This document shows positions 1 to 64,000 of a stretch of DNA of 64,000 nucleotides, piece by piece. The DNA is from Undaria pinnatifida (Eukaryota; Sar; Phaeophyceae; Laminariales; Alariaceae): the NCBI GenBank assembly GCA_012845835.1, contig JABAKD010000023.1, positions 9,279,840-9,343,839 on the forward strand. Direction: 5' to 3'. Position numbers and translations under genes: made by a program. Numbering within the stretch: the stretch's first letter is position 1; each line of letters begins with the position of its first letter. The notes below the pieces were generated by a model. That model did no database searches. It had not been told where the DNA came from and saw nothing but the letters and a program-made list of their open reading frames with translations.

Positions 1-350
1 CCCGGAAGTTCTGTAACTTCTGTACGCCCGTGCCACAATACCCGGAAGTTCTGGAAGTCTGTAAAACTTTCATACCCGAGCACGAAACTTCTGGAAGTGC
101 TGTAAGAATTTCATACCCGTACGCGGAACTTATGTGAGTTCTGTAAGACCCGAGTCACAATCCCTGGGGTACGGCTACATAATGTTTTGTACCCGCCCGG
201 ACCTTCTGAGAGTTCTGTATGCCTGTGCCACAATACCCGAAACTTCTGGGAGTTCTGTAAGACGCCAATACCCTTACCTGGAATCCGCAAACCCTACAGA
301 ACATAAACGTGGATTGTTCTGCAGAACTTACAGAAGTTTTTGGTAGGGTA
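1..350. repeat. GAACTTCTG/AGTTCTGTA minisatellite
   Basis: Units of about 40-50 bp repeat with variation. Each contains CGGAACTTCTG, then AGTTCTGTA, then a tract ending in CACAATACC. The two halves of the core are partly self-complementary, so each unit can fold. The same family occurs at 50035-50385, 56060-56740 and 57400-57966. Copies at 50 kb are mostly inverted relative to these. Confidence 0.85.
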
Positions 351-420
351 CCCGTAATGATGCGAAGGTTGGCACCGGGGTGCGATCGATATTTAAATGT
401 TTCTACGTTGTGTTTTTTAT

Positions 421-1461
421 CGCACCCCGGTGCTATCTCTCCGATGGGTGCCAACCTTCCGATGGGGGTGCGGAAATACAATGAAATCATGCCGTTCTTC
501 AATTTTGGCGCACCCCCGGTGCGATCTCTCCGATGGGTGCGCTGCTGAATCGAAATACACCGCGCCGTACTGGGGCAACGGTGCTGCTGCGTACATGCAC
601 CCCGGTGCGATCTCTCCGATGGGTGCGATACCGAGTACCACAGCAGCTGGATACCGTACCCACCCTGTTGCAGATGTAGGGCACAGTAAACACAGCAGTT
701 ACCACACACCTTACATCTCCCACAACGGTGTGCCGGCGTATTGATAATCGATCAGGTAAAATATGGTATACCGGTAATACGGCACAATACCCCGAAAAAC
801 GCGGCGGCATTCCGCTGAGATGCGCAGCGTCTACACAAACCCACGGCATCCTGACCACCCCCTGCAGCATCATGTCAGAGGGTGCACGCAGCGAGACTGC
901 CTTTTCACAGGCCAATGAGAGTGCTGCTGCTGCTGCTCCTGCTGCGGCTGCCGACCCTTTGGCAGCAGGAGAGGCCATCGACGAGATGCTGGCAGCAAAT
1001 GATGTCCACCGATGAACCACTCGATTTCCTCTGTAGCTCCTGTCTGCCTCGGTTGCACAAGGTAGGTATTGCAATATCGTACCACGAGCTGGTTCTGTGA
1101 TTTGTGAGGTGTACCGGTAGGCGGCATGTACCGGATGATGTGTGCTGTGTGCTTGGTTGAGAGCATACAAATTAAACGACTCAAAGCTTCCTAAAACGAC
1201 TTGACCGAAGCTGCGTTGGTAAAGTACGTTTGAGAGGAGTGGCGCACTGGTGATACATCATCGGAGTATGAAATAATGAGAATATTACCTACCACAGACC
1301 CGCTGCGGTGGCCCTCAATTTCTATTCATGTCGGAGAGATCGCACCCTGTCGGGGAGATCGCGCTCGGGTGCGATCTCTCCGATGGGGGTGCGAAAACAC
1401 GATGAAATGTTTTTACGTTGTGTTTTTTATCACACACCCAGGTGCTATCTCTCCGATGGGT
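421..1461. repeat. Subterminal GATCTCTCCGATGGGTG repeats
   Basis: Copies lie near 421-460, 512-541, 598-629, 1332-1360 (inverted), 1365-1395 and 1437-1465. Each is about 24-30 bp with GGTGC on one side and GGGTGCG on the other, so neighbouring copies are partly complementary. They cluster toward both ends of the enclosing element. Confidence 0.75.
872..1015 (+). CDS. Coding-like fragment in the TIR element
   Basis: A 47-codon frame begins MSEGARSE and continues as an Ala-rich stretch, then AIDEMLAAN, then a stop. Composition changes sharply from the flanks. A plausible splice donor (CACAAG then GTAGGT) follows at about 1061-1066, but in another frame. It may be a captured exon fragment or chance. 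No family recognised. Confidence 0.25.
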   Translation: MSEGARSETAFSQANESAAAAAPAAAADPLAAGEAIDEMLAANDVHR

Positions 1462-1573
1462 GTCAACCTTCGATGGGTGCCAACCTTCCCATGGTTACGG
1501 CAATACCCGGGGTTAATACCTCGGGTATGGTTTGTGCGTACCCTACAGAACATAACCTTGGAATTCGTAAATC

Positions 1574-1655
1574 AAAACTCAGCTTTGCAAGCTGCCTGTG
1601 ATACTTCCGATATCGCGCGTGTTACGGGGTGTGTATAACCTCGTGAAGAATACTT
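1574..1655. repeat. Diverged tail of the abundant retroposon family
   Basis: AAACTCAGCTTTGCAAGCTG followed by a TGATACTTCCGATATCGCGC-type segment parallels the 3' part of the repeat family seen intact at 4994-5193, 27000-27240 and elsewhere. The same diverged copy sits near 58030-58145 in the right block, where a short part is duplicated. Confidence 0.6.
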
Positions 1656-1659
1656 TAGT

Positions 1660-1915
1660 ACCAGCAGTACCAGTAGCAGTAGTAGTAGCAGTAGCAGTAG
1701 CAGTAGAAGTAGCAGTAATAGTTATAATAGTAGCAGTAGCAGTAGCATTGTAGCGGCAAAAATAGTAGCAGTAGCAGTGATAGCGGTATTAATAGTAGTA
1801 ATAGTGGCAGCAGCAGCACTAGTAGCAGCAGTAGCAGCAGTAGCAGCAGTAACAGCAGTAGCTGTAGCAGTAGTAGTAACAGTAGGATAGATGACAGCGG
1901 TAATGGTTGTTGTTG
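1660..1915. repeat. CAG/TAG trinucleotide array
   Basis: An interrupted array of AGT and AGC triplets. The homologous array at 58152-58410 differs in length and arrangement, so it is length-unstable. Frames through it encode poly-Ser or poly-Leu and are not genes. Confidence 0.9.
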
Positions 1916-2904
1916 CTGTTGCTGCAACCAAGATAAGAGCTCGCGAGGCATTAGAGCTGTCATGACGGTATGTCCCGCAACCTTACACCTGCTATGCACT
2001 AAGCCATACATATATATCCAGTTAACAGCAATGGGTCACGAAACAAGAGCCGCTGTTCCGGCTCGTCACGGGTTGCTCATAAACGGGGGTACCCACTGCA
2101 CACGCACAGTCGCTTGGAAAAGCACCCCCCAGCTCGAAACGTGGAGACCCTTCGTCGGCAGCTAAGCACACCTTTACGATACGATACGATACCGCTACCT
2201 GTAGACTACAGCGGTAGTACTCCTGTAGTTACTAGTATTAGGAGTTGGACAATGTGATCTGTCACTCACTGCTGTGTGTTCTTTATGGCGTTCCGTGTTG
2301 AAGATTATAAGCGAGCAGTTCCCCCAGTGTGCCAAGATCCGCGAGGAAGGAGAGCGGGAGGAAGGAAGAGCGGATTGATTGCTCCATTTCGGAGGCGCCT
2401 CGGTATGGAATGACGAAGACGACGCAATAGCAGTGGTAGTACCAGACGAGGGTATAGAGGAAGGAACGAGAAATCATGATACAAGGTTTCTGCGCTAACG
2501 CGCAACGCTAAGTCAAAGCGATTCCAAGACCATTGGACCACGGAGGGTCGGTCGAAGCGAAGATACTATTTGGTCGTGATATTAGCGCCAAACTAGTACC
2601 TGATACGTACGAAAGTACTTAATAGGGCTGACGGCTGGCGCCGGAACGAATATCAAAACAGAAAGCCACGTCTACACCTCGTATCCTACATCTGATATCA
2701 GCGTTATCAATGCATTTCCGTCCGATCTACAGCAGCCCTGTCCCCCGTAGATAGTAGCCGTTTAGAAAATTAGCCTTGAAGAACTCTAGATTAAAGACAA
2801 TAGAAGTTAATACTACCCTATTAATCAACAAGGTGCCGGCATGTGTCACTAGAAAAACCACCCTATAACGGCAACTAGCACTGCTCATTTACTGCCTCCC
2901 ATGG

Positions 2905-3275
2905 TTGTTTCGAATGGTCCCCGAGGGGCATGCAGGGCTGTCGGCGTTGCGAAGCGTTTTTTTCAGCATGTTTTCCGGTGTCTTTAAGCATGTCTCCTCT
3001 GGCTCGCTGCGTAGACATAAGGTCGACATTACTCTAAAGGAGCGCTATAGAGCAGGCAGGCGGTGAAGGGCGGTGAACGATGTGGGGTGTCCTGCGTGGA
3101 CCATCACCGCCATCACCTACACATTCTCGCCCACGTATGATGGCCTTGATGTGACTATGAAATCTATGATGGCCTTTACCTGACCGTGGATTCTACCATC
3201 ACCTGGTTGCACCCCAACCATGACATGGTTTAACGTCGAATTCATAGACTATCTATCTATGGAGAGGGCAATCCT
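2905..3275. repeat. ~320 bp intra-block direct repeat, first copy
   Basis: Starts near GGTCCCCGAGGGGCATGCAG and ends near a GACTAT motif. It aligns with 6588-6905 (GGTTCCCGAGGGAGATGCAG start) through shared blocks such as GACATTAC, GCAGGCAG, TGTCCTGC and ACATGGTTTAACGTCGAAT. The two copies bracket about 3.3 kb. They could be terminal repeats of an old element or part of a higher-order duplication. The right block has the pair near 59478-60115 and 63263-63575. Confidence 0.7.
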
Positions 3276-4467
3276 TAACATTAGCCCACCCTGAATAGCC
3301 GTAGATTCAGGTCGCATGACAATCAAAGGATGTCAACAAAACACTCAGAATTTGGAAAGGAAATCGAAGATGCGGTTGATGGAAACCAACGAAAATGAGG
3401 CCATAGATTGGCCCGCACGTCATAACGAGATTAATATGCCTCATGTCAATATATACAATACTGTGATCGAGCTCACAACCGTGAGAGCTCGAGGTCGGGT
3501 AGTATACCAGTAGCAATCGACCTACGGAAACTCATAGGACGAAGCCACTAAGCGCAAGGATGCGGGGCCTGCCAAAGGCCAAAACTCTTGCCTTCTGAAG
3601 ACGAGAGTGGTGATGTGGGATTTTCACAATGACAGTTACACATCAGGTTTGTGACGGTGCGGGCGATTGGCCTATCATGGGATACATAGTACTTGGCTGG
3701 CATATTGATGGTAGGCTGTGAGCAGCTATCTGTGCACGAGCGACGCGTGCTACGGTGGAGGTAGCACTTTTTAGGTATTGTTTTTTGCATGACGGGGCTT
3801 CTTAACTCAAATCGTCGGAAATATGCCATTGTTTTGCATTATTTTCAATATTTACCTATAGGCCATGGGATTCTTCATCTGGTAGCAATTCTTGTTTTTC
3901 TATCGTATCAGGATTTGGGTGAGGTCTTATGCTCCCAAAAAAAAGAACCCCAGAAAAAAATGGTGCACCTCTATCGAAGAACGCATCGAGCTCAATTCTC
4001 TACTCGCCTCTACCCTGTTGGGACGTGTGGGAGACAAATACAATGACTTTAAACCTACCCGCTTGGAACTATCAAACACTATAGAGTAAACGAATTCGGT
4101 CTAGCCTCATCAGGGATCTAAGGGTAAGCAGTTGAAACAGGATCATGCTCTGGAAAAAGATAAAAGAACGAAACCGCAGGCGATTGAAGGCAGCATGGCA
4201 AATCTCACAGAGAGCTTGGTGGTAAGGAGCATATTTCTGGATCCAGCCTTTCTGGAGGCCAGCGGAGGTGAGCAGCAAGGCATAAGGAGGAATTCAGTGG
4301 GGAGAAGGAGATAGCCACGGCTGGCATGGCAGGGAGAAATGCTGTAACACCACCTTCGGAATTCTTCGAGGTGGAAGAGAGAGCAGGGAGGGCAGTCTGA
4401 TAGGCGAGTCGTCTTCTGACGCGCATGGAAGAAGGAGCCGCGTATACGGAGGTGAAGGATCTCGGAG

Positions 4468-5055
4468 ATGATGTTGTGGTGGCGACGTGTGCATTCTCCC
4501 TGGGGGGTGGTTTGGTACGGCAAAGTTGGGCGCTGTATTAGCAGCGTGCTTCCTGCTGCTGGTGACGGGGGTAGGAAACGGACGTGGAGTAATCGTGAGC
4601 TATCTGCAGCAGTACCAAATAACGATGGGGATTCATTCAGGCTGCAATTCGACCGGCACAGCCGCACGCACTTTATAATAAGCAGCAGCAACATCAGCAG
4701 CGGAGTCATGGAGCGAGCAGATCTTAGCGGTTTGTCAGCCAGATATTTTTCCATGGCCCGGCAACATCGCGTGACGGAGGGGATAGGTCTGATCTTCATG
4801 ATGGGATTCCGCAAAAATGAATTTCGACCTTATTTTACGATGGATACCCCTGTCCATCGATACATTGTCTTTGGCCTGATTTTGGTGTACTTTCATTTGC
4901 AGCAAGGGTGGAGACTCGCAGATAGCAAACGACCGATCATTTATCTGCGGCAAGAGTGGAGACCCACATGCAGTAGACGATATATATTCCGAGTTTCCGC
5001 GCACAGACTGACTAAAATCATCCTGTTGACCCTGATAGCTACACTGAAGTTGTAA
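4468..5055 (+). other. Open frame, broken between copies; probably not a gene
   Basis: A frame starting MMLWWRRVH is open on the plus strand. The minus strand of the same region is also open for over 200 codons. In the right block (61308-61766) the frame shifts after RKNEFRPYF, and here it reads into the inserted retroposon. Both facts argue against a maintained protein. No domain recognised. Confidence 0.15.
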
Positions 5056-5193
5056 GGGGAGTCGCCGACCTATATCCTTAATGAGGACACACAACTCGTA
5101 ATGCGCGCGATCGGAGTATCACACACAGCTTGCAAAGATGAGTTTCGACGAAATCTTCGATCTCACAGCTGGAGTGTATTTTCATTTTTTATA
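4994..5193 (+). mobile_element. 200 bp 5'-truncated retroposon with 10 bp target duplication
   Basis: ATATTCCGAG at 4984-4993 is repeated at 5194-5203 around the insert and occurs once at the matching empty site 61825-61834. The insert starts TTTCCGCGCACAGACTG and ends in a T-rich tail (TGTATTTTCATTTTTTATA). Longer relatives elsewhere continue upstream of TTTCCGCG, so this copy is 5'-truncated. A target duplication, a 3' tail and variable 5' truncation are hallmarks of target-primed reverse transcription (LINE or SINE type). No convincing Pol III A or B box was found. Confidence 0.85.
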
Positions 5194-5501
5194 ATATTCC
5201 GAGATTCGTTCTGGGTGGTAAAAACGTGGCCTTTTTCGCCCAACACTTGTGAAGTAGTCAAGAACTGTCTTTGCAAATCCGAGAAACTTGTTGTGTGTTT
5301 CTGATGTAGACTGGGCCAGAAGGGGCCTGGTGGAGCTGGTATACATACGTTGAGCATGCGAAGAAATGGGTACGTAGGTGCACCTTGAGAGCTGTACTGC
5401 TGATGATGTATGGTATTATTGGTGACACTTATTGTAGTGTATTTTGCGGGTACCTTTTGTTTTTAGCAGCAGTCTTCTGATTGATTGCAAACTAATGGAA
5501 G

Positions 5502-5780
5502 GTGAGCATACTCATTATTGTTTGGTTGTTCTCCCAACCGCAGTGTCATTTTGCGAATACTTGTTCGCAACATGGGATTGAAACACGGAACGTTTTTGCG
5601 ATGAAAGAACATGTTTCGGGGCTGGAAGGGTTTAGGCTGTTCGTGTCGGCAGTGGCGGCATATTATTGTTTTTATATTGAATTATTTGGAGCTATGGGAC
5701 AAGAGCCAAAAATAGAGTATTTTCGGTTTTATGGTGGTTTTCAAGCGACTAGTATTTCTGGTATTATGCGCTATATATAA
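5502..5780 (+). other. Unrecognised 92-codon frame kept in both block copies
   Basis: The frame starts MSILIIVWLF and is present at 62138-62416 with a handful of substitutions and no frameshift. It has a hydrophobic N-terminus and a FVSAVAAYYCFY segment that could be membrane-spanning. Preservation may only reflect recent duplication. The right copy also has a 169-codon open frame on the opposite strand. Confidence 0.2.
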
Positions 5781-6008
5781 AATACGATTCAGCCATGCGA
5801 AGGAGGATGTATGCTATCTCGCTTTACCGTCACGATCTGTGTATCTATGGCGGGAGTAGAGGGCAAAAGGAGACTTTTGTCCGGTGGAACGAGTTTCCTC
5901 GCGATCTCTGGCATTGTTATCTTTTGCCTTGGACTATACCTGGTGCTATTTTGACGCGGCTAATGTAATCTCATCTACAATTGCGATAGACTAGTTGTAA
6001 GTGGGGGT

Positions 6009-6227
6009 ATGGAAGCGGTTTTCACTCATGACGATGAGTTTTTTCCTCTTGCCATTTTTATTGTTTTAGGTGATGGAGTTGAGTCCGTTGTTGATTCGTC
6101 ACTGTCTTGTGAGCAACCCGGGACGACGGTGTTGATTTGCAATTGTCAGCGTGACAGTTACGTTTTAGTTTTGTACCGGTCCGAGCTATTGGCCTACTAT
6201 GGGATACCTTGCACCTGGCTGGCATAA
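6009..6227 (+). other. Unrecognised 72-codon frame kept in both block copies
   Basis: Starts MEAVFTHDDEFF and ends near GIPCTWLA. The counterpart at 62680-62898 differs at few positions and is open throughout. The last third is homologous to noncoding sequence near 3600-3740, part of the module duplication, which makes a real protein doubtful. Confidence 0.2.
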
Positions 6228-6587
6228 TGATGGCAGACTGTGCGCTCTCACGCATGAACTCATTTCTCCACTTGCCTCTACCTTGTTGGGATGTTTGGGG
6301 GACTAATACAATGAGTTGAAACCTACCCCGCTTAGAGCTATGAACATAGAGCACCAGAAAGACCGGAGGAAGTCGCGCAAACACAAGATTGACAGGTCAT
6401 GCCGACGACGCCATGTGTCTCACGCATGAGCTCATTTGTCCACTTGCCTCTACCTTGTTGGGATGTTTGGGGGACTAATACGATGAGTTACCCCGCTTAG
6501 AGCTAACGAACATAGAGCACCAGAAAGACCGGAGGAAGTCGCGCAAACACAAGATTGACAGGTCATGCGGACGACGCCATGTGTCAA

Positions 6588-6905
6588 GTGGTTCCCGAGG
6601 GAGATGCAGGATTGTCGGTGTTGGAAAGAGTTCTCCTCGTAAATTCTGTTGCGTTTATTCATCCCTTCTTTGGCTCGTTGGCTAGACACTAAACCGACAT
6701 TACCCTGAAGAAACGGTATAGGGCAGGCAGGCAGCGCAGAGCAGTGAACGATGTCGGGTGTCCTGCCTGGACCATCACCGTCACTTACATTTTCGCTCAT
6801 CCATGATGACCTTCATGTGACTGCGACATCTACTCTCCGGCCCAACCATAACATGGTTTAACGTCGAATCTGCAGACTATCCCTCTAAGTAGGGCACTTG
6901 ATATC
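6588..6905. repeat. ~320 bp intra-block direct repeat, second copy
   Basis: Partner of 2905-3275. Immediately upstream are two tandem copies of an ~180 bp module (6245-6420 and 6424-6587) that share TACCTTGTTGGGATGTTTGG and AAGACCGGAGGAAGTCGCGC. A diverged copy of part of that module lies at 3970-4090, so modules repeat in the order TR, M1, M2 ... M1, M2, M2, TR. Confidence 0.7.
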
Positions 6906-7362
6906 AACAGTTGTTCCCAGAGCTGGCCAAGCGATTACCCTGGCGATTTCTTGTTCTGCCCGCACGACCGAACCTGCACCACAGGGACCACTACATTATT
7001 ATAAAGTACTACTACTATTGCTCGGTATGTGTTGTATCGTATAATACCTATACTGCGTCGGGTATAACAACTGCGCACGTGTTCCGGCGCGCAGACGTTG
7101 TGGTTGTCGGTGGTGCTCTCTGGTGAGGAGCTCGTTGTACTACTGTTGGGACTAATCAAAACTGTTTTTGATAAAAGCGAAAATTTGAGACAAACTACCC
7201 CAAAGCGCAGATAGATAGGTGTTGTTATCAGTTGCTCTCTCCGTTGTGGTGGTCGCCGCAACACTGAAGATGGTGGAATTGGTTTACTACTGTAGCACTA
7301 CTACTTCATGTACCACCACGACTGGTCATTTCCGGATGGCCACGCGATGCCTTTCCTACCCG

Positions 7363-7480
7363 GCACGGCACGGCACGGCAAGGCGCGGCACTGCACGGCG
7401 CTGTGCTGCTGAGCTAGCGCTGCGTCGCGCTGCTAGGCGGAGCTGAGCTGATGATGCGCCAAGCTGAGATCATCAGCTGG
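7363..7480. repeat. GGCAC pentamers and a small inverted repeat
   Basis: Tandem GGCAC units (about 7363-7385) degrade into GC-rich sequence. AGCTGATGAT near 7446-7455 and ATCATCAGCT near 7470-7479 form a 10 bp stem. AATAAA appears twice at about 7643-7665, which could be polyadenylation signals, but no gene was identified upstream. Confidence 0.6.
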
Positions 7481-7699
7481 GACCTGTTATACAAGTTTCG
7501 TGTAACTACAAAAAATATGTAGAAGGAAAAAATCAAGGAGCACATGTGGACCGTGCCGCAAGTAATAGAAGGAGGCCTTATCCAATGGGGGGTCCTGGGA
7601 GCGCAGAGATGCCCCAACCGAACCCTCTCAGGAAAAAAAATGAAATAAATGGTTTAATAAAATGTATGCGCACACATACATAAATCGCGCATATTTTGA

Positions 7700-8960
7700 A
7701 ATGCTCCTCCCCCCCCCCCCACCCCCCGATCCCTCTTGTTCAAACGCTCCACCTGATATCAAAATCTACCAGAGTATTAAACACTACCAGCCAGCTGATA
7801 TCATCTCATTATCCCTCTAGCCATCCATGCCGTAGCTCCAACTCATCTCCGCCTTCCGCCCCTCCCACCCCCTTTTGTTCTCCGCCCAGTTCGTTCAAAC
7901 GCCCCACTTACAATCGAAATAGGCCAGAGCAATAAACACTTCTAAGCAATTTATATCACGTCATTATCTTAGCCATCCATGACGTAGCTTTCATTCATCC
8001 CCCCTCCCCCCCTCCAACGCCCCCTCCTTCCCCGCACCCCGCATGATCGCCTAGACCCAGCACCGCGCGTATAGCAAGCCCCTACGACATATATGATTAA
8101 TACGCGCGATCGAAGGATCACACACAATGTTGCGAAGATCAGTGTCGACCAAATCCTTGATCTCATATCTGGAGTGTATTGTAATATTACACGTGACCTA
8201 AACTTCTTTAAAACCCTCCCCCCTTTCTACTTTTTTCTTTTTCTTTTTTCCTCACTTTCTCTTGCTACACGCCCCACCAAATATCGAAATCCGCCAGAGT
8301 AATAAACACTTCCACGCCCTGGATATCGCCTTGTTATCGTTTTAGAGCCGTCCATGCCGCTGCTGGAATTCCCACCCACCCCCGCCCCCAACGCCCCCTC
8401 CTTCCTCACCATCCGCACCTTCGCCTAGACCTAGCACCGCGCGTATAGCAAACCCCTACATCTATGCGACCTAAAGCCCTCCCCCCCCGCCCCCCGCCCC
8501 CCCCCGCCACATTCTCCCCCCCCTCCCCCACAAGAAGGATTTATAGTTTCCACGCACCAATTGACCTGCCCCACCCGTCCCCTGCCCCCCCCCGCCCCCC
8601 CCTCTCGCCCCCTTTTGATCTAAATCAGGCCCCCACGTCCTTAAAAACTCCGCCATCCCCTCACCGGCTGTTCGACTTACAGTATTCACTTGATAAACTT
8701 ATGCAGTTCCCTCCACAGCTGTCAGATTTTGTCCCCCTCAGAAACGGATTTTATAGTTTTCGCGCACAGACTGCCTAACATCACCCTGTTGACCCTGATA
8801 GCTACAGTGCACTGTAGTTGCAAGGGGAGACGCCGACCTATATCCTTAATGAGGACACACAACCCGTAATACGCGCGATCGGAGTATCACACACAGCTTG
8901 CAAAGATGGGTTTGGACAACATATTTGATCTCACAGCTGGATGGAGTGTATTTTAATCGT
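7700..8960 (+). repeat. C-rich composite retroposon copies
   Basis: Two successive members of the abundant family, each with poly-C tracts, a GCCATCCATG-type module and, at the 3' end, CACAGCTGGA then GAGTGTATTTTAAT. The second ends at about 8955. The long proline-rich frames across the C runs are low-complexity artefacts. Confidence 0.75.
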
Positions 8961-11640
8961 TATAATGAATCATGAAGAATTTCGTCGTGTGCCCACATAT
9001 TTTCGTTTTTTTTACAGCATGCCGCGTTGTTTTTTAATAATACCTGGTAGGAGACTGCTTCTTGCTGTAGTATTATTCGTAGTGTGGTGTCGTTCTCTCT
9101 TTTTTTGGCATGCCAGACATCAACCCTTAATTAACTACATTTTTCCAGCTGGTCTCTTCTATTTTGAGTTCATCTACAACATAAGTTTCTTCTGTAGTAT
9201 TCATCCAGGACCCATAAAGAAAGTAGACATACACAATACCCCGAAGGAAACGAACCCACAGCTGGCGTGTACGTGCCATATGTATTATGACATAAAATAG
9301 CACGCAAGATACTGTAACATACATCTTGCGATGACATTAAATGGTTGCTCGAAAATTAATGCAGAATTTCCAAAACACGGAACAAGGGCGGGAGGCACAA
9401 ACAACGAAAACTGGTGGCGTTGGAAGTGTTTCATTGATATGCATACTCGGAAGAAGGTGCGTGCTGTTTCTCTTCAAAGCAGCCGAATGTGTGAGTCGGT
9501 GGGTCAGCGCGGTAATTGGTTATGCAGGCTGCCGCGAGCAATATAAGAGGTGCCACGCAACTCGCAAGATAACACACACCTAAGGGTGTCGCATTTTTGG
9601 TTGTCGGGTAGTGCACGTCCGATGCGAGTCGTACGGCATGGCACGAGGGACAACACACACGGAGACTATTATTAGGCCAAACATCATTTTGATTGCTAGC
9701 ATATCGTTTGGCAGGTCGTATATTTACAGTACGCGTTTTAGCTCTTTCACTATTGAAAACGTTACGCCACGTTAACTCCAAGTCGTTGGTACCCAAATAG
9801 TTGGGGGCAGTTCTCACGGAGTAGCTGATAAATGGCTCAACCGGCTTTGTTTCGAGCACTGCTAGTAAATTTGGGGCGAATAATCGGGAGGAACCACCTA
9901 CAATACTATAGCCCTGGCGACGGAGAAGGACCTCTCTCTACCGTTTGCACACCGGGATAGGTAAGCTCCAGCTGTGCCAAGCGGTTTCACCGGCCCTACG
10001 ATGCAGTGAGAACAGCGGCACTGATCAAGCGGCCCTGTGGGGGGCCACCAGTGAATATACCAAGACATGCTACAGCAGCGGTATCTCTACGAATGCCGTA
10101 CTTGTATTATAGTTCGGTTCTCTCGGCGGGAGGAATGACCGGCACGAACATTGGCTGTTTGCCGTTATTGTTCTTCGCATCGTGATGAAATAAGCGATGA
10201 AGTCCATACGAAGTCACAGGCCTCACAGACCCTCATTTATTGCTTTCGTCTTTACATGAGACTATGCACTGTACCTGTACAGGGCATGCGTGGATGGATG
10301 TTGTTCTGTCTTCGGAAGGATGATGGCATGTGTGTGATGCGTGTGACACCATCCTTCCCGCGACTCATCCTATACTGTGGCACATGCCGGGTAGAGGAGA
10401 AACGGCTGTGGCTGAGGGAGGGGGGAGGGCTCACCCAAGCAGCAGGCGTGGTGCTGCAGCGGTATGGGTGTTAGATGCACTATAATTCTTGGTAATCATC
10501 AGATAGCGGTTTGTCTTGCTTCCAACCCCTATTTACCTTGACCCGATACCCCCATTGTATGAAACACGTCCCGTTTTGGGGCCGAAGGCATAGACTATAC
10601 TAAATCCTTCTATTCATATTTCGAAGACATGACTATATTCAAGGTTCCCCTCCGGGAAGTGCCTAAGGGAGTGGCTCAACAACGAAACCCAAAGATCCAA
10701 CATCTGACTGTCTGTGGGCAAATAAGATGTACCTGGTGGTAGTGAAACCTATGTTCTTGTCCGCAGCTCAATATATAGACTATAGTTCCTTGGATCTCAT
10801 TGGCTGGATGCTTGCCAAAGGATGTCCTGGACTCCGTGCGGCGGATAGCTTGGTTTAGTGAGTTGCCAGACCAGCATCATAGAGCACGCACGCTACACGG
10901 TATCACGGTAGCGCGCACCAACATATTTCAGAGGCTCGCCTCGCCTGGGGAAGCTCGATTTCTCACCCAAAACCTGATCTTGATATATTGTGTGAGAACA
11001 AACCTGGATGAAGGAGCCCCAGCCCCCAAAACACACTTTTGCGAGAAATATTTTAGACTATGTTGTGACACCTCTATATCGTAGCTAGCACGCGCGAGAG
11101 CGAGCTACGACAATTAGATGAAATGGTTGATACACGACGTGTGTGTATGAGGCGGACGTAGGGGGTTGTCCCAACATCAATTGGTTGATCGAGCGTGATG
11201 TTTGATTGGTTTACCAGGAATAAAGGCAGAGGTAGGTGTGAATAGGATATTTCCTCCTGGGACGGAAACGTGCGCAGGGCCGAAATTTGTATACCAGGTA
11301 GTATTATGTATGTATAAATACCCCTCCAAGGAAGTGCCGTTCACACGTATGTCATGCTACGGAAAAAAATGTGCAACGTTTATTTACGTTTTGAGGCTCC
11401 TTGCTTTCGATGAAAATAGCAAAATGTTCAACATGACTGTCCAAAACGTTTCCACTGAAAAAGGCTGAGGCACCCTCCCTCGAGGTAGTAAACACACGGT
11501 TTTGCTTTGTGCTGAATGAACTACATCAAACAACAGCGACAATGGCTTCTGTACTGCGAGGATCGGCGTGTTGGTGCCCTCGTATCAAAGAGACAAGCGT
11601 TAAATATCGTTGCAGGGCCACAGTATCAAAGAGCCAAGCC
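8960..11640. other. No recognisable gene
   Basis: Unique-looking sequence with only short frames of no recognised family, for example plus-strand frames at 8941-9300 and 10151-10474. The octamer TAGACTAT occurs at 10591, 10776 and 11054. I cannot assign a function to this stretch. Confidence 0.5.
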
Positions 11641-12230
11641 GTAAATGCCGCTTCCGAGCGTATCCTCTACTCAACGCTTTCAGGCGGCACCATTAATATC
11701 ACCACAATATCAAAGAGCCAAGGGTTAAATGTCGTTGCAGGACCACAGCAAAAAGTGTTGGAAAAAGTAATGTACGTTGACAATGGTTTCATATTTTTAT
11801 GTTTGGCCGCTTCCGAAGGTATCCTCCTCTCATCGCTTTCAGGCGGCACCATCAATATCACCGGTGCATTGACCAAACACAAACGCTAGCGGCGAGTCGT
11901 AAACGATCTCTCGCGCGTTTCCCACGTCGCTATCCTCCCTATTCGCATGTTCACCCGATCACAAACGCTACAGCGGCGAGACCTAAAACGATGGTCCGCG
12001 AGTTTACGATATGGCCACTCCGGCATTGTTGCCTAATAATACAGAACACAAACGCAAGCCGGGAGTCGTAAAAGATCTCTCGCTGTTTTCCCACGTCGCT
12101 ATCCTCCCTTTTCGCATGTTCACCAGATCACAAACGCTACAGCGGCGAGACGTAAAACGATCGTCCGCGATTTTATGATATGGCCACTACGGAATTGTTG
12201 CCTGATACAGAACACACGGTTTCCTTACAC
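11640..12230. repeat. Short tandem duplications
   Basis: A ~55 bp unit with CTTTCAGGCGGCACCAT occurs near 11650-11703 and 11808-11862. A ~175 bp unit with CCCACGTCGCTATCCTCCCT and CAGCGGCGAGAC occurs at about 11873-12045 and 12047-12215. Both duplications have diverged slightly. Confidence 0.8.
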
Positions 12231-12379
12231 ACGGTTTCCTTACAAGTAATTCTATATTAGGCAACAATGCCGGTGCACCGAAATATTAGTAGTGGGGAAC
12301 GGACGGTATGTACCAATCGCTGTCGGCAATTTCTACCCTAAACGCTTCCTCAAACATATATATGCTTGGTCTACCCGCA

Positions 12380-14260
12380 ACGCCAGCACAGTGGAAATAT
12401 TCTTCTGAGGCTGTTGTCGCCAGACCAGTGGGTTGCAATGTCCAACATCCGTGGTACTGCCAGACCGCGGATTGCAAGCGGTGGTCGCTCCGCGTATGTC
12501 CTCCTTCTGGAGATTGTTAGAGGTCGGGTCTTCTTCGGAGAACGGGGGTCTCGCTCGCTAGCCCTGCTTTCACTAGCGGTGGGGTCGGGCGGGGGGGGGG
12601 GGGGGGGCAGGAGTATGCGCACACGAATCGGGTTCGCTTAGAAAGAGAAACACAAGAACAAGCATTGACCATCAAGGCTTTACGCCATGGCATTGCTAAC
12701 AAACGATTGATAGACCCAGTCCATACACACGCCGGTAGTTTCAGAAGCGGTTGCTGAGATAAAAAATCACCCAAGATAAAGGCAGCCCGTTCGTGGGACC
12801 TGCTCTAGTACAAAACTGCTATTTGTATTCAGATAGTTATCAGGTTTGGTTGCATTCAGACAGCAGAAAACGTGTAGTCGATTTAATGAGGAACAAGACC
12901 ATGTAGAATATCGGCGACCCTGTGCTTTACGTAGGGTAAATATAATACGAAAAAGCGCAACAGCAGCTAAAGCAAGTACCAGGTGGGGAGATACATATAT
13001 ATACCCATTTATTTACGCACCAGTCCGGCGACCACGGGCGTGCTAAAAGTGCCGCCGAGTGAGTTGCTTCCTACACTACAGCTGGGTTGGAAAAAATGCG
13101 AAAAATATATATATATACCACAACAACAACAACAACAACTACTGTAACCGGAACTGGCTGCAGCACTGCTAGGTACTTCCATCCTGCAAAATTTACAGCC
13201 GGCATACAGCATAAATGACGGTAGTCGGACATATGACCCACCTTCCCGCTCTCCGGCTGCTGACGGCTTCGTACTCGTGGGATACGAAGAGCCATTGTCG
13301 TCGGCGATCCTCGGAGGCCGTCGTCGCCACACCAGTGGGTTACGATGTCCAATCCCCGTGGTGCTATTAATACAAGACCGAGGATGGCCAGCGGTGGTAC
13401 CCCAGTGTTTGGCGTGGTCGTTGTCGTAGCGGTCTTCGGTCGGGTCTTCGTAGGAGAGGAAGGGGGTCTCGTCCGCTAGCCCTGCTTGCACAGCGAGGGG
13501 TGAGGGAGGGGGAGGGAGTGCGCGTACACCAAGCGGGTTCAATTGGTGAACTTCAGAAACACGAGAGCCATCAAGAGTTTACCCTAATTATGGTATTATT
13601 GCTAAAAATATATTTACGGACTCAGTCCATACACACACCGATAATTTCAGATGCGGTTGCTGGGCAAAAAAAATGCCAGGATTAAGACAGTTCGTTGAAC
13701 CTGGTGGATTACATACCTGTCAGACCCTATGCTTCGCGTATCTTAGAAAAGAGGCGAAAATACGCAACAGTTTAGGCAGCTACAGGGCGGGAACATGCAC
13801 ATATATATAGATGCACCAGTCTACGACCACCGCTTGTCAAAAGTGCCCCCGAACGAGCTCCTTTCTATGTGGGCTGGAAACGGTATGACAAAATGATATG
13901 TCCCAAAGCAACAGGAACCTACGTGCAGCACTGCGAGGTACTTCCATCATGTATAACATGAGGCCGGCACGCAACATGAAGGCAGTCGAACACATGACCC
14001 ACCTTCCGTCTCGCTGGCCGCCGATTGTGGCGTACCAGTGGGAGTCGAAGAAGTGTCGTCTGCAAAGTACTGGGGAGAAGGCCCAGGTGATTGTGCATCG
14101 GCATCGATGTACTCGCCATCGTCCAGGATGTTGGCGGGCAGGAAATCGATGTTCTCGGTGTAGGACACGTTGTAGGTGCTTGCCGTGTCATCGTTGTCGG
14201 ACATGGAATGGCCTGAAAAATTGGGTGCCGGGGCGGGGGAGAGGGGGGTAGGGCGCGCGG
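12380..14260. repeat. Tandem exon-intron duplicates, ~0.8-0.9 kb units
   Basis: Three diverged copies sit head-to-tail. Units share TCAGTCCATACACAC near 12716 and 13622, GGGGGTCTCG...GCTAGCCCTGCTT near 12544 and 13464, the ACCAGTGGGTT block near 12425 and 13331, and the conserved donor region GACCCACCTTCC near 13235 and 13996. Because each duplicated exon is phase 1 at both ends, added copies keep the frame. Confidence 0.7.
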
Positions 14261-15419
14261 GATGGGGGGGTCAATTTCGAGTGCATCACACTGAGAAACC
14301 CAGGATAATAGTGAGAGAAAATATACGACGAGCTTTCTTCCGGTCTCACAATAACGTCTGGTTGGCATATCGCCGGTGACGCACGTATTTTTTCGATCGA
14401 ATCTCGGGTGATAAATTATCAACCCAAAACACGAGTTGATTTTCGTCATGTATCAGGTGCTCACAATATAGACTACAGCGGCATCAGTTTTTAGCCCTAA
14501 GGTACATGTCTCGAAGCAACCCCATTTTGGGGGTAAGCAACCCCTTTTGGGGGGTTGAGGTGCAACGCTTAAGGGTACCTGGTAACTACAGTACGCCGTC
14601 TCAAATTTGCCCTTGATACGAGGTACTCAGTCTACGGTTGGTACTGAAATATATCTCAAACGTACTACTGCTGCCATGTGTACTCCACCTCTCAAGGACA
14701 ATCAATGTATACTGGTGTGCGGCTCCACAACACTGTGCCAGATACCGTAGATACCGTAGATACCGTAGGTATACGGACCAGGCGTGCTAGATGGTGCAAG
14801 ACTGAACTGTACCCCGTATTGTACTGATGTCGTGCGGTATCGTATCATATCAAACTTTCAAGAGCACACGAACATCGTCAATCTTACAAGGCCATTCGCC
14901 GTCTCCCCCGTCCTCCATTGTCTGGCCGAAGAAGCCCTCGTCGTCACTATCTTCCTCCTCCACCTCCATCGATGGTTCTTCCTCGACCAATTGTTCATCA
15001 TCAATATCCTCGTCCTCCGTTACCTCCACCTCCTCAACCAATTGCGTGCTCCACTGGTGATGCTGGCGGGCCTGCTCCACAAAGTACTTGAAGACCAGGT
15101 CTAAGCCGGGGCACATACCGACGAAGCTGCTGCGGTGCTGTGTTCGGATGCGGTTGAGTTCGAACAGAGCGTAGAATACCTCGGTGTCATAGACCCCCCC
15201 CTCTTCGAACGGGTTGTTGCCAGCCACCCACGCCTCGTTCACCACCTTGCAGATGGCCTTCGACCCCCACACGTAGACACGGAGTGCTTCGCGCAGGGTC
15301 TTGGTGGAGCACATTGCCACGGCAGTTGGCAAGTACTCGAGGACCTCCGTGGCAGTAAGGCCCGGGTCAGGGCCAGCCGGCTCGAACTGGACTCCTGCCG
15401 CTGCTGATGAAGATGCCAT
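12517..15419 (-). CDS. Four-exon gene, unknown acidic protein (predicted)
   Basis: Predicted exons on the minus strand are 15419-14888, 14212-14003, 13481-13242 and 12563-12517 (stop TAA). Every junction is GT-AG, and all three are phase 1, giving an open protein of about 340 residues. Donors are GTAAGA, then GTGGGT twice. Acceptors include TTTTTCAG and GCAAGCAG. The start MASSSAAAG has A at -3 and G at +4; an in-frame ATG at 15515 is an alternative. Residues 1-130 look globular (for example ALRVYVWGSKAICKVVNEAW), followed by a strongly acidic stretch and a disordered Ser/Thr/Asp-rich exon 2 (DNDDTASTYNVSYTEN). Exons 2 to 4 lie in diverged tandem duplicates, and exon 4 stops early relative to exon 3. 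I recognise no family. It may be a real gene or a slightly decayed one; transcript evidence would decide. Confidence 0.55.
14520..14562. other. Tandem GCAACCCC palindromes
   Basis: AAGCAACCCCATTTTGGGGG is followed at once by AAGCAACCCCTTTTGGGGGG and TTG. Each half is nearly self-complementary (CCCC-TTTT-GGGG) and could form a hairpin. Confidence 0.6.
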
Positions 15420-17700
15420 GCTGCTTGTGGCTATAGTGCTGTGCATGGCAGTGCGGAACAGAACGAGACCAAAAAAGAAACGCGTATCGATATTTTTCAC
15501 CGGTAGTGTAGCCATTGGTTAAGGAGCTGTGTAGACATACTTCATATACTTTGGCCCAAACATGCTCTGACTATGGTGGCACATGCCGGAATCTTGACGC
15601 ACACTTCATACTTGGCAAGCCATCGCCACGAAACCACCGGAAAGCGTACGCTGGGGACACCAGGCACAAGACGATCACTCAGCGCGGATTGTATATGAGG
15701 GGCGAAGGTCGGAGGAAGTGTGGCAAGGATGGGTAAAACTAAGTAACGCAGGATCGCCTACGTACATTGTCACGGCAAAGAGACTACACAGTTCGAAGTA
15801 CTGCTGTACCATGTATACTTGAAATATATTTAGACTATGTACAGTACAACTAGTAACAGTACTCTTGTTCGCGTGGATCGTGTGTACCATGCGCAGGAAA
15901 GATACCGCAGCTACAGAGCAAAGAGTCATAATAAAGATACACATAACGACGGTGCAACTGCAGTTTATAGATCTATTGAATTCGCAAAAGAACGCGATCT
16001 ATTTTTTATGCTCATCATAAGAAGGCTTAGCTGGGTCTACAGCACTACGCTCACTGACGACGATCTACATCTCTGGTCAGCATCTATCTGTCTCCGGATC
16101 CGCATCGTGCAATTATAGAGCAGCGGGATCGGAAGAGAGAGAGGCCAGGTCGTCGTCGTAGCGTGGCGTTGAGGCTGTCACAGGTTTAGACCATACTGGG
16201 ATGATCTCTACCTGGTATCAAGTGGCGGCCTCCCTGTATTGGCGGTGTGTGTCAGCCAACAATACCGGCACTGTATAGGAAGACATGCACTGTACCCCGG
16301 CATCATCGACAAAGACAGAACAAGCATCCATCGCAAATTCTGACAGCGGCTAGAGCAACAACCTTATATTTCACCATCGGGTGGTATCATATACTCGTAG
16401 TAGTACATTCCACAATTAATAGCTATACTTGAACGGCACGCCGGTATTTTGTAGACACTGGGTTGCCTAGTGACGCATGAGACCACAAGAAAGGCTTGAC
16501 GTGAACAAACGACACACACACATGATGATCGATCGCGGTACTGCGGGAGACTCCCGATAGCTGTGCCCCTTGAATAGTGCGTCTCGCCCTCTATAGTGCC
16601 GGTGAGAGTCTCTTGGCACAAGATGCGTGCTACGACAGAGGTATACCATTTTTTGGCATTTGTATTTCTGCTTGAATGGCCGGGACTGCATAATAATCCA
16701 AAATCGTCGGGGTATCGTTCTTGGTTTGCAATACGAGTGTGTTCACCTGCTGTAGGTAGGTTTGGTCATCGGGTTGTGCACGTCCATTGTGCAAAAATTC
16801 GGTTTGGGGGCGACGTATAGACTATATTCCACAGACAAAAAATGGTATACCTCTGCCGTACCATGCGTCACGACTCAGCACTCAGCCTCTCATTGGGCAT
16901 AGCTACTCGTATATTGTAAGGGTTGCAAGAAGAGTGTATATTGTAAGTTTTGCCTGACGGGCGAGGGTCGGAAGCGTGCCAGGAGAGGGAAACGAAGGCC
17001 TCGTGCCAGAGAGATTCCTGCAACTACTGATGTACCGGACTTCGTAAATACATCTATTCCGCACACGTCTTCGAGCGGAAAATGTGACTTGGGGCGAACC
17101 ATAGACTATGGACTAGACTACAGCTACGTACTGTAGTTACGGAATACAGACAGAGGAATTTGTCACTACGTACGGAGTTCGAAGACCTAGATCGCTCGAC
17201 ACGCAGACCCACTTCATCTGGGTTTGCCTCACGGAACAAGCAGAACGGCTGGGAGGGGATATCAGAGGCCTGTTCGTCGGTGGTTCTTCGGCGACATTGG
17301 GGTGAGCTAGTGTAGTCTATGTCCTCGACAAAGAAAAATCAAGCACGCACAGGCTCTGACAGCGGAGAGGGCTACTACCACTCCGTGTGCACCGTATTTG
17401 TATGCCTGGTATCCTGGTACATGACGACTTGAGACTGTCGATTTTTTTTCCTGCGTGCGGTACAGAATAGGCGTGGACCCTCGTCATTTACAGTGCGGTG
17501 CCTTGCCAGATGACAACCGCACTGAATTGGTACCTCGCACTATCACGGAGTCTCTATTAAACGGACACGAGCCGTAACAAAATAAGTTTTTACTGCGCTA
17601 AACTGGGGCCCCGTACAATATAGTTTCATGCCGCACTAACGAAGGGACCACGACTGCTGTATCAAATACCTGGTACAGTGCCAGTATTTTTAAATAATCC
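15420..17700. other. No recognisable gene
   Basis: Only short frames without recognised domains. TAGACTAT occurs at 15831, 16818 and 17102. The region directly upstream of the gene at 12517-15419 shows no clear TATA element. Confidence 0.45.
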
Positions 17701-18132
17701 ACATGCGGTATTTAGGAAGCAAAGGGACTGCTTGGTGCAGAGACACTATCGCGCGTCTTTCAGCCCGCCAAGCACTGGATTGTCGGGACTTACCCCACGG
17801 CAGAAGAAGTGTGCTCGTTCTCCGTGCCGCCGGATCTGACTGTTGACATGTCGATCGATCGCGGTGTGTGAGTGCTGCATTTTTTTGTTACTGCCCAAAG
17901 GTCATAGATACTGCCTGGTGCACTTTGCATATTGAAGATGCGATATCCAAAGATTTAGTCTATAGTCTAGATAGATATTACTGCCTGGTGCAGATAAGAT
18001 TTTATAATTTATCCGAATTTCAAAGATCCTGCGCGGTGCCATGTGCATTTTTAAGCTGCAGTATCCAGTGATCAAATCGAGATGCTACCTTTCGATCAAT
18101 CAATCTTGAATGAAAATGGCGTATTCGCAGCC

Positions 18133-18290
18133 AAGACGGGAACGCGTGGTGGTAATCGGAGACGGTGGCACAGAACCCTCTCTCTCTTGTATTGTTTTCC
18201 GGCCGTCGAGCCCGACTCGTGTGGACACCTATACAACACAGAGAAGGTTCTGTCCCACCGTCTTGAAACACCACCACGCTTTTCCGTGCT
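18133..18290. repeat. Imperfect inverted repeat, ~60 bp arms
   Basis: The arm near 18133-18196 (containing ACGCGTGGTGGT and ACGGTGGCACAGAACC) is complementary to 18235-18290 (GGTTCTGTCCCACCGT and ACCACCACGC). The loop is about 40 nt. It would fold into a long hairpin if transcribed. It interrupts the tandem array, so it could be a small fold-back element or a hairpin RNA locus. Confidence 0.7.
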
Positions 18291-19339
18291 CACTGAGTAT
18301 GTTTACAATGTCAGAGATTGGTCAACAGACGTATCAACAGACACCGACTGGTTCAGCCGGGAGAGCATCGATCATTTGACGCGAGCTGCATGCCTGGTAT
18401 GATACCTTGGCTATGCTTCTCAGGTCGGTCGATCGCGGTTTACGACTTTCGTATATTTTTAGGCCGTGGCATCTAAACATCAAGCAACACTGCCCAGGCT
18501 GGTGCAGACTACACTATCACGTATTTTTTCGCGCGCCAAGCACGGGACTGGTCCAACAGCCGAGCAATGGTCCCGTCCGAGCCGATGGGCTTAAAGATCT
18601 ACTTGCCAATCGATCGCGGTTTGTTTGTTGTGCACGTTGAATCTTTTTCTATTCCTAAAGATCAAAGAATCCACCTAGTAGTGCAAGCTGCGACATCAAA
18701 ATATCCAAACTATATACCGCCTGGTGCAGAGTATTGTGCACCTTGTTGACCGCGACCCACGGCACTGACACCGCGCAGCAGAGAAGTGTGTATCCGAGCC
18801 GGTGGATCTGACGGGTCTGGTGTTATCAACAATCCGATCTCCAACAGCATACAGTGGGGAGAGCAACGACCAATTGATGTTGAGCTGTATGCCTGTTGCC
18901 TTGGCTACAAAATTTGCATGTGGATCGATCGCGGGTTGCAACGTGTGCGAATTCAGGTTGCGGTATCAAAATATCAAAATATACTGCGTGGTGCGGACTA
19001 CAGCGTGTCTGATCGCCAACCATGCTCCACGCTGACCAGACGGCAGAGGAGTGTTCGCGTCCAAACCATGGCTCTGACGGTCTACTGTATATGTCGATCG
19101 ATCGCGGTCTGTGATCTTTGCATCGGTCAGCGGCTGTATCCGAATATCAATTTTTACCTGGTGCACTTTCGTTCTTACGCTGCGCTCTCGGAAGATCAAA
19201 TAATCCCGCCTGGTGCAAACTATCGCGCGATCCGTCACTCGCTTAGCAGGGGAGTGACCCCACAGCAGAGCACTGTTCTCGTCCGACCCGGCGGTTCTGA
19301 TGGGCTTGATGTACGAACTCTCTGCTGCTCAAGGCTTTC

Positions 19340-19790
19340 TCCCTACGGCTGTTTTTTTTATATCTTGTTGAATGCTGCCGGCCAACCCGTATCAGACCAC
19401 GTCCTGTCACACATGTCTATACAAACAAGCCAAAAACATCTAGAGACGTGCGCACCCGGCAGCAACAGACACACCTAGCTAGAATAGATGTAGCTGGCGG
19501 CGATGCCGACGAGGTGGGAGGAGTCCTTCTCGGCTGTCCGCTGTCTGGCGGTGCTGGCGGCGAGGAAGCAGATAGGAGTACTTGTCGGCTGGCAGCTGTC
19601 GAATGGTGTTGTGTGGGGGTGGGGTGGGGGTGGGCAGGTGAGTCCGGGGGTAAAAGGCTCGGGACTGCCAAGATAACCGTTTTACACATTTTCCGTATGG
19701 CACTGAATTCTACACGCTAGGTACGTTTTACGTCCTAAAAACGATTTTGGCTGTTTTAAGAGGCGTACCCGTCAGCACGGTCAGTTTTGC
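19340..19790. repeat. ~450 bp dispersed duplicate, copy 1
   Basis: Shares with 21400-21890 the order GGCCAACCCGTATC, CACATGTC, ACCCGGCA(A/G)CAA, AGCTGGCGGCG, AGGAGTACTTGTCGGCT, GTGGGGT, TGCTCGGGACT/GGCTCGGGACT, CCGTTTTACA, GGTACGTTTTACGTCC. Both copies end in a GTTTT-rich stretch before GTATCC or GTACCC. Confidence 0.85.
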
Positions 19791-21399
19791 TATGTGGCGT
19801 ATATGCTAGAGCACCCGAGCAGCAAGAGTAGTCAGCACATCAGCAACAGTACTGTAGTTAGTACATCAGCATCCGGATACAACGACGGCATAGTTTACGA
19901 CATGAACAGGGCGGAGTTGGTGCTGATGCCCCCCTGCCTCTGTGAATGTCCCGTTGGGCGAAAGAAGCTTTAAGCTCGGTATCCAATGTTCCAAGTATGA
20001 TATTGCCTGGTGCAGACCACTACTGCCCACCATGTGGCCCGTGAAGCACGGCAATGACCCCACACAGCAGAGCAGTGCTCTCGTCCGGGCAGGTGCCTCT
20101 GACGGTTTACGCATGTACATGTCAATGGATCGTGGCTTGTAGATTTTGCATTTTAAAGCTACTGTGTACTGTAGTCAAATATCGAAGATTCTACCCACTG
20201 GTGCACTTTGTTTTTTGAACATGCTTCATCCAAACCTCAAAAGATACAGCCTGGTGCAGACTATCGCCCATCTTGTCGCCGGCTACAAGCACCCGGACCA
20301 CGCAGCAGAGCAGTGCTCTCGTCCGATCAGATGGCTCTGACGGCCTAGACTATACATGTCGATCGATTGCAGTTTGTTAGTTTTGCATTTTTGCAGATGC
20401 TCCTGGTACATCCAGAGATTCTGCCTGATGCAATTTGCATGTTCAGGCTGAAGGCAAAATAAGATACCAACTGTAAAATAAATGCTGCCTGGTTCAGCAG
20501 TCAGCGGGGAGAGCAGCACGCACTTCATGTTGAGCTACATGGCTCGTAACATGGTTGTGTAATTTGCATGTAGATCGATCGCGGTTCGCGTCGTTTGCGT
20601 TCTTAAGCTGCGGAATTTCAAGACCAAAAAGATACTGCCAAGGGCAGACTATCGCGCGTCTGATTGTCCACCGCGCACGGGGCTGATCCGACGCCAGAGA
20701 AGGTTCCTCGTCCAAGCTGGAGGTTGCGACGGTTGACGTGTCGATCGGCCACGGTTAGTAATTGCTGTGTTTTAAAGATTCTGTATCCAAAAGTAGAAGA
20801 AATCGCCTGGTGCGCTTTGCAGGCTTAAAGATGCGGTATCCAATGATGAGTATCTTTGATATTTGGGTACAGCAGATCATACAAGCGAAATTCACAAACC
20901 GCGATTGATCTGCATGTAAACCGTCGGGGCCACAAGCTTGGACTAGGGCAAAGCTCTGCATTGGGGTCAGTCCCGTGATGTGCGGGTAACAGACTCGCGA
21001 TAGTCTGCACCGGGCAATGTCTTTGAGTCTTCACATGCCGCAGCTAAAAAGTGAAACGTGCACGGCGCAATATCTCGACAATTAATTGGGTAGATCGGCC
21101 GATATTGTCAAATCACATACCGCGGTCGATCGACATGACATAATTATGTAGTCTAGACCGCCGGGGCCACCGTTTCGGACGCGAAAGGTGCTCTGCTGTG
21201 GAGTCTGTCCCGTGCTGGGGGCACAAAAAAAAACGTACTAGTCTCTGGAACCGGGAGTCCATTCGATGCCTCGTGCCGTATCCAAAGATCGAATACACTC
21301 CCTCTTGCAGACTATCGCGCATCTCGTCGCCCGCCAACCAAGGGACTGGCCCCGCAGCAGAGCAGTGTTCTCGCCTAAGACGGCGCCCGGTGTACAAAC

Positions 21400-21890
21400 A
21401 ATCTGTGCTGACAGACGCTGTATTTTCTGTTGGTGGATGCTGCTCGGCCAACCCGTATCGTACCACGTTCACGACAGTAACACATGTCAATAGGCACCAA
21501 CACCGCTTCAAAAGCATTAGACTAGATCTGATCGTCAAGTATATGGTACGTACCCGGCAACAATTGAAACACCTGTGAAAAGAAGCTGGCGGCGGTGCCG
21601 AAGAGGCGAGAGGAGTACTTGTCGGCTGTCGGCCGTCTGGCGATGCTGGTGGCGAGGTGACAGTTAGGAGTACTTGTCGGCTACCAGGGGTAGGATTGTG
21701 TTGTGCGGGAGTGGGGTAGTAGTGGGTGAATGAATTCGTGGGTGCAATGCTCGGGACTGTGCCACCCGAACCAATGTTGTACGGGATGCCGTTTTACAGA
21801 TTTTCCATCTGGCACAATATCCTATACATTGGGTACGTTTTACGTCCCTAAAAGATTTTCGCCGTTTTACGCGGTGTATCCGTTCTCAGT
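21400..21890. repeat. ~450 bp dispersed duplicate, copy 2
   Basis: Partner of 19340-19790. The pair encloses about 1.6 kb of the tandem array, so the array probably grew by duplication of blocks that included this segment. Confidence 0.85.
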
Positions 21891-21899
21891 GTCAATGAT

Positions 21900-22730
21900 G
21901 CAAATCCACGCACGAACATTCCAATAAGTTTCCCTCTCTCGCACCTTGATAAAAGGGCCCCCTGTCCCCTTCAGAACAGATCCCTCCTCCGTATGTATCG
22001 GGCGTATCCCGTTGTCCCCGTGGCGTCAAAAATCGATTATCGCAGCAGCGCTGCCATTTACAGCACACACATATCACACACAAAATATCAACAATAATAC
22101 TATGCATGAAACACACAACAAGCTGTGTTGACCGAAAAGGTAGTGCAGTAGATTTTATGTGTGCCGCAGTTAGTTGGTATACGTGATGCATGAAGTTATA
22201 CGTCGAAGCGCTGAGTACGAGATCGCGTAGTCAAATATGTTACTACTTCTGGTCGATGGCTGTGTTGTCAGCAGAGGTACTGGTGATGCAGATCTAGCTC
22301 CAATGACATACAGCGCACACAAACCACGGTAGGCAACTAAAGACCGTGTACTTTTTTGCACTGTATGTGTTGTATGTGTTGTATGCGCTGCATTTGCCGC
22401 ATGAAACAGTGCACCAGAGACGTGTAATGTAATATATCTCTTCGGATCAAAGTCACTTTTTTGGGGTGGAGATATAGCGCTCCTCACACAAGGGAGGAGA
22501 GCCTCGCCAAAGAGACTACAGTGAATGGTGCACCTCCACCGTAAGGTAATACTGGTATAACAATAACAATACTATTAATAATAGCATGGCACATGTGTCC
22601 CGAACAGAATACCTTGACTTGTTGGTATGATTCGTATGATCCCCAAGTGGCAGCGACGCATGTTCCGCGACGGGCGCACTCAAATTCTCCAACAGGCGCC
22701 TCATTAGATCATGGCCACGGCAGTTATTAG
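21900..22730. other. No recognisable gene
   Basis: Short frames only. A GTATGTGTT near-repeat occurs at about 22365-22390. Nothing assignable. Confidence 0.4.
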
Positions 22731-23100
22731 TAGCTAATATAGTAGGGATACAGTAGCCACAGTAGCTGCAATAGTACCTTTAGTAGCTATATATTATGAA
22801 AATTAAAATACACTCCAGCTGTGAGATCGAATATTCTGTCGAAACTCATCTTTGCAAGCTGTGTGTATAGAGTAGCTACAGTAGATATATAGTAGCTATA
22901 ATAGTAGCTATAGTAGCTATCGTAGCTATAGTAGCTACAATAGTGCCGATGGTAGCTATAGTAGCTATTGGTAGCTAATATAGTAGTCTAGGCATATAGT
23001 AGCTACAGTAGCTACAATAATAGTACATATAGTAGCTATAATATCCATAGAAGCTTATGGTAGCTATAGTAGGTATATTTGGTATAGTAGCTATAGTTGC
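22725..23100. repeat. TAGCTA(TAG) array with an embedded retroposon tail
   Basis: Imperfect repeats of TAGTAGCTATAG. A short piece of the abundant retroposon (ACACTCCAGCTGTGAGATCG ... TTTGCAAGCTGTGTG) lies at 22795-22870 inside the array. Confidence 0.85.
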
Positions 23101-24175
23101 TAAATATAACGCCCCACCTACAATCGAAATCGGCCAGAGTAAAAAACACTAATAAGCCATTGATATCACGTCAGTATCCTTCTAGCCATCCATGACGTAG
23201 CTTTCATTCATCTCCCCTCCCCCCCTCCAACGCCCCCTCCTTCCCCACACCCCGCACGATCGCCTAGACCCAGCACCGCGCGTATAGTAGGCCCCTACAT
23301 ATATGATTAATACGCGCGATCGGAGGATCACACACAATGTTGCGAACATCAGCAGTGTCAACCAAATCCTTGATTTTAATAATTTATGTGACCTAAACCT
23401 CTTGAAAACCCTCCCCCCCCCCCCCCGCCTTTTTTTTTTTTTCTTCCCTCGCTTCCTCTTGCTTAAACGCCTCGCCTACTATCGAAACCCGCCAGAGTAA
23501 TAAACACTTCCACGCCCTGGATATCGCCTCGTTATCGTTTCAGAGCCGTCCATGCCGCTGCTGCAATTCCCACCCACCCCCGTCCCCAACGCCCTCTCCT
23601 TCACCCACCACCCGCACCATCGCCTAGACCTAGCACCACGCGTATAGCCAACCCCTACATCTATGCGACCTAAAGCCCTCCCCCCCGCCCCCGCCCCCCC
23701 CCCGCCACATTCCTCCCCCTCCCCGACAAGAAATATTTATAGTTTCCACACACAAATAGACCTGCCCCACGCGTCCCCTCCCCCCCCTTCCCCCCTCCCG
23801 CCCCCCTTATGATCAAAATCAGGCCCCCACGTCCTTACAAACTCCGCCCTCCGCCCACCGGATATATATTCGATTTACAGGATTCACTTGAGAAACTGAT
23901 GCATTTCCTTCCACAGCTAGCTGTCAGATTTTGTCCCCCTCAGAAACGGGTTTCATAGTTTCCGCGCAAAGACTGCCTAGCATCACCCTGTTGACCCTGA
24001 TAGCTACACTGTAGTTGCAAGGGGAGTCGCCGACCTATATCCTTAACGAGGACACACAAACAACCCGTAATACGCGTGATCGGAGTATCACACACAGCTA
24101 GCTGGCAAAGATGAGTTTCGACAAAATATTCGATCTCACAGCTGGAGTGTACTTTAATTTTTAAAATATAGACTC
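23100..24175 (+). repeat. Abundant retroposon, long copy
   Basis: Sense orientation with poly-C tracts, GCCATCCATG, CGCGCGATCGGAG, a second module with CAGAAACGGGTTT, and the 3' end CACAGCTGGAGTGTACTTTAAT at about 24140-24165. It then runs into a TAGCTA array. Parallel to 7700-8960 but with several indels. Confidence 0.8.
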
Positions 24176-24304
24176 CGGAGTATAATATTAGCCAGTAGCT
24201 ATTGTAGCTATAGTAGTTACAGCAGCTACATACAGAAGCTATAGTAGATTTAGTAGCTTTTTTAGCTATTATACCTGGTACTATAGTAGCTAAATAAGCT
24301 ATTA

Positions 24305-25085
24305 CTACAAAAAATTAAAATACACTCCAGCTGTGAGACCGAATATTTTGTCGAAACTCATCTTTGCAAGCTTTGTGTGATACTCCGATCGCTATTATAA
24401 TACACTCCAGCTGTGAGACCGAATATTTTGTCGAAACTCATCTTTGCAAGCTTTGTGTGATACTCCGATCGCGCGTATTACGGGTTGTTGTGTGTCCTCA
24501 TTAAGGATATAGGTCGGCGACTCCCCTTGCAACTACGGTGTATCTATCAGGGTCACCAGGGTGATGTTAGTCAATCTGTGCGCGGAAACTATAAAACGCG
24601 GTTCTGAGGGGGACAACATCTATCTGACAGCTGTGGAAGAAAATGCATCCGTTTCTCCAGTGAATCCTTTAATTAAGTCGAATAACCGGTGAGGGGAGTC
24701 CGGAGTTTTGAAGGTCGTGGGGGCCTGGTTTTGAGCAAAAGGGGATGGGGGGGCGGGGGGCGGGGCAGCTCAATTTTCGCGTGAAAACTATAAATCCTTC
24801 AAGCAAGGTGATAAATCTGACGGTTTTGGAAAAAAAATGCATCAGTTCATCATGGGAGGGGGGAGGGGGGGGGGGCGGGCGGAGCAGCTCAATCTGTGCG
24901 TGAAAACTACATTCTTTTAAGGGGATGAGTGTGACGGTTTTGCAAAGAATGCACCAGTATATCATGCATATCCTGTAAGTGGTACAACCAGTGAGCAGAG
25001 GGCGGAGTGTTTGAGAGTGTGGGGGTGGGGTGGGCGGGTTGGGGAGGGGGGGGGTGGGGGAGGGGGGGGGGGGGGGGAGGGGGGC
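24305..25085 (-). repeat. Abundant retroposon, inverted copy with duplicated tail
   Basis: Tail AAAATACACTCCAGCTGTGA starts near 24311 and is repeated at about 24393, giving two ~80 bp tails in tandem. The body then includes CTCCCCTTGCAACTAC, the GGGGGACAA module and G runs of up to 14. Confidence 0.8.
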
Positions 25086-25290
25086 TTTAGGTGTAGCTAC
25101 AGTAGCTATAGTAACTACCAGTTATTATAATATATGGTGAGAGTTGATAGTTAAACTTACAGTACCTACTAATTTGCTGGCGTGTAGTAGCTATAGTAGC
25201 TTTCATAGTAATTATAGTATCGAGTAGCTTTTCAAAGTAGCTATTATAGTAGCTATTATAGTAGCTGTAGTAAGCTAAAATATTAAAAAA
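25085..25290. repeat. TAGCTA array
   Basis: Imperfect TAGTAGCTATAG repeats that abut the tail of the next retroposon copy at about 25270-25300. Confidence 0.8.
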
Positions 25291-26520
25291 AATGAAAATA
25301 CACTCCAGCTGTGAGATCGAAGATTTCGTCGAAACTCATCTATGCAAGCTGTTTGTGATACTCCGATCGCGCGTATTACGAGTTGTGTGTCCTCATTAAA
25401 GATATAGGTGGGCGACTCCCCTTACAACTACAGTGTAGCTATCAGGGTCAACAGGATGATTTTAGTCAGTCTGTGCGCGGAAACTATAAAACCCGTTTCT
25501 GAGGGGGACAAAATCTGACAGCTGTGAAGGGGAATGTAACCTTTGATCAAGTGAATCTTGTAAGTCGAATTACCGGTGAGGGGGTGGGGCGGAGTTTTGA
25601 AGGACGTGGGGGCCTGGTTTTGATCAAAAGCGAACGGATTTGGAGGAGGGGGGGGGGGGGGGGGGAAGTGGGCAATTTGTGCATGTAAGCTATAAATCCT
25701 TTCGAGGGGATAAATCTGACGGTTTTGGCATCAGTATATTATTGGGGGCGGGGGGGGGGGGGTTGGGGCGGGGGGGGGGGGGGGGCGGGGGGGGCAGCTC
25801 AATATGTGCCTGGAAACTATACATTATTTTGAGGGGATAAATGTGACGGTTTTGGAAATAATACATCAGTTTATCATGTATATCCTGGCGTAAGTCGTAC
25901 AATCAGTGAGTAAAGAGAGGGTGGAGTGTTCGAGGGGGTGGGGTTGCGATGGGTTGGGGGGGAGGTGGGGGGTGTGGGGGCGGGGGGGGGGCGGGGGGGG
26001 GAGGAAGGGCTTTAGGTGAGGGGTTTGTTATACGTGTGGTGCTAGGTCTGGGCGATGGTGCGGGTGATGGGGAAAAAGGGGGCGTTCGAGGCGGGGGGGG
26101 GGGGGGGGGAACACAGCGGCATGGATGGCTCTCGAAAGATAATGAGGTGATATCCTGTGCGTGAAGTGTATATTAATGTGGCGGATTTTGATATTTGGTG
26201 GGGCGTTTGAGTAAGGGAGAGCAAGAGGGGGGGGGGGGATTTTTTAGGAGGTTTAGGTCACAAATAATATTCAAATACACTTCGGCTGTGACATCAAAGA
26301 TATGTAGCAGCTTGTTTTACGCGTGGTGCTAGGTCTAGGCGATCGTGCAGGTGGTCGGAAAAGAGGGGGCGTTGGAGGGGGGGGGGGGGGGGCGGAGGAA
26401 GGGCTTTAGGTGAGGGGTTTGTTATACGTGTGGTGCTAGGTCTAGGCGATGGTGCGGGTGATGGGGAAGGAGGGGGCGTTCGAGCCGGGGGGGGGGGCAC
26501 ACCTCGGCATGGATGTAATA
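25290..26520 (-). repeat. Abundant retroposon, long inverted copy plus extra module
   Basis: Tail ATACACTCCAGCTGTGAGAT at about 25300, then CTCCCCTTACAACTAC, the GGGGGACAAAATCTGACAG block, several G runs and the GTGGTGCTAGGTCTAGGCGA module. A related tail (ATACACTTCGGCTGTGACAT) at 26275 introduces another copy of the last module. Confidence 0.8.
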
Positions 26521-27010
26521 TAGTAGATGTCATAGTAACTACAGTAGCTATAGTAGCTATTGCAGTAGCTACTACAGTCGTTATAGCATAGCTATTGTAG
26601 TAGCTGTAGTAGCTATTATAGTGGGGTTGATAGTAGCTATAGTAGCTATAGTAGCTGTAATTGCTATAGAAGCTATTGTAACTATTATAGTAGCATTAGT
26701 AGTAGCTAATATAGTAGCTACAGTAGCTATTATAGCAGCTACCATAGTAACTACAGTAGCTATTGTAGCTATTTCAGTATCTGTAAATGCTATAGTAGCG
26801 ATTATAGTAGCTATAGTAGCTGTAGTAGCTATCATAGTAGCCGTAATAGATGTAACAGCTGTAATAATGGTAGGGTTGATAGTTGCCCCTACAACAGTGT
26901 CTACTACTTTGCTGGCGTATAGTCGCTATATAGTAGCTTTCATAGTAATTATAGTACCTATAGTAGCTATTATACTAGCCGTTATAGTAGCTGTAGTAGA
27001 TATTATAAAA
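26515..27010. repeat. TAGCTA array, ~500 bp
   Basis: The longest run of imperfect (TAGTAGCTA)-type repeats here. It keeps both strands open as Val/Ile/Ala-rich frames of over 80 codons, a result of its 9 bp and 3 bp periodicity rather than coding. It ends directly at a retroposon tail near 27010. Confidence 0.9.
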
Positions 27011-28300
27011 AATGAAGATACACTCCAGCTGTGAGATCGAAGATTTCGTCGAAACTCATCTTTGCAAGCTGTGTGTGATACTCCGATCGCGCGCATTACG
27101 AGTTGTGTGTCCTCATTAAGGATATAGGTCGGCGACTCCCCTTACAGCTACAGTGTAGCTATAAGGGTCAACAGGATGACTTTAGTCAGTCTGTGCGCGG
27201 AAACTATAAAACCCGTTTCTGAGGGGGACAAAATCTGACAGCTGTGAAGGGAAAGGGGGGGCCTGGTTTTGATCAAAAGCGAGCGGGTTTGGAGGGGGGC
27301 GGGGGGGGGGGGGGGGGGGGGAAGGGGCAATTTGTGCATGTAAGCTATAAATCCTTTCGAGGGGATAAATATTATTGGGGGCGGGGGGGGGGGGGGGGGG
27401 GGGGGGGGTTGGGGCGGCGGGGGGGGGGGGGGCAGCTCGATATGTGCCTGGAAACTATACATTATTTCGAGGGGATAAAATGACATTTTTGGAAATAATA
27501 CATCAGTTTATCGTGTATATCCTGGGGTAAATCGTACAATCAGTGAGTAAAGAGAGGGTGGAGTGTTCGAGGGGGTGGGGTTGGGATGGGTTGGGGGGGG
27601 AAGGGTGGGGGGGGGGGGCTTTAGGTGAGGGGTTTGTTATACGTGTGGTGCTAGGTCTAGGCGAATGTGCGGGTGATGGGGAAGAAGGGGGCGTTCGAGG
27701 CGGGGGGGGGGGGGGGGGGGGGGGGAAGGAACACAGCGGCATGGATGGCTCTCGAAAGATAATAAGGTGATATCCTGTGCGTGAAGTGTTTATTAATGTG
27801 GCGGATTTCGATATTTGGTGGGGCGTTTGAGTAAGGGAGAGCAAGAGGGGGGGGGGGGGGGAGACTTTTTAGGAGGTTTAGGTCACAAAAAAATATTAAT
27901 ACACTTCGGCTGTGACATCAACGATATGTATCAGCTTGTTATACGCGTGGTACTAGATCTAGGCGATCGTGCAGGTGGTCGGAAAAGAGGGGGCGTTGGA
28001 TGGGGGGGGGGGGAAGAAGGGCTTTAGCTTAGGGGTTTGTTATACGTGTGGTGCTAGGTCTAGGCGAATGTGCGGGTGATGGGGAAGAAGGGGGCGTTCG
28101 AGGCGGGGGGGGGGGGGGGGGGGGGGGGAAGGAACACAGCGGCATGGATGGCTCTCGAAAGATAATGAGGTGATATCCTGTGCGTGAAGTGTTTATTAAT
28201 GTGGCGGATTTCGATATTTGGTGGGGCGTTTGAGTAAGGGAGAGATAAAAAATGAAAATACACTCCAGCTGTGAGATCGAAGATTTCGTCGAAACTCATC
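27000..28300 (-). repeat. Abundant retroposon copies in tandem
   Basis: Tail at about 27012, body with TCAGTCTGTGCGCGGAAACT and G runs. A CTTCGGCTGTGACATCAACG tail at about 27905 starts a second, shorter copy. A third tail fragment lies at 28246-28300. Confidence 0.8.
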
Positions 28301-28470
28301 AGATATTGTAGTAGCTATCGTATCGTATCTTTAGTAGCTATTATAGTAGCTATTAGAGTAGACGTAGTATAGCTTTAGTAGCTATAGTAGCCATAGTAGC
28401 TATAGCAGCTGTAGAAGCTGTAGTAGCTATAATAGTAGGTATAGTAGTAGCTGTAGTAGCTATAGTGTGT
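28300..28470. repeat. TAGCTA array
   Basis: Imperfect TAGTAGCTATAG repeats ending in a short GTGTGTGTG tract at about 28466-28475. Confidence 0.8.
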
Positions 28471-28890
28471 GTGTGTTCTTCACATTAAAACGTTCTTCTA
28501 CTCGTCGACATCCAGCACACCCAGTGTCCGTACTGATTCTTCACCCTAGAAAGATCAGCTCTGTGGTCACAAGCTACGACACAGAGATAATGCATCGTAA
28601 TGCATTCGACAACGCAATGTCATGCCCTAGTACTGGGTACGACAGGCACAACATACATACGTCAGCAACAGAAATACATTGGAAGAGAGAATACGAAATA
28701 AACAAAAACAAAAACAAAAACAAAATAATAATAAGAAAACATATAAAAACAAAGATAAAAATAAAACAAAAATGAAACAAACAAAATGAAGGGGAAATCG
28801 AAGAAACAACCCAACCGGAAAGGAGAGCCAAAGCTCGGAAAAGAAACATAATAAAATAGTAGCTACGAATAATGGATACATTATTATAAC
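28470..28890. other. No gene; A-rich AAAAC tract inside
   Basis: Contains repeated AAAAAC units at about 28703-28725 and an A-rich stretch to 28800. The long minus-strand hydrophobic frames across it come from that composition. Confidence 0.5.
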
Positions 28891-29375
28891 AAATGAAAAT
28901 ACACTCCAGCTGTGAGATCGAAGATTTCGTCGAAACTCATCTTTGCAAGCTAGCTGTGTGTGATACTCCGATCGCGCGCACTACGAGTTGTGTGTCCTCA
29001 TTAAGGATATAGGTCGGCGACTCCCCTTACAACTACAGTGTAGCTATTAGGATATATTAGGAGCTATATTATAAAAATTAAAATACACTCCAGCTGTGAG
29101 ATCGAAGATTTCGTCGAAACTCATCTTTGCAAGCTGTGTGGGAGCTATATTGTAGCGATATAGTATCTATAGTAACTATAGCTAGCTGTGTGTGATACTC
29201 CGATCGCGCGCACTACGAGTTGTGTGTCCTCATTAAGGATATAGGTCGGCGACTCCCCTTACAACTACAGTGTAGCTATTAGGATATATTAGGAGCTATG
29301 TTTTAAAAATTAAAATACACTCCAGCTGTGAGATCGAAGATTTCGTCGAAACTCATCTTTGCAAGCTGTGTGTGA
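28890..29375 (-). repeat. Nested tandem duplication of the retroposon tail
   Basis: Tails start near 28893, 29083 and 29318. The segments TGATACTCCGATCGCGCGCA ... GTGTAGCTATTAGGATATAT at about 28960-29050 and 29190-29290 are essentially identical, as are the flanking AAAATTAAAATACACTCCAG joins. This shows local tandem duplication of a unit made of retroposon tail plus TAGCTA sequence. Confidence 0.8.
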
Positions 29376-30170
29376 GCTATATTGTAGCGATATAGTATCT
29401 ATAGTAACTATAGCATCTGTAGTAGGTATAGCACATGTAGTAGCTATAGTACCTACTTCGAAGTATTGTTATAGTAGCTATAATAAAAGCTATGGTAGTA
29501 GCTACAGTAGCTATATAGTAGCTATTATAATAGCTATAGCAGGTATATATAGTAGCTATAGAAGAAGGTATAGTAGCTATAGTAGTAGCTATACCTGATA
29601 TTGAAGCTATAATAGCTATAACAGCAGGTATATTAGTAGCTATTGTAGCTATAGTATCTATAATAGTAATTATACCTATAGTAGCTATTGTAGGTATAGT
29701 AGTAGCTATAGTAGCTACAGTAGCTATTATAGTAGCTTGAGTAGCTGTTGTACTAACTATTGTAGCTAAAGTAGCTATTATTGTAGGTACAGTTTTAATG
29801 TTGTTGTTGTTGCTGCTATTGTGTTTTTCGTAATGGCGTTTGTCATAATACACCGCGTTTGTCCCCCTCAAATACGGGTTATATAGTTTCCGCGCACAAG
29901 TTGATTAACATCGCCCTGTTGACCTTGGTACAAGCTACACTGTAGCTATAGTAACTACCCGTTCGTCGTAATGGTAAGAGTTGATAGTTACACCTTCAGT
30001 ATCTACTATTTTGCTGGCGTATGGTAGCTATAAGTAGCTATCATGAGTAATTATAGTATCTAGTATTAGCTCTTATGGTAGCTAGAATAGTAATAGCCAT
30101 TATAGTAGCTGTAGTAAGCTATAGTAGTAGCTATCCTAGTTAGTACCTACAACTACAGTAGCTATAGTAT
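29375..30170. repeat. TAGCTA array with a partial retroposon
   Basis: Imperfect TAGCTA repeats run to about 29800. A sense retroposon piece at about 29855-29945 (GTCCCCCTCAAATACGGG ... GTTTCCGCGCACA) follows, then further TAGCTA sequence to 30170. Confidence 0.8.
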
Positions 30171-30440
30171 GTTAAGATACGGCCTCGAAAGGCCTGTAGG
30201 TATCCGAATTTGAGATCATTTGGATGGGTTTCGTATGATAAGGTTGGCGGTTTATATTCGGGGAAGTTAGGAATTAGATCGGAGGCACGCGCCTCCGATC
30301 TCAGAAGCTATCCCGGGCTCTGGTGGAAACGAATAAAGCTATATCTCTACGAAGGAACGAAAGTGAGTACTCTCCGAGGACCTGCTCAATTGGCAGACCT
30401 GCAGGGGGCACTCTGTGTCCCCCACCTTGAATTTAACATG
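30171..30440. repeat. 270 bp near-identical direct repeat, copy 1
   Basis: Matches 30621-30890 at offset exactly 450 with one visible mismatch (GGCCTCG versus GGCATCG). Contains the palindrome CGGAGGCACGCGCCTCCG. Copy 2 breaks off into TAGCTA-like sequence after TTTAACATGT, so this is a very recent 450 bp tandem duplication with a truncated second unit. Confidence 0.95.
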
Positions 30441-30477
30441 TGGCGTCGACGGCAGGACAGAAATAAAAAGTGTTCCT

Positions 30478-30550
30478 GGTTCCATAGCCAGACGGTTAGA
30501 GGTGTGGGAGTGGGGTTTGAGGAGCCGCATCTTCGACTCATGGTCTAGTT
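30478..30550 (+). other. tRNA-like Pol III promoter module
   Basis: TAGCCAGACGGTTAGAGG at about 30485 resembles the tRNA D-arm and A box. CTTCGACTC at about 30531 resembles a B box (consensus GTTCGANTC). The spacing of about 35 nt is right for a tRNA. The acceptor ends do not pair, so it is not a functional tRNA; a tRNA-derived SINE head is the better reading. Confidence 0.35.
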
Positions 30551-30620
30551 CGTAGAACCGGAGTTTCCCCGAATCTCCCATATTTCTGCATATACATGCG
30601 ACTCGTCAGGGTGGGCTAGT

Positions 30621-30890
30621 GTTAAGATACGGCATCGAAAGGCCTGTAGGTATCCGAATTTGAGATCATTTGGATGGGTTTCGTATGATAAGGTTGGCGG
30701 TTTATATTCGGGGAAGTTAGGAATTAGATCGGAGGCACGCGCCTCCGATCTCAGAAGCTATCCCGGGCTCTGGTGGAAACGAATAAAGCTATATCTCTAC
30801 GAAGGAACGAAAGTGAGTACTCTCCGAGGACCTGCTCAATTGGCAGACCTGCAGGGGGCACTCTGTGTCCCCCACCTTGAATTTAACATG
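30621..30890. repeat. 270 bp near-identical direct repeat, copy 2
   Basis: See 30171-30440. Confidence 0.95.
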
Positions 30891-30911
30891 TCGCTATTAT
30901 AGTAGCTGAAT

Positions 30912-31422
30912 GTTATACGGCTTAGTTCGGATAAGCAATCGGTTAACCTTGTGCAAGTAGTGGTCAAACGGACTAATACCCCATTAATACATCTACAAAT
31001 GGCGTCGTCGACAGACCATGGCGTTTTTATGTCGTGGGTTCAACTCCCACATCCACCGTAAAAACCTTTTTCAGACTTTCCACATGTCGAACTTAAAAAA
31101 TACCCTCCCCCGTATACCCAGGAAGTGGAACGGCTTGGATAATCGACAGGTCCGCCCGTATATCCGGCCGACCTGGTGTCCCGCCGTTTCAGGGACGGAG
31201 AGTGTAGTTTGGGTAAGCTCGTATTGGTTGAGTATTAAATTAGCAAGTTAGTGGTCAAACGTACTAATACCCGACTAATACAGCAACACACACATTGGGG
31301 TATTAGTCCGTGTGACCACTTGCAAAAGGTTAACCGATAGCTTACCCACACAGTGGGGTATTAGTCCGTTTGACCACTTGAAAAGGGTTAACCGATAGCT
31401 TACCCAAACTAAGCCTTATAAA
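30912..31422. mobile_element. Fold-back element with tRNA-like arm
   Basis: The end near 30913-30984 (GGCTTAGTTCGGATAAGC, then CGGTTAACC, then GTGGTCAAACGGACTAATAC) is repeated in inverted orientation at 31353-31422. Extra copies lie at 31205-31281 (direct) and 31296-31347 (inverted). GTGGTCAAACGG resembles an A box. A perfect T-arm hairpin with 5 bp stem GTGGG/CCCAC and loop TTCAACT lies at 31034-31050, followed by ATCCACC. A fold-back DNA element or inverted SINE cluster fits best. Confidence 0.6.
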
Positions 31423-31429
31423 ATAAAGC

Positions 31430-33050
31430 AGCTACGTATAGTAGCTGTAGGAGCTATCATAGCAACTATAGTATCTATTAATAGTAGCTATTATATTAAA
31501 AAAAATGAAAATACACTCCAGCTGTGAGATCGAATATTTTGTCGAAACTCATCTTCTTTGCAAGCTGTGTGTGATACTCCGATCACGCGTATTACGGGTT
31601 GCGTGTCCTCATTAAGGATGTAGGTCGGCGACTCCCCTTGCAACTACAGTGTAGCTATCAGGGTCAACAGGATGATTTTAGTCAGTCTGTGCGCGGAAAC
31701 TATAAAACCCGTTTCTGAGGGGGACAAAATCTGACAGCTGTGAAGGGAAATGTAACCTTTGATCAAGTGAATCTTGTAAGTCGAATTACCGGTGAGGGGG
31801 CGGGGCGGAGTTTTGAAGGACGTGGGGGCCTGGTTTTGATCAAAAGCGAACGGGTTTGGAGGAGGGGGGGGGGGGGGGGGGGAGTGGGCAATTTGTGCAT
31901 GTAAGCTATAAATCCTTTCGAGGGGATAAATCTGACGGTTTTGGCATCAGTATATTATTGGGGGCGGGGGGGGGGGGGTTGGGGCGGGGGGAGGGGGGGG
32001 CGGGGGGGGCAGCTCAATATGTGCCTGGAAACTATACATTATTTTGAGGGGATAAATGTGACGGTTTTGGAAATAATACATCAGTTTATCATGTATATCC
32101 TGGCGTAAGTCGTACAATCAGTGAGTAAAGAGAGGGTGGAGTGTTCGAGGGGGGTGGGGTTGCGATGGGTTGGGGGGGAGGTGGGGGGTGTGGATGCGGG
32201 GGGGGGGCGGGGGGGGGAGGAAGGGCTTTAGGTGAGGGGTTTGTTATACGTGTGGTGCTAGGTCTAGGCGATGGTGCGGGTGATGGGGAAAAAGGGGGCG
32301 TTCGAGGCGGGGGGGGGGGGGGGGAACACAGCGGCATGGATGGCTCTCGAAAGATAATGAGGTGATATCCTGTGCGTGAAGTGTTTATTAATGTGGCGGA
32401 TTTCGATATTTGGTGGGGCGTTTGAGTAAGGGAGAGCAAGAGGGGGGGGGGGGGGGGGAGACTTTTTAGGAGGTTTAGGTCACAAAAAAAAATTAATACA
32501 CTTCGGCTGTGACATCAACGATATGTATCAGCTTGTTATACGCGTGGTACTAGATCTAGGCGATCGTGCAGGTGGTCGGAAAAGAGGGGGCGTTGGATGG
32601 GGGGGGGGGGGAAGAAGGGCTTTAGCTTAGGGGTTTGTTATACGTGTGGTGCTAGGTCTAGGCGATGGTGCGGGTGATGGGGAAGAAGGGGGCGTTCGAG
32701 GCGGGGGGGGGGGGGGGGGGGGACACAGCGGCATGGATGGCTCTCGAACGATAATGAGGTGATATCCTGTGCGTGAAGTGTTTGTTAATGTGGCGGATTT
32801 CGATATTTGGTGGGGCGTTTGAGTAAGAGAGAGCAAGAAGGGGGGGGGGGGGGGAGGGGGGGGGGGGGGGGGGAGGGGGGGGGGGGGGGGGAGATTTTTT
32901 AAGAGGTTTAGGTCACAAATAATAATTCAAATACACTTCAGCTGTGAGATCAAAGATTTGTAGCAGCTTGTTATACGCGTGGTGCTAGGTCTAGGCGATC
33001 GTGCAGGTGGTCGGAAAAGAGGGGGCGTTGGAGGGGGGGGGGGGGGGGGT
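31430..33050 (-). repeat. Abundant retroposon, longest inverted copy plus two modules
   Basis: Tail near 31512, then a body nearly identical to 25290-26230 over almost a kilobase. Further CTTC(G/A)GCTGTGA tails at about 32500 and 32935 start extra copies of the GTGGTGCTAGGTCTAGGCGA module. G runs exceed 15 bp at several points. Confidence 0.85.
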
Positions 33051-33310
33051 ATTATATACAGTAGCTGTAGTAGTAGCTATTATAGTAGCTATGGAAGCTA
33101 GAGTAGCTATCATGGTAACTGCAGTAGCTATAGTACCTCTTATAGTAGTTATATATGGTAGCTATAGTAGCTATTATAGTAACTACGGTAGCTATGGTAG
33201 CTACAGTAGCTATTATAACAGCTACAGTAGCTATTATAGTAGCTATAGTAGCTATAGTAGCCATTATAGTAGCCATTATGGTAGCTGTAGTAACTATAAC
33301 AATAGGATTG
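33050..33310. repeat. TAGCTA array
   Basis: Imperfect TAGTAGCTATAG repeats. The segment after it (TTGATAGTTGCCCCTAC) also follows the array at 26875-26895, so array and flank share a common origin. Confidence 0.8.
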
Positions 33311-33319
33311 ATAGTTGCC

Positions 33320-36050
33320 CCTACGGCAGCAGCAGTGTCTACTTTTTAAGGGGATCGATACCTCGAGCACCCAAACCAACAACCTACTGCAGCTGGTAGG
33401 AAAAAATGAAGCTGCGACCCGCTGAAAAATCGCACGACCAAAACCAAGCTTTATAACACAGCACAAGGAAAGAAGCATGTTCCTAAACAAACCATGAAAT
33501 TCAACCGGCGATATATTGGGTTAACGCCTCCACAGCAGGAAACCCGTTTGGGAGGCATATTCACTTGGGGTTAGTATAGGAAAGGATTTTGGGGCTCTGA
33601 AGGGGTCAAGGAGTCTCGTCATTCAGAAAGGACGTTTTGCCAAAAAGTGGTATACCTTGATACCTTCTTCATAGAAGCACACGTCTCGAGCTACATACCG
33701 GACCCTCAAACGGACTGCTCGACAAAGAATTCGGACGTGCGAAGCATGATGAGCAGTACCATGGTCTACAGGTACTAACAGCACTAGTAGTATGGTATAT
33801 ACAACGAACGATGTCTGAAAATAAGGAAGCGACTTTCCCTCTCTCTGGGTCAAGATGCATGCTGCCGTAAAGGGAGGCGCACCATTTTTTTTCTTTCTGT
33901 TTTAAGATATAAAAATCTGTGTTTTTTTGTGAAAGAAGGTACTGGTATAGTGCTCTTCAATTGACGGCCCTGTCCGAAACAAGTTGGTGCACCTCTAGCG
34001 AACGACGTGTCCTAAGCGGCTGTTTACGAAAGTTGGTGTGTACGCTGTGTTTACAGGGTACTTAGTCGCGTGAGGCCGTACGCTGTGCTGTATGGTCATC
34101 ACGATGCAGGGGGTGATGATGTATGTGTGCGCGACAGCGACAAATATATGCATGCGGCACAGTTCTCAAATCGGGGCAGATCAGAGCGCTGCTGGGTATA
34201 GCAGATAATAGATAACACCAAAAAAAATAATAATAAAGGAAGGAGCGGGTCAACAAGACGACACGACGGAGACGGTGAACATATCTACGAGTGTCCGTTC
34301 CGCGCGGAGATTCCGATACATCTCTTAAGATCGGCTGGACAAAATCTGGCTTGTTCTTTTTCAGGCATCACGGGCAAGAAAACCACATTTTCCAAAAATA
34401 TAATATATATTCTGAGTGCTCACCAAACGGAAACAAACCAGACGTGGAAAAAAAAGCAACCACACACACACTGAAATTCCACGACTACCTTCGCTCCGTA
34501 TGCCGTCAAATACAACCAACCCGCCGATTGTCGGTATTGACCAAGCTTTTTCATATTTATTTTTACACACTGATCGTCCGTTCCGATATAGTGTGGGTGA
34601 CACGTTTTCCTCTTTATCGAGAAAAACAACCCCCTCCCCCTCCTTCATCCCAAAATCTTCCGCACTCCCAACCGCCCGCAACTACTCCCTGTCAACCGGC
34701 CGTCGACTCCCCTCCCCCGCGCCCATCAGTAGCCCCGGCCCACTTTCCCAAAAAGCTTACCCGATAAATTTGGCATTCATTGATTGCCTCACTCCCCCCC
34801 CTCACCCCTTCTTCCTAAGCCCGCCCCCTTTTTTCGTTCGTCGCACCCTATTATACTCCCCGGAAAAAAAAAAAGAAAAAGAGGCTAAATGTTGGTGGGG
34901 GATGCTATGTTTCTCGTCTCTCTCTCCCTCCGCCCCCACCACTTCCTTCCCGCCGTAACCCGTGAGAAAACGCAAATGAAAAGAAGAGAGGAACCCAAGA
35001 ATCCCTCCTGTGCATCACCCCTCTCTTACGGCAAGCAACGCACTAAAAGTCTCCCTGTCGGATATCGCAAAGGACGCACGAAGAGAGATGTCAGAAGGAG
35101 CGGGGTGGGGGAGGGGACCGGCAGATTCCTTCTTCCTCTCCGGTCCACGTATACCATTGAGGACACACGTTTTTCGTCTAGTGGTTCTTTCTTAGCGCAT
35201 ACCATCTATTTTGGATGCCTTTTCCCTTTCTCCTTCCCCATCCCTCGAGGTAATCTATACCCGGGTTCACTAATAAGCTGGCTCCCCCTCCCCACCACGA
35301 TACGCGCCTTCCTTCATATCGTGAGAAGAGATCAGCCCTATATTCTCTCGTAACACGTAATCGGATTTAGTGAGGACATTCTATCCCAGCAGTAAAAGGT
35401 GAATCAACAAAAAAAAAATGAAAAAACAGGGGAGGAGAGTCGAGCACCTTCCCGAGTTATCTCCCGATGCAGAAAGCAGAAACAAAACCAAAAAGGGGGG
35501 GAGGTAGTGAGGGAGGGAAGGAGGGAGGGAAAGCTGCAGCTTTGATTACTTTGCCTCTGCCCTCAAACAACGAAAAAAAACAAAAAAAAAACGAGAGATG
35601 ACCAGAGAGGTAGAAGCACGGGGAAAACGTGAAACCTGGGCAGCGCTCGTTTCCTCTTCATCGCCCCTCCGAATTCTTCTTCTACTGTACTGCATACCTT
35701 TTGCCACACAAATTTTCAAGCAACGCATATCCAAAAGCGTGCATGAAAAATGAAAAAGGGGGGCTAAGAGAGCAAGAACACAGAAGCGAAAAATCGAGGA
35801 AGACCCAAAAACAAAGACAAGCTCGAGGCAACCCCCCCCCAAGAAACCAGCGCCTCATTCGGTTGTACAGAAACCCAAGCATCCAGTACCTTGCTCTGTA
35901 CCGGGACACCCCAGCAGTCAGTCCCTCATTTTGCACAGAAAACGTTCGTCTTCTTTTGTTTCTTAGTGCATTCCGAGGGATATCGACACAGCAATACGTC
36001 TGTCCCTCGAAATTCTGGTTCACCGCAACTCCCGCATCTTTGTTTGATTT
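33320..36050. other. No recognisable gene
   Basis: Short frames only. 34600-35600 is pyrimidine-rich on the plus strand. Part of it may be the 3' flank or old 3' UTR of the minus-strand GMP synthase remnant that ends at 36058; that is inference. GTTGGTGCACCTCTAGCGAA near 33983 resembles the TGGTGCACCTCTATCGAAGA motif of the long direct repeat (about 3960). Confidence 0.4.
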
Positions 36051-36057
36051 GTGTCGT

Positions 36058-36139
36058 TTATTCCCACTCGGTCGTGGCGGGAGGCTTGGAGCTGATGTCG
36101 TAGGTCACTCTGTTGATCCGTCTGACCTCGTTGATGATC
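36058..36139 (-). pseudogene. guaA: GMP synthase last exon
   Basis: Reads [20 protein letters not shown] then TTEWE and TAA at 36060-36058. This is the diagnostic C-terminus of glutamine-hydrolysing GMP synthase. The acceptor is TCGACAG/G after a pyrimidine-rich tract, and the exon starts with the third base of a codon. GMP synthase converts XMP, ATP and glutamine to GMP in purine synthesis, in the cytosol. The residues here belong to the dimerisation and substrate-binding C-terminal domain. This exon alone looks intact. Confidence 0.9.
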
Positions 36140-36659
36140 CTGTCGAGAGGACGTCGGCCATTGGTCGGCCGCGGAAAACACGAACAGCAAACGACAAACG
36201 AGAATCCGGCGGATACATGGATATAAGTTGGCGTCGCTACACTTTACCCATCAATAGGTCTGGGTGAATGAGGCAAGAACAAAAACGGGTCAGGCATGCC
36301 AGGTACCAGGTGCCTGGTATGACGCGTGTGGTTCCAGCCTCACAGAGAAGGCACTACGGATCAAACACGCCCGAAAACCTAACCCCAATCCAAGCCCCGT
36401 GCCGACCTGGATGCAACTTGTCCGGAAAAATGCAGCAGAAAATAGAAACAAAAATTGGGAAAATGTTGACGCCATGATATAGTGTATCATATGAACAAGT
36501 ACCGTTCATTTATGAATATCATTCTGTTCCCTTGTTGAATGCCTTGAACTCGCCCACGGGCCCCGCATTAGCTACTGGTGAAACAATACGTGACACCAAT
36601 AAAGAAACTAGTGCACTAGGTGAGGCGCACATTCTGAGGCAAGGTTTTTGATCTTCACC

Positions 36660-36800
36660 CATTTCAGAATCCCCCCCCCCCCCCCCCAACACAACCAAAC
36701 CTCACAACCGCCAACTAATTTTCCTTTACCCCTTCAACAACACCCCACCCCACCCCACTCCACCCCACCGCACCCACCCCACCCCACCCCACCCCACTGG
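36660..36800. repeat. Poly-C run and CCCCA tandem repeat
   Basis: A C run of about 17 at 36670, then CCCCA-type pentamers from about 36742 to 36798. Confidence 0.85.
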
Positions 36801-37019
36801 TGGTTAGCGATGAAAACATGGTGTCCGCGTCAGAGGCGTACTAAAAAGAAAAAAAGAACGGAGTCATACCCCCAGAAAATAAAGAAAAAAAGAATCGGAG
36901 CGTCGTGATTTCAGTGCGAATCGGAAGAAAAAGGACTGAAAAAAAAAACAAAAAATGGTTTTATTAGTAGTAACCCCTCACCGAGCTGGAATAAGATAGG
37001 GTAACGTAGTCGATAAAAT

Positions 37020-37740
37020 ATGGAAGGATTTAGGGGGAGGCCAAGAGGAGGTGCTGTCTATAAAAAAGGTTTCGACGGGTACAAGACAGAAGTAAAAGAA
37101 CGAATAGAAAAAAGGGAAAGGCAAGCGCTAATAAATTGGGTGAAAGAGGAGAAGCACTTGGAGACATACGGGCGGTTGAGGGAAGATATTAGAACTGAAC
37201 ATCTATCTGCACGGCCCAATGGACAACGCGAAAAAGCTGAAACTGCGATTTCGTGCACGGGACCTGGACCTACCACACAAAGAAAAATACATACCAAGTA
37301 GTCGGGAGGAGGAGGGCGTGGCTACAAATATGTACCCGTGTGGCACAACAAAAGAGAGTAAGACCCACATAGTAGGAGAATGTGAAATATGAAATTCCCA
37401 AGGAGGAACGGGATGCTTTGTTAAAGGTAATGAGGAAATTAGACGTATGTGACATGGAAGAGTTCGGTAGACTAGAGAATAGCGAGAAAACAATCGCAAT
37501 CCTGGGAGATAAATGGAGGCCGCAAACGGCGAAACGGGATGGGGATAGGATAGGCAAACAGTTTCTATGTAGTATTTGGAAGAAGCGTAATGAGCGCCCA
37601 AATGTTGGAGGTATCTCTATTAGGAGTATGAACGGTGCTCCGTCTCCAAAAGGGGTGCGTGGTCAATGGTCAAATGACTAAGGCAAGAAACAAATGAGTA
37701 CCCTCCCCCCCCCGGTCTGGCTCCGTAAAAAAGAAATGGC
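37020..37740 (+). mobile_element. LINE 3' end fragment
   Basis: Several plus-strand frames, offset by frameshifts, together read as the C-terminal tail of a non-LTR retrotransposon protein. One contains PCGTTKESKTHIVGECE, a Cys/His-type motif seen after LINE reverse transcriptases. The next contains RDALLKVMRKLDVCDMEEFG and IAILGDKWRPQTAKRDGDRI. The frame ends at 37681. A poly-C stretch and a T run follow. It resembles LINE tails I associate with algal genomes; this is from memory, not a search. Confidence 0.6.
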
Positions 37741-37786
37741 GTGTGGGTGAGACTTTTTTTTGTCAGTGAGAACTCCCCTGTTCGAA

Positions 37787-38200
37787 CGGCAACAATGCAA
37801 AAGTCTCGTACGGGACAGTTGCAGGCAGCATGATCCTATCCTACTTGTACTACTTTTGCGCGCTCACGATGTTACTCGTAGACGCGAATAAAACATCGCA
37901 ATAATCGTCGTTCGTTTCCAGTATGTACTGAAATCAAGATACTAAAGTCAAAAACGGGTTAGCGGTTACGGCTGCAGGGTTTGAGACTTCAAAGCGAAAA
38001 GCTGACGACGAGAGATAGACGATTACGGCATCGATCACTGCTGGCTGGCGATGAAAAATATGTATGCCCGAAACAATCAATATTAGAATGCAACAGACCC
38101 GTACGAGATGGGGGCAGCATGATCTTCTCCTACTCGTATTGCTACTGCGCTCAAGTTTTATATCCAATAGACGCTTGAAAATATCGCGATCATCGTGGGT
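37787..38200. repeat. ~300 bp tandem duplication
   Basis: 37787-37910 and 38086-38200 share GCAACA, GTACG(G)GA, GGCAGCATGATC, CTCCTACT(T/C)GTA, GCGCTCA and ATCGC(A/G)AT(A/C)ATCGT in order. Confidence 0.7.
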
Positions 38201-39519
38201 GGGGGGCATTGTCGCTATACTAAAGTCAATATATAATCAACTCCCAAAAGGAAAAATGCGAAGTCCACGCCACGCTACCATCAGCGTGTTCGCGGGATAT
38301 ATATCAAAGTTGGCTGGGTAGGAGCTGGGAAGGAGATAACAAGACAACGGCATTGAAACCGTTGAACGTCGTATATCCCAGGACCAACGCCCGAATGATT
38401 AGAGAGGGCCGTAACTGGATCAAGTCTGGCTGGAAGCTACTTTCTCATGACCGAGGGCCTAGATAGTGGGTGAGCTTGCGCAAACTCCACACCACCCGAA
38501 ATGACGACATTCCAGGTGACCATCTCTGCCGCACCTGATGCCCAGGGTTCAGGTCGGGCCGACATACTCAGTCATCCGCACAGAACGGCAGCTGCTGGAG
38601 TAGTAGTAGTAGTAACGGGGACCGCCGCTAGGAACAGCTCGCGTTGTCGCTACCACGGGAAGTGAGGATACGCCAGCTAGGAAATAGCGATGGATTGCGA
38701 ACGCAAATGAGTGAAAGTGACACACGACGTGCACGAACGTTCGTGGAAGTGTGGTGCGCTAAAGCTTTATATATCCCCATCCGCTGGAGGAATAACAAAA
38801 AAGCCATACGAAGTAGTATACTAAGCCAAGGCCAACCGAACCCACCAAAAAATATGTTGGGAACAAATGTTTTACGACCATGGTTATATGTCTACCAGGT
38901 ACAACCCTATGCGCGATAGAACGAAGGTTGTAGCACCGGGGGGGGGGGGCTGTGAGCGCGGGGTAAGCTTGTCCAGATGGTCGCGGAGGGTAAAAACCTC
39001 TTACGAGTTGAGCCTTCGACATACGAATGACTACATAACAGTACATCGACTTCCCCCCCCCCCCCCAACGAAACTTACCTATTTGAGATTCGACCCAAAA
39101 CCTCGTAGGGCATGTGATACTCGTCATTTAGTCCGTCGTCTGCACGCAATGTATCGCGCATGGTACTTCCTATAGAAATATGAAAAAACACAATATGCGC
39201 ACACACAAGTCATATGTAGCAATGAGCAAACGCGCAAAGGGTAACAACCATTTGCAGCAAAAAATGAACAAAAAACGAACCACGACAAAAAATGAACTGA
39301 AAAACAGACGAGCAATACACAATATAAAAACACATATACCAGGCCAGCCCAATATAACAAACAAACAGACGAGCACAAAACAAAACACATTCACAGAAAA
39401 AACAGCAAAAAAAGGTGCAAAACTATTATTCAGTCGTAACATAACACAAAACGAGACTGTGGCAAAAACACGTGAAACAAACTCCCAAACACAAGAGAAA
39501 CCACGAGGAAAGCAAGCCC

Positions 39520-39905
39520 ATGTCGCCTGCTATCTTCCATTACCTCGACGCTCTCGACGGGCAAGAGGACAGCAAGCGCAAAAAGTACAAATCAAAAGCT
39601 GAAGTGAAAGACCGGTAGTCTCTCATGATCCCGGTGCTCATGGCGTGCAATAGAATGGCCCAGGCAACAGGCATTTAATCCACGAAACAACCCCGAAAAA
39701 AGAGTACTGGGTATAAAGCAACATCTACGACAACAACAAAACCAAAAGGAACAAACGAACATTTCATAAAACGAACAATTCCAAAAATAAAATGAAGAGC
39801 TTCGAAAAAGCATTTCTGAGCGCAAGGAAACCCCTGCCACCTGCAGTTTCCCAGGATCCCCGAGGCTATTGACGGGCGAGAAAGAGGGCGGCCAAATCAA
39901 AGCAT
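39520..39905 (-). pseudogene. Three decayed extra copies of a GMP synthase exon
   Basis: Each reads on the minus strand as a variant of the exon at 40046-40158. 39580-39520 gives ALAVLLPVESVEVMEDSR. 39672-39614 gives WAILLHAMSTGIMRDYR. 39900-39837 gives a frame-broken AALF...GSWET version. The copies at 39520 and 39837 extend past the exon end at the AGCAG/G junction, so they carry the exon-intron border. Between copies lies A-rich DNA (plus strand). They are tandem exon duplicates, more decayed than the principal copy. Confidence 0.7.
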
Positions 39906-40045
39906 ACAGCATACAAAAAACACCAGAAGACAAAGACAAGAGGGACCGAAACAAACGAAACACCAGGTATAAGGTTAAACGTAACCTGGTGCATACCATA
40001 TTCGTTTGAACACTCAACACATGTGCTTGGAGGACATGACATCAC

Positions 40046-40158
40046 CTGCTGTCTCCCATGACCCCGACCCTCTTGACGGGAACGAGGGCGGCAAACGCCT
40101 GTCCAATGTCGCGGGAACTTCCCGCGGTGTTCAGCTCCTTCACTATGATCGCGTCCGC
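40046..40158 (-). pseudogene. guaA: GMP synthase exon, GVMGDS motif
   Basis: Acceptor GTTGACAG, then [13 protein letters not shown] ... [19 protein letters not shown], and a donor AG/GTGATG splitting the Arg codon. It joins in frame (phase 0) to the preceding exon ending NLNMARE, as in canonical GMP synthases. The VGVMGD loop belongs to the C-terminal domain. The exon is intact. The following exon (expected TYE...MTADW) was not found between 36139 and 40046. Confidence 0.9.
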
Positions 40159-40275
40159 CTGTCAACAACATGTACACCAAGTGTTACAGAGATAGGGAGG
40201 GGGAGGAGGAGTGGGGGGATAGGGGGGGGGTAAGGGGAGCGCGGGGGAGAGATAAAGGGCGGGGGGGGGGTATAC

Positions 40276-41200
40276 TCATCTCATCCATAGCCGTACTGCT
40301 GTCTCAAAAATATTGACTCTCCCATCCTTACAATGCCGGGACGGAGCATGTCGGGTTTTCACCAACCAGGCAGACATTGCCTGCTCCAAGCGCGAAGCGC
40401 CGTGAGGTGCTCGGCGAGTCTCATGAAGGGTGAGCTGCACTTTGCCATGGACCACTTGTGTATTCCACTGTGCGTACTTCCTTGCATGTGGATAACAGCT
40501 TCGAATGGTTTTTTGTCCTGGTGTGGCGCGGGTGCGGGAAAGAGAGAAGGGAAGGAATGTTCTCAAACCCAATAGCGCCGTGCAATAAATATACCTCTGC
40601 TGACGCGATTTGGTTGGGGTCGACATTATAAAGTCCGGAGGGCGGGGGATGGAGGGGATATTACTCATGTATTGCTTGATCTAGTCATTCCACCACTAAC
40701 CACGCACCTCTTTCGAGGCGCATTTCATGCATACGTGCTGGGGGGAGAGTGGGGAGGGTGCGAAAACAAGTACCTCCCGTGCCATGTTGAGGTTCTCCTC
40801 GCTCAGGGGTGCCAAGCAGCGGATGGCCAAGCCCGCTCCAGGGAAGGGGTGGCGCCGAACGCTAAACGCATCCATGCCCAGCGCCATGCCCGGCGCTCGC
40901 AATTCGTCCTTCGAGCGGTTAGAGTAGAAGAGGAAGGGGCAGTTGGCGGGCGGAGGGAGGGGGGGGGGGGGGAAGGCAGAAGTTAGCGGGGCGGAGTGTA
41001 CTCGATATTCACGCATGGCCGTAGTCGTATGGCCATAGACCCTCCCATCCTTACAATGCCGGGACGGAGCATGTCGGGTTTTCATCAACCAGGCAGACAT
41101 GGCTTGCAGCGCGAACCACCGTGGAGTGTTCGGCGAGTCGCATGAAGGGCGAGGTGCATCATATTTACAACCGCGTGTAAGGCGGACTTGCCTTTGAATG
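40276..41200. repeat. Duplicated intron segments around a GMP synthase exon
   Basis: About 130 bp at 40320-40450 and 41040-41165 share CCATCCTTACAATGCCGGGA and GCATGTCGGGTTTTCA then CAACCAGGCAGACAT. One copy lies in each intron flanking the exon at 40774-40908, so a unit of intron plus exon was duplicated. Confidence 0.75.
40774..40908 (-). pseudogene. guaA: GMP synthase exon, PFPG motif
   Basis: 45 codons between CGAAG (acceptor) and GTACTT (donor), reading DELRAPGMALGMDAF ... RRHPFPGAGLAIRCLAPL ... NLNMARE. The family motif is R(H/Q)PFPGPGLAIR; here the second Pro is Ala, and L in DEVRxLG is Pro. These changes at usually invariant positions fit decay. A long C-rich tract precedes the acceptor. 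Confidence 0.9.
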
Positions 41201-42020
41201 ACCACTTCAATGAGTAATTGAATTTCGGGTATGGCCACTTCCAGAGGCAGCAATGGGAGTATAGGTAACTGCCTCGTGGGCGTCTTACCATAATTACTAC
41301 GTGATACGATTGTTTCCCCCGTGCTGAGTAAAACCTCTCCACCCCGCGCAAAATGGTCTATCGAAGCATGAGTCGGGGGGGGGGGGGGGGGGCAGCAAGG
41401 GATTGTAGGGGACGGGAACAGAGGCCACGTCGGAAGAGGCGGGGGAGTCTGGCGCAAGACGCTATACTCGCCCATGCGCTTGGCCACATCCAGTGCTTTC
41501 GCGTCGTCGTTTAACATGGGTATTAAGTAGAAAGAAGGCATTGTACGGGGCTAGGGGGGGGGGGGGGGGGGGTTGTCCATGTGCAAAGGTAAGCCAGGCG
41601 CTCCGGCTTCACAAAAACACACACACATACACGCACGAATTCCACTCAGTCTGTCGAGAAGGCTACGGTAGCAGAAAGCATTAGTTGGGGGGGCTTAGCA
41701 CGGCATGGGGGGTGCGGGGCTCTGGGGGAGCATGAGTGATAATCAAGGGATTGGAATGCCATGTTTCTTGTTTTGCAGCAGGCCTGCTCTGTATACATAC
41801 CTAGAACTCCATTGCATTGTGCATGCATGCATAGAGTGGTATTAATACCACTTTCGCTTTACTCTAAATACTGTATGTATTGTATATGGATGGGATACAC
41901 TTCGAAGGACAGGCCCTCTGAAGGGAGGAGCTGCAGAAACAGAAACGGAAAACATCGCCACTGTAGTAGCTTGCGGTCCAACTACCAGGTATAGTGCAGC
42001 CGTGAAACTGTGCCTCATAC

Positions 42021-42087
42021 CTTGAAGAATTTCCCTCAACGGCTCCATGCGCTTGAGGTGCATCGTGTCCGGCAGCCCCCAACCAAC
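42021..42087 (-). pseudogene. guaA: GMP synthase exon, HHN-VGGL region, frameshifted
   Basis: Acceptor CTCTTTACAG, then VGWGLPDTMHLKRMEPLREI, donor AAG/GTATGA. It corresponds to VGGLP...L.EPL.E(I/L)FK. Two defects are visible. There is one extra codon in VGGL, and one extra base in the last codons (ATTCTTCAAG where ATCTTCAAG would give IFK), which puts the join to DELR out of frame by one. Confidence 0.85.
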
Positions 42088-42639
42088 CTGTAAAGAGCAA
42101 AAAGGTGAGGCAAACGTCAAGAAGCAAAAAAAAAGGAAAATATCAGAGAAAGTATATGGCGCACGTCAAAGAAGGAAAAAATATAGGAAATCACGGCAGT
42201 TTTATCCTGCGTAAAAAACACCGACGAATAAAGAAACTAGTGCATACAAGTTGCGCATGTGCGGCCTGGTGCTGGACCGTTAAAATAAATCTACAAGGGA
42301 ATGCAGAGGGTAAAAATGGCCAACGATAGTGACGTTTGCAGCATCGACCATTCGAAGCAACGCTGGCTGCTGGAATTATACGATACAAGTCCGCAATAGT
42401 ATAATATTGCTAGCTACGCTACGCCAAGCAAGTCTCCTAAAAGTTGTCGTGTCCGTGAGATTCAGAGTCACTCGTGTGAGTAGCTCTAAACCATCGGTCA
42501 AAAAGGGAAAAAGGCGGTATTAACACTTCCCCTATCCTAGCCTTGTACTAGATGTAGATAGGATAGCAACCACAGTACGTTTGTTCTGTCGTTAGGTCGC
42601 TCGTAGCTGACGTTTGAGTCTCTGTTTGTGTCGATCAGC

Positions 42640-43990
42640 TTTTTAGTTGTTGGTGTCGGTCAGCATTTATTGTTGTTGGTGTCGATCCCGAAATCACAGC
42701 ATTCAGCGCCTCGTACGCTCCGCAACAACGCCAATCAATGCATTAATTCGCGATACGCTGCTACAGCAAGGGTGTGTGTTCGCACCACTGCTATTCATTA
42801 TGCTTTACACGACGGCATTGCAGGTGGCCGACACACGCTTCCTCGCTGATGCAGTCATAATGGACCACATGGTGCAGCTCGAACTAAAGAAGGAGAAAGG
42901 GATAAAGAAGGGCACACCACGCACACGCAAAGTCAACGGGCGAGGCGACGGGGGAAGGAAGAGGCGCAGGAGGCGCAGGGGTTGTGGGGTGTGCTGTACG
43001 CTGACGATTCGGGCGTCGTAGCGCGATCGCCAGGAGGGCTAGAAAGGATGATGACGGTGATCGTGACTGCGTGCTCGGCGCTCGGGCTTACGGTCTCCGA
43101 GGCTAGAGCGGAGGTCATGTGCCTGCAGACGAAACATGAGGGAAATACGTCGTTCACCATCAATGCAGCCAGCCAGACTAACAAACAACCATCGAAATTT
43201 GTGTACTTGGGCCGGGCTATCAGGGATAGATGGAGCTAAGCGTCGAGATAGCGCGGCGTCATCAGAGGGCCTGAGCGTGCTTCCGGAGGTACATGATGGA
43301 AATGTATAGCCGCCCGGGTGTGCGCTTACGGCTGAAGGTGCGGATACTGAAAGCCGGGGTGATCGAAACACTACTCTTCGGGTGCTCGACGTGTAGCCCG
43401 AACAAGCTTGACCACGGCAGGCTACGACAGGCTAACTACTGCGTACTCCTCCGATGCCTCGGCTGGCGGAACGGAAGCGCGACGGCCACATCGCATGTCG
43501 ACGGGCCTGCAAAGACAGCCTCCGAGAACATAGAGGCGACAGTGCGGAAACGGAAAATAATGTTCGCGGGATTCGTGCCACGTAGGGGGGAGGAGAGTTT
43601 GCCACGGAGGGCGAATTTTGGAGCAGGTTGGAGGTGAGGGGGCAAAAGAAGAGGGGCACGAGCTGGGTTGGACGGTGCGCCTTGAGGAGGATACGACGGG
43701 ATTTGGCATTGAGTTTAAAAAGTGACGAAAGGCTGCACAGAAGGCCGGCAGATGGTCTCGACGTGTAGAGGAGGGGGCAGAGGCATTCATGAGGAAACAG
43801 CACGACGCGGAGAGCTGTAGAGCTGCAGAGCGACAACTGAAGGCCTCGGCAGCGAAACCCACCGTCGAAACCTCTAAAGAGCGGGGGCGGGGGGGGCTAG
43901 GATGGGGAGGGGAGGCGTCCTGGTCAAGGGATTGAAGTCTGGCTCTGGCCATCATCGTCGTGATGTTTCTGTGCCGCCTCATGGTCGTAA
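42640..43990 (+). mobile_element. LINE reverse transcriptase fragment
   Basis: A decayed non-LTR retrotransposon on the plus strand, lying in an intron of the minus-strand GMP synthase remnant. QGCVFAPLLFIMLYTTALQV is palm motif B'. It is followed, after a frameshift, by LYADDSGVVARSPGGLERMM with the catalytic YADD at about 42999. Next are GLTVSEARAE and FVYLGRAIRD, then thumb-like sequence (LKVRILKAGVIETLLFGCST) and CVLLRCLGWR ... ASENIEATVRKRKIMFAGFV. The tail, with many stops, runs to about 43990. N-terminal and endonuclease parts are missing. Confidence 0.85.
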
Positions 43991-45860
43991 GTAGCTAGCG
44001 TAAGGCCGCCCGAACTTCTTCGCGTTTTCGTGCTCCCCCGGCGCCCTTTACGCGCTTGATACCGTCTATGTGCCCAATGCCGTTTTCAGTCCGTTTGTAG
44101 AAACTGCCATTAATTAATGTGGTGCTTTTTCCCTTTCCTCTCCTTGCTTCCTCTTTTTTTATTTCCTTCTCCTCTATTTTATTGTTCATTCTTATTCTCC
44201 GATTAACTTGGGTCTGGTGTATGCATGCATTGAAAGCGATGACTGGTTGGTTGGCTGAATTGTTATTGTCACTCCCCCCTCTACAGGCAAGGCCACGTAT
44301 ATGCCTGGCATGCACTAACTACGTGGAATACATATGCGGTTGTCTTATTCTATTTCCTTGCTTCGTTATACATTTCTCTCGCCGTCTCCCCAAAGTGACT
44401 ATTGATAGTTTTTTTCTTTTTTTCTCCACAGATTTATGCTATGACTTGGTTTCCTGGGTGACATGAGGTGTAGTTGGCTTCAGCTGCGAGTCTTGAAACG
44501 TATACACCAGTATGGGCCTGGCACGTACGTTCGCTGGCTTTCCATTTCATTGTCATATTTCTTGGGGAATGTATGACTTGATTCAGCTGTGACATATACG
44601 TGTCCCTGGGGTATTCTTCCACTCCAAAGTGAGTGACTGGAGCCTGTCCTATGACGACGGAATTGATTGCGCGAGTTAATGTTACAACAACAACAACAAA
44701 AACAACAACAACAACAGCAACAGCATCACGAGGAATGGTCGGCAAAAATTTATTGTGACACGTTATTTCGTAAGGCTGGGTACTGGCTTTGACTCAGTCA
44801 GTATTGATTACACTGTGAAAACTGGCAGGGCAAAGCGAGTAACGCCGAGAGTAGCTCGGCCAATAGGCCACCTCCCGCTTGGGAGGAGGCCCCGCTGGAG
44901 GCGCCGCCGGAGGCCCCAAACTTGCGATTTTCGCTTCATTTCCCATCACATCCGGGGCTCAATACCGTATTAGCCAGGGAATGGTTGCGATCATCATCCA
45001 CAAAGAAAAAACCAACAGAAAACCAACAAAAAAACATGCCACGTATGGCGATGATGTGACATTCTTCAGTGTTGGTGTTCGCGCAGGTGCATTAAAATCG
45101 TGAAACATGTATGGTATTTATTTAGTACTAGGTGTTCAATAGTTAATGTTACTACATGGATCCCACCCTTGGGGCAGCTCTCACCAGCAAACAAAACGCA
45201 AGAAAACACAAAAAGACAAAATTCGAAAAAAACAAAACGAAAAACAGAACGAAAAAACGAAGGAACGCTACTCGTACATGTCATCGGTATCAGGTAGTGG
45301 GTACTCATCGCAGAGAAAGAGACTAAACATGAAAAAAGTGGAAGGAAAGAAGGAACGCGTGAAAAATCTCACCAACAGGGGGGGTGGCGTAGATATTATA
45401 GCGCACAAACAGGAAGCAGGCCAAAGGACGAAACGCGTGAACAGGAGCAACAGCCGGGGGGGGTGGCGGAGATCTTTCAGCGGATAAAACCATACCGCCA
45501 AAACGTTCCAACTCAACACCAAAGGAAGAAGGGAAGAAAACAGAGTTGACCAAAAGACAACATAGCAACTTAGACGAGCAGTATACTACAATAGGATACA
45601 CAGCAACTCCGTGTCATTTATACCAGTACCTGACATCTGCAACAGGCATTACACCCGTACGTCCATAAAAAAAGAGCAGAACAACAACCAGATTAAGGGG
45701 GAGGAAGGGAAGGGAGAAGGGGGAGGGGGTTCGGAGAAGGACTACTTACTGTAGTACATATTCGCCAGCTTTCGGCCGGCATTTAGTGGGTTCCCGTACT
45801 ATCATATGGAGTGTTTATTGGACGTACGTCAGACAAAACCTACTGTCCAATATACTGGCC
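43990..45860. other. Intron or intergenic sequence, no gene
   Basis: Contains an AAC-tailed repeat (next entry), A-rich AAAACGAAAAAC tracts near 45190-45260, and small G-rich runs. No exon of the GMP synthase was recognised here. Confidence 0.4.
44603..44722 (+). repeat. AAC-tailed SINE-like repeat
   Basis: GGGGTATTC..., GACTGGAGCCTG(T/C)CCT, GACGGAATTGATTGCGCGAG and TTAATGTTACAACAACAAC. The same order, diverged, occurs at 54908-54999 and also ends in an AAC array. Two dispersed copies sharing a simple-repeat tail suggest a short retroposon. Confidence 0.55.
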
Positions 45861-45867
45861 GGGTAAA

Positions 45868-45975
45868 TCAGTAGATTACTACTGACAGTAGATCACTACT
45901 GCCAGTAGATTACCACCGCCAGTAGATTATTACCGTCAGAAGATGACTAGTTCCAGTAGGTTATTACTGCCAATA
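45868..45975. repeat. ~21 bp minisatellite
   Basis: Five to six units of CCAGTAGATTA(C/T)TAC(T/C)G variants. Confidence 0.85.
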
Positions 45976-46139
45976 CCTACTGAGGCAATCCCCAGCCCTA
46001 TCATTTCGTGACACGCTGATTGTACTAATTAATAAATTGGCGTAGCCGTCTGAACGCAGAGCCAAACCTTCACTCGTTCGTTCATTCTTCATTGTTCGTG
46101 ATACGCTGACACTAGTTCGTTTCATATTTTCGTTTCCGT

Positions 46140-46375
46140 TGTGTCCATTTTCGACTATTTTCAATAAAACGACGAGCACCACACCACCAGAAAGCACAAC
46201 CGATAACGACGACAGCTGCGCGTCTGGTTATTTATAATTTGGTTGGTCATATGTACAACGTATCAGTTCCGTTTTTCAGTGTAAAATGTTCCGACTATTT
46301 TCAGTAGAACGACGAGCAAAACCACACCAGAGGGCACTACCGACAACATAAATATCTCCGCGTCGGAACACGCGC
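46140..46375. repeat. ~140 bp tandem duplication
   Basis: CGACTATTTTCA(A/G)TA(A/G)AACGACGAGCA ... CCAGA(A/G)(A/G)GCAC occurs at about 46150-46215 and 46292-46360. Confidence 0.75.
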
Positions 46376-46379
46376 GCAG

Positions 46380-47750
46380 TAGTTTCAACAAGAGTGCAGA
46401 ATACATTTATTGACGATACGACGAATACCGTTCAGTGGTAGCAATATAATGGTGCCGGTTGAGTAGTGCCGATTGCCTGGTAAAGCACTGCTGTGTAATC
46501 GCTTTGCCAGCTGGGAACAACCAGTAGTAGTGGCTGTACACGAAGGAGCAGTGCTACTAATAAATAAAAGATATTTACCGTTTTGAGGCCGGTCTATCCG
46601 GCGACACATATGCTGGCAATTAGCCGACATGCTATTTTTCTTTCTTGTACTCCTACAAAAAACCCAGCTATTATGGCAAAAAAATTTGGGCCCTCGGACC
46701 TGAGATTTTAGGCTGATCATATGTACGCGATATACTCGGCGGAACGGCCTACTAAGATAACACCCATAGACTCTGCAAGATGCTCCACGTCGTGTTCCCA
46801 GAGCTTTCGGACGCACTTATCTCTTTCTCTAGACTCGCTATTTGACTGTTCGCTCAATTTGCCAGTTCTGAAGACTGAATAACTCATGAATTCTTGCCAA
46901 ATATCCCCAAATATCCCTTATTTTTGGCCTCAGTTTTGAGTAACAATGCATATTTCTGAAAACTGATTGGTTGCGCCGAAAATCAAAATGAGACCCTGGT
47001 GAAACGGAGAACTGCCCAAGAAAGCCCTCGGGAAACTACGTGACGGATACGATTGAAGAGTGCATCGGTGTTTTTGACAGTCCAGCCGCAAAAAACGGTA
47101 TATTTGACCTATACTTCAGCTCTGGGAGCCAAAAATATGTTTTCCCATAATAGTAAACATAAACGTCTAGGCTAATTTCCTCAAGTCTACTTTCCATGAG
47201 CGGGCCGCGGTCCTGTAGATCGGATTGAAAATAATAGAAAATAACGCTGCTGTAGAGTAAGTGTTGACGCCGCATTCTGGGTATTTTCGCGTTCCGGCGT
47301 CAGCCTTCGGCCCTGTCACGTAGGCACGTAAATATCAAGTGTTAATCATCGCGACCGAAAACAAATTAGCTTCGACCGACCCTCTACTGCCCGATGGTCT
47401 TGGAATCGCGTAGACTTAGCTTTGCGCGTCATCGCAGAAACCTTGCATCTATACACTTGTATTGCTGGGCCTACTGATAGAGCAACTGCTGAGTGGACTC
47501 GGTCGACCTTAGCTCGCGTTGTGGCAGCTAATCCCGAAGACGTATAGCGATTCACCAGCGCAGCTTGTGGTGGCCGAACGGCCCCTCTCGCTACGTGTTT
47601 GTAGAAATATTATTTCCAGTACCGCACCTGCTGGTAATCCGAACTATACCTTGTGCTGAACCTGCTGCTTCTCCTCAGCTGCTGTTATAAATACAGCTGG
47701 GACTGCTGGTGGGCTTACTGATGAGATGAGCTGCTACTGTTGGTCATGGA
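46380..47750. other. Large intron of the GMP synthase remnant
   Basis: No exon or other gene recognised. Several short minus-strand frames have no family resemblance. Confidence 0.4.
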
Positions 47751-47761
47751 GATAAACTCAC

Positions 47762-47891
47762 GTTGTGGTGGCTCTTGATGGTGGCCGAGGGAGCTTTGTA
47801 GCTGGTGCTAGCTGGTGGTGCTCTCGATCACATCCGGGTACAGCGCGCCCTCCAGCAGCAAGTCTGCATTTCCGATGCGCTCTGCCTCCTC
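47762..47891 (-). pseudogene. guaA: GMP synthase exon, YPDVIES motif, frameshifted
   Basis: Acceptor TCGACAG, then EEAERIGNADLLLEGALYPD, VIEST, a break, then SYKAPSATIKSHHN and donor GTGAGT. This is the ATP-pyrophosphatase domain segment (GTxYPDVIES...IKxHHN). A 10 bp tandem duplication (TAGCTGGTGC/TAGCTGGTGG, about 47799-47818) inserts a stop and shifts the frame; removing one copy would restore the family reading. Earlier exons (amidotransferase domain and P-loop) should lie beyond 47891 but were not recognised. Confidence 0.9.
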
Positions 47892-48045
47892 CTGTCGACC
47901 CCCCCAGCAAACAACGAAACATTCAACACAGTAGGGGTATCCCAATAAAGGCGGTCTGAGAAAGGCGGTACCCGGAAATATGTCGGTCGAAATCAGGCTT
48001 TTCCACTTACCAGGTTCCTTAGTACCTCGCCGGACGGGTCGCGTC

Positions 48046-48190
48046 GGGTCGGGTCGGGTCGGGTCGGGTCGGGTCGGGTCGGGTCGGGTCGGGTCGGGTC
48101 GGGTCGGGTCGGGTCGGGTCGGGTCGGGTCGGGTCGGGTCGGGTCGGGTCGGGTCGGGTCGGGTCGGGTCGGGTCGGGTCGGGTCGGGTC
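48046..48190. repeat. Perfect (GGGTC)29 array
   Basis: 145 bp of uninterrupted GGGTC pentamers, continued by degenerate units on both sides. The Arg/Val/Gly/Ser and Pro/Asp/Thr/Arg frames across it are artefacts. On one strand it is G-rich with runs of three, so G-quadruplex formation is possible. Confidence 0.97.
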
Positions 48191-48199
48191 GCGCGGGGT

Positions 48200-49890
48200 C
48201 GAGTCAGATGACCACACCCACGAAAATTCTGACTCAACCCGACCCCACTCGTAAGACTTCGAAACCTGATGACCCGACTGGACCTTAGCCGTGAGAGTTT
48301 GAAAACCTCTTGACTCAACCTGACCCGACCCGCCAGGCTCCGAATGATCCATGAGAGCAGATCATGTCGTGGGTCGGTTCACCTTGGCGTGTGCGAGATT
48401 TTTTTTTCCCTCACAACCCACGCGATCGACCCGTGGATCCGACCCATGGGTTGACTCATCGATACTATTTCTATCCTACAGTGGTTTGTTTGCCCCGCAT
48501 TGGTGCGTTATCTGAATGAACGGGTGTGGATAGATCTGGGTATGACCATGCACACAGGGTTGGCGTACCAATATGATCAAAAAGGAGGATGAGCAGCGCT
48601 GTGACACAGAGGCTCTTGCATGGTAAGGATTAGGATTAGGTGTGTTGGATCCGAGGGTCAGATCTATCGGTCCCATCCGCGTGGCAGGAGAAGGCAACTC
48701 GTGGGACAATGTGGCCCGACCGGTGACATCACCCGTACCTCGCGGGTGATGACCCGAGCCGACCCGTGAGTTTTCCCAGCATTTTGACCCGACCCTACCC
48801 TACCCACGAGGTGTTAAATCCAGTTGTTTAGACCCGACCCGACCCGACTCTACCCGTGAGCTCTTGAAAACCTCCTGACCCAACCGACGGGTGTGGGCCA
48901 TGACCCGTGAAGAGCCCTTGTCAAAATCGGTTGACGCGTCTGGGGAATTGCCCTCATAGTCTGGAACGGAAACGGCGGCTTCCCTCAACGAGGTGGTCAC
49001 AATGCTCTAGCACACCTGCGCACTACTGGCGGGGGACTCTTACTGTACGCCGAAGGTCATAACAGCACAACAGAATAATCAGAAACCAACAACATTTGAA
49101 AAAAAAGTAGACCACAAAAAGCAACCGCACAGACCACAGCAAAAAAAAAACCACAGAAACACAGAAAAAAGAGAGACGAAGCAAGTAAGTAAGTAGACAC
49201 AATAATATAAACATTCCAGAGCATTTCGCGGGGCATGACCCCACCCGCCGGTAAGGTCAGGAGGTTTTCGAAATCTCACGGGTCGGGTCGGGTCGGGTCG
49301 GGTCGGGTCGGGTCGGGTCGGTTCGGGTCGGGTCGGGGTCAGAACGTTCTTTAAAACCCACGCGTCGGGTCGGGGCATGATCTGCGAGGGACGGGTCATG
49401 TCACGCGCCAGGCCACATTGACCCACGATTTAGTTTCTTCTGACCCGCGTGTAAGACCGGTGAATTGGATCCACAGATCCAGCACATTCAAAACATTACT
49501 ACTTCCTATCCGAGGTCCTCTATCTGTGGTGCTGATACTGCTACTCCTTTTTGAACATACATGTTATATTCGTAATTTAAAACGCCGAAAACATAAAATT
49601 ACATTATAGTCTAGATCTATCTATTCATACCCATTGCATCCAGGTGACGTATCACTGAGGGGTAAAAAAACACAAATATAATTATTCTCGAAAAACCAAC
49701 AAGTGTGTCGGATCCACGGGTCGAACAAATGGGTAGTGAGAAAAATCTCGCGACATGACCTGCTGTCACGGATCAGACGGAGCCTGGCGGCTCGGATCGG
49801 GTCGGGTCAAGAGGTTGTCAAACACTCACGCGTCAGGGTTCGGTCGGGTCATGCGGTTTCGAAGACCCGCGAGGACTGGCTTGAACCACA
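48200..49890. repeat. Degenerate GGGTC field with a GAAAACCTC spacer motif
   Basis: GACCC/GGGTC units are scattered with a recurring phrase such as CGTGAG...TTGAAAACCTC(C/T)TGAC, near 48290-48330, 48850-48885, 49255-49290 (inverted) and 49805-49870 (inverted). A second dense array lies at about 49279-49344. The field looks like one satellite family that expanded and then fragmented. Confidence 0.8.
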
Positions 49891-50034
49891 AACAATCCTG
49901 CAAATACAGAGGAACTGTAGCACAAAGCATACCAAATAAATGAAATTGGAGTAGTATTATTTAACATTACCAGGATTATAATTACACTTCAGCTGCGAGA
50001 TCGACCAAAGAGGATTTTCAAGGTTATCCTTTGT

Positions 50035-50385
50035 AGGGTTTGTGCATTCCGGGTAAGGGTATGAGGATCTTACAGAACTTCCAGAAGTTTCGGGCAGGGG
50101 TATGGGAGTGTTGCACAGAACGTTCGGAAGTGCCGGGTATTGTGGCAGGGGCGTACAGAACTCACAGAAGTTCCGGGCGGGTACAAAAAGTGCTGTGTCC
50201 GTACTCCGGGTATTGTGGCACGGGTGTACAGAACTCACAGAAGTTCTGGGTACGGGTATGGATGTCGTAAAGAACTCACAGAAGTTCCGGATATTGTGGC
50301 ACGGACGTACAGAACGCACAAAATTTCCGGGTACGGGAATGAGTGTCTTACAGAACTTACAGAAGTTCGGGATACGGGTCATACC
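50035..50385. repeat. GAACTTCTG minisatellite, inverted orientation
   Basis: Units such as ACAGAACTCACAGAAGTTCC and GGTATTGTGGCA, complementary to those at 1-350 and 57400-57966. A tail fragment of the abundant retroposon (ACACTTCAGCTGCGAGATCG) precedes it at about 49983. Confidence 0.85.
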
Positions 50386-50539
50386 CGACCCCCTCGGGTG
50401 GGGGTTCGATTTAGAATGGAGGATTGAATCCAACTTGCATGGCATGTTCTCACTGGGCCCACGTCCCCGAAACAATGCTTCGTAGCTTTAAGGGCATCAC
50501 CGACAAAACCACCACCGAGAGAGGCGATAAATCGTGAAC

Positions 50540-50778
50540 CTCAATGAGTGGCGACCGCGGCAACAGCCGCGCTCGCGGCTGCTGCTTTGCAACAGATCAT
50601 GCCATAGCGTACCCTGGCTGTGCCGCCTGAAGAAAAATAATGGCGGTCGAAAACCCAATTTTCAATTTTGGCCCCCACGAGTTGGTCCGGTGAGCCAAAA
50701 AAAGTGCTACGACAAAGGAGCGAATCTACCGAGAAAACACAGATGATAATTCAATACATCGATGACGGTATAGTTGCA
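50540..50778 (+). repeat. Interspersed repeat R, left part (interrupted by Helitron)
   Basis: Shares CAGATCAT, TGGCTGTG(C)CGCC, AATAATGGCGGTCG, CCCAATTTT, ACGACAAAG, GAAAACACAGA and ATCGATGA with the inverted copy at 56935-57250. Homology resumes at 53717. Confidence 0.8.
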
Positions 50779-51411
50779 TCGCCGTCACGGCATATTATAT
50801 GTATATATAATATCACGATTCAGCTAATGGCTCCCACATCTTGATTAATGAATGCATCCGGTTCCTGCGAGGTTAAAAAAAATCATTTTTTGATATTTGT
50901 TGGCCTCTCTCGCCCAATAGTCCATTTCACGACTTGAAACCACGCAAGTGCATTCATCACGTGCACTTTATGGCACCTACGAATGCAATGACGCGTTGCT
51001 CGTTATATGCCACCGACATGAACACCTTCAAATGAGTAGACCTCAGCCGCTGTGGTGCTGCCCAACATCCTCGGCACCACTCTGTATCTCTGTACTCGTT
51101 GTGCATGCTTCGACGCGCATGGACGTGACATTACACAACACAAACACCGCCACCCTATTTATGCATTCATCAAACGTCGTCACAACATGTCAAGTAGTTA
51201 CGATTGGCCATGCCCACTGCAGATTACAGCATTGAGATGCCCCATGCCCGCTGCCGCATACGAGCAAATATGCGGATTTTCTGCAGACAACCTCGCCAAT
51301 CAAAATTCCGCCGCATATTATGTTTACCCGCATCTACACTACGCATCTACGCATCTACATTTCCGCCGCAATCATTCGCGGCACCCCGCCAAACCTCTAC
51401 TGCCCATTCCG

Positions 51412-52973
51412 ATGCCGTCAACACGACAATACTCGAAAGCTCAACAGAACCGACGCAACGAACAAAGGCGACTTCGACGCGCGAGGAGGAACGAAACACT
51501 CAATTGTCGCAGAAATTCACGTGATGGAAGGAGCGGCGAGGGCGCCCGTCCAACATCAACATACGTGCGTAGTCCTAACGTGTCCACCTCCATATCTCAG
51601 TTCTGGGAATTACCCCCGCTTTGTCCAGAAGACAACGAAGGACAAAGAGCATTTACGCTGGATGCGCGGAACGAAATCATCAACACCGCACAACGGGCTG
51701 CCAACATCATCGTTGATATTGCTTCACCATGCGAACACTGCGGTGCTCAGTTGTTCAAAGGTGAGTTTTTCAACATTTCATTTCGGGTCTTTCTTCCATT
51801 GCTACTTCCTGGCATATATCCATGAAACTGTCAAATTCAATCTCTCCTCACGCCGATCATTTATTATCGTCTGTTCCTATAAGACATAGACAACAACTAT
51901 AGTAGATGACATGCCAACCACCTGTGCTTCTACAGGTGAATCTCGTGGCATTTGCTGCAGTAACGGACAACTGGTCTTGCCACCACTACCACCGCCACCA
52001 AGAGAGTTCGTCCCACTTTATGAAGGGAACGCGGAACGATTTCAAAGATTCCGTCGAATGGATCGCAAATATAACTCATGCTCGAACTTCTGCGCTATGT
52101 GCGTCGAAGACGGAGAGTTAAAGAAGATGTTTGGGCCTCATTTCCTGTCCGTTCAAGGAAGGTGAGACGTTTAGTCTACACACGGGAATTCACTAATGAT
52201 TTTTTGTTTATTACTCCAGCACAATTTTGCAAGAAATGTGCATGGACTGCGATCCGTGTCCTTACATATCGCGACTGCCACTCGATCATACCAACAGGTG
52301 TGCACATGACACTTTCTACTGCGAAATCTGTTCGTGCATCCTTATATTTGTTACGCGCAGGACATATCATAACACTCGCAAGAGCGATCACAGCAACATA
52401 CAATGGCTACTGCACGACCCGGCGTACACCTGGTGGTTCAGACGAAGTCTCCTCGTTGTCGTCGCTGTCGTGGTGGACGGCTTTGTCCTTCGACTTACCG
52501 TTACCCTTGCGCTTGCGCTTGGTGTTGGTGGGTGCGTTGGACGCGGAGGAGCCGCCCCCCTCCATGGGTTCTTGTTTGATGGGCTTGCGGATGTCGACGA
52601 AGGCGCCGTTGTCGAACATGTGACCGTGGATGTTCACATGTTCGACAACGGCGCCTTCGTCGACATCCGCAAGCCCATCAAACAAGAACCCATGGATGGG
52701 GGCGGCTCCTCCGCGTCCAACGCACCCACTAACACCAAGCGCAAGCGCAAGGGTAACGGTAAGTCGAAGGACAAAGCCGTCCACCACGACAGCGACGACA
52801 ACGAGGAGACTTCGTCTGAACCTGATCCTGAAATCATATCCATCGACGACGACACCGACAGCGACAGTTCCTCATCCTCTTCCGACGAGGACACGCCGGA
52901 TTCTGCATCGTCATCCGGCGAGGAAGAAGCTTCGTCATCCAGCGACGAGTCGTCTTCCGATGACGAAGATTGA
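51412..52973 (+). CDS. Helitron-borne three-exon gene: zinc motif plus acidic tail
   Basis: Predicted exons are 51412-51760, 51936-52161 and 52220-52973 (stop 52971-52973). The junctions AAAG/GTGAGT...CTACAG/GTGAA (phase 1) and GGAAG/GTGAGA...CTCCAG/CACA (phase 2) keep one frame of about 440 codons. The start at 51412 is the best in-frame ATG before the Arg-rich region; the frame is open further upstream. Order: an Arg/Gln-rich stretch (SKAQQNRRNEQRRLRRARRN), then CEHCGAQLFKG/ESRGICCSNG (Cys cluster), then VLPPLPPPP and YNS. That order matches the N-terminal region of Helitron replicases. Exon 3 replaces the replicase with a Cys/His-rich stretch (CMDCDPCPY ... CAHDTFYCEIC), crosses a large palindrome, then has a nuclear-signal-like KRKRKGNGKSKDK and a Ser/Asp/Glu tail. 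It may be a degraded replicase fused to a captured gene piece. Confidence 0.55.
52435..52822. repeat. Long palindrome, 189 bp arms, 10 nt loop
   Basis: Arms 52435-52623 and 52634-52822 are reverse complements with only one or two mismatches (near the CCATGG site in each arm). The spacer is CCGTGGATGT. The right arm encodes FDNGAFVDIRKPIKQEP and continues into the acidic tail, so it is probably the original. The left arm reads its complement. The plus frame is open through both arms, and the minus strand has a 126-codon frame across the same arms. Confidence 0.95.
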
Positions 52974-53673
52974 TTCTACCGACGCACCTAAGCTTCTGTT
53001 TCACATACCGTAGATGATCGTCTTCTTTAGCCATCAACTTTCTTCCGGCTCATTTTCACCTGAAGTTTGTCATCTGCTATCAGCGTCTCAGTCGTTTCAC
53101 TTACAACGAGTTCGTAAGCTATCACACGTTTCGTGTACACTACGTAATTATTTCCAGGTCGACCTTTTCATGTTTTTTTCGCTTTTTTTCGCTGTAGCAT
53201 AGCAATCGAGATTTGCTGCTTTTTGCCCTTCCATCTTCGGGGCTTTTCCGATTCTTTCATTCACGATTTCGATTATGTGTTCGAATTAATCACCGTATCA
53301 TCTTCGTCGCTTTCTTCTTCACCGGGTTCACCGTCATCTTGCTCTCTTCACCATTGATTTTTATCACGCAGCTATTACACTGACTCCGTTACATAAACAA
53401 CAGTGCGGCGTCACCGATGTCTCTTTCCGAGTCATTCATCCGCCTGCCCATCCTGCGTACTTTCCATTGATATTTCATCAAAAAATTATACTGATTACAC
53501 ATTCATCGCCCCTGATACGGCCACCGCGTTTCAATTCAGTCATGCCCAAAGTCGCGGGGATGCATCATCGATGCCACTTCCTCCTTTAATAGACATAACC
53601 TGCATCCTCCTCTCTATTTCCCGCACTTCTCATCCTCAATTCATTGATTGACCTTCTTCGGGCGTATCTCCGG

Positions 53674-53716
53674 GTGGCCGTCCCGCCGCCTACGGCGGGC
53701 GGCCACCTTACCCTAG
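53674..53716 (+). other. Helitron 3' terminal hairpin and CTAG
   Basis: Stem GTGGCCG-T-CCCGCCG pairs with CGGCGGG-CGGCCAC around loop CCTA, then CTTACC and CTAG. This is the replication-termination structure of Helitrons. Confidence 0.85.
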
Positions 53717-53885
53717 TATATCTGTATTCCGACCGGAAAAATACAACGTTGACAACACGCAATACGTGGTTCCCCGATACGAGACAAACTCGCATGTTTC
53801 CACCAACGAATCGAATCGAATTCAATTCGATTCGTTCAATTCGATTCGTATTCAAAAAAGAAAATGTTTCGATTCAAACGTGTCC
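53717..53885 (+). repeat. Interspersed repeat R, right part, with TTCGATTCG array
   Basis: TGTATTCCGACCGGAAAAAT, ATACGTGGTTCCCCGATA and a GAATCGAATTCAATTCGATT array. They match in order the inverted copy at 56935-57075. Confidence 0.8.
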
Positions 53886-54870
53886 TTCGTTATTACAAAA
53901 ATTGAAATACACTCCAGCTGTGAGATCGAATGTTTTGTCGAAACTCATCTTTGCAAGCTCTGTGTGATACTCCGATCGCGCGTATTACGGGTTGTGTGTC
54001 CTCATTAAGGATATTGGTCGGCGACTCCCCTTGCAACTACAGTGTAGCTATCAGGGTCAACAGGGTGATGTTAGGCAGTCTGTGCGCGGAAACTATAAAA
54101 CCCGTTTCTGAGGGATACAAAATCTGACAGCTGTGGAAGGAAATGCATCAGTTTATCAAGTGAATCCTGTAAATCGAATACCCGGTGAGGGGAGGACGGA
54201 GTTTTGAAGGACGTGGGGGCCTGGTTTTGATCAAAAGGGGGGCGGGAGGATGGGAGGGCGAGGGAGGGGACGGGTGGGGCAGGTCAATTTGTGCGTGGAA
54301 ACTATAAATATTTCTTGTGGGGGGGGGGGGGGGAATGTGGCGGGGGAGGCGGGGGGCGGGGGGGGAGGGCTTTAGGTCGAATAGATGTAGGGGTTTGCTA
54401 TACGCGTGGTGCTAGGTCTAGGCGATGGTGCGGGTGGTGGGTGAAGGAGGGGGCGTTGGGGGCGGGGGTGGGTGGGAATTGCAGCAGCAGCATGGACGGC
54501 TCTACAGAGATAACGAGGCGATATCCAGGGCGCGGAAGTGTTTATCACTCTGGCGGATTATCGATATTAGGTGGGGCGTTTAAGCGAGAAGAAGCGAGGA
54601 AAATAAAATAAAATAAAAGGGGCGGGGGGGGGGGGATGACATCAAGGATTTGGTCGACACTGATCTTCGCAACATTGTGTGTGATCCTCCGATCGCGCGT
54701 ATTAATCATATATGTACTCGTAGGGGCTTGCTATACGCGCGGTGCTGGGTCTAGGCGATCGTGCGGGGTGTGGGGATGGAGGGAGCGTTGGAGGGGGGGG
54801 GGGGGAAGGGATGAATGAAAGCTAGGTCATGGATGGCTAGAAAGATAATGACGTGATATCAATTGATATA
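53886..54870 (-). repeat. Abundant retroposon, long inverted copy
   Basis: Tail AATACACTCCAGCTGTGAGA at about 53906, CTCCCCTTGCAACTAC, the GGGGGCCTGGTTTTGATCAA block, G runs, the GTGCTAGGTCTAGGCGATGG module, and a second module from about 54640 containing TGTGTGATCCTCCGATCGCG. Closest in order to 23100-24175 reversed. Confidence 0.8.
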
Positions 54871-54907
54871 TGCGTTTACCACTTTTGGTTTAATTTTTGT
54901 TTTTTTC

Positions 54908-54999
54908 CGTGGGGTATTCCTGAGCTTCAGAGTGACAGGAGCCTGCCCTGTGACCACGGACTTGATTGTGCGAGTTAATGTGAGAACAACAACAACAAC
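54908..54999 (+). repeat. AAC-tailed SINE-like repeat, second copy
   Basis: Partner of 44603-44722. It shares GGGGTATTC, GGAGCCTGCCCTGTGAC, TTGATTGTGCGAGTTAATGT and the terminal AACAACAAC. Confidence 0.55.
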
Positions 55000-55054
55000 A
55001 CATGATACGTACCGCTGGTGTTCGGTGTTCGGTTAGTCTCAGTGACAATACTAT

Positions 55055-55985
55055 AAAAAATGAAAATACACTCCAGCTGTGAGATCGAAGATTTCGTCGA
55101 AACTCATCTTTGCAAGCTGTGTGTGGTACTCCGATCGCGCGCATTACGAGTTGTGTGTCCTCATTAAGGATATAGGTCGGCGACTCCCCTTACAACTACA
55201 GTGTAGCTATCAGGGTCAACAGGATGATTTTAGTCAGTCTGTGCGCGGAAACTATAAAACCCGTTTCTGAGGGGGACAAAGTCTGACAGCTGTGAAGGGA
55301 AATGTATCCTTTTATCAAGTGAATCTTGTAAGTCGAATAACTGGTGAGGGGGGTGGGGTGGAGTTTTGAAGGACGTGGGGGCCTGGTTTTTCAAAAGCGA
55401 GCGGGTTTGGAGGGGGGGGGGGGGGGGGGGGGAAGGGGCAATTTGTGCGTGTAAGCTATAAATCCTTTCGAGGGGGTAAATCTGACGGTTTTGGCACTAG
55501 TTTATTATTGGGGGGGGGGGGGGGGGGGGAGGTTGGGGCGGCGGGGGGCGGGGCGGGGGGGGCAGCTCAATATGTGCCTGGAAACTATACATTATTTTGA
55601 GGGGATAAATGTGACGGTTTTGGAAATAATGCATCAGTGTATCATGTATATCCTGGGGTAAGTCGTACAAGCAGTGAGTAAAGAGAGGGTGGAGTGTTCG
55701 AGGGGGTGGGGTTGGGATGGGTTGGGGGGGAGGTGGGGGGTGGGGGCGGGGGGGGGGGGCGGGGGGGCGGGGGGGGAGGAAGGGCTGTATGTGAGGGGTT
55801 TGTTTTACGTGTGGTGCTAGGTCTAGGCGATGGTGCGAGTAATGGGGAAGAAGGGGGCGTTCGAGGTGGGGGGGGGGGGGGGGACACAGCGGCATGGATG
55901 GCTCTCGAAAGATAATGAGGTGATATTCTGTGCGTGAAGTGTTTATTAATGTGGCGGATTTCGATATTTGGTGGGGCGTTTGAGC
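55055..55985 (-). repeat. Abundant retroposon, near full-length inverted copy
   Basis: Runs from the tail ATAAAAAATGAAAATACACT at about 55053 through all modules to GGTGGGGCGTTTGAGC at about 55983, some 930 bp. Very similar to 27000-27840 and 31500-32430. A good reference for consensus building. Confidence 0.85.
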
Positions 55986-56059
55986 AATATATTCGTCATA
56001 ATTAAGTGCATAGTACACTCTTTGGTTTTAAACCCGAACTAATTGATGTGGGCTCCGCG

Positions 56060-56740
56060 GGTATTGTAACAAAGGTATACCCGTACCGCGGGTATTCTTA
56101 CAGAAATGACAGAAGTACCGGATAATAAGGGCATGGGGATCTTACAGAACTTACAGGATTTCCGGGTACAGTACGGAAGTGTTACAATACTCACATCATT
56201 TCCGGGTATTGTGGCACGGGCGCACAGAACTCACACAAGTTATAAAAATGATATACCCGCATCCCGTGTATTTGTGGCCCTGACGTACAGAAGTTCCAGA
56301 AGTTCCAGGTACGGGTATGAATGTTCCAAGGTTGAGTGTGTTCTGTAGGGTCCGTACAAACCGTATCCTGGGTATTTTCCCCGGGTATTACCCTACAAAG
56401 AACTTCTGTAAGTTCTGTAGGGCATTCACACCGGTACCCGGAATTTCTGGCGGTTTAGTACGACATTCATACCTGTACCCGGGACTTCTGGAAGTTCTGT
56501 ACGCCCGTGGCCACAATACCCGGGGGACGGGTACAACATGTTTTGTACCCGCTCGGAACGTCTGTGAGTTCTGCACGCCTGTGCCACAATACCCGGAACT
56601 TCTGGAAGTTCTGTAAGACTCCCGTACCCGTACCCGGAACTTCTGGGAGTTCTGTAAGATCCTCATACCCCTACCCGGAAATTCTGACTTCTGTAAGACT
56701 GTGGCATTTTACCCGGGGTACGGGTATACATTTTTTACAA
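56060..56740. repeat. GAACTTCTG minisatellite
   Basis: Units switch orientation inside the array. The left part (to about 56310) is in the ACAGAACT orientation and the right part in the AGTTCTGTA orientation, so the array is a large inverted structure. Confidence 0.8.
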
Positions 56741-56934
56741 TACCTGGGGCGCTCTGTATTGTGGTATTCATTCAGGGTTTATGCGAAAAGAGTATTAGGT
56801 ATTATTTGGGATGTCATGTTTTGTCAGCCGCACAAACCGAACATCGAACACAGCCAGCAGTACGTATCATACAATATGAGCACCAGTTGTTGATGTTTCT
56901 TCGTTTCTGAGAGAACGCATTAACGTACTATCGA

Positions 56935-57255
56935 AGGACACTTTGGACTCGATTTTTTTTTTTCTTCATGAATCGAGTTGAATTCGATTCGATTTGTTTG
57001 AAACAACTTTTTTTTTTCTCTTATCGGGAAACCACGTATCACGTACTACTCTCAATGTTTTTACGATCGGAATAATGCAGATTTCGCTTTCATATCATCG
57101 AAGCCTTGAACTGCTCTCTGTGTTTTCGGTTGCTCTGCTTCTTCTTTGTCGTGGAACATGGCTTAGTCGAGCTAGTGGAAAAATTGGGCTCGCGACCGCC
57201 ATTATTGTTTTCAAGGCGCCACAGCCGCGGTACGTTCTGGAATGATCTGTTACAC
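56935..57255 (-). repeat. Interspersed repeat R, uninterrupted inverted copy
   Basis: Acts as the empty site for the Helitron. On the minus strand GATGATATGAAAGCG is followed directly by AAATCTGCATTATTCCGATC, where the other copy has the 2.94 kb insertion. Confidence 0.8.
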
Positions 57256-57399
57256 AAGAACAGTAGTAGTAGACGATGAGTTATTTCCCATGAGTGCATC
57301 AGTGTATGCAGTATGCCAGTTGCAGTAATTGAAAATGCGTTGACCATTGTGTCTGCTTTTGACTAGTCAATTTGTTGTGTTTTCTTCCTTTTTGAGGCG

Positions 57400-57966
57400 G
57401 GTATTTACCCGGCAATTAGCCGTACCCGGGATTTCTGTGAGTTCTGTACAACCCTACCCGTACTCGGACCGTCTGTGTGTTCTGTACGACATTCATACCC
57501 GTACCCGGAATTTTTGAAACTTCTGTACACCGGTGGCACAAAGACCCGGGGTACGGGTACAGCATGTCGATACCTGCCCGGGAAATCTGTAACTTCTGTA
57601 CGCCCGTGCCACAATACCCGGAAGTTCTGGAAGTCTGTAAGACTTTCATACCCGTGCACGAAACTTCTGGAAGTGCTGTAGGACTTTCATACCCGTACCC
57701 GGAACTTATCTGAGTTCTGTAAGACCCGAGTCACGATCCCCGGGGCACGGCTAAATAATGTTTTGTACCCGCCCGGACCTTCTGTGAGTTCTGTATGCAT
57801 GTGCCACAATTCCCGGAACTTCTGGAAGTACTGTAACACTTCCATATCCGTACATGAAACTTCTGGGAGTTCTGTAAGACGCCAATACCCTTACCCGGAA
57901 TCCGCAAACCCTACAGAACATAAACGTGGATTGTTCTGCAGAACTTACAGAAGTTCTTGGTAGGGT
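57400..57966. repeat. GAACTTCTG minisatellite leading into the right block
   Basis: Same family as 1-350. The part after 57577 is the duplicate of that segment, with one extra unit near 57800-57850. Confidence 0.85.
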
Positions 57967-58151
57967 AATACCCGGGGTTAATACCTCGGGTATGGTTTGC
58001 GCGTACCCTACAGAACATAACCTTGGAATCATTACTGTAATCAAAACTCAGCTTGGCAAGCTCCGTGTGATACTTCCGATATCGCGCGTGTGATACTTCC
58101 GATATCGCGCGTGTTACGGGGTGTGTATAACCTCGTGAAGGATACTTTAGT

Positions 58152-58410
58152 ACCAGCATGAGTACCAGCAGTAGCAGTAGCGGCAGCAGTAGCAGTAGCA
58201 GTAGCAGTAGTAGTAGCAGTAGCAGTAGAAGTAGCAGCAATAGTAATAGCAGTAGCAGTAGCAGCAGCAGTAGCAGTAGCAGCAATAGTAGTAGCAGTAG
58301 CAGTGATAGCGGTATTAATAGTAGTAACAGTGGCAGCAGCAGCACTAGTAGCAGCAGCAGCAGCAGTAACAGCAGTAGCTGTAGCAGTAGTAGTAACAGT
58401 AGGATAGATG
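58152..58410. repeat. CAG/TAG trinucleotide array, right copy
   Basis: Homologue of 1660-1915 with different internal arrangement. Encodes poly-Ser or poly-Leu in silico only. Confidence 0.9.
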
Positions 58411-59525
58411 GCGGCGGTGATGATTGTTGGTGCTGTTGGTGCAACCAAGATAAGAGCTCGCGAGGCATTAGAGCTGTCATAACCGTATCTCCCGCAATCT
58501 TACACCTGCTATGCACTATTAATAGACTAAGCCATACATATCCAGTTAACAGCAATGGGTCACGAAACAAGAGCCGCTGTTCCGGCTCGTCACGGGTTGC
58601 TCACAAACGGGGGTACCCACTGCACACGCACAGTCGCTTGAAAAAGCACCCCCCAGCTCGAAACGTGGAGACCTATCGTCGGCAGCTAAGCACACCTTTA
58701 CGATACGATACAATACCACTACCTTTACAGCAGCAGTAGTCCTGTAGTTACTAATACTCCGGAGTATTAAGAGTTGGACAATATGATCTGCCACTCACTG
58801 CTGTGTGTTCTTCATGGCGTCCCGTGTTGAAGGTTGTGAGCGAGTAGCTTCCCCAGTGTGCCAAGATCCGCGAGGAAGGAGAGAGGGAGGAAGGAAGAGG
58901 GGATTGATTGCTTCATTTCGGAGGCGCCTCGGTATGCAATGACGAAGACGACGTAGTAGTAGTGGTCGTACCAGACGAGGGTATAGAGGAAGGAACGAGA
59001 AATCATGATACAAGGTTTTTGCGCTGACGCGCAACGCTAGGTCAAAGCGATTCCAAGACCATTGGTAAGTCAAAGCGATTCCAAGACCATTGGACCACGG
59101 AGGGTCGGTCGAAGCGAAGATACTATTTGGTCGTGATATTAGCGCCAAACTAGTACCTGATACGTACGAAAGTGCTTAATAGGGCTGACGGCTGACGCCG
59201 GAACGAATATCAAAACAGAAAGCCACGTTTACACCTCGTATCCTACATCTGATATCAGCGTTATCAATGCATTTCCGTCCGATCTACAGCAGCCCTGTCC
59301 CCCGTAGAAAGTAGCCGTTTAGAAAATTAGCCTTGAAGAACTCTAGATTGAAGACAATAGAAGTTAATACTACTACCCTATTAATCGGCAAAGTGCCGGC
59401 ATGTGTCGCTAGAAAAAACGAAAAAACCACCCTATAACGGCAACTAGCACTGCTTATTTACTGCCTCCTATGGCTGTTTCGAATGGTCCCCGAGGGGCAT
59501 GCAGGGCTGTCGGCGTTAGGAAGGA

Positions 59526-59790
59526 CCAAGGCTACGGTAGGGGGGGTACCCCCATTTTCACTGGTGTGTTTGAGCCACTCGCACGAGTGGCTCTGTACCC
59601 CACGGATGAAGATGGTTTAGGAACTTGTTTCGGCGCAGCCTAGATCACCTTTGCATGGCGGATTAATTTGGTCAATCTAAAACATGAAGAATACATAAGA
59701 TCGTATAGGAACAAAGGGGTTACAGGCGCGAGTAACCCCTGGCCACTGAAATAAAAGGCCCAAAAGGGGACCCCCCTACCGTAGCCTGGG
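59526..59790. mobile_element. ~265 bp MITE
   Basis: Present only in the right block; the left block reads straight through near 2948-2955. Terminal inverted repeats are CCAAGGCTACGGTAGGGGGG at the left and, read on the complement, CCCAGGCTACGGTAGGGGGG at the right. A 10 bp-stem palindrome (GAGCCACTCG/CGAGTGGCTC) lies near 59571-59592. No coding capacity. The target duplication could not be fixed because the flanks differ by a few bases. Confidence 0.8.
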
Positions 59791-62700
59791 TCGAAGCGTT
59801 TTTTTCATCAAGGTTTCCGGTGTCTTTAAGCATGTCTCCTCTGGCTCGCTGCGTAGACAAAATGTCGACATTACTCTATAGGAGCGCTATAGAGCAGGCA
59901 GGCGGTGCAGGGCGGTGCACGATGTGGGGTGTCCTGCGTGGACCATCACCGCCATCACCTACACATTCTCGCCCGCGTATGATGGCCTTGATGTGACTAT
60001 GAAATCTATGATGGCCTTTACCTGACCGTGGATTCTACCATCACCTGGTTGCACCCCAACCATGACATGGTTTAACGTCGAATCCATAGACTATCTATCT
60101 ATGGAGGGCACCCCTTAACATTAGCCCACCCTGAATAGCCGTAGATTCAGATCGCATTACAATCAAAGGATGTCAACAAAACACTCAGAATTTGGAAAGG
60201 AAATCGAAGATGCGGTTGATGGAAACCAACGAGAATGAGGGTATAGATTGCCCCGCACGTCATAACGAGATTAATATGCCTCATGTCAATATATACAATA
60301 CTGTGATCGAGCTCACAACCGTGAGAGCTCGAGGTCGGGTAGTATACCAGTAGCAATCGACCTACGAAAACTCATAGGGCGAAGCCACTAAGCGCAAGGA
60401 TGCGAGGCCTGCCAAAGGCCAAAACTCTTGCCTTCTGGAGACGAGAGTGGTGATGTGGGATTTTCACAATGACAGTTACACATCAGGGTTGTGACGGTGC
60501 GGGCGATTGGCCTATAATGGGATACATAGTACTTGGCTGGCATATTGATGGTAGGCTGTGAGCAGCTATCTGTGCACGAGCGACGCGTGTTACGGTGGAG
60601 GTAGCACTTTTTAGGGATTGCTTTTTGCATCACGGGGCTCCTTAACTCAAATCGTCGGAAATATGCCATTGTTTTGCATCATTTTCAATATTTACCTATA
60701 GGCCATGGGATTCTTTATCTGGTAGCAATTCTTGTTTTTCTATCCTATCAGAATTTGGGTGAAGTCTTGAGCTCCCAAAAAAAAGAACCCCAGAAAAAAA
60801 TGGGGCACCTCTATCGAAGAACGCATCGAGCTCACTTCTCTACTCGCCTCTACCCTGTTGGGACGTGTGGGAGACAAATACAATGACTTGAAACCTACCC
60901 GCTTGGAACTATCGAACACTATAGAGTAAACAATTTCGGTCTAGCTTCATCAGGGATCTAAGGGTAAGCAGTTGAAACAGGACCATGCTCTGGAAGAAGA
61001 TAAAAGAACGAAACCGCAGGCGATTGAAGGCAGCATGGCAAATCTCAGAGAGAGCTTGGTGGTAAGGACCATATTTCTGGATCCAGCCTTTCTGGAGGCT
61101 AGCGGAGGTGAGCAGCAAGGCATAAGGAGGAACTCAGTGAGGAGAAGGAGACAGCCACGGCTAGTATGGCAGGGAGAAATGCTGTAACACCACCTTCGGA
61201 ATTCTTCGAGGTGGAAGAGAGAGCAGGGAGGGCAGCTTGATAGGCGAGTCGTCTTCTGACGTGCATGGAAGATGGGGCCGTGTATACGGAGGTGAAGGAT
61301 CTCGGAGATGATGTTGTGGTGGCGACGTGTGCATTCTCCCTGGGGGGTGGTTTGGTACGGAAAAGTTGGGCACTGTATTAGCAGCGTGCTTCCTGCTGCT
61401 GGTGACGGGGGTAGGAAACGGACGTGGGGTAATCGTGGGCTGTCCGCAGCAGTACCAAATAGCGACTGGGATTCATTCAGGCTGCAAGTCGAGCGGCATG
61501 GCCGCACGCACTTTATGATAAGCAGCAGCAACATCAGCAGCGGAGACATGGAGCGAGCAGATCTTAGCGTTTCGTCAGCCAGATATTTTTCCATGGCCCG
61601 GCAACATCGCGTGGCGGAGGGGATAGGTCTGATCTTCATGATGGGATTCCGCAAAAATGAATTTCGACCTTATTTTTACAAGGGATACCCCTGTCCATCG
61701 AAACATTGTCTTTGGTCTGATTTTTGTGTACTTTTATTTGCAGCAAAGGTGGAGACTCGCAGATAGCAAACGACCGATCATTTATCCGCGGCAAGAGTGG
61801 AGACCCACATGCAGTATACGATATATATTCCGAGATTCGTTCTGGGTGGTAAAAACGTGGCCTTTTTCGCCTAACACTTGTGGAGTAGTAAATAACTGTC
61901 TTTGCAAATCCGAGAAACTTGTACCCTGGTAGTGTGTTTCTGATGTAGACAGGACCAGAAGGGGCCTGGTGGAGCTGGTATACATACGTTGAGCATGTGA
62001 AGAAATGGGTACGTAGGTGCACCTTGAGAGCTGTACTGCTGATGTATGGTATTATTGGTGACACTTATTGTAGTGTATTTTGCGGGTACCTTTTGTTTTT
62101 GGCAGCAGTCTTCTGATTGATTGCAAACTAATGGAAGGTGAGCATACTCATTATTGTTTGGTTGTTCTCCCAACCGCAGTGTCATTTTGCGAATACTTGT
62201 TCGCAACATAGGATTGAAACACGGAACGTTTTTGCGATAATCGAACATGTTTCGGGGCTGGAAGGGTTTAGGCTGTTCGTGTCGGCAGTGGCGGCATATT
62301 ATTGTTTCTATATTGAATTTTTTGGAGCTATGGGACAAGAGCCAAAAAAAGCGTATTTTCGGTTTTATGGTGGTTTTCAAGCGACTAGTACTTCTGGTAT
62401 TATGCGCTATATATAAAAAATATATGATTCAGCCATGCGAAGGAGGATGTATGCTATCTCGCTTTACCGTCACGATCTGTGTATCTATGGCGGGAGTAGA
62501 GGGCTAAAGGAGTATCTATGGCGGGAGTAGAGGGCAAAAGGAGACCTTTGTCCGGTGGAACGAGTTTCCTCGCGATCTCTGGCATTGTTATTTTTTGCCT
62601 TGGACTATACCTGGTGCTATTTTGACGCGGCTAATGTAATCTCATCTACAATTGCGATAGACTAGTTGTATGTGATGGTGTGGAAGAGGTTTTCACTCAT

Positions 62701-64000
62701 GACGATGAGTTTTTTCCTCTTGCCATTTTAATCGTTTTAGGTGATGGAGTTGAGTCCGTTGTTGATTCGTCACTGTCTTGTGAGCAACCCGGAACGACGG
62801 TGTTGATTTGGAATTGTCAGCATGACAGTTACGTTTTAGTTTTGTACCGGTCCAAGCTATTGGCGTACTATGGAATACCTTGCACCTGGCTGGCATAATG
62901 ATGGCAGACTGTGCGCTCTCACGCATGAACTCATTTCTCCACTTGCCTTTACCTTGTTGGGATTTTTGTGGGACTAATACAATGAGTTGAAACCTACCCC
63001 GCTTAGAGCTATGAACATAGAGCACCAGAAAGACCGGAAGAAGTCGCGCAAACACAAGATTGACAGGTCATGCCGACGACGCCATGTGTCTCACGCATGA
63101 ACTTATTTCTCCACTTGCTTCTACCTTGTTGGGATGTTTGGGGGACTAATACAATGAGTTGAAACCTACCCCGCTTAGAGGTATGAACATAGAGCGCCAG
63201 AAAGACCGGAGGAAGTCGCGCAAACACAAGATTGACAGATCATGCCGACGACGCCATGTGTCAAGTGGTTCCCGAGGGAGATGCAGGATTGTCGGTGTTG
63301 GAAAGAATTCTCCTCGTGAATTCTGTTTCGTTTATTCATCTCTTCTTTGGCTCGTTGGCTAGACACTAAACCGACATTACCCTGAAGGAACGGTATAGGG
63401 CAGGCGGGCAGCGCAGAGCAGTGAACGATGTCGGGTGTCCTGCCTGGTTCATCACCGTCAATTACATTTTCGCTCATCCATGATGACCTTCATGTGACTG
63501 CGACATCTACTATCCGTCTCAACCATGACATGGTTTAACGTCGAATCTGCAGACTATCCCTCTAAGGAGGGCACTTGATATCAACAGTTGTTCCCAGAGC
63601 TGGCCAAGCGATTACCCTGGCGATTTCTTGTTCTGCCTGCACGACTGAACCTGCACCACAGGGACCACTACATTACTATAAAGTACTACTACTATTCCTC
63701 GGTATGTGTTGTATCGTAAAATACCTATTCTGCGTCGGGTATATCAACTGCGCACGTGTTCCGGCGCGCAGACGTTGTGGTTGTCGGTGGTGCTCTCTGG
63801 TGAGGAGCTCGTTGTACTACTGTTGGGACTAATCAAAAGTGTTCTTGATAAAAGCAAAAATATGAGACAAACTACCCCAAAGCGCAGATAGGTGTTGTTA
63901 TCAGTTGCTCTCTCCGTTGTGGTGGTCGCCGCAACACTGAAGATGGTGGAATTTGTTTACTACTGTAGCACTACTACTTCATGTACCACCACGACTGGTC

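Follow-up and report, generated by a model that had tools for sequence, protein, structure and literature searches.

A stretch of 64,000 nucleotides from Undaria pinnatifida (C30:9279840-9343839, hereafter the window) carries a Helitron that raises two questions: where the element begins, and how it came to encode an acidic protein and no replicase. A preliminary description, made from the letters of the window, had presented it as complete, with both ends fixed to the base. A search of the genome (511 Mb in 68 contigs) returned 115 matches to the reported stretch at E <= 0.001 (40 of 117 first-look candidates scored), and 36 loci (L009-L044, among which L010 and L011 are two halves of one element) were compared with the window copy. 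We conclude, with a probability of about 0.86, that the window element belongs to a recently active Helitron family, of which it is a non-autonomous member with internal rearrangements. It is a Helitron of the ordinary type with one feature outside the rule, a variable AT run as its 5' end. The features of the window copy are collected in Table 1.

Table 1. Features of the Helitron copy and its target site (window positions)
Feature	Position	Strand	Basis
Inserted Helitron copy, 2,924 bp	50793..53716	+	Joined flanks aligned to empty relatives, closest C30:9276742-9277047; 3' end common to 83 places
Target-site DNA, TCGCCGTCACGGCA, earlier counted as element	50779..50792		Present in empty relatives L058, L060, L061
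Left half of the A|T target, A	50792		Empty relatives
Variable AT-rich 5' run of the window copy, TATTATATGTATATATAATA	50793..50812	+	Absent from empty relatives; comparable runs in 96 5' units including the window
Conserved 5' core, TCACGATTCAGCTAATGGCTCCCAC	50813..50837	+	Genome pattern search
Rep N-terminal remnant (Cys-rich exons and short introns), broken after 52431	51052..52431	+	Exon limits by eye
388-bp palindrome, two 194-bp arms, 97.4% identical	52435..52822		Left arm in no other listed match
Acidic protein, 112-codon tail of the family's second gene	52635..52973	+	98% identical to residues 212-323 of the spliced C32 gene
3' terminal hairpin, 35 nt, GC	53673..53707	+	DNA fold
CTAG terminus	53713..53716	+	Target T next, at 53717

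The 3' end stands exactly where it had been placed, at 53716, with the hairpin and CTAG before it and T after it. The 67-nt DNA fold of this end reaches -23.9 kcal/mol, a value equalled by none of 200 shuffles, and a CTRR terminus with a subterminal hairpin is that of Helitron1. A genome-wide pattern search found 83 family 3' ends (72 without mismatch, 11 with one; the reversed control gave none), ending in CTAG in 75 cases, CTAA in five, CTAT in two and CTGG in one; the eight that depart from CTAG count against our reading. Among the 39 ends readable with their right flank in the loci compared, 37 have CTAG, one CTGG and one CTAT, and the following base is T in 38, the exception being a G in L020, which we also count against it. 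L025 lies outside this count, a small insertion ahead of CTAG breaking the pattern there. The proposed insertion between A and T is supported by these flanks, as well as by an A ahead of the insert at three empty sites, and it agrees with the A|T target of Helitron1.

The 5' end had been placed at 50779, which misses the boundary by 14 bp. Only the window itself matches from query base 1, the next earliest start among the 115 listed matches being base 9 (40 of 117 candidates scored); matches reaching the 5' end mostly start at query bases 12 to 28, and 50779-50786 is not common to the copies. The closest empty relative found, C30:9276742-9277047, lies 3 kb outside the window, aligns over the whole length of the joined flanks with 87% identity (left flank 90%, right flank 94%), and reads TGCATCGCCGTCACGGCA|TATATG at the join. 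Since this site, L060 and L061 all hold 50779-50792 uninterrupted, that stretch is target DNA and the insert starts at 50793, with an uncertainty of about 4 bp caused by TA repeats. The more distant relatives L062 and L063 are shorter at this stretch, but continuous without the element. An uninterrupted repeat at 56935-57255 had earlier been taken as a match to the two flanks; a related repeat does exist there (57254-56970), but across the join its identity is only about 67%, with 13% gaps, a divergence too great for an end to be placed by it.

What the 5' ends of the copies have in common is TCACGATTCAGCTAATGG; the A/T run in front of it varies in length. The conserved core occurs at 140 places in the genome with up to three mismatches (the 100 listed are all exact; the reversed control gave 0), and the conserved TC (TCACGATTC) lies at 50813, inside the insert. 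Two further empty sites agree with this arrangement. The first concerns a three-unit array in C1 that sits within an abundant repeat (37 hit pairs with both flanks adjacent among the sequences compared), uninterrupted copies of which read CCGACCTA|TATCCTT, whereas the array reads CCGACCTA, an AT run, TCACG ... CTAG and TATCCTT. The second is L018, with the insertion point at ATGA|TATATCATATCGG; adjacent repeat units have ATGACATATCATATCGG or a close variant of it, and since they depart by one base at the join, the fit is less exact here. None of the three insertions has a target-site duplication. Because all three empty sites lack the AT run, the run is the opening part of the insert and starts at the A|T junction; TC, which in canonical Helitron1 elements lies at the insertion boundary, is found within the insert, by about 20 nt in the window copy, 28 nt in C1 and 14 nt in L018. 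Helitron annotation leans on a boundary 5' TC, and in this family that rule misplaces the end.

The same observations bear on a more conventional reading, in which the element is a canonical Helitron starting at the TC of 50813 and the AT run is target DNA of a family that prefers TA-rich sites. The 5' units read AATA|TC in 74 of 96 cases and TATA|TC in 14 of 96, that is A|TC, and the 20 nt past the 3' end are 71% A/T compared with 51% in the window, both as this reading would have it. However, besides the run being absent at the three empty sites, it stands between CTAG and TC in both of the head-to-tail arrays found, and at many tandem 5' junctions it lies between two element pieces where the parent sequence has no such run. 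We therefore regard target DNA as an improbable source of the run, and retain an insert that begins with it.

A pure A/T run of at least 9 nt precedes TC in 81 of the 96 5' units, window included, with a median of 16.5 nt and a range of 0-53; these units come partly from the same arrays and are not all independent. In most of the remaining 15, one or a few G or C interrupt AT-rich DNA, and as background a run of at least 9 nt terminates at 0.66% of window positions. The outer run of the C1 array has 28 nt and the two inner junctions 11 nt each. Among the independent insertions compared, every run is different, with lengths up to 43 nt, although copies of the 1.8-kb subtype are about 99% alike; these lengths include adjoining A/T bases of the target, so that part of the difference is target DNA. 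A tentative explanation, to which we give odds well below even, is that faithful copying does not account for the run, which would be newly made, or lengthened by slippage, on almost every insertion at an A|T junction. Rapid microsatellite slippage after insertion may also be the source of the differences.

Were the run indeed renewed in this way, it would be the integrated counterpart of the TA-repeat excision footprints of maize Helitrons, and 5' cleavage of this Helitron would act on a zone and not at a point. In maize, excision footprints of HelA2 have variable numbers of TA repeats (Li and Dooner, cited in PMC10095026). According to the excerpts of that source, the likeness lies in variable TA repeat numbers at a Helitron junction; the difference is that in maize the repeats remain at the site after somatic excision, whereas here they are found at the 5' end of integrated copies. 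In the portion of the open PMC literature searched, we saw no description of TC preceded by a variable AT run.

Some AT runs contain palindromes (TACTCCGGAGTA, TACTCCGTA, TACTCAGTA), which were considered as a sign of a 5' hairpin mechanism and rejected as such, similar strings being present at the ends of other repeats in the window and in the loci. We take them to be probable footprints of a transposon with a TA target. A separate observation concerns L055 (C61:11566100-11568600), whose outer 5' run contains TACTGAGTA and whose inner run contains TACTCAGTA, its reverse complement, either by chance or through a flipped hairpin.

The two arrays preserve the run within their repeated units. In C1, both internal junctions read CTAG, TTATATATATA and TCACG; over 1010 bp, units 2 and 3 show no difference, and unit 1 departs from them by 3 bases and 16 gap columns. 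In C61, the junction of the two units reads CTAG, TACTCAGTATATAATA and TCACG, and the units differ at 2 of 949 positions. As judged from these junctions, the arrays of three and two units are consistent with an origin from circles or rolling-circle replication, each unit including its AT run; they may also have arisen by tandem duplication.

The 140 5' cores outnumber the 83 3' ends. When 99 of the 100 listed cores were paired with the 57 3' ends of contigs C1-C35, 50 of the 57 had a core on the same strand within 15 kb upstream, leaving 13 cores and 7 3' ends unpaired; no nearest core served more than one 3' end (0/50). Two or more cores belong to 15 of the 50 paired 3' ends, and two clusters have 15 and 8. 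The loci compared contain 41 tandem 5' junctions at 22 distinct positions, 21 of which fall in the first 204 bp after TC, the junction search having covered the first 900 bp only. An enrichment of A|T at these junctions was looked for and rejected, with 10 of 22 positions being A|T-compatible against 42% expected under random truncation in the same test.

Several 5' ends per 3' end are already published for FoHeli of Fusarium oxysporum, for which excerpts of PMC5148889 give a model of nested insertion, with read-out then ending at the first 3' end. To the extent of those excerpts, the two families share several 5' termini for a single 3' terminus, a duplicated 5' piece typically of <200 bp, composite copies and possible circles; they differ in that FoHeli is Helitron2-like, has asymmetric terminal inverted repeats, and uses different termini and targets. 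Extra 5' ends could instead arise when strand transfer aborts and starts again at a different 5' end, as the crowding of junctions just after TC and their lack of A|T excess would suggest. However, the A|T test is lenient and of low power, junctions are visible in the first 900 bp only, and the nested-insertion model accounts for a single 3' end equally well. The data fit both models about equally, and we place abort-and-restart a little short of even odds.

The ten copies of the 1.8-kb subtype differ on average by 0.84% (range 0.39-1.27%; L036 and L037 share the same flanks), and the family has therefore spread recently. Two loci show what else has become of its ends. L045 (C22:24743600-24747200) has dense arrays of ~50-bp units made of the first few dozen bases of the Helitron and TA runs, a minisatellite born from the Helitron 5' end. 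C56:10769906-10863694 has seven family 3' ends, mostly about 14.2 kb apart and five of them with CTAA instead of CTAG, a series resembling a large tandem array.

The window copy retains the Cys-rich N-terminal Rep-like exons noticed earlier. The absence of a replicase core also held up, no HUH, TxTCN, Walker A or helicase motif VI pattern being present in the six frames of the element. A partner of the kind that the preliminary description had proposed to look for is a 13-kb replicase-bearing copy with both family ends (C32:2306836-2319912). Profile searches of its frames identified PF14214 Helitron_like_N (E 1e-18), PIF1 (8e-15) and Pif1_2B (3.5e-14), and its motifs include GLPHAHII (HAH), TMTCN, Walker A, DEA and helicase motif VI. 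The HUH Rep and SF1/PIF1 helicase that define the Helitron superfamily are thus found in this member with the same ends, and not in the window copy. The sequence of the window remnant runs on into the Rep core in L010, L013 and partly L015, L013 and L015 being two further loci that have kept pieces of the Rep region.

At least one apparent in-frame stop interrupts the C32 Rep core; this copy may be dead, or the stop may lie inside an intron. The only close match of its helicase frame in the genome is itself, the other listed matches being 33-43% identical (best 87 of 448 candidates). C32 is also the only one of the 87 listed helicase places (7 short matches left out) with a family 3' end on the same strand within 15 kb downstream. 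With 87 of the 448 helicase candidates scored, a second replicase-bearing partner may be present elsewhere. A separate Helitron family was seen in dozens of copies with an open replicase frame of 1713 codons in many contigs, for example at C30:3591360 and C18:4201710.

The acidic protein, which had been described as unrelated-looking, is the C-terminal tail of a second gene present in the only copy found to bear a replicase, window positions 52635-52970 corresponding to residues 212-323 of the C32 product. The C32 second gene has at least two exons, with splice sites placed by eye and the acidic tail at its end, and residues 1-146 and 145-323 of the spliced product both map to the C32 copy. 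The protein matches no Pfam family even at E 10, has two hits in the PDB (E 0.12 and 0.44) that we take as chance, and no relative among the viral contigs searched. In all four copies with this gene, an 81-83% copy of the element's own 5' end (query 28-215) lies upstream of it, for example at C32:2317776-2317960, perhaps as a shared or duplicated promoter.

Gene capture by Helitrons occurs, and a protein with neither a Pfam match nor a convincing PDB match could be an unrelated host gene that the Helitron picked up. However, all nine genome matches to the structured part of the second gene (11 of 11 candidates scored) lie in four loci carrying family ends, one of them the 13-kb replicase-bearing copy. 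Such a capture is in our view even less probable than the canonical TC start considered above, and the second gene is better read as the family's own; a very old capture may still stand at its origin. What had looked like a Helitron without a replicase and with a foreign acidic protein is explained by internal rearrangement of a two-gene element.

The rearrangement can be followed along the window copy. Up to query base 1653 (52431) it matches the 5' part of the long copies; the palindrome then consists of the tail of the second gene together with its own reverse complement, and the normal 3' part lies beyond. The palindrome is a rearrangement of the front of the window copy: its left arm, read on the strand of the element, is found at no other place among the 115 listed matches. 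At its centre stands CATGTGA...TCACATG, which suits a snap-back event on single-stranded DNA, and such an event, judged from one copy, would account for the palindrome. No other inverted match was found inside the element at E 1e-3, a search in which repeats of 13-16 bp, such as the asymmetric terminal inverted repeats of Helentron/Helitron2, are below reach. As a separate point, the palindrome could be transcribed into a hairpin RNA feeding small-RNA silencing of the family.

Taken in order, the history of the window copy might have run as follows. The RepHel of the 13-kb C32 copy, or of a lost or unseen sister, would have acted in trans, as the shared ends suggest, nicking at an A|T that lies within the AT run or borders it. 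The strand would have been peeled 5' to 3' as far as the hairpin-CTAG end and inserted at A|T, transposition proceeding partly through circles that would also yield the head-to-tail arrays. Loss of its middle left the window copy with no replicase, and the palindrome would have been produced by a fold-back copy of the second-gene tail.

Much of this agrees with the canonical Helitrons Helraiser/Helibat1 as presented in excerpts of PMC4778049, with which the family shares a RepHel partner, the A|T target, head-to-tail junctions, a hairpin about 9-11 nt ahead of a CTAG 3' end, and AT-rich DNA near the left end. It differs from them in having TC off the insertion boundary, behind a variable AT run mostly of about 10-50 nt. 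A second gene beside RepHel is also known from plant Helitrons with an extra gene for a single-strand-binding protein (Mothra, in the accessible text of PMC4683698), whereas the second protein of the present family has no Pfam match that would liken it to such a protein. The single replicase-bearing copy found, the many near-identical derivatives and the three empty sites that can be read make the family a natural test bed for the site of the RepHel nick, the origin of TA repeats at Helitron junctions and the accumulation of extra 5' ends.

Finally, a very abundant repeat ending in ...CTGGAGTGTATTTTAATTTTTATAATA occurs at window 53891-54114 and in many further copies, such as 25281-25505, 31494-31721 and 55056-55273. 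In several loci (L021, L025, L045), two inverted copies of this repeat enclose only short Helitron 5' pieces.
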